This document shows, piece by piece, positions 1-5,622 of a stretch of DNA of 5,622 nucleotides (positions are counted from its first letter, which is position 1; each line of letters starts with the position of its first letter). The position numbers and the translations under genes are program-made. The notes beneath the pieces are model-generated. The model made no database searches, was not told where the DNA came from, and worked only from the letters and a program-made list of their open reading frames with translations. This stretch comes from Dehalococcoidia bacterium (lineage in GTDB: Bacteria > Chloroflexota > Dehalococcoidia > UBA1151 > UBA1328): positions 1-5,622 of the forward strand of contig JASLNQ010000155.1 of NCBI GenBank assembly GCA_030745955.1. Reading direction: 5' to 3'.

Positions 1-32
1 GACCTCGGAGGATAGGCCGGCTTACCGGAGGC

Positions 33-112
33 AAACTTCTCACTCACCGGGTTGTGGCTTGTTAGTAACGGCTGGCGAATGAGATCCCTCGACTCCGCTC
101 GGGAAATCGAGT
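33..112 (+). repeat. Intergenic direct repeat, copy 1
   Basis: This 80-bp block recurs at 1302-1381 in the same orientation with 78 of 80 bases identical; the two differences are at positions 44 and 60. Weaker similarity, with one 1-base gap, continues leftwards to about position 5, so the full unit is probably longer and may be cut by the window edge. The right end holds the short inverted pair CTCGA/TCGAG. It lies about 125 bp beyond the stop codon of the minus-strand hydrolase. No reading frame is convincing inside it. A dispersed intergenic repeat is the best description; its function is unknown. Confidence 0.85.
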
Positions 113-236
113 TGATCCTACCGGCAGACATCAACCTTAAGTCCTCCTCACGCCACTCAAAATGCCATCCCAGGCACTCGAAGGACGGCAGGCACGAGTA
201 CGACACCCGGACGCACGACGCACACCAACGGACCGC

Positions 237-1079
237 CTATCCCAGCCCCGCAAGCCAGGGCAGCACAACCGGAAGCATCTTCTCGGGGTGCTCACGGTTG
301 ATGTTATGACCCGCCCCGACGATCTTCGTCACCGTAAAGTCGACGCGGTCCGGAATGATCCCTGCGAGGAAATCATCGGGCAAAATCCCACCCGCCGCCG
401 GATCGGCCTGCAACAGCAACACGGGGCACCCGATCTCTGCCAGCGCCTCGGTCGGATCACCACCCCCGCGTGCCCTGCCACCCACCACGTTACGGAGAAT
501 CTCAGTGTCCATCTGAAGCAGACACTCGGCCTTCCACGGCGCGAAATACTCCGGCTGGTCCGGACTCGCCGCCTGCAACTTCGGGGTCATCTCCTCGATA
601 GACAATCCCACCTCAATCAGGTCGAGGTGCACCTGGAACGTGCTCATCGTCGGACTCCTGTTGGTGGAAACCGGACGCCTTCGCCCGAACACCGCTGGGT
701 CCTCCAACACAAGCGCTTTCATCTGCTCCGGAGGATCGCCGGCCATCGCCACGGCATTCCCACCGCCCATCGAATGGCCCCACACCACCGTGGGACCCTT
801 GCAGACATTCTCGAGTACGAACCGGATGTCCCTCGCATGGTCTTCCCGGTCGTACTTGCCCGGCGTGTGGCCCGAAAAACCGTGCCCCCGTTGGTCGATC
901 GTCACAATCCGGTGGTTCGCGGCGAGCGACTCGATCACCCGCAAAAACCCGTCTCGCCGACTCGTCACGCCATGCAGCAGCAGAAGCGTCGGCCCGTTGT
1001 CGGGGCCAACCGAGTAGGCGATCTCCACCTCGCCAGTGTCGATCGTGTGATCGGTGAACCCACTCAGCAAAAGTGCCAT
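237..1079 (-). CDS. Alpha/beta-fold hydrolase
   Basis: This is a soluble, probably cytoplasmic alpha/beta hydrolase of about 280 residues, a normal length for the family. Visible family marks are the oxyanion-hole stretch LLLLHG (residues 32-37), the strand and turn TIDQRGHGFSG (60-70), the nucleophile elbow GHSMGG with Ser103 (101-106), the acid in LLQAD (Asp226) and the catalytic histidine in GAGHN (His258). The triad is therefore complete. The substrate cannot be read from sequence; esters, lactones, C-C bonds or haloalkanes are all possible in this fold. I chose the ATG at 1077-1079 because the protein then begins just before the first conserved strand. A TTG at 1113-1115 would add 12 residues, and neither start has a strong ribosome binding site. 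No signal peptide is obvious. The next gene upstream on the same strand is more than 360 bp away, so it is probably transcribed alone. Confidence 0.9.
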   Translation of the reverse strand: MALLLSGFTDHTIDTGEVEIAYSVGPDNGPTLLLLHGVTSRRDGFLRVIESLAANHRIVTIDQRGHGFSGHTPGKYDREDHARDIRFVLENVCKGPTVVWGHSMGGGNAVAMAGDPPEQMKALVLEDPAVFGRRRPVSTNRSPTMSTFQVHLDLIEVGLSIEEMTPKLQAASPDQPEYFAPWKAECLLQMDTEILRNVVGGRARGGGDPTEALAEIGCPVLLLQADPAAGGILPDDFLAGIIPDRVDFTVTKIVGAGHNINREHPEKMLPVVLPWLAGLG

Positions 1080-1182
1080 GGTCTGAAGATCCCATTCAAG
1101 TCGTCGAAACCGCAATCAATATTCAACCGACACCATACTCCCTCGCCAGTCCACAAACCCGCCCCGCACACTACCTCGTCAT

Positions 1183-1222
1183 CTCGACCGGAGCGGGAAA
1201 TCTAGAGTTGACCCGCTCGGCA
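1183..1222 (+). repeat. Degenerate third copy of the repeat tail
   Basis: The segment matches the right end of repeat copy 1 and its flank (about positions 88-125). It shares CTCGAC, then GGGAAATC, then a 2-base insertion, then GAGTTGA and a following CGGCA. The rest of the unit is not recognisable to its left. It sits about 80 bp left of copy 2, which suggests that the intergenic region grew by tandem or repeated insertion of the element. The match is short, so chance or local convergence is possible. Confidence 0.45.
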
Positions 1223-1301
1223 CCAACTCCCCATACTCCACGACCCGATTTCCTGGCCGGGGTGGAAGGATCTCGGCGGAAGGGTCCGGCCTGTCAGAAG
1301 G

Positions 1302-1381
1302 AAACTTCTCACACACCGGGTTGTGGCTAGTTAGTAACGGCTGGCGAATGAGATCCCTCGACTCCGCTCGGGAAATCGAGT
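1302..1381 (+). repeat. Intergenic direct repeat, copy 2
   Basis: This is the second copy of the 80-bp block at 33-112, in the same orientation at an offset of 1269 bp, with differences at 1313 and 1329. Similarity continues leftwards, more weakly, to about 1273. It lies about 60 bp beyond the stop codon of the minus-strand crotonase-family gene, so both full copies sit downstream of a minus-strand gene. That position would suit a mobile intergenic repeat tolerated in 3' regions, or a transcript-end structure. Confidence 0.85.
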
Positions 1382-1443
1382 AAATCACTCCAGTCGACAC
1401 CGTCTCACAACGCCATCCACGCGGCACCGAAAACGCGTAGACC

Positions 1444-2244
1444 CTATCGCCCCCGGATCTCCGGCTCCCTGTGCTCAAGGAAGGCCCGCAGCGACTCCTT
1501 GCCGTCCTCGCTCGCAAACCCCCGGTAAATGCTCTGCAATTCGTACCGGGCCTGCGCCTGGAGGTCGATCTTCGTCGCCTCGCGCACAACCCGCTTCGTG
1601 AGACTTGCCGCAATCGGCGAAATCGTCGTGAGCGAACGGCAATACTCCTCCAGGCGGCCCTGAAACTCGTCGTCAGGCACCACTTCACCGATCAATCCAA
1701 GTGTGTGGGCCTCAGCAGCGTCGACCCGCTTGTTTTCCAGCAGGAACCGCATCGTCCGTTCGTACCCGACCGCCTGCGGCAGCGTCCACGACAATCCCCC
1801 GTCGGGCGAACCGCCTATCCGTGAATAGCCCGGAAACAGCCATGCGCTCTCCGCCGCAATCCGCATGTCGCACGCCATCGCCAGGGCCAGTCCGGCGCCC
1901 GCCGCGACACCGTTCAGCCCGGCCACCACCGGCTTGTCACAACGCTCTCGGATCGCCAGCAGCAGGTTGCCAACCCAGCTCAGGTCGTCGAGAAATGCCT
2001 GCCGTTCCGACAACGTCCCGTGGTCCGATTCGTTGTCTCCAGGCGTCAGGTCGTTGCCAGAGCAGAACGCATCGCCCGTCCCGGTGATCGCCAGCACCCA
2101 CACATCGTCGTCTGCCGCCGCCTCGTCGATCACCCCTACCAGCCGCCACGCCAGCGACTGCGACAGGGCGTTCTTCTTGCGAGGGCGGTTCAGTCGAATG
2201 GTCCTGACATGGCGGTCGTCGGTTACCTGGAGTTCGGTGGTCAT
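1444..2244 (-). CDS. Enoyl-CoA hydratase/isomerase (crotonase) family protein
   Basis: This is a crotonase-fold protein of 266 residues, the usual length, expected to act on an acyl-CoA thioester in the cytoplasm. Landmarks in order are LNRPRKKNALS (18-28), the first oxyanion-hole segment AFCSGNDL (59-66), the second, NGVAAGAGLALAMACD (111-126), and the substrate-pocket turn IGGSPDGG (143-150). The C-terminal helix ends AFLEHREPEIRGR. By motif alignment the two glutamates that make a classical hydratase appear replaced, with Ala at the GGGCE-type site and Tyr at the PE-type site. An aspartate is kept in SPDGG (Asp148), a pattern closer to PaaG-type isomerases. Isomerase or another crotonase reaction is therefore more likely than simple hydration, but the substrate is unknown. 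The ATG start is supported by AAGGA six bases upstream. It is probably a single-gene transcript. Confidence 0.92.
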   Translation of the reverse strand: MTTELQVTDDRHVRTIRLNRPRKKNALSQSLAWRLVGVIDEAAADDDVWVLAITGTGDAFCSGNDLTPGDNESDHGTLSERQAFLDDLSWVGNLLLAIRERCDKPVVAGLNGVAAGAGLALAMACDMRIAAESAWLFPGYSRIGGSPDGGLSWTLPQAVGYERTMRFLLENKRVDAAEAHTLGLIGEVVPDDEFQGRLEEYCRSLTTISPIAASLTKRVVREATKIDLQAQARYELQSIYRGFASEDGKESLRAFLEHREPEIRGR

Positions 2245-2250
2245 CCCAAT

Positions 2251-2255
2251 TCCTT
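2251..2255 (-). promoter_or_regulatory. Ribosome binding site of the crotonase gene
   Basis: AAGGA on the minus strand lies six bases before the ATG at 2242-2244. It supports that start over internal alternatives. Confidence 0.6.
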
Positions 2256-2324
2256 ACGCATCGATAGTGGCCCGGGTTCCGGCGCATTGTAGGCAGATTC
2301 GATGGCAAAGACAGCGAACGCTAC

Positions 2325-2627
2325 TTATGCAACAGGCGCGGGCCACGACGCGATTCGAGACGATGAATCGGGAGGAAAGACAGGTGACTGCAGGATCGGC
2401 AGCACCTTCGCCATCATCACACCCGCGATCACCAGCGGTATGCCCATCCCAAGCGAGAACAGGAACAGGATCGCACCGCCGTACAGCGCCGACTGCGCCA
2501 TACCGACATAGACCACCATCCCGATAACCAGCGCAGACCCGAAGCAGGTCATGCACCCGGTCGCAAACGCCAGTCCCGCCACCATCATCTCCCACGGCCT
2601 CGCACTTCCCGTGCTCTCGTGCGCCAT
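2325..2627 (-). pseudogene. Remnant of a CcdA/DsbD-like transmembrane protein
   Basis: The 100-residue frame contains two hydrophobic helices, about residues 14-41 and 45-77, with the motif ATGCMTCFG at the head of the first and FSLGMGIPLV in the second. These resemble the middle of six-helix CcdA/cytochrome c biogenesis-type membrane proteins, which normally run to well over 200 residues. The first helices are absent: a stop codon lies three codons before the ATG and no other frame restores them. After AKVLPIL the sequence turns into an unrelated polar tail of about 20 residues, with no further helices. It therefore looks truncated at both ends. The CxxC in the membrane helix would suit thiol or metal handling. 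Divergence from the merB operon suggests a former role in mercury uptake or in supplying reductant, which is inference. It could still be expressed as a small two-helix protein, but I see no strong ribosome binding site. Confidence 0.65.
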
Positions 2628-2653
2628 CTTCGATTACTCGAACTGAAATGAGG

Positions 2654-2739
2654 GTTGATCCCCGGACCCGGCACAGCACTTTTGCCCGCCTGAGACCAAC
2701 CATCGCGACCCAAAATCGCCCCCCGGTCCGGGGATCAAC
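2654..2739. repeat. Perfect 15-bp inverted repeat around a 56-bp spacer
   Basis: GTTGATCCCCGGACC at 2654-2668 is the exact reverse complement of 2725-2739. The trinucleotide AGG occurs immediately outside both arms (2651-2653 and 2740-2742), as a 3-bp target duplication would. The 86-bp unit lies in the divergent gap between the CcdA-like remnant and the arsR-type gene and has no coding potential that I can see. It could be a miniature inverted-repeat element, a regulatory or attenuator hairpin, or a bidirectional transcription stop. The arms are certain; the interpretation is not. Confidence 0.7.
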
Positions 2740-2793
2740 AGGCCAAATCACCTCCTCAGGCATCCATTTTCATATCCGCGTAACCGAATAAGT

Positions 2794-2799
2794 GGAGGG
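2794..2799 (+). promoter_or_regulatory. Ribosome binding site fixing a TTG start
   Basis: GGAGGG lies eight bases before the TTG at 2808-2810. It is the main support for a TTG start of the ArsR-family gene, whose encoded protein has no other methionine. The surrounding leader (about 2764-2812) is distinctly AT-richer than the rest of the window, as a promoter/operator region would be, but I cannot identify a clear palindromic operator in it. Confidence 0.7.
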
Positions 2800-2807
2800 A
2801 TTAATAA

Positions 2808-3161
2808 TTGGCGAATATAACGGAACTCGAACGACACGAAGCACTGGCCAACGCGGCGCAGATAGCAGCGACGTTCTTCGCAGGCCTCAGCGATGCAAAC
2901 AGACTCCAGATCGTCTCAATACTCCTTGAGGAAGGCGAGAAAAACATCGGCGACCTGGTCACCAGGCTCGATATCACTCAGGGCAGGGTATCGGCACACC
3001 TCGCATGCCTGAGGACTTGCGGGTTTGTCGCAGCGCGGCGTGAAGGTAAGTTCGTTTATTACGCCATCATCAATCAACGGGTACGCGAACTTCTCAAAGT
3101 CGCCCAGTCGATTGTCCAGGACAACGCTGGCCGAATTCTCACCTGCGAGCTGGTCAACTGA
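2808..3161 (+). CDS. ArsR/SmtB-family metal-sensing repressor, CmtR-like
   Basis: This is a 117-residue winged-helix repressor, a typical ArsR/SmtB length. The N-terminal helices run to AGLSDANRLQIVSILL (25-40), then the helix-turn-helix region IGDLVTRLDITQGRVSAHLACLRTCGFV (47-74) and the wing RREGKFVYYAI (77-87). Cys67 and Cys71 in HLACLRTCG sit in the recognition helix and Cys113 is near the C-terminus. The spacing matches mycobacterial CmtR (Cys57, Cys61, Cys102), a Cd(II)/Pb(II) sensor using a thiolate site. Because merB follows 31 bp downstream, the likely inducer here is Hg(II) or an organomercurial. Metal binding would release the operator and derepress its own operon; this is inferred from the family. 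The start is TTG with a good GGAGGG. It is probably the first gene of a three-gene operon. Confidence 0.9.
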   Translation: MANITELERHEALANAAQIAATFFAGLSDANRLQIVSILLEEGEKNIGDLVTRLDITQGRVSAHLACLRTCGFVAARREGKFVYYAIINQRVRELLKVAQSIVQDNAGRILTCELVN

Positions 3162-3192
3162 GACCGGCCGCAAATCACATCGGAGGTGCAAC

Positions 3193-3875
3193 ATGAGCAC
3201 GACCACATCAATCAACACATCGATCGACCAGGTAGTCGCTAACGTGAGGGCCATCGGACTCCCGCCCGATAGGAACCACAGCACAAATCTGCTGGTGTCG
3301 AAAATCTACCGGGAACTGGCCAAAGGCTCACCGGTCGACCCCACGACGATCGACGCACTGATCGAAGAGTCGCGGATGGATCTCGAACCGGGCCGCGAGT
3401 TCGTCGCAGGCGTTTCCGAACCAGACGATGCAGGAAACGTCGGCGGCGCTGTCGGACTATCGCAGAAACAGTACGCCGACCAGTTCCGTGTCAACGGTGT
3501 CGACCTGACGACCTGGTGCGCATGGGACACCCTGTTCATAGCGCAGATCCTTGCCAGAACGCCAGTGTCACTTCCTTCGCCCCCGGCTCTGGCGATGAGG
3601 TCAACCTCGATGTCTCCCCATCCGGTGCGGTCGCGACACCCTCGGAAGCCGTCGTGTCGTTCGTTTTGCTTGATCCCGAGCAGATAGACATGGACTCGAT
3701 GGAGTCGGTCTACATGGTCTTCTGCCACCAGATTCACTTCTTCCCGTCAAAGGAAGCCGCAGAAGCCTGGAGCAAGGACAGTGAATACGAATTCGCCATT
3801 CTCTCGGTCGACGAGGCATTCCAGGTCGGTACAGCGGCGTTCCAGGGCACGATCTCCGCGGCGGCGAAGGCCTGA
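3193..3875 (+). pseudogene. merB: Alkylmercury (organomercurial) lyase, frameshifted
   Basis: MerB cleaves the carbon-mercury bond of organomercurials, releasing Hg(II) and a hydrocarbon. The first frame starts at an ATG six bases after GGAGG and encodes the N-terminal domain (KIYRELAKGSPVD, residues 37-49) and the catalytic block TWCAWDTLF with Cys109 and Asp112. Homology then leaves this frame just after ILART and continues in another frame from ASVTSFAPGSG, through VFCHQIHFF with the second catalytic Cys (about 178), to EFAILSVDEAFQVG and a stop at 3873-3875. One missing base near 3561 explains the break; restoring a G there reads RTASVTSF, as expected for MerB, and gives about 227 residues, close to the usual length. 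As read, translation stops at 3685-3687 after 164 residues without the second cysteine, so the product should be inactive. A sequencing error is an equally good explanation. No slippery heptamer is visible. Confidence 0.9.
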
Positions 3876-3896
3876 TCCCGAAATGGAGGTTGGAAC

Positions 3897-4211
3897 ATGA
3901 ACATTGAAATTCTGTGGTTCGAGGACTGCCCGAACCGTTACGCGGCACGGGACCTGGTTGAAGAGGTCCTCGCCGAAAACCGAATAGAAGCGACTATCGA
4001 TTCGATCGAAGTGCCCGACCTCGAAACAGGAGAGCGGGTGCACTTCCCCGGCTCTCCGACAATCCGGATCAACGGCAGAGATGTCGAACCGGACTTTACC
4101 GATACCGGTGAATACACACCTCGTTGCAGGATTTACCTGACCGAATCGGGCTACGCGGGAGTGCCAGAACGCGAATGGATCGAGGAATCGGTTTCAACCG
4201 CAATGACCTAA
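3897..4211 (+). CDS. Small thioredoxin-fold protein of the mer operon
   Basis: This 104-residue protein starts with a beta strand and active-site-like turn, IEILWFEDCPN (3-13), where the usual CxxC is reduced to one cysteine, Cys11. A long helix (AARDLVEEVLAENRI) follows, then FPGSPTIRINGRDVEP (50-65), which carries the cis-proline expected of thioredoxin folds (Pro54). A second cysteine, Cys77, lies in RCRIYL, and the end is GVPEREWIEESV. It resembles short thioredoxin-like proteins often found near metal-resistance genes, but I do not know a fixed name for it. It lies 21 bp after the merB stop with a strong GGAGGT six bases before ATG, so it is almost certainly co-transcribed with merB. A role in carrying Hg(II) or reducing thiols for MerB is inference from position and cysteines. 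No signal peptide is seen, so it is probably cytoplasmic. Confidence 0.85.
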   Translation: MNIEILWFEDCPNRYAARDLVEEVLAENRIEATIDSIEVPDLETGERVHFPGSPTIRINGRDVEPDFTDTGEYTPRCRIYLTESGYAGVPEREWIEESVSTAMT

Positions 4212-4233
4212 CCTGGATACCCTCGACCCCACG

Positions 4234-4249
4234 CCTGGGATTGCCCGGG
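4234..4249. terminator. Possible hairpin between convergent genes
   Basis: CCTGGG, loop ATTG, CCCGGG forms a six-pair stem with one G-T wobble in the 45-bp gap between the thioredoxin-fold gene and the convergent hydrolase. There is no T-run on either side, so intrinsic termination is only a possibility. Confidence 0.35.
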
Positions 4250-4340
4250 TAGCGCACTACCCCCGCTCGTACGCGAAGCCGCCGCGTAACAGCGCCGCGA
4301 CAACCCCATCCGCATCCCGCGTAAAGTGCGCTACCTGGGC
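4243..4340. repeat. Imperfect 16-bp inverted repeat spanning a stop codon
   Basis: The arms at 4243-4258 and 4325-4340 are reverse complements at 15 of 16 positions, separated by 66 bp. The left arm reaches into the stop codon of the minus-strand hydrolase and the right arm lies in its C-terminal coding sequence. The left arm also shares CCCGGG with the small hairpin at 4234-4249, so two alternative structures are possible. A transcript-end structure on the hydrolase mRNA is one explanation; chance in GC-rich sequence is another. Confidence 0.5.
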
Positions 4341-5622
4341 CGTCTCGTAACCCAGGAACGTATCGGGCCCGACCGGCAGAGCGACCATCACCGCCGACTC
4401 CCCCGACTCCGCAGGGCTCTCGATCACCAGCCCATTCTCCGATATAGCCCGCACCAGGGTCGAGTTCCCCGCCTGCCGGTACTCCCCTTCGAACTCATTC
4501 AGCCCACCCACAGGCAACCTGTAGCCACTCCTGAACGGCAGCGGCTGATCCGGTGAATCACGCCACAGCGGCCTGCCGCGAACGATCTCCAGCAGGCGCT
4601 CCGCAAGCTGCAGCGGCACGACATTGCCCCGGTTCGTCAGCACAACCACGCTCGTTCCCTCGGCCGGGACCATCAGCGAATACGTCGAAAGCCCCACCAT
4701 CCCCCCGTTGTGGCCAACCGTCTTCAACCCGCCGTGCGCCGAAATCGTCCACCCGAACCCGTAGCCCCAGCCTGTATCGCCGTACTCGAATGAAACCCGT
4801 TGCATCGCTTCCAGCGATTCCCTGCCCAACAGCGGGCTGCCATCGTGGTCCATCGCGGCGACCTGGTAGAGGGCAATATCGTGCGCCGTGCTCACCACCC
4901 CACCGGTCGAAAGATAGGTCTGGTAGTCCTCCGCCAGATGTCCTACCTGGTACTCGCCGTGGGTCTCACCGGTCGCCATTTCCCCCGAACCCGGCCGCGT
5001 GTAATTGACCGCCCGGTCCGACAGCGACCTCCAATCCCGGAACCGCACCAGCGTATTCCGCATGCCCGCGGGTGCGAATACGCGGGTCAGAAAGTAATCC
5101 TCGAGCGGCACGCCGCTGACACGCTCGACCATGTGGCCCAGCGTCGCAAACCCCTCGTTCGAGTACGACCAGAACCTGCCCGGCCCGCTCTGCAATTCAG
5201 CGCCGGCAAGGGCTGCCATAAGCGATTCGCGGGTGGGGTAGGGGTTCGGCGTTTCTGTCCTCACTCTTTCCTGGAAACCCGGTAGCCCGATACCGCTCGA
5301 ATGCCGCATCAGCTGCCTGATCGTGATTTCGCCGCTCGCTACGGCATCGGCCACCCGCCACCCCGGCAGGTGCTTCTGCACCGGGTCGTCGATCCCAAGC
5401 AGGCCCTGCTCCGCCAGTTGCATCACGGCCGTGCAGGTTATCGACTTGGTGAGTGAACAGATCGACCATGCGGTCTGCGGAGTCGCCGGAATGCCGTCGC
5501 CGACGTTTGCCAGCCCCACCGCATTGAGCATGCCCGATTCCAGATCGGTCACCCGCATGGGGGGATTGCCCGAGCGGGCCTCCAGCGTGATGGACTTGGT
5601 GACGACCGCGCCGAGCCCTCGC
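4257..5622 (-). CDS. Serine beta-lactamase-like hydrolase fused to a PyrD fragment, partial
   Basis: The frame is open from the window edge to TAG at 4257-4259, giving 454 residues here. Most of it is a class C beta-lactamase/penicillin-binding-protein-like serine hydrolase (family S12 type). Counting from the Met at 5556-5558, it has Ser35-x-x-Lys38 in CSLTKS, the YSN motif at 132-134 and the HNG motif at 283-285 in VGHNGGMVG, so the catalytic set is complete. A separate C-terminal domain, about 345-433, follows. The normal start of this fold, the strand before GYG-x-AN that usually precedes the SxxK by 45-60 residues, is missing. In its place the frame encodes dihydroorotate dehydrogenase sequence. 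The Met at 5556-5558 lies inside that PyrD stretch and no ribosome binding site precedes it, so it is probably not a true start. No signal peptide is visible. Esterase, peptidase or beta-lactamase activity cannot be distinguished. Confidence 0.8.
   Translation of the reverse strand, partial: RGLGAVVTKSITLEARSGNPPMRVTDLESGMLNAVGLANVGDGIPATPQTAWSICSLTKSITCTAVMQLAEQGLLGIDDPVQKHLPGWRVADAVASGEITIRQLMRHSSGIGLPGFQERVRTETPNPYPTRESLMAALAGAELQSGPGRFWSYSNEGFATLGHMVERVSGVPLEDYFLTRVFAPAGMRNTLVRFRDWRSLSDRAVNYTRPGSGEMATGETHGEYQVGHLAEDYQTYLSTGGVVSTAHDIALYQVAAMDHDGSPLLGRESLEAMQRVSFEYGDTGWGYGFGWTISAHGGLKTVGHNGGMVGLSTYSLMVPAEGTSVVVLTNRGNVVPLQLAERLLEIVRGRPLWRDSPDQPLPFRSGYRLPVGGLNEFEGEYRQAGNSTLVRAISENGLVIESPAESGESAVMVALPVGPDTFLGYETAQVAHFTRDADGVVAALLRGGFAYERG
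5499..5622 (-). pseudogene. pyrD: Internal fragment of dihydroorotate dehydrogenase
   Basis: Reading the minus strand from the edge, about 41 codons give LGAVVTKSITLEARSGNPP followed by MRVTDLESGMLNAVGL. This corresponds to the conserved class 1 PyrD region that reads GAVVTKS-TLEPR-GNPPPR then AGMLNAIGLQNPG. PyrD oxidises dihydroorotate to orotate in pyrimidine synthesis. This segment lies in the N-terminal third of that barrel; the rest of the barrel, including its catalytic cysteine or serine loop, is replaced by the beta-lactamase-like domain. The beginning of pyrD would lie beyond the window. Whether this is a genuine gene truncation or an assembly join cannot be told from here. Confidence 0.8.

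What the first reader, a model, noticed from the sequence alone, without database searches (positions are those of the whole stretch)
5490..5622. In-frame join of a PyrD N-terminal segment to a beta-lactamase-like hydrolase
The open frame passes from an unmistakable PyrD core (VVTKSITLE, GNPP, GMLNAVGL) directly into a serine hydrolase (GIPATPQTAW, CSLTK) with no stop. The two families share a short look-alike at the junction: PyrD normally has GLQNPG and these hydrolases have GxANxG, here GLANVG. That is what recombination or mis-assembly through microhomology would leave. A genuine fusion would destroy PyrD and remove the first strand of the hydrolase, so both parts are probably inactive unless the protein is a real new architecture.
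Basis: partly seen in the sequence, partly recalled or inferred. Interest (0 to 1): 0.75.

Follow-up and report, generated by a model that had tools for sequence, protein, structure and literature searches.

The report
Two genes spliced by assembly error
The apparent fusion of a pyrimidine-synthesis enzyme with a beta-lactamase-like enzyme at the end of this sequence is almost certainly an artificial join between DNA of two different bacteria that share a short word, so it is ordinary and not a new protein.

Summary
The join is real in the letters but almost certainly not in nature. The minus-strand frame 5621-4257 reads 34 residues of class 1B PyrD, then VGLANVG (5519-5499), then a PF00144 serine hydrolase. 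The same hydrolase exists elsewhere (P0001) with an ordinary N-terminus; over the 420 residues from VGLANVG on it differs at one.

VGLANVG is native to both parents. Among 120 listed hydrolases only P0001 has it exactly; 10 of 11 PyrD relatives have NAVGLANVG; one independent pyrD (L056) carries 20 of the junction's 21 bases. Across 37 pyrD loci, identity to the window is a median 62% left of the word and 25% right of it. None of 131 fetched relatives matches both halves.

Named relatives suggest Chloroflexota for the contig and, through one name, Planctomycetota for the PyrD tail. That tail is 103 bases at the contig end, shorter than a common short read. Best reading: chimeric contig end through a shared 21-mer, made by the assembler or a chimeric read. 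Reads could not be mapped.

The parts
5520..5622 (-). PyrD-only tail (class 1B dihydroorotate dehydrogenase, internal piece, residues 37-70 of P0121), cut by the contig end
5499..5519 (-). 21-base junction word coding VGLANVG, native to both parent families; the crossover lies somewhere within it
4257..5498 (-). Serine hydrolase (PF00144, CubicO/beta-lactamase class C-like). Against P0001 the 37 residues before the word are missing: the modelled first helix, the first strand and about half of the second strand
5463..5465 (-). Codon for Ser53 of the open frame, where P0001 and the 15 other aligned homologues have Pro; possible base error in a thinly covered contig end (inference)

Best explanation
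The open frame is a chimera made after the DNA left the cells. A contig from a bacterium that looks like Chloroflexota, ending inside a PF00144 serine hydrolase gene, was extended at its end by up to 124 bases of a pyrD gene, most likely from another organism in the same sample (Planctomycetota-like). Both genes contain nearly or exactly the same 21-base word coding VGLANVG in the same reading frame, so the artificial path stays in frame. Shown: the join, the native occurrence of the shared heptapeptide in both families, the unfused copy of the hydrolase, no two-domain relative among those fetched, and the sharp loss of similarity on each side of the word. Inferred: that the step was a de Bruijn graph path at a small k or a single chimeric read, and that the two parents are different organisms.
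For: (1) P0001 (457 aa) is the same hydrolase with an ordinary family N-terminus. Over the 420 residues from VGLANVG to the end it differs at one; in the 34 residues before, 5 of 34 agree without gaps. (2) Exact VGLANVG occurs in the first 70 residues of 1 of the 120 listed hydrolases, P0001 itself; 10 of 11 PyrD relatives have NAVGLANVG. (4) 37 pyrD loci in register without gaps: median identity to the window 62.1% in the 103 bases left of the word, 71.4% in it, 25.0% in the 60 bases right of it. (5) None of 131 relatives (120 hydrolases, 11 PyrDs) matches both halves; none of the 120 listed hydrolases carries a PF01180 label and none of the 11 PyrDs carries PF00144. (6) Different kin: the 6 of 120 listed enoyl-CoA hydratase relatives that carry an organism name are all Chloroflexi or Dehalococcoidia, while the best PyrD match (88% over 93% of the 44 residues) is named Phycisphaerales. 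In the 20 genomes with the best pyrD matches in one sampled order, the hydrolase finds only 24-36% identical matches in 15 and none in 5. (7) The PyrD-only piece is 103 bases at the very end of the contig.
Against: No reads could be mapped, so coverage across 5499-5519 is unknown. The DNA of P0001 and of the true pyrD donor was not available, so identity of the 21 bases in both parents is inferred from protein and from L056 (20 of 21). The database counts 2 contigs for the window's enoyl-CoA hydratase (P0132); the second was not fetched and could carry the join. Only 120 of the 514 hits were listed and looked at. Only one of 11 PyrD relatives bears an organism name, one named hydrolase relative is Ectothiorhodospiraceae (48%), and no Chloroflexota pyrD was compared, so a join within one genome is not excluded. 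Base composition does not separate the halves (68.0% G+C in the tail, 64.7% in the hydrolase).
Confidence: 0.92

Rival explanations
1. A real rearrangement in one strain: recombination or deletion through the shared 21 bases joined a pyrD (own or transferred) to the hydrolase gene, leaving a pseudogene beside an unfused sister strain.
For: A 21-base shared stretch would also allow real recombination. The join is in frame, and the one residue difference from P0001 could mark a distinct strain. A second contig with the same enoyl-CoA hydratase is counted but was not seen.
Against: The nearest named relatives of the two sides lie in different phyla. The join lies within about a read length of the contig end. 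No other protein with the join was seen among the listed hits of two searches of a 5.8-billion-protein collection, nor the exact 42-base junction in viral contigs.
Confidence: 0.06
2. A real, working two-domain protein in which a PyrD piece precedes a serine hydrolase.
For: The frame is open throughout and the SLTK (SxxK) region of the hydrolase is present.
Against: None of 131 fetched relatives covers both halves. The 37 residues that P0001 has before the word are missing, and the aligned relatives keep at least the stretch from the IPG/VPG motif on. The best predicted model falls from mean pLDDT 71.3 (P0001) to 53.6, with residues 1-57 under 50, though the other four P0001 models scored only 46.7-51.0, so this is weak. 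The PyrD piece is only about 40 of 304 model positions.
Confidence: 0.02

Closest known systems
[quoted passage not shown]
   Same: A stretch common to two genomes joins otherwise unrelated flanks. PMC8171044 (passages seen) defines such nodes and gives total chimeric contig lengths of 12.5, 12.7 and 18.0% for the three assemblies in one of its tables.
   Different: That paper speaks of stretches shared by evolutionarily similar species; here the shared word is short (21 bases) and lies in two unrelated gene families. A chimeric library read would leave the same trace.
Dihydroorotate dehydrogenase class 1B catalytic subunit (PyrD; PF01180, NF005574)
   Same: Residues 2-41 of the frame match model positions 39-78; 88% identical to P0121 over 93% of residues 1-44.
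   Different: Only an internal piece of about 40 residues; the rest of the enzyme is beyond the contig end or absent.
CubicO/beta-lactamase class C-like serine hydrolase (PF00144)
   Same: 419 of 420 residues equal P0001 from the word on; the next three listed hits are 76-80% identical over 92% of the query.
   Different: The 37 residues that P0001 has before the word are replaced by 34 residues of PyrD.

Membership tests
Chimeric metagenome contig | A word shared by two unrelated sequences sits exactly at the join | tested here: met
   VGLANVG in P0001 and in 10 of 11 PyrD relatives; 20 of 21 bases in the independent pyrD L056. DNA of P0001 not seen
Chimeric metagenome contig | Similarity of each parent stops at the shared word | tested here: met
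   37 pyrD loci: median 62.1 / 71.4 / 25.0% left / within / right; P0001: 419 of 420 residues from the word on, 5 of 34 before it
Chimeric metagenome contig | The two sides come from different organisms | tested here: inconclusive
   Named relatives point to Chloroflexota versus Planctomycetota, but only one PyrD relative is named and no Chloroflexota pyrD was compared
Chimeric metagenome contig | Reads split, or depth changes, at the join | not testable with these tools
   No reads available; no genome held
Genuine PyrD-hydrolase fusion protein family | Homologues that cover both halves | tested here: not met
   0 of 131 fetched relatives match both halves; 394 further hits were not listed
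Functional PF00144 serine hydrolase | Complete fold including the N-terminal strands | tested here: not met
   37 residues before the word are missing against P0001; residues 1-57 have pLDDT under 50 against block means of 74-90 for residues 1-60 of P0001 (shallow alignments, models vary)
Functional class 1B PyrD | Whole barrel with active site | tested here: not met
   Only positions 39-78 of 304 present before the contig ends

The most novel reading that the evidence does not exclude
A strain really carries this in-frame fusion, arisen by recombination between a transferred Planctomycetota-type pyrD and a Chloroflexota hydrolase through the 21-base word, and expresses the hybrid protein.
Probability: 0.02. 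Interest if true: 0.5.

Novelty: not a real feature. Interest (0 to 1): 0.06.

Why it matters
It matters mainly as a warning. A frame that stays open across two protein families, with both Pfam domains over their cut-offs, can be produced by a 21-base coincidence at a contig end, and such frames can enter protein databases as false domain architectures. If the fusion were real it would be an unusual case of gene joining between phyla.

Tried and rejected
Searching the window's own genome for a second pyrD: no genome is held. Plasmid records, distant blastn with 4260-5622: no match. Viral contigs for relatives of P0121: 13 stretches matched a pattern, none confirmed. Exact 42-base junction in viral contigs: 0. 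Rfam at gathering scores in the window: 0. The genome-contig scan with the fused protein gave 15 distant hydrolase loci (26-38% identity), all with matches starting at query residue 32 or later, so none with the PyrD piece. G+C and third-position G+C of the two halves do not differ usefully. The alignments had 16 and 17 rows, and the five models of P0001 spread from 46.7 to 71.3 mean pLDDT (fusion: 40.0 to 53.6), so it is weak support. A second paper search listed 4 papers, none opened.

Considered and rejected: a real two-domain family (no homologue among those fetched), fusion of neighbouring genes (the PyrD piece would have to be cut inside its coding sequence exactly at the shared word), and a chance look-alike (scores on both sides).

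Full report
What is there. The minus-strand frame 5621-4257 is open at the contig end and codes 454 residues. Residues 1-34 are PyrD only, residues 35-41 (VGLANVG, bases 5519-5499) are common to both families, and residues 42-454 are a PF00144 serine hydrolase. The PyrD piece corresponds to residues 37-70 of the 307-residue P0121. The contig ends 103 bases beyond the common word.

The hydrolase exists unfused. The best hit of the fused protein is P0001, 457 aa, on a contig of 2474 bases, with 100% BLAST identity (as rounded by the tool) over 93% of the query. Its N-terminus is the ordinary one of the family: it aligns with the other 15 members through the IPG/VPG motif and the stretch after it. 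From VGLANVG (its residue 38) to the C-terminus, 419 of 420 residues equal the window; in the 34 residues before, 5 agree. The one difference is window residue 53, Ser, where P0001 and the 15 other aligned homologues have Pro. By a looser motif search Pro stands there in 102 of the 111 listed hydrolases where the motif was found; 9 have another residue (2 of them Ser), and in 9 of the 120 the motif was not found. The odd residue lies 34 bases from the junction word and could be a base error in a thin contig end. That is inference.

The PyrD piece has close unfused relatives. A search with residues 1-44 only, among proteins of 0.55-1.75 times the full length, gave 11 proteins at E up to 10 (of 48 candidates), all PyrD by Pfam (one with a second label, PF01207), none with PF00144. 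10 of the 11 contain NAVGLANVG. I then searched P0121 in 392 genomes of the phylum of G001 (the genome of L015, titled Planctomycetaceae; 361 of 392 matched) and in 121 genomes of the order of one of them, G382 (115 of 121 matched; the tool does not name the order). Loci were fetched for the best matches only: 37 loci, L022-L058. All 37 could be read at the motif, 36 have GLAN and one has GLEN. The shared motif is exact, which makes the microhomology argument stronger.

The junction. Exact VGLANVG occurs near the N-terminus of 1 of the 120 listed hydrolases, and that one is P0001, the allele that is joined here. At DNA level the pyrD of L056 carries 20 of the 21 junction bases; the next best of the 37 loci have 17 of 21. 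With the 37 pyrD loci laid in register without gaps, identity to the window is a median 62.1% in the 103 bases left of the word, 71.4% in the word and 25.0% in the 60 bases right of it. One locus, L050, has extra residues before the word and is out of register there; it was kept in the medians. On the other side the match to P0001 starts at the word. So both parents' similarity stops at the same 21 bases.

Origin of the two sides. Of the 120 listed relatives of the contig's enoyl-CoA hydratase, 6 carry an organism name and all 6 are Chloroflexi or Dehalococcoidia, the best at 83%. Of the 120 listed hydrolase relatives 4 carry an organism name: Chloroflexi (49%), Dehalococcoidia (49%), Ectothiorhodospiraceae (48%) and, far off, Cytobacillus firmus (27%). 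The 20 genomes with the best pyrD matches in the order of G382 have only distant hydrolases, 24-36% identity in 15 and none in 5. This points to two organisms of different phyla, but only one PyrD relative is named and no Chloroflexota pyrD was at hand. The database counts 2 contigs for the window's enoyl-CoA hydratase (P0132); the second was not seen, so I cannot say whether it reaches the join.

Fold. The best model of P0001 has mean pLDDT 71.3, with block means of 77-90 over its first 40 residues. The best model of the fused frame has 53.6, with residues 1-57 below 50. The alignments had 16 and 17 rows, and the other four models of P0001 scored only 46.7-51.0, less than the best fused model. 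I take this only as agreeing with the loss of part of the fold.

How it most likely arose. A 21-base word shared in the same frame by two genes in one sample lets a de Bruijn graph assembler at small k walk from one genome into the other, and a chimeric library read would do the same. That assemblers use k near 21 and that short reads run to 100-150 bases is recalled, not looked up. The PyrD-only tail of 103 bases could come from one read. Chimeric contigs from nodes shared between species are described in PMC8171044 (passages seen through). I put the artefact at 0.92, a real rearrangement at 0.06 and a working fusion protein at 0.02. What is missing is the reads.

Other features of the contig are listed as noticed in passing.

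Noticed in passing
3193-3875, + strand: A MerB (alkylmercury lyase)-like gene lies in two reading frames: the first frame matches model positions 15-110 and the second 109-200 of NF009710 (Pfam). Either a sequencing error in this contig or a decayed gene. Described only.
   Followed up: partly
2808-4211, + strand: An ArsR/SmtB-type metalloregulator (NF033788), the split MerB-like gene and a 'DF family (seleno)protein' gene (NF049942; only a weak thioredoxin match in Pfam) follow each other on one strand, with a short DsbD-like membrane piece (2325-2627) on the other. It looks like a mercury-response cluster (inference).
   Followed up: partly
17-130 and 1286-1399: Two copies of a 114-base direct repeat, 86% identical, with no Rfam match at gathering score.
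   Followed up: no
1444-2244, - strand: The enoyl-CoA hydratase of the window is counted on 2 contigs, the longest of 5622 bases (P0132), so a second contig of the same organism seems to exist; it was not fetched.
   Followed up: no
   Followed up: yes
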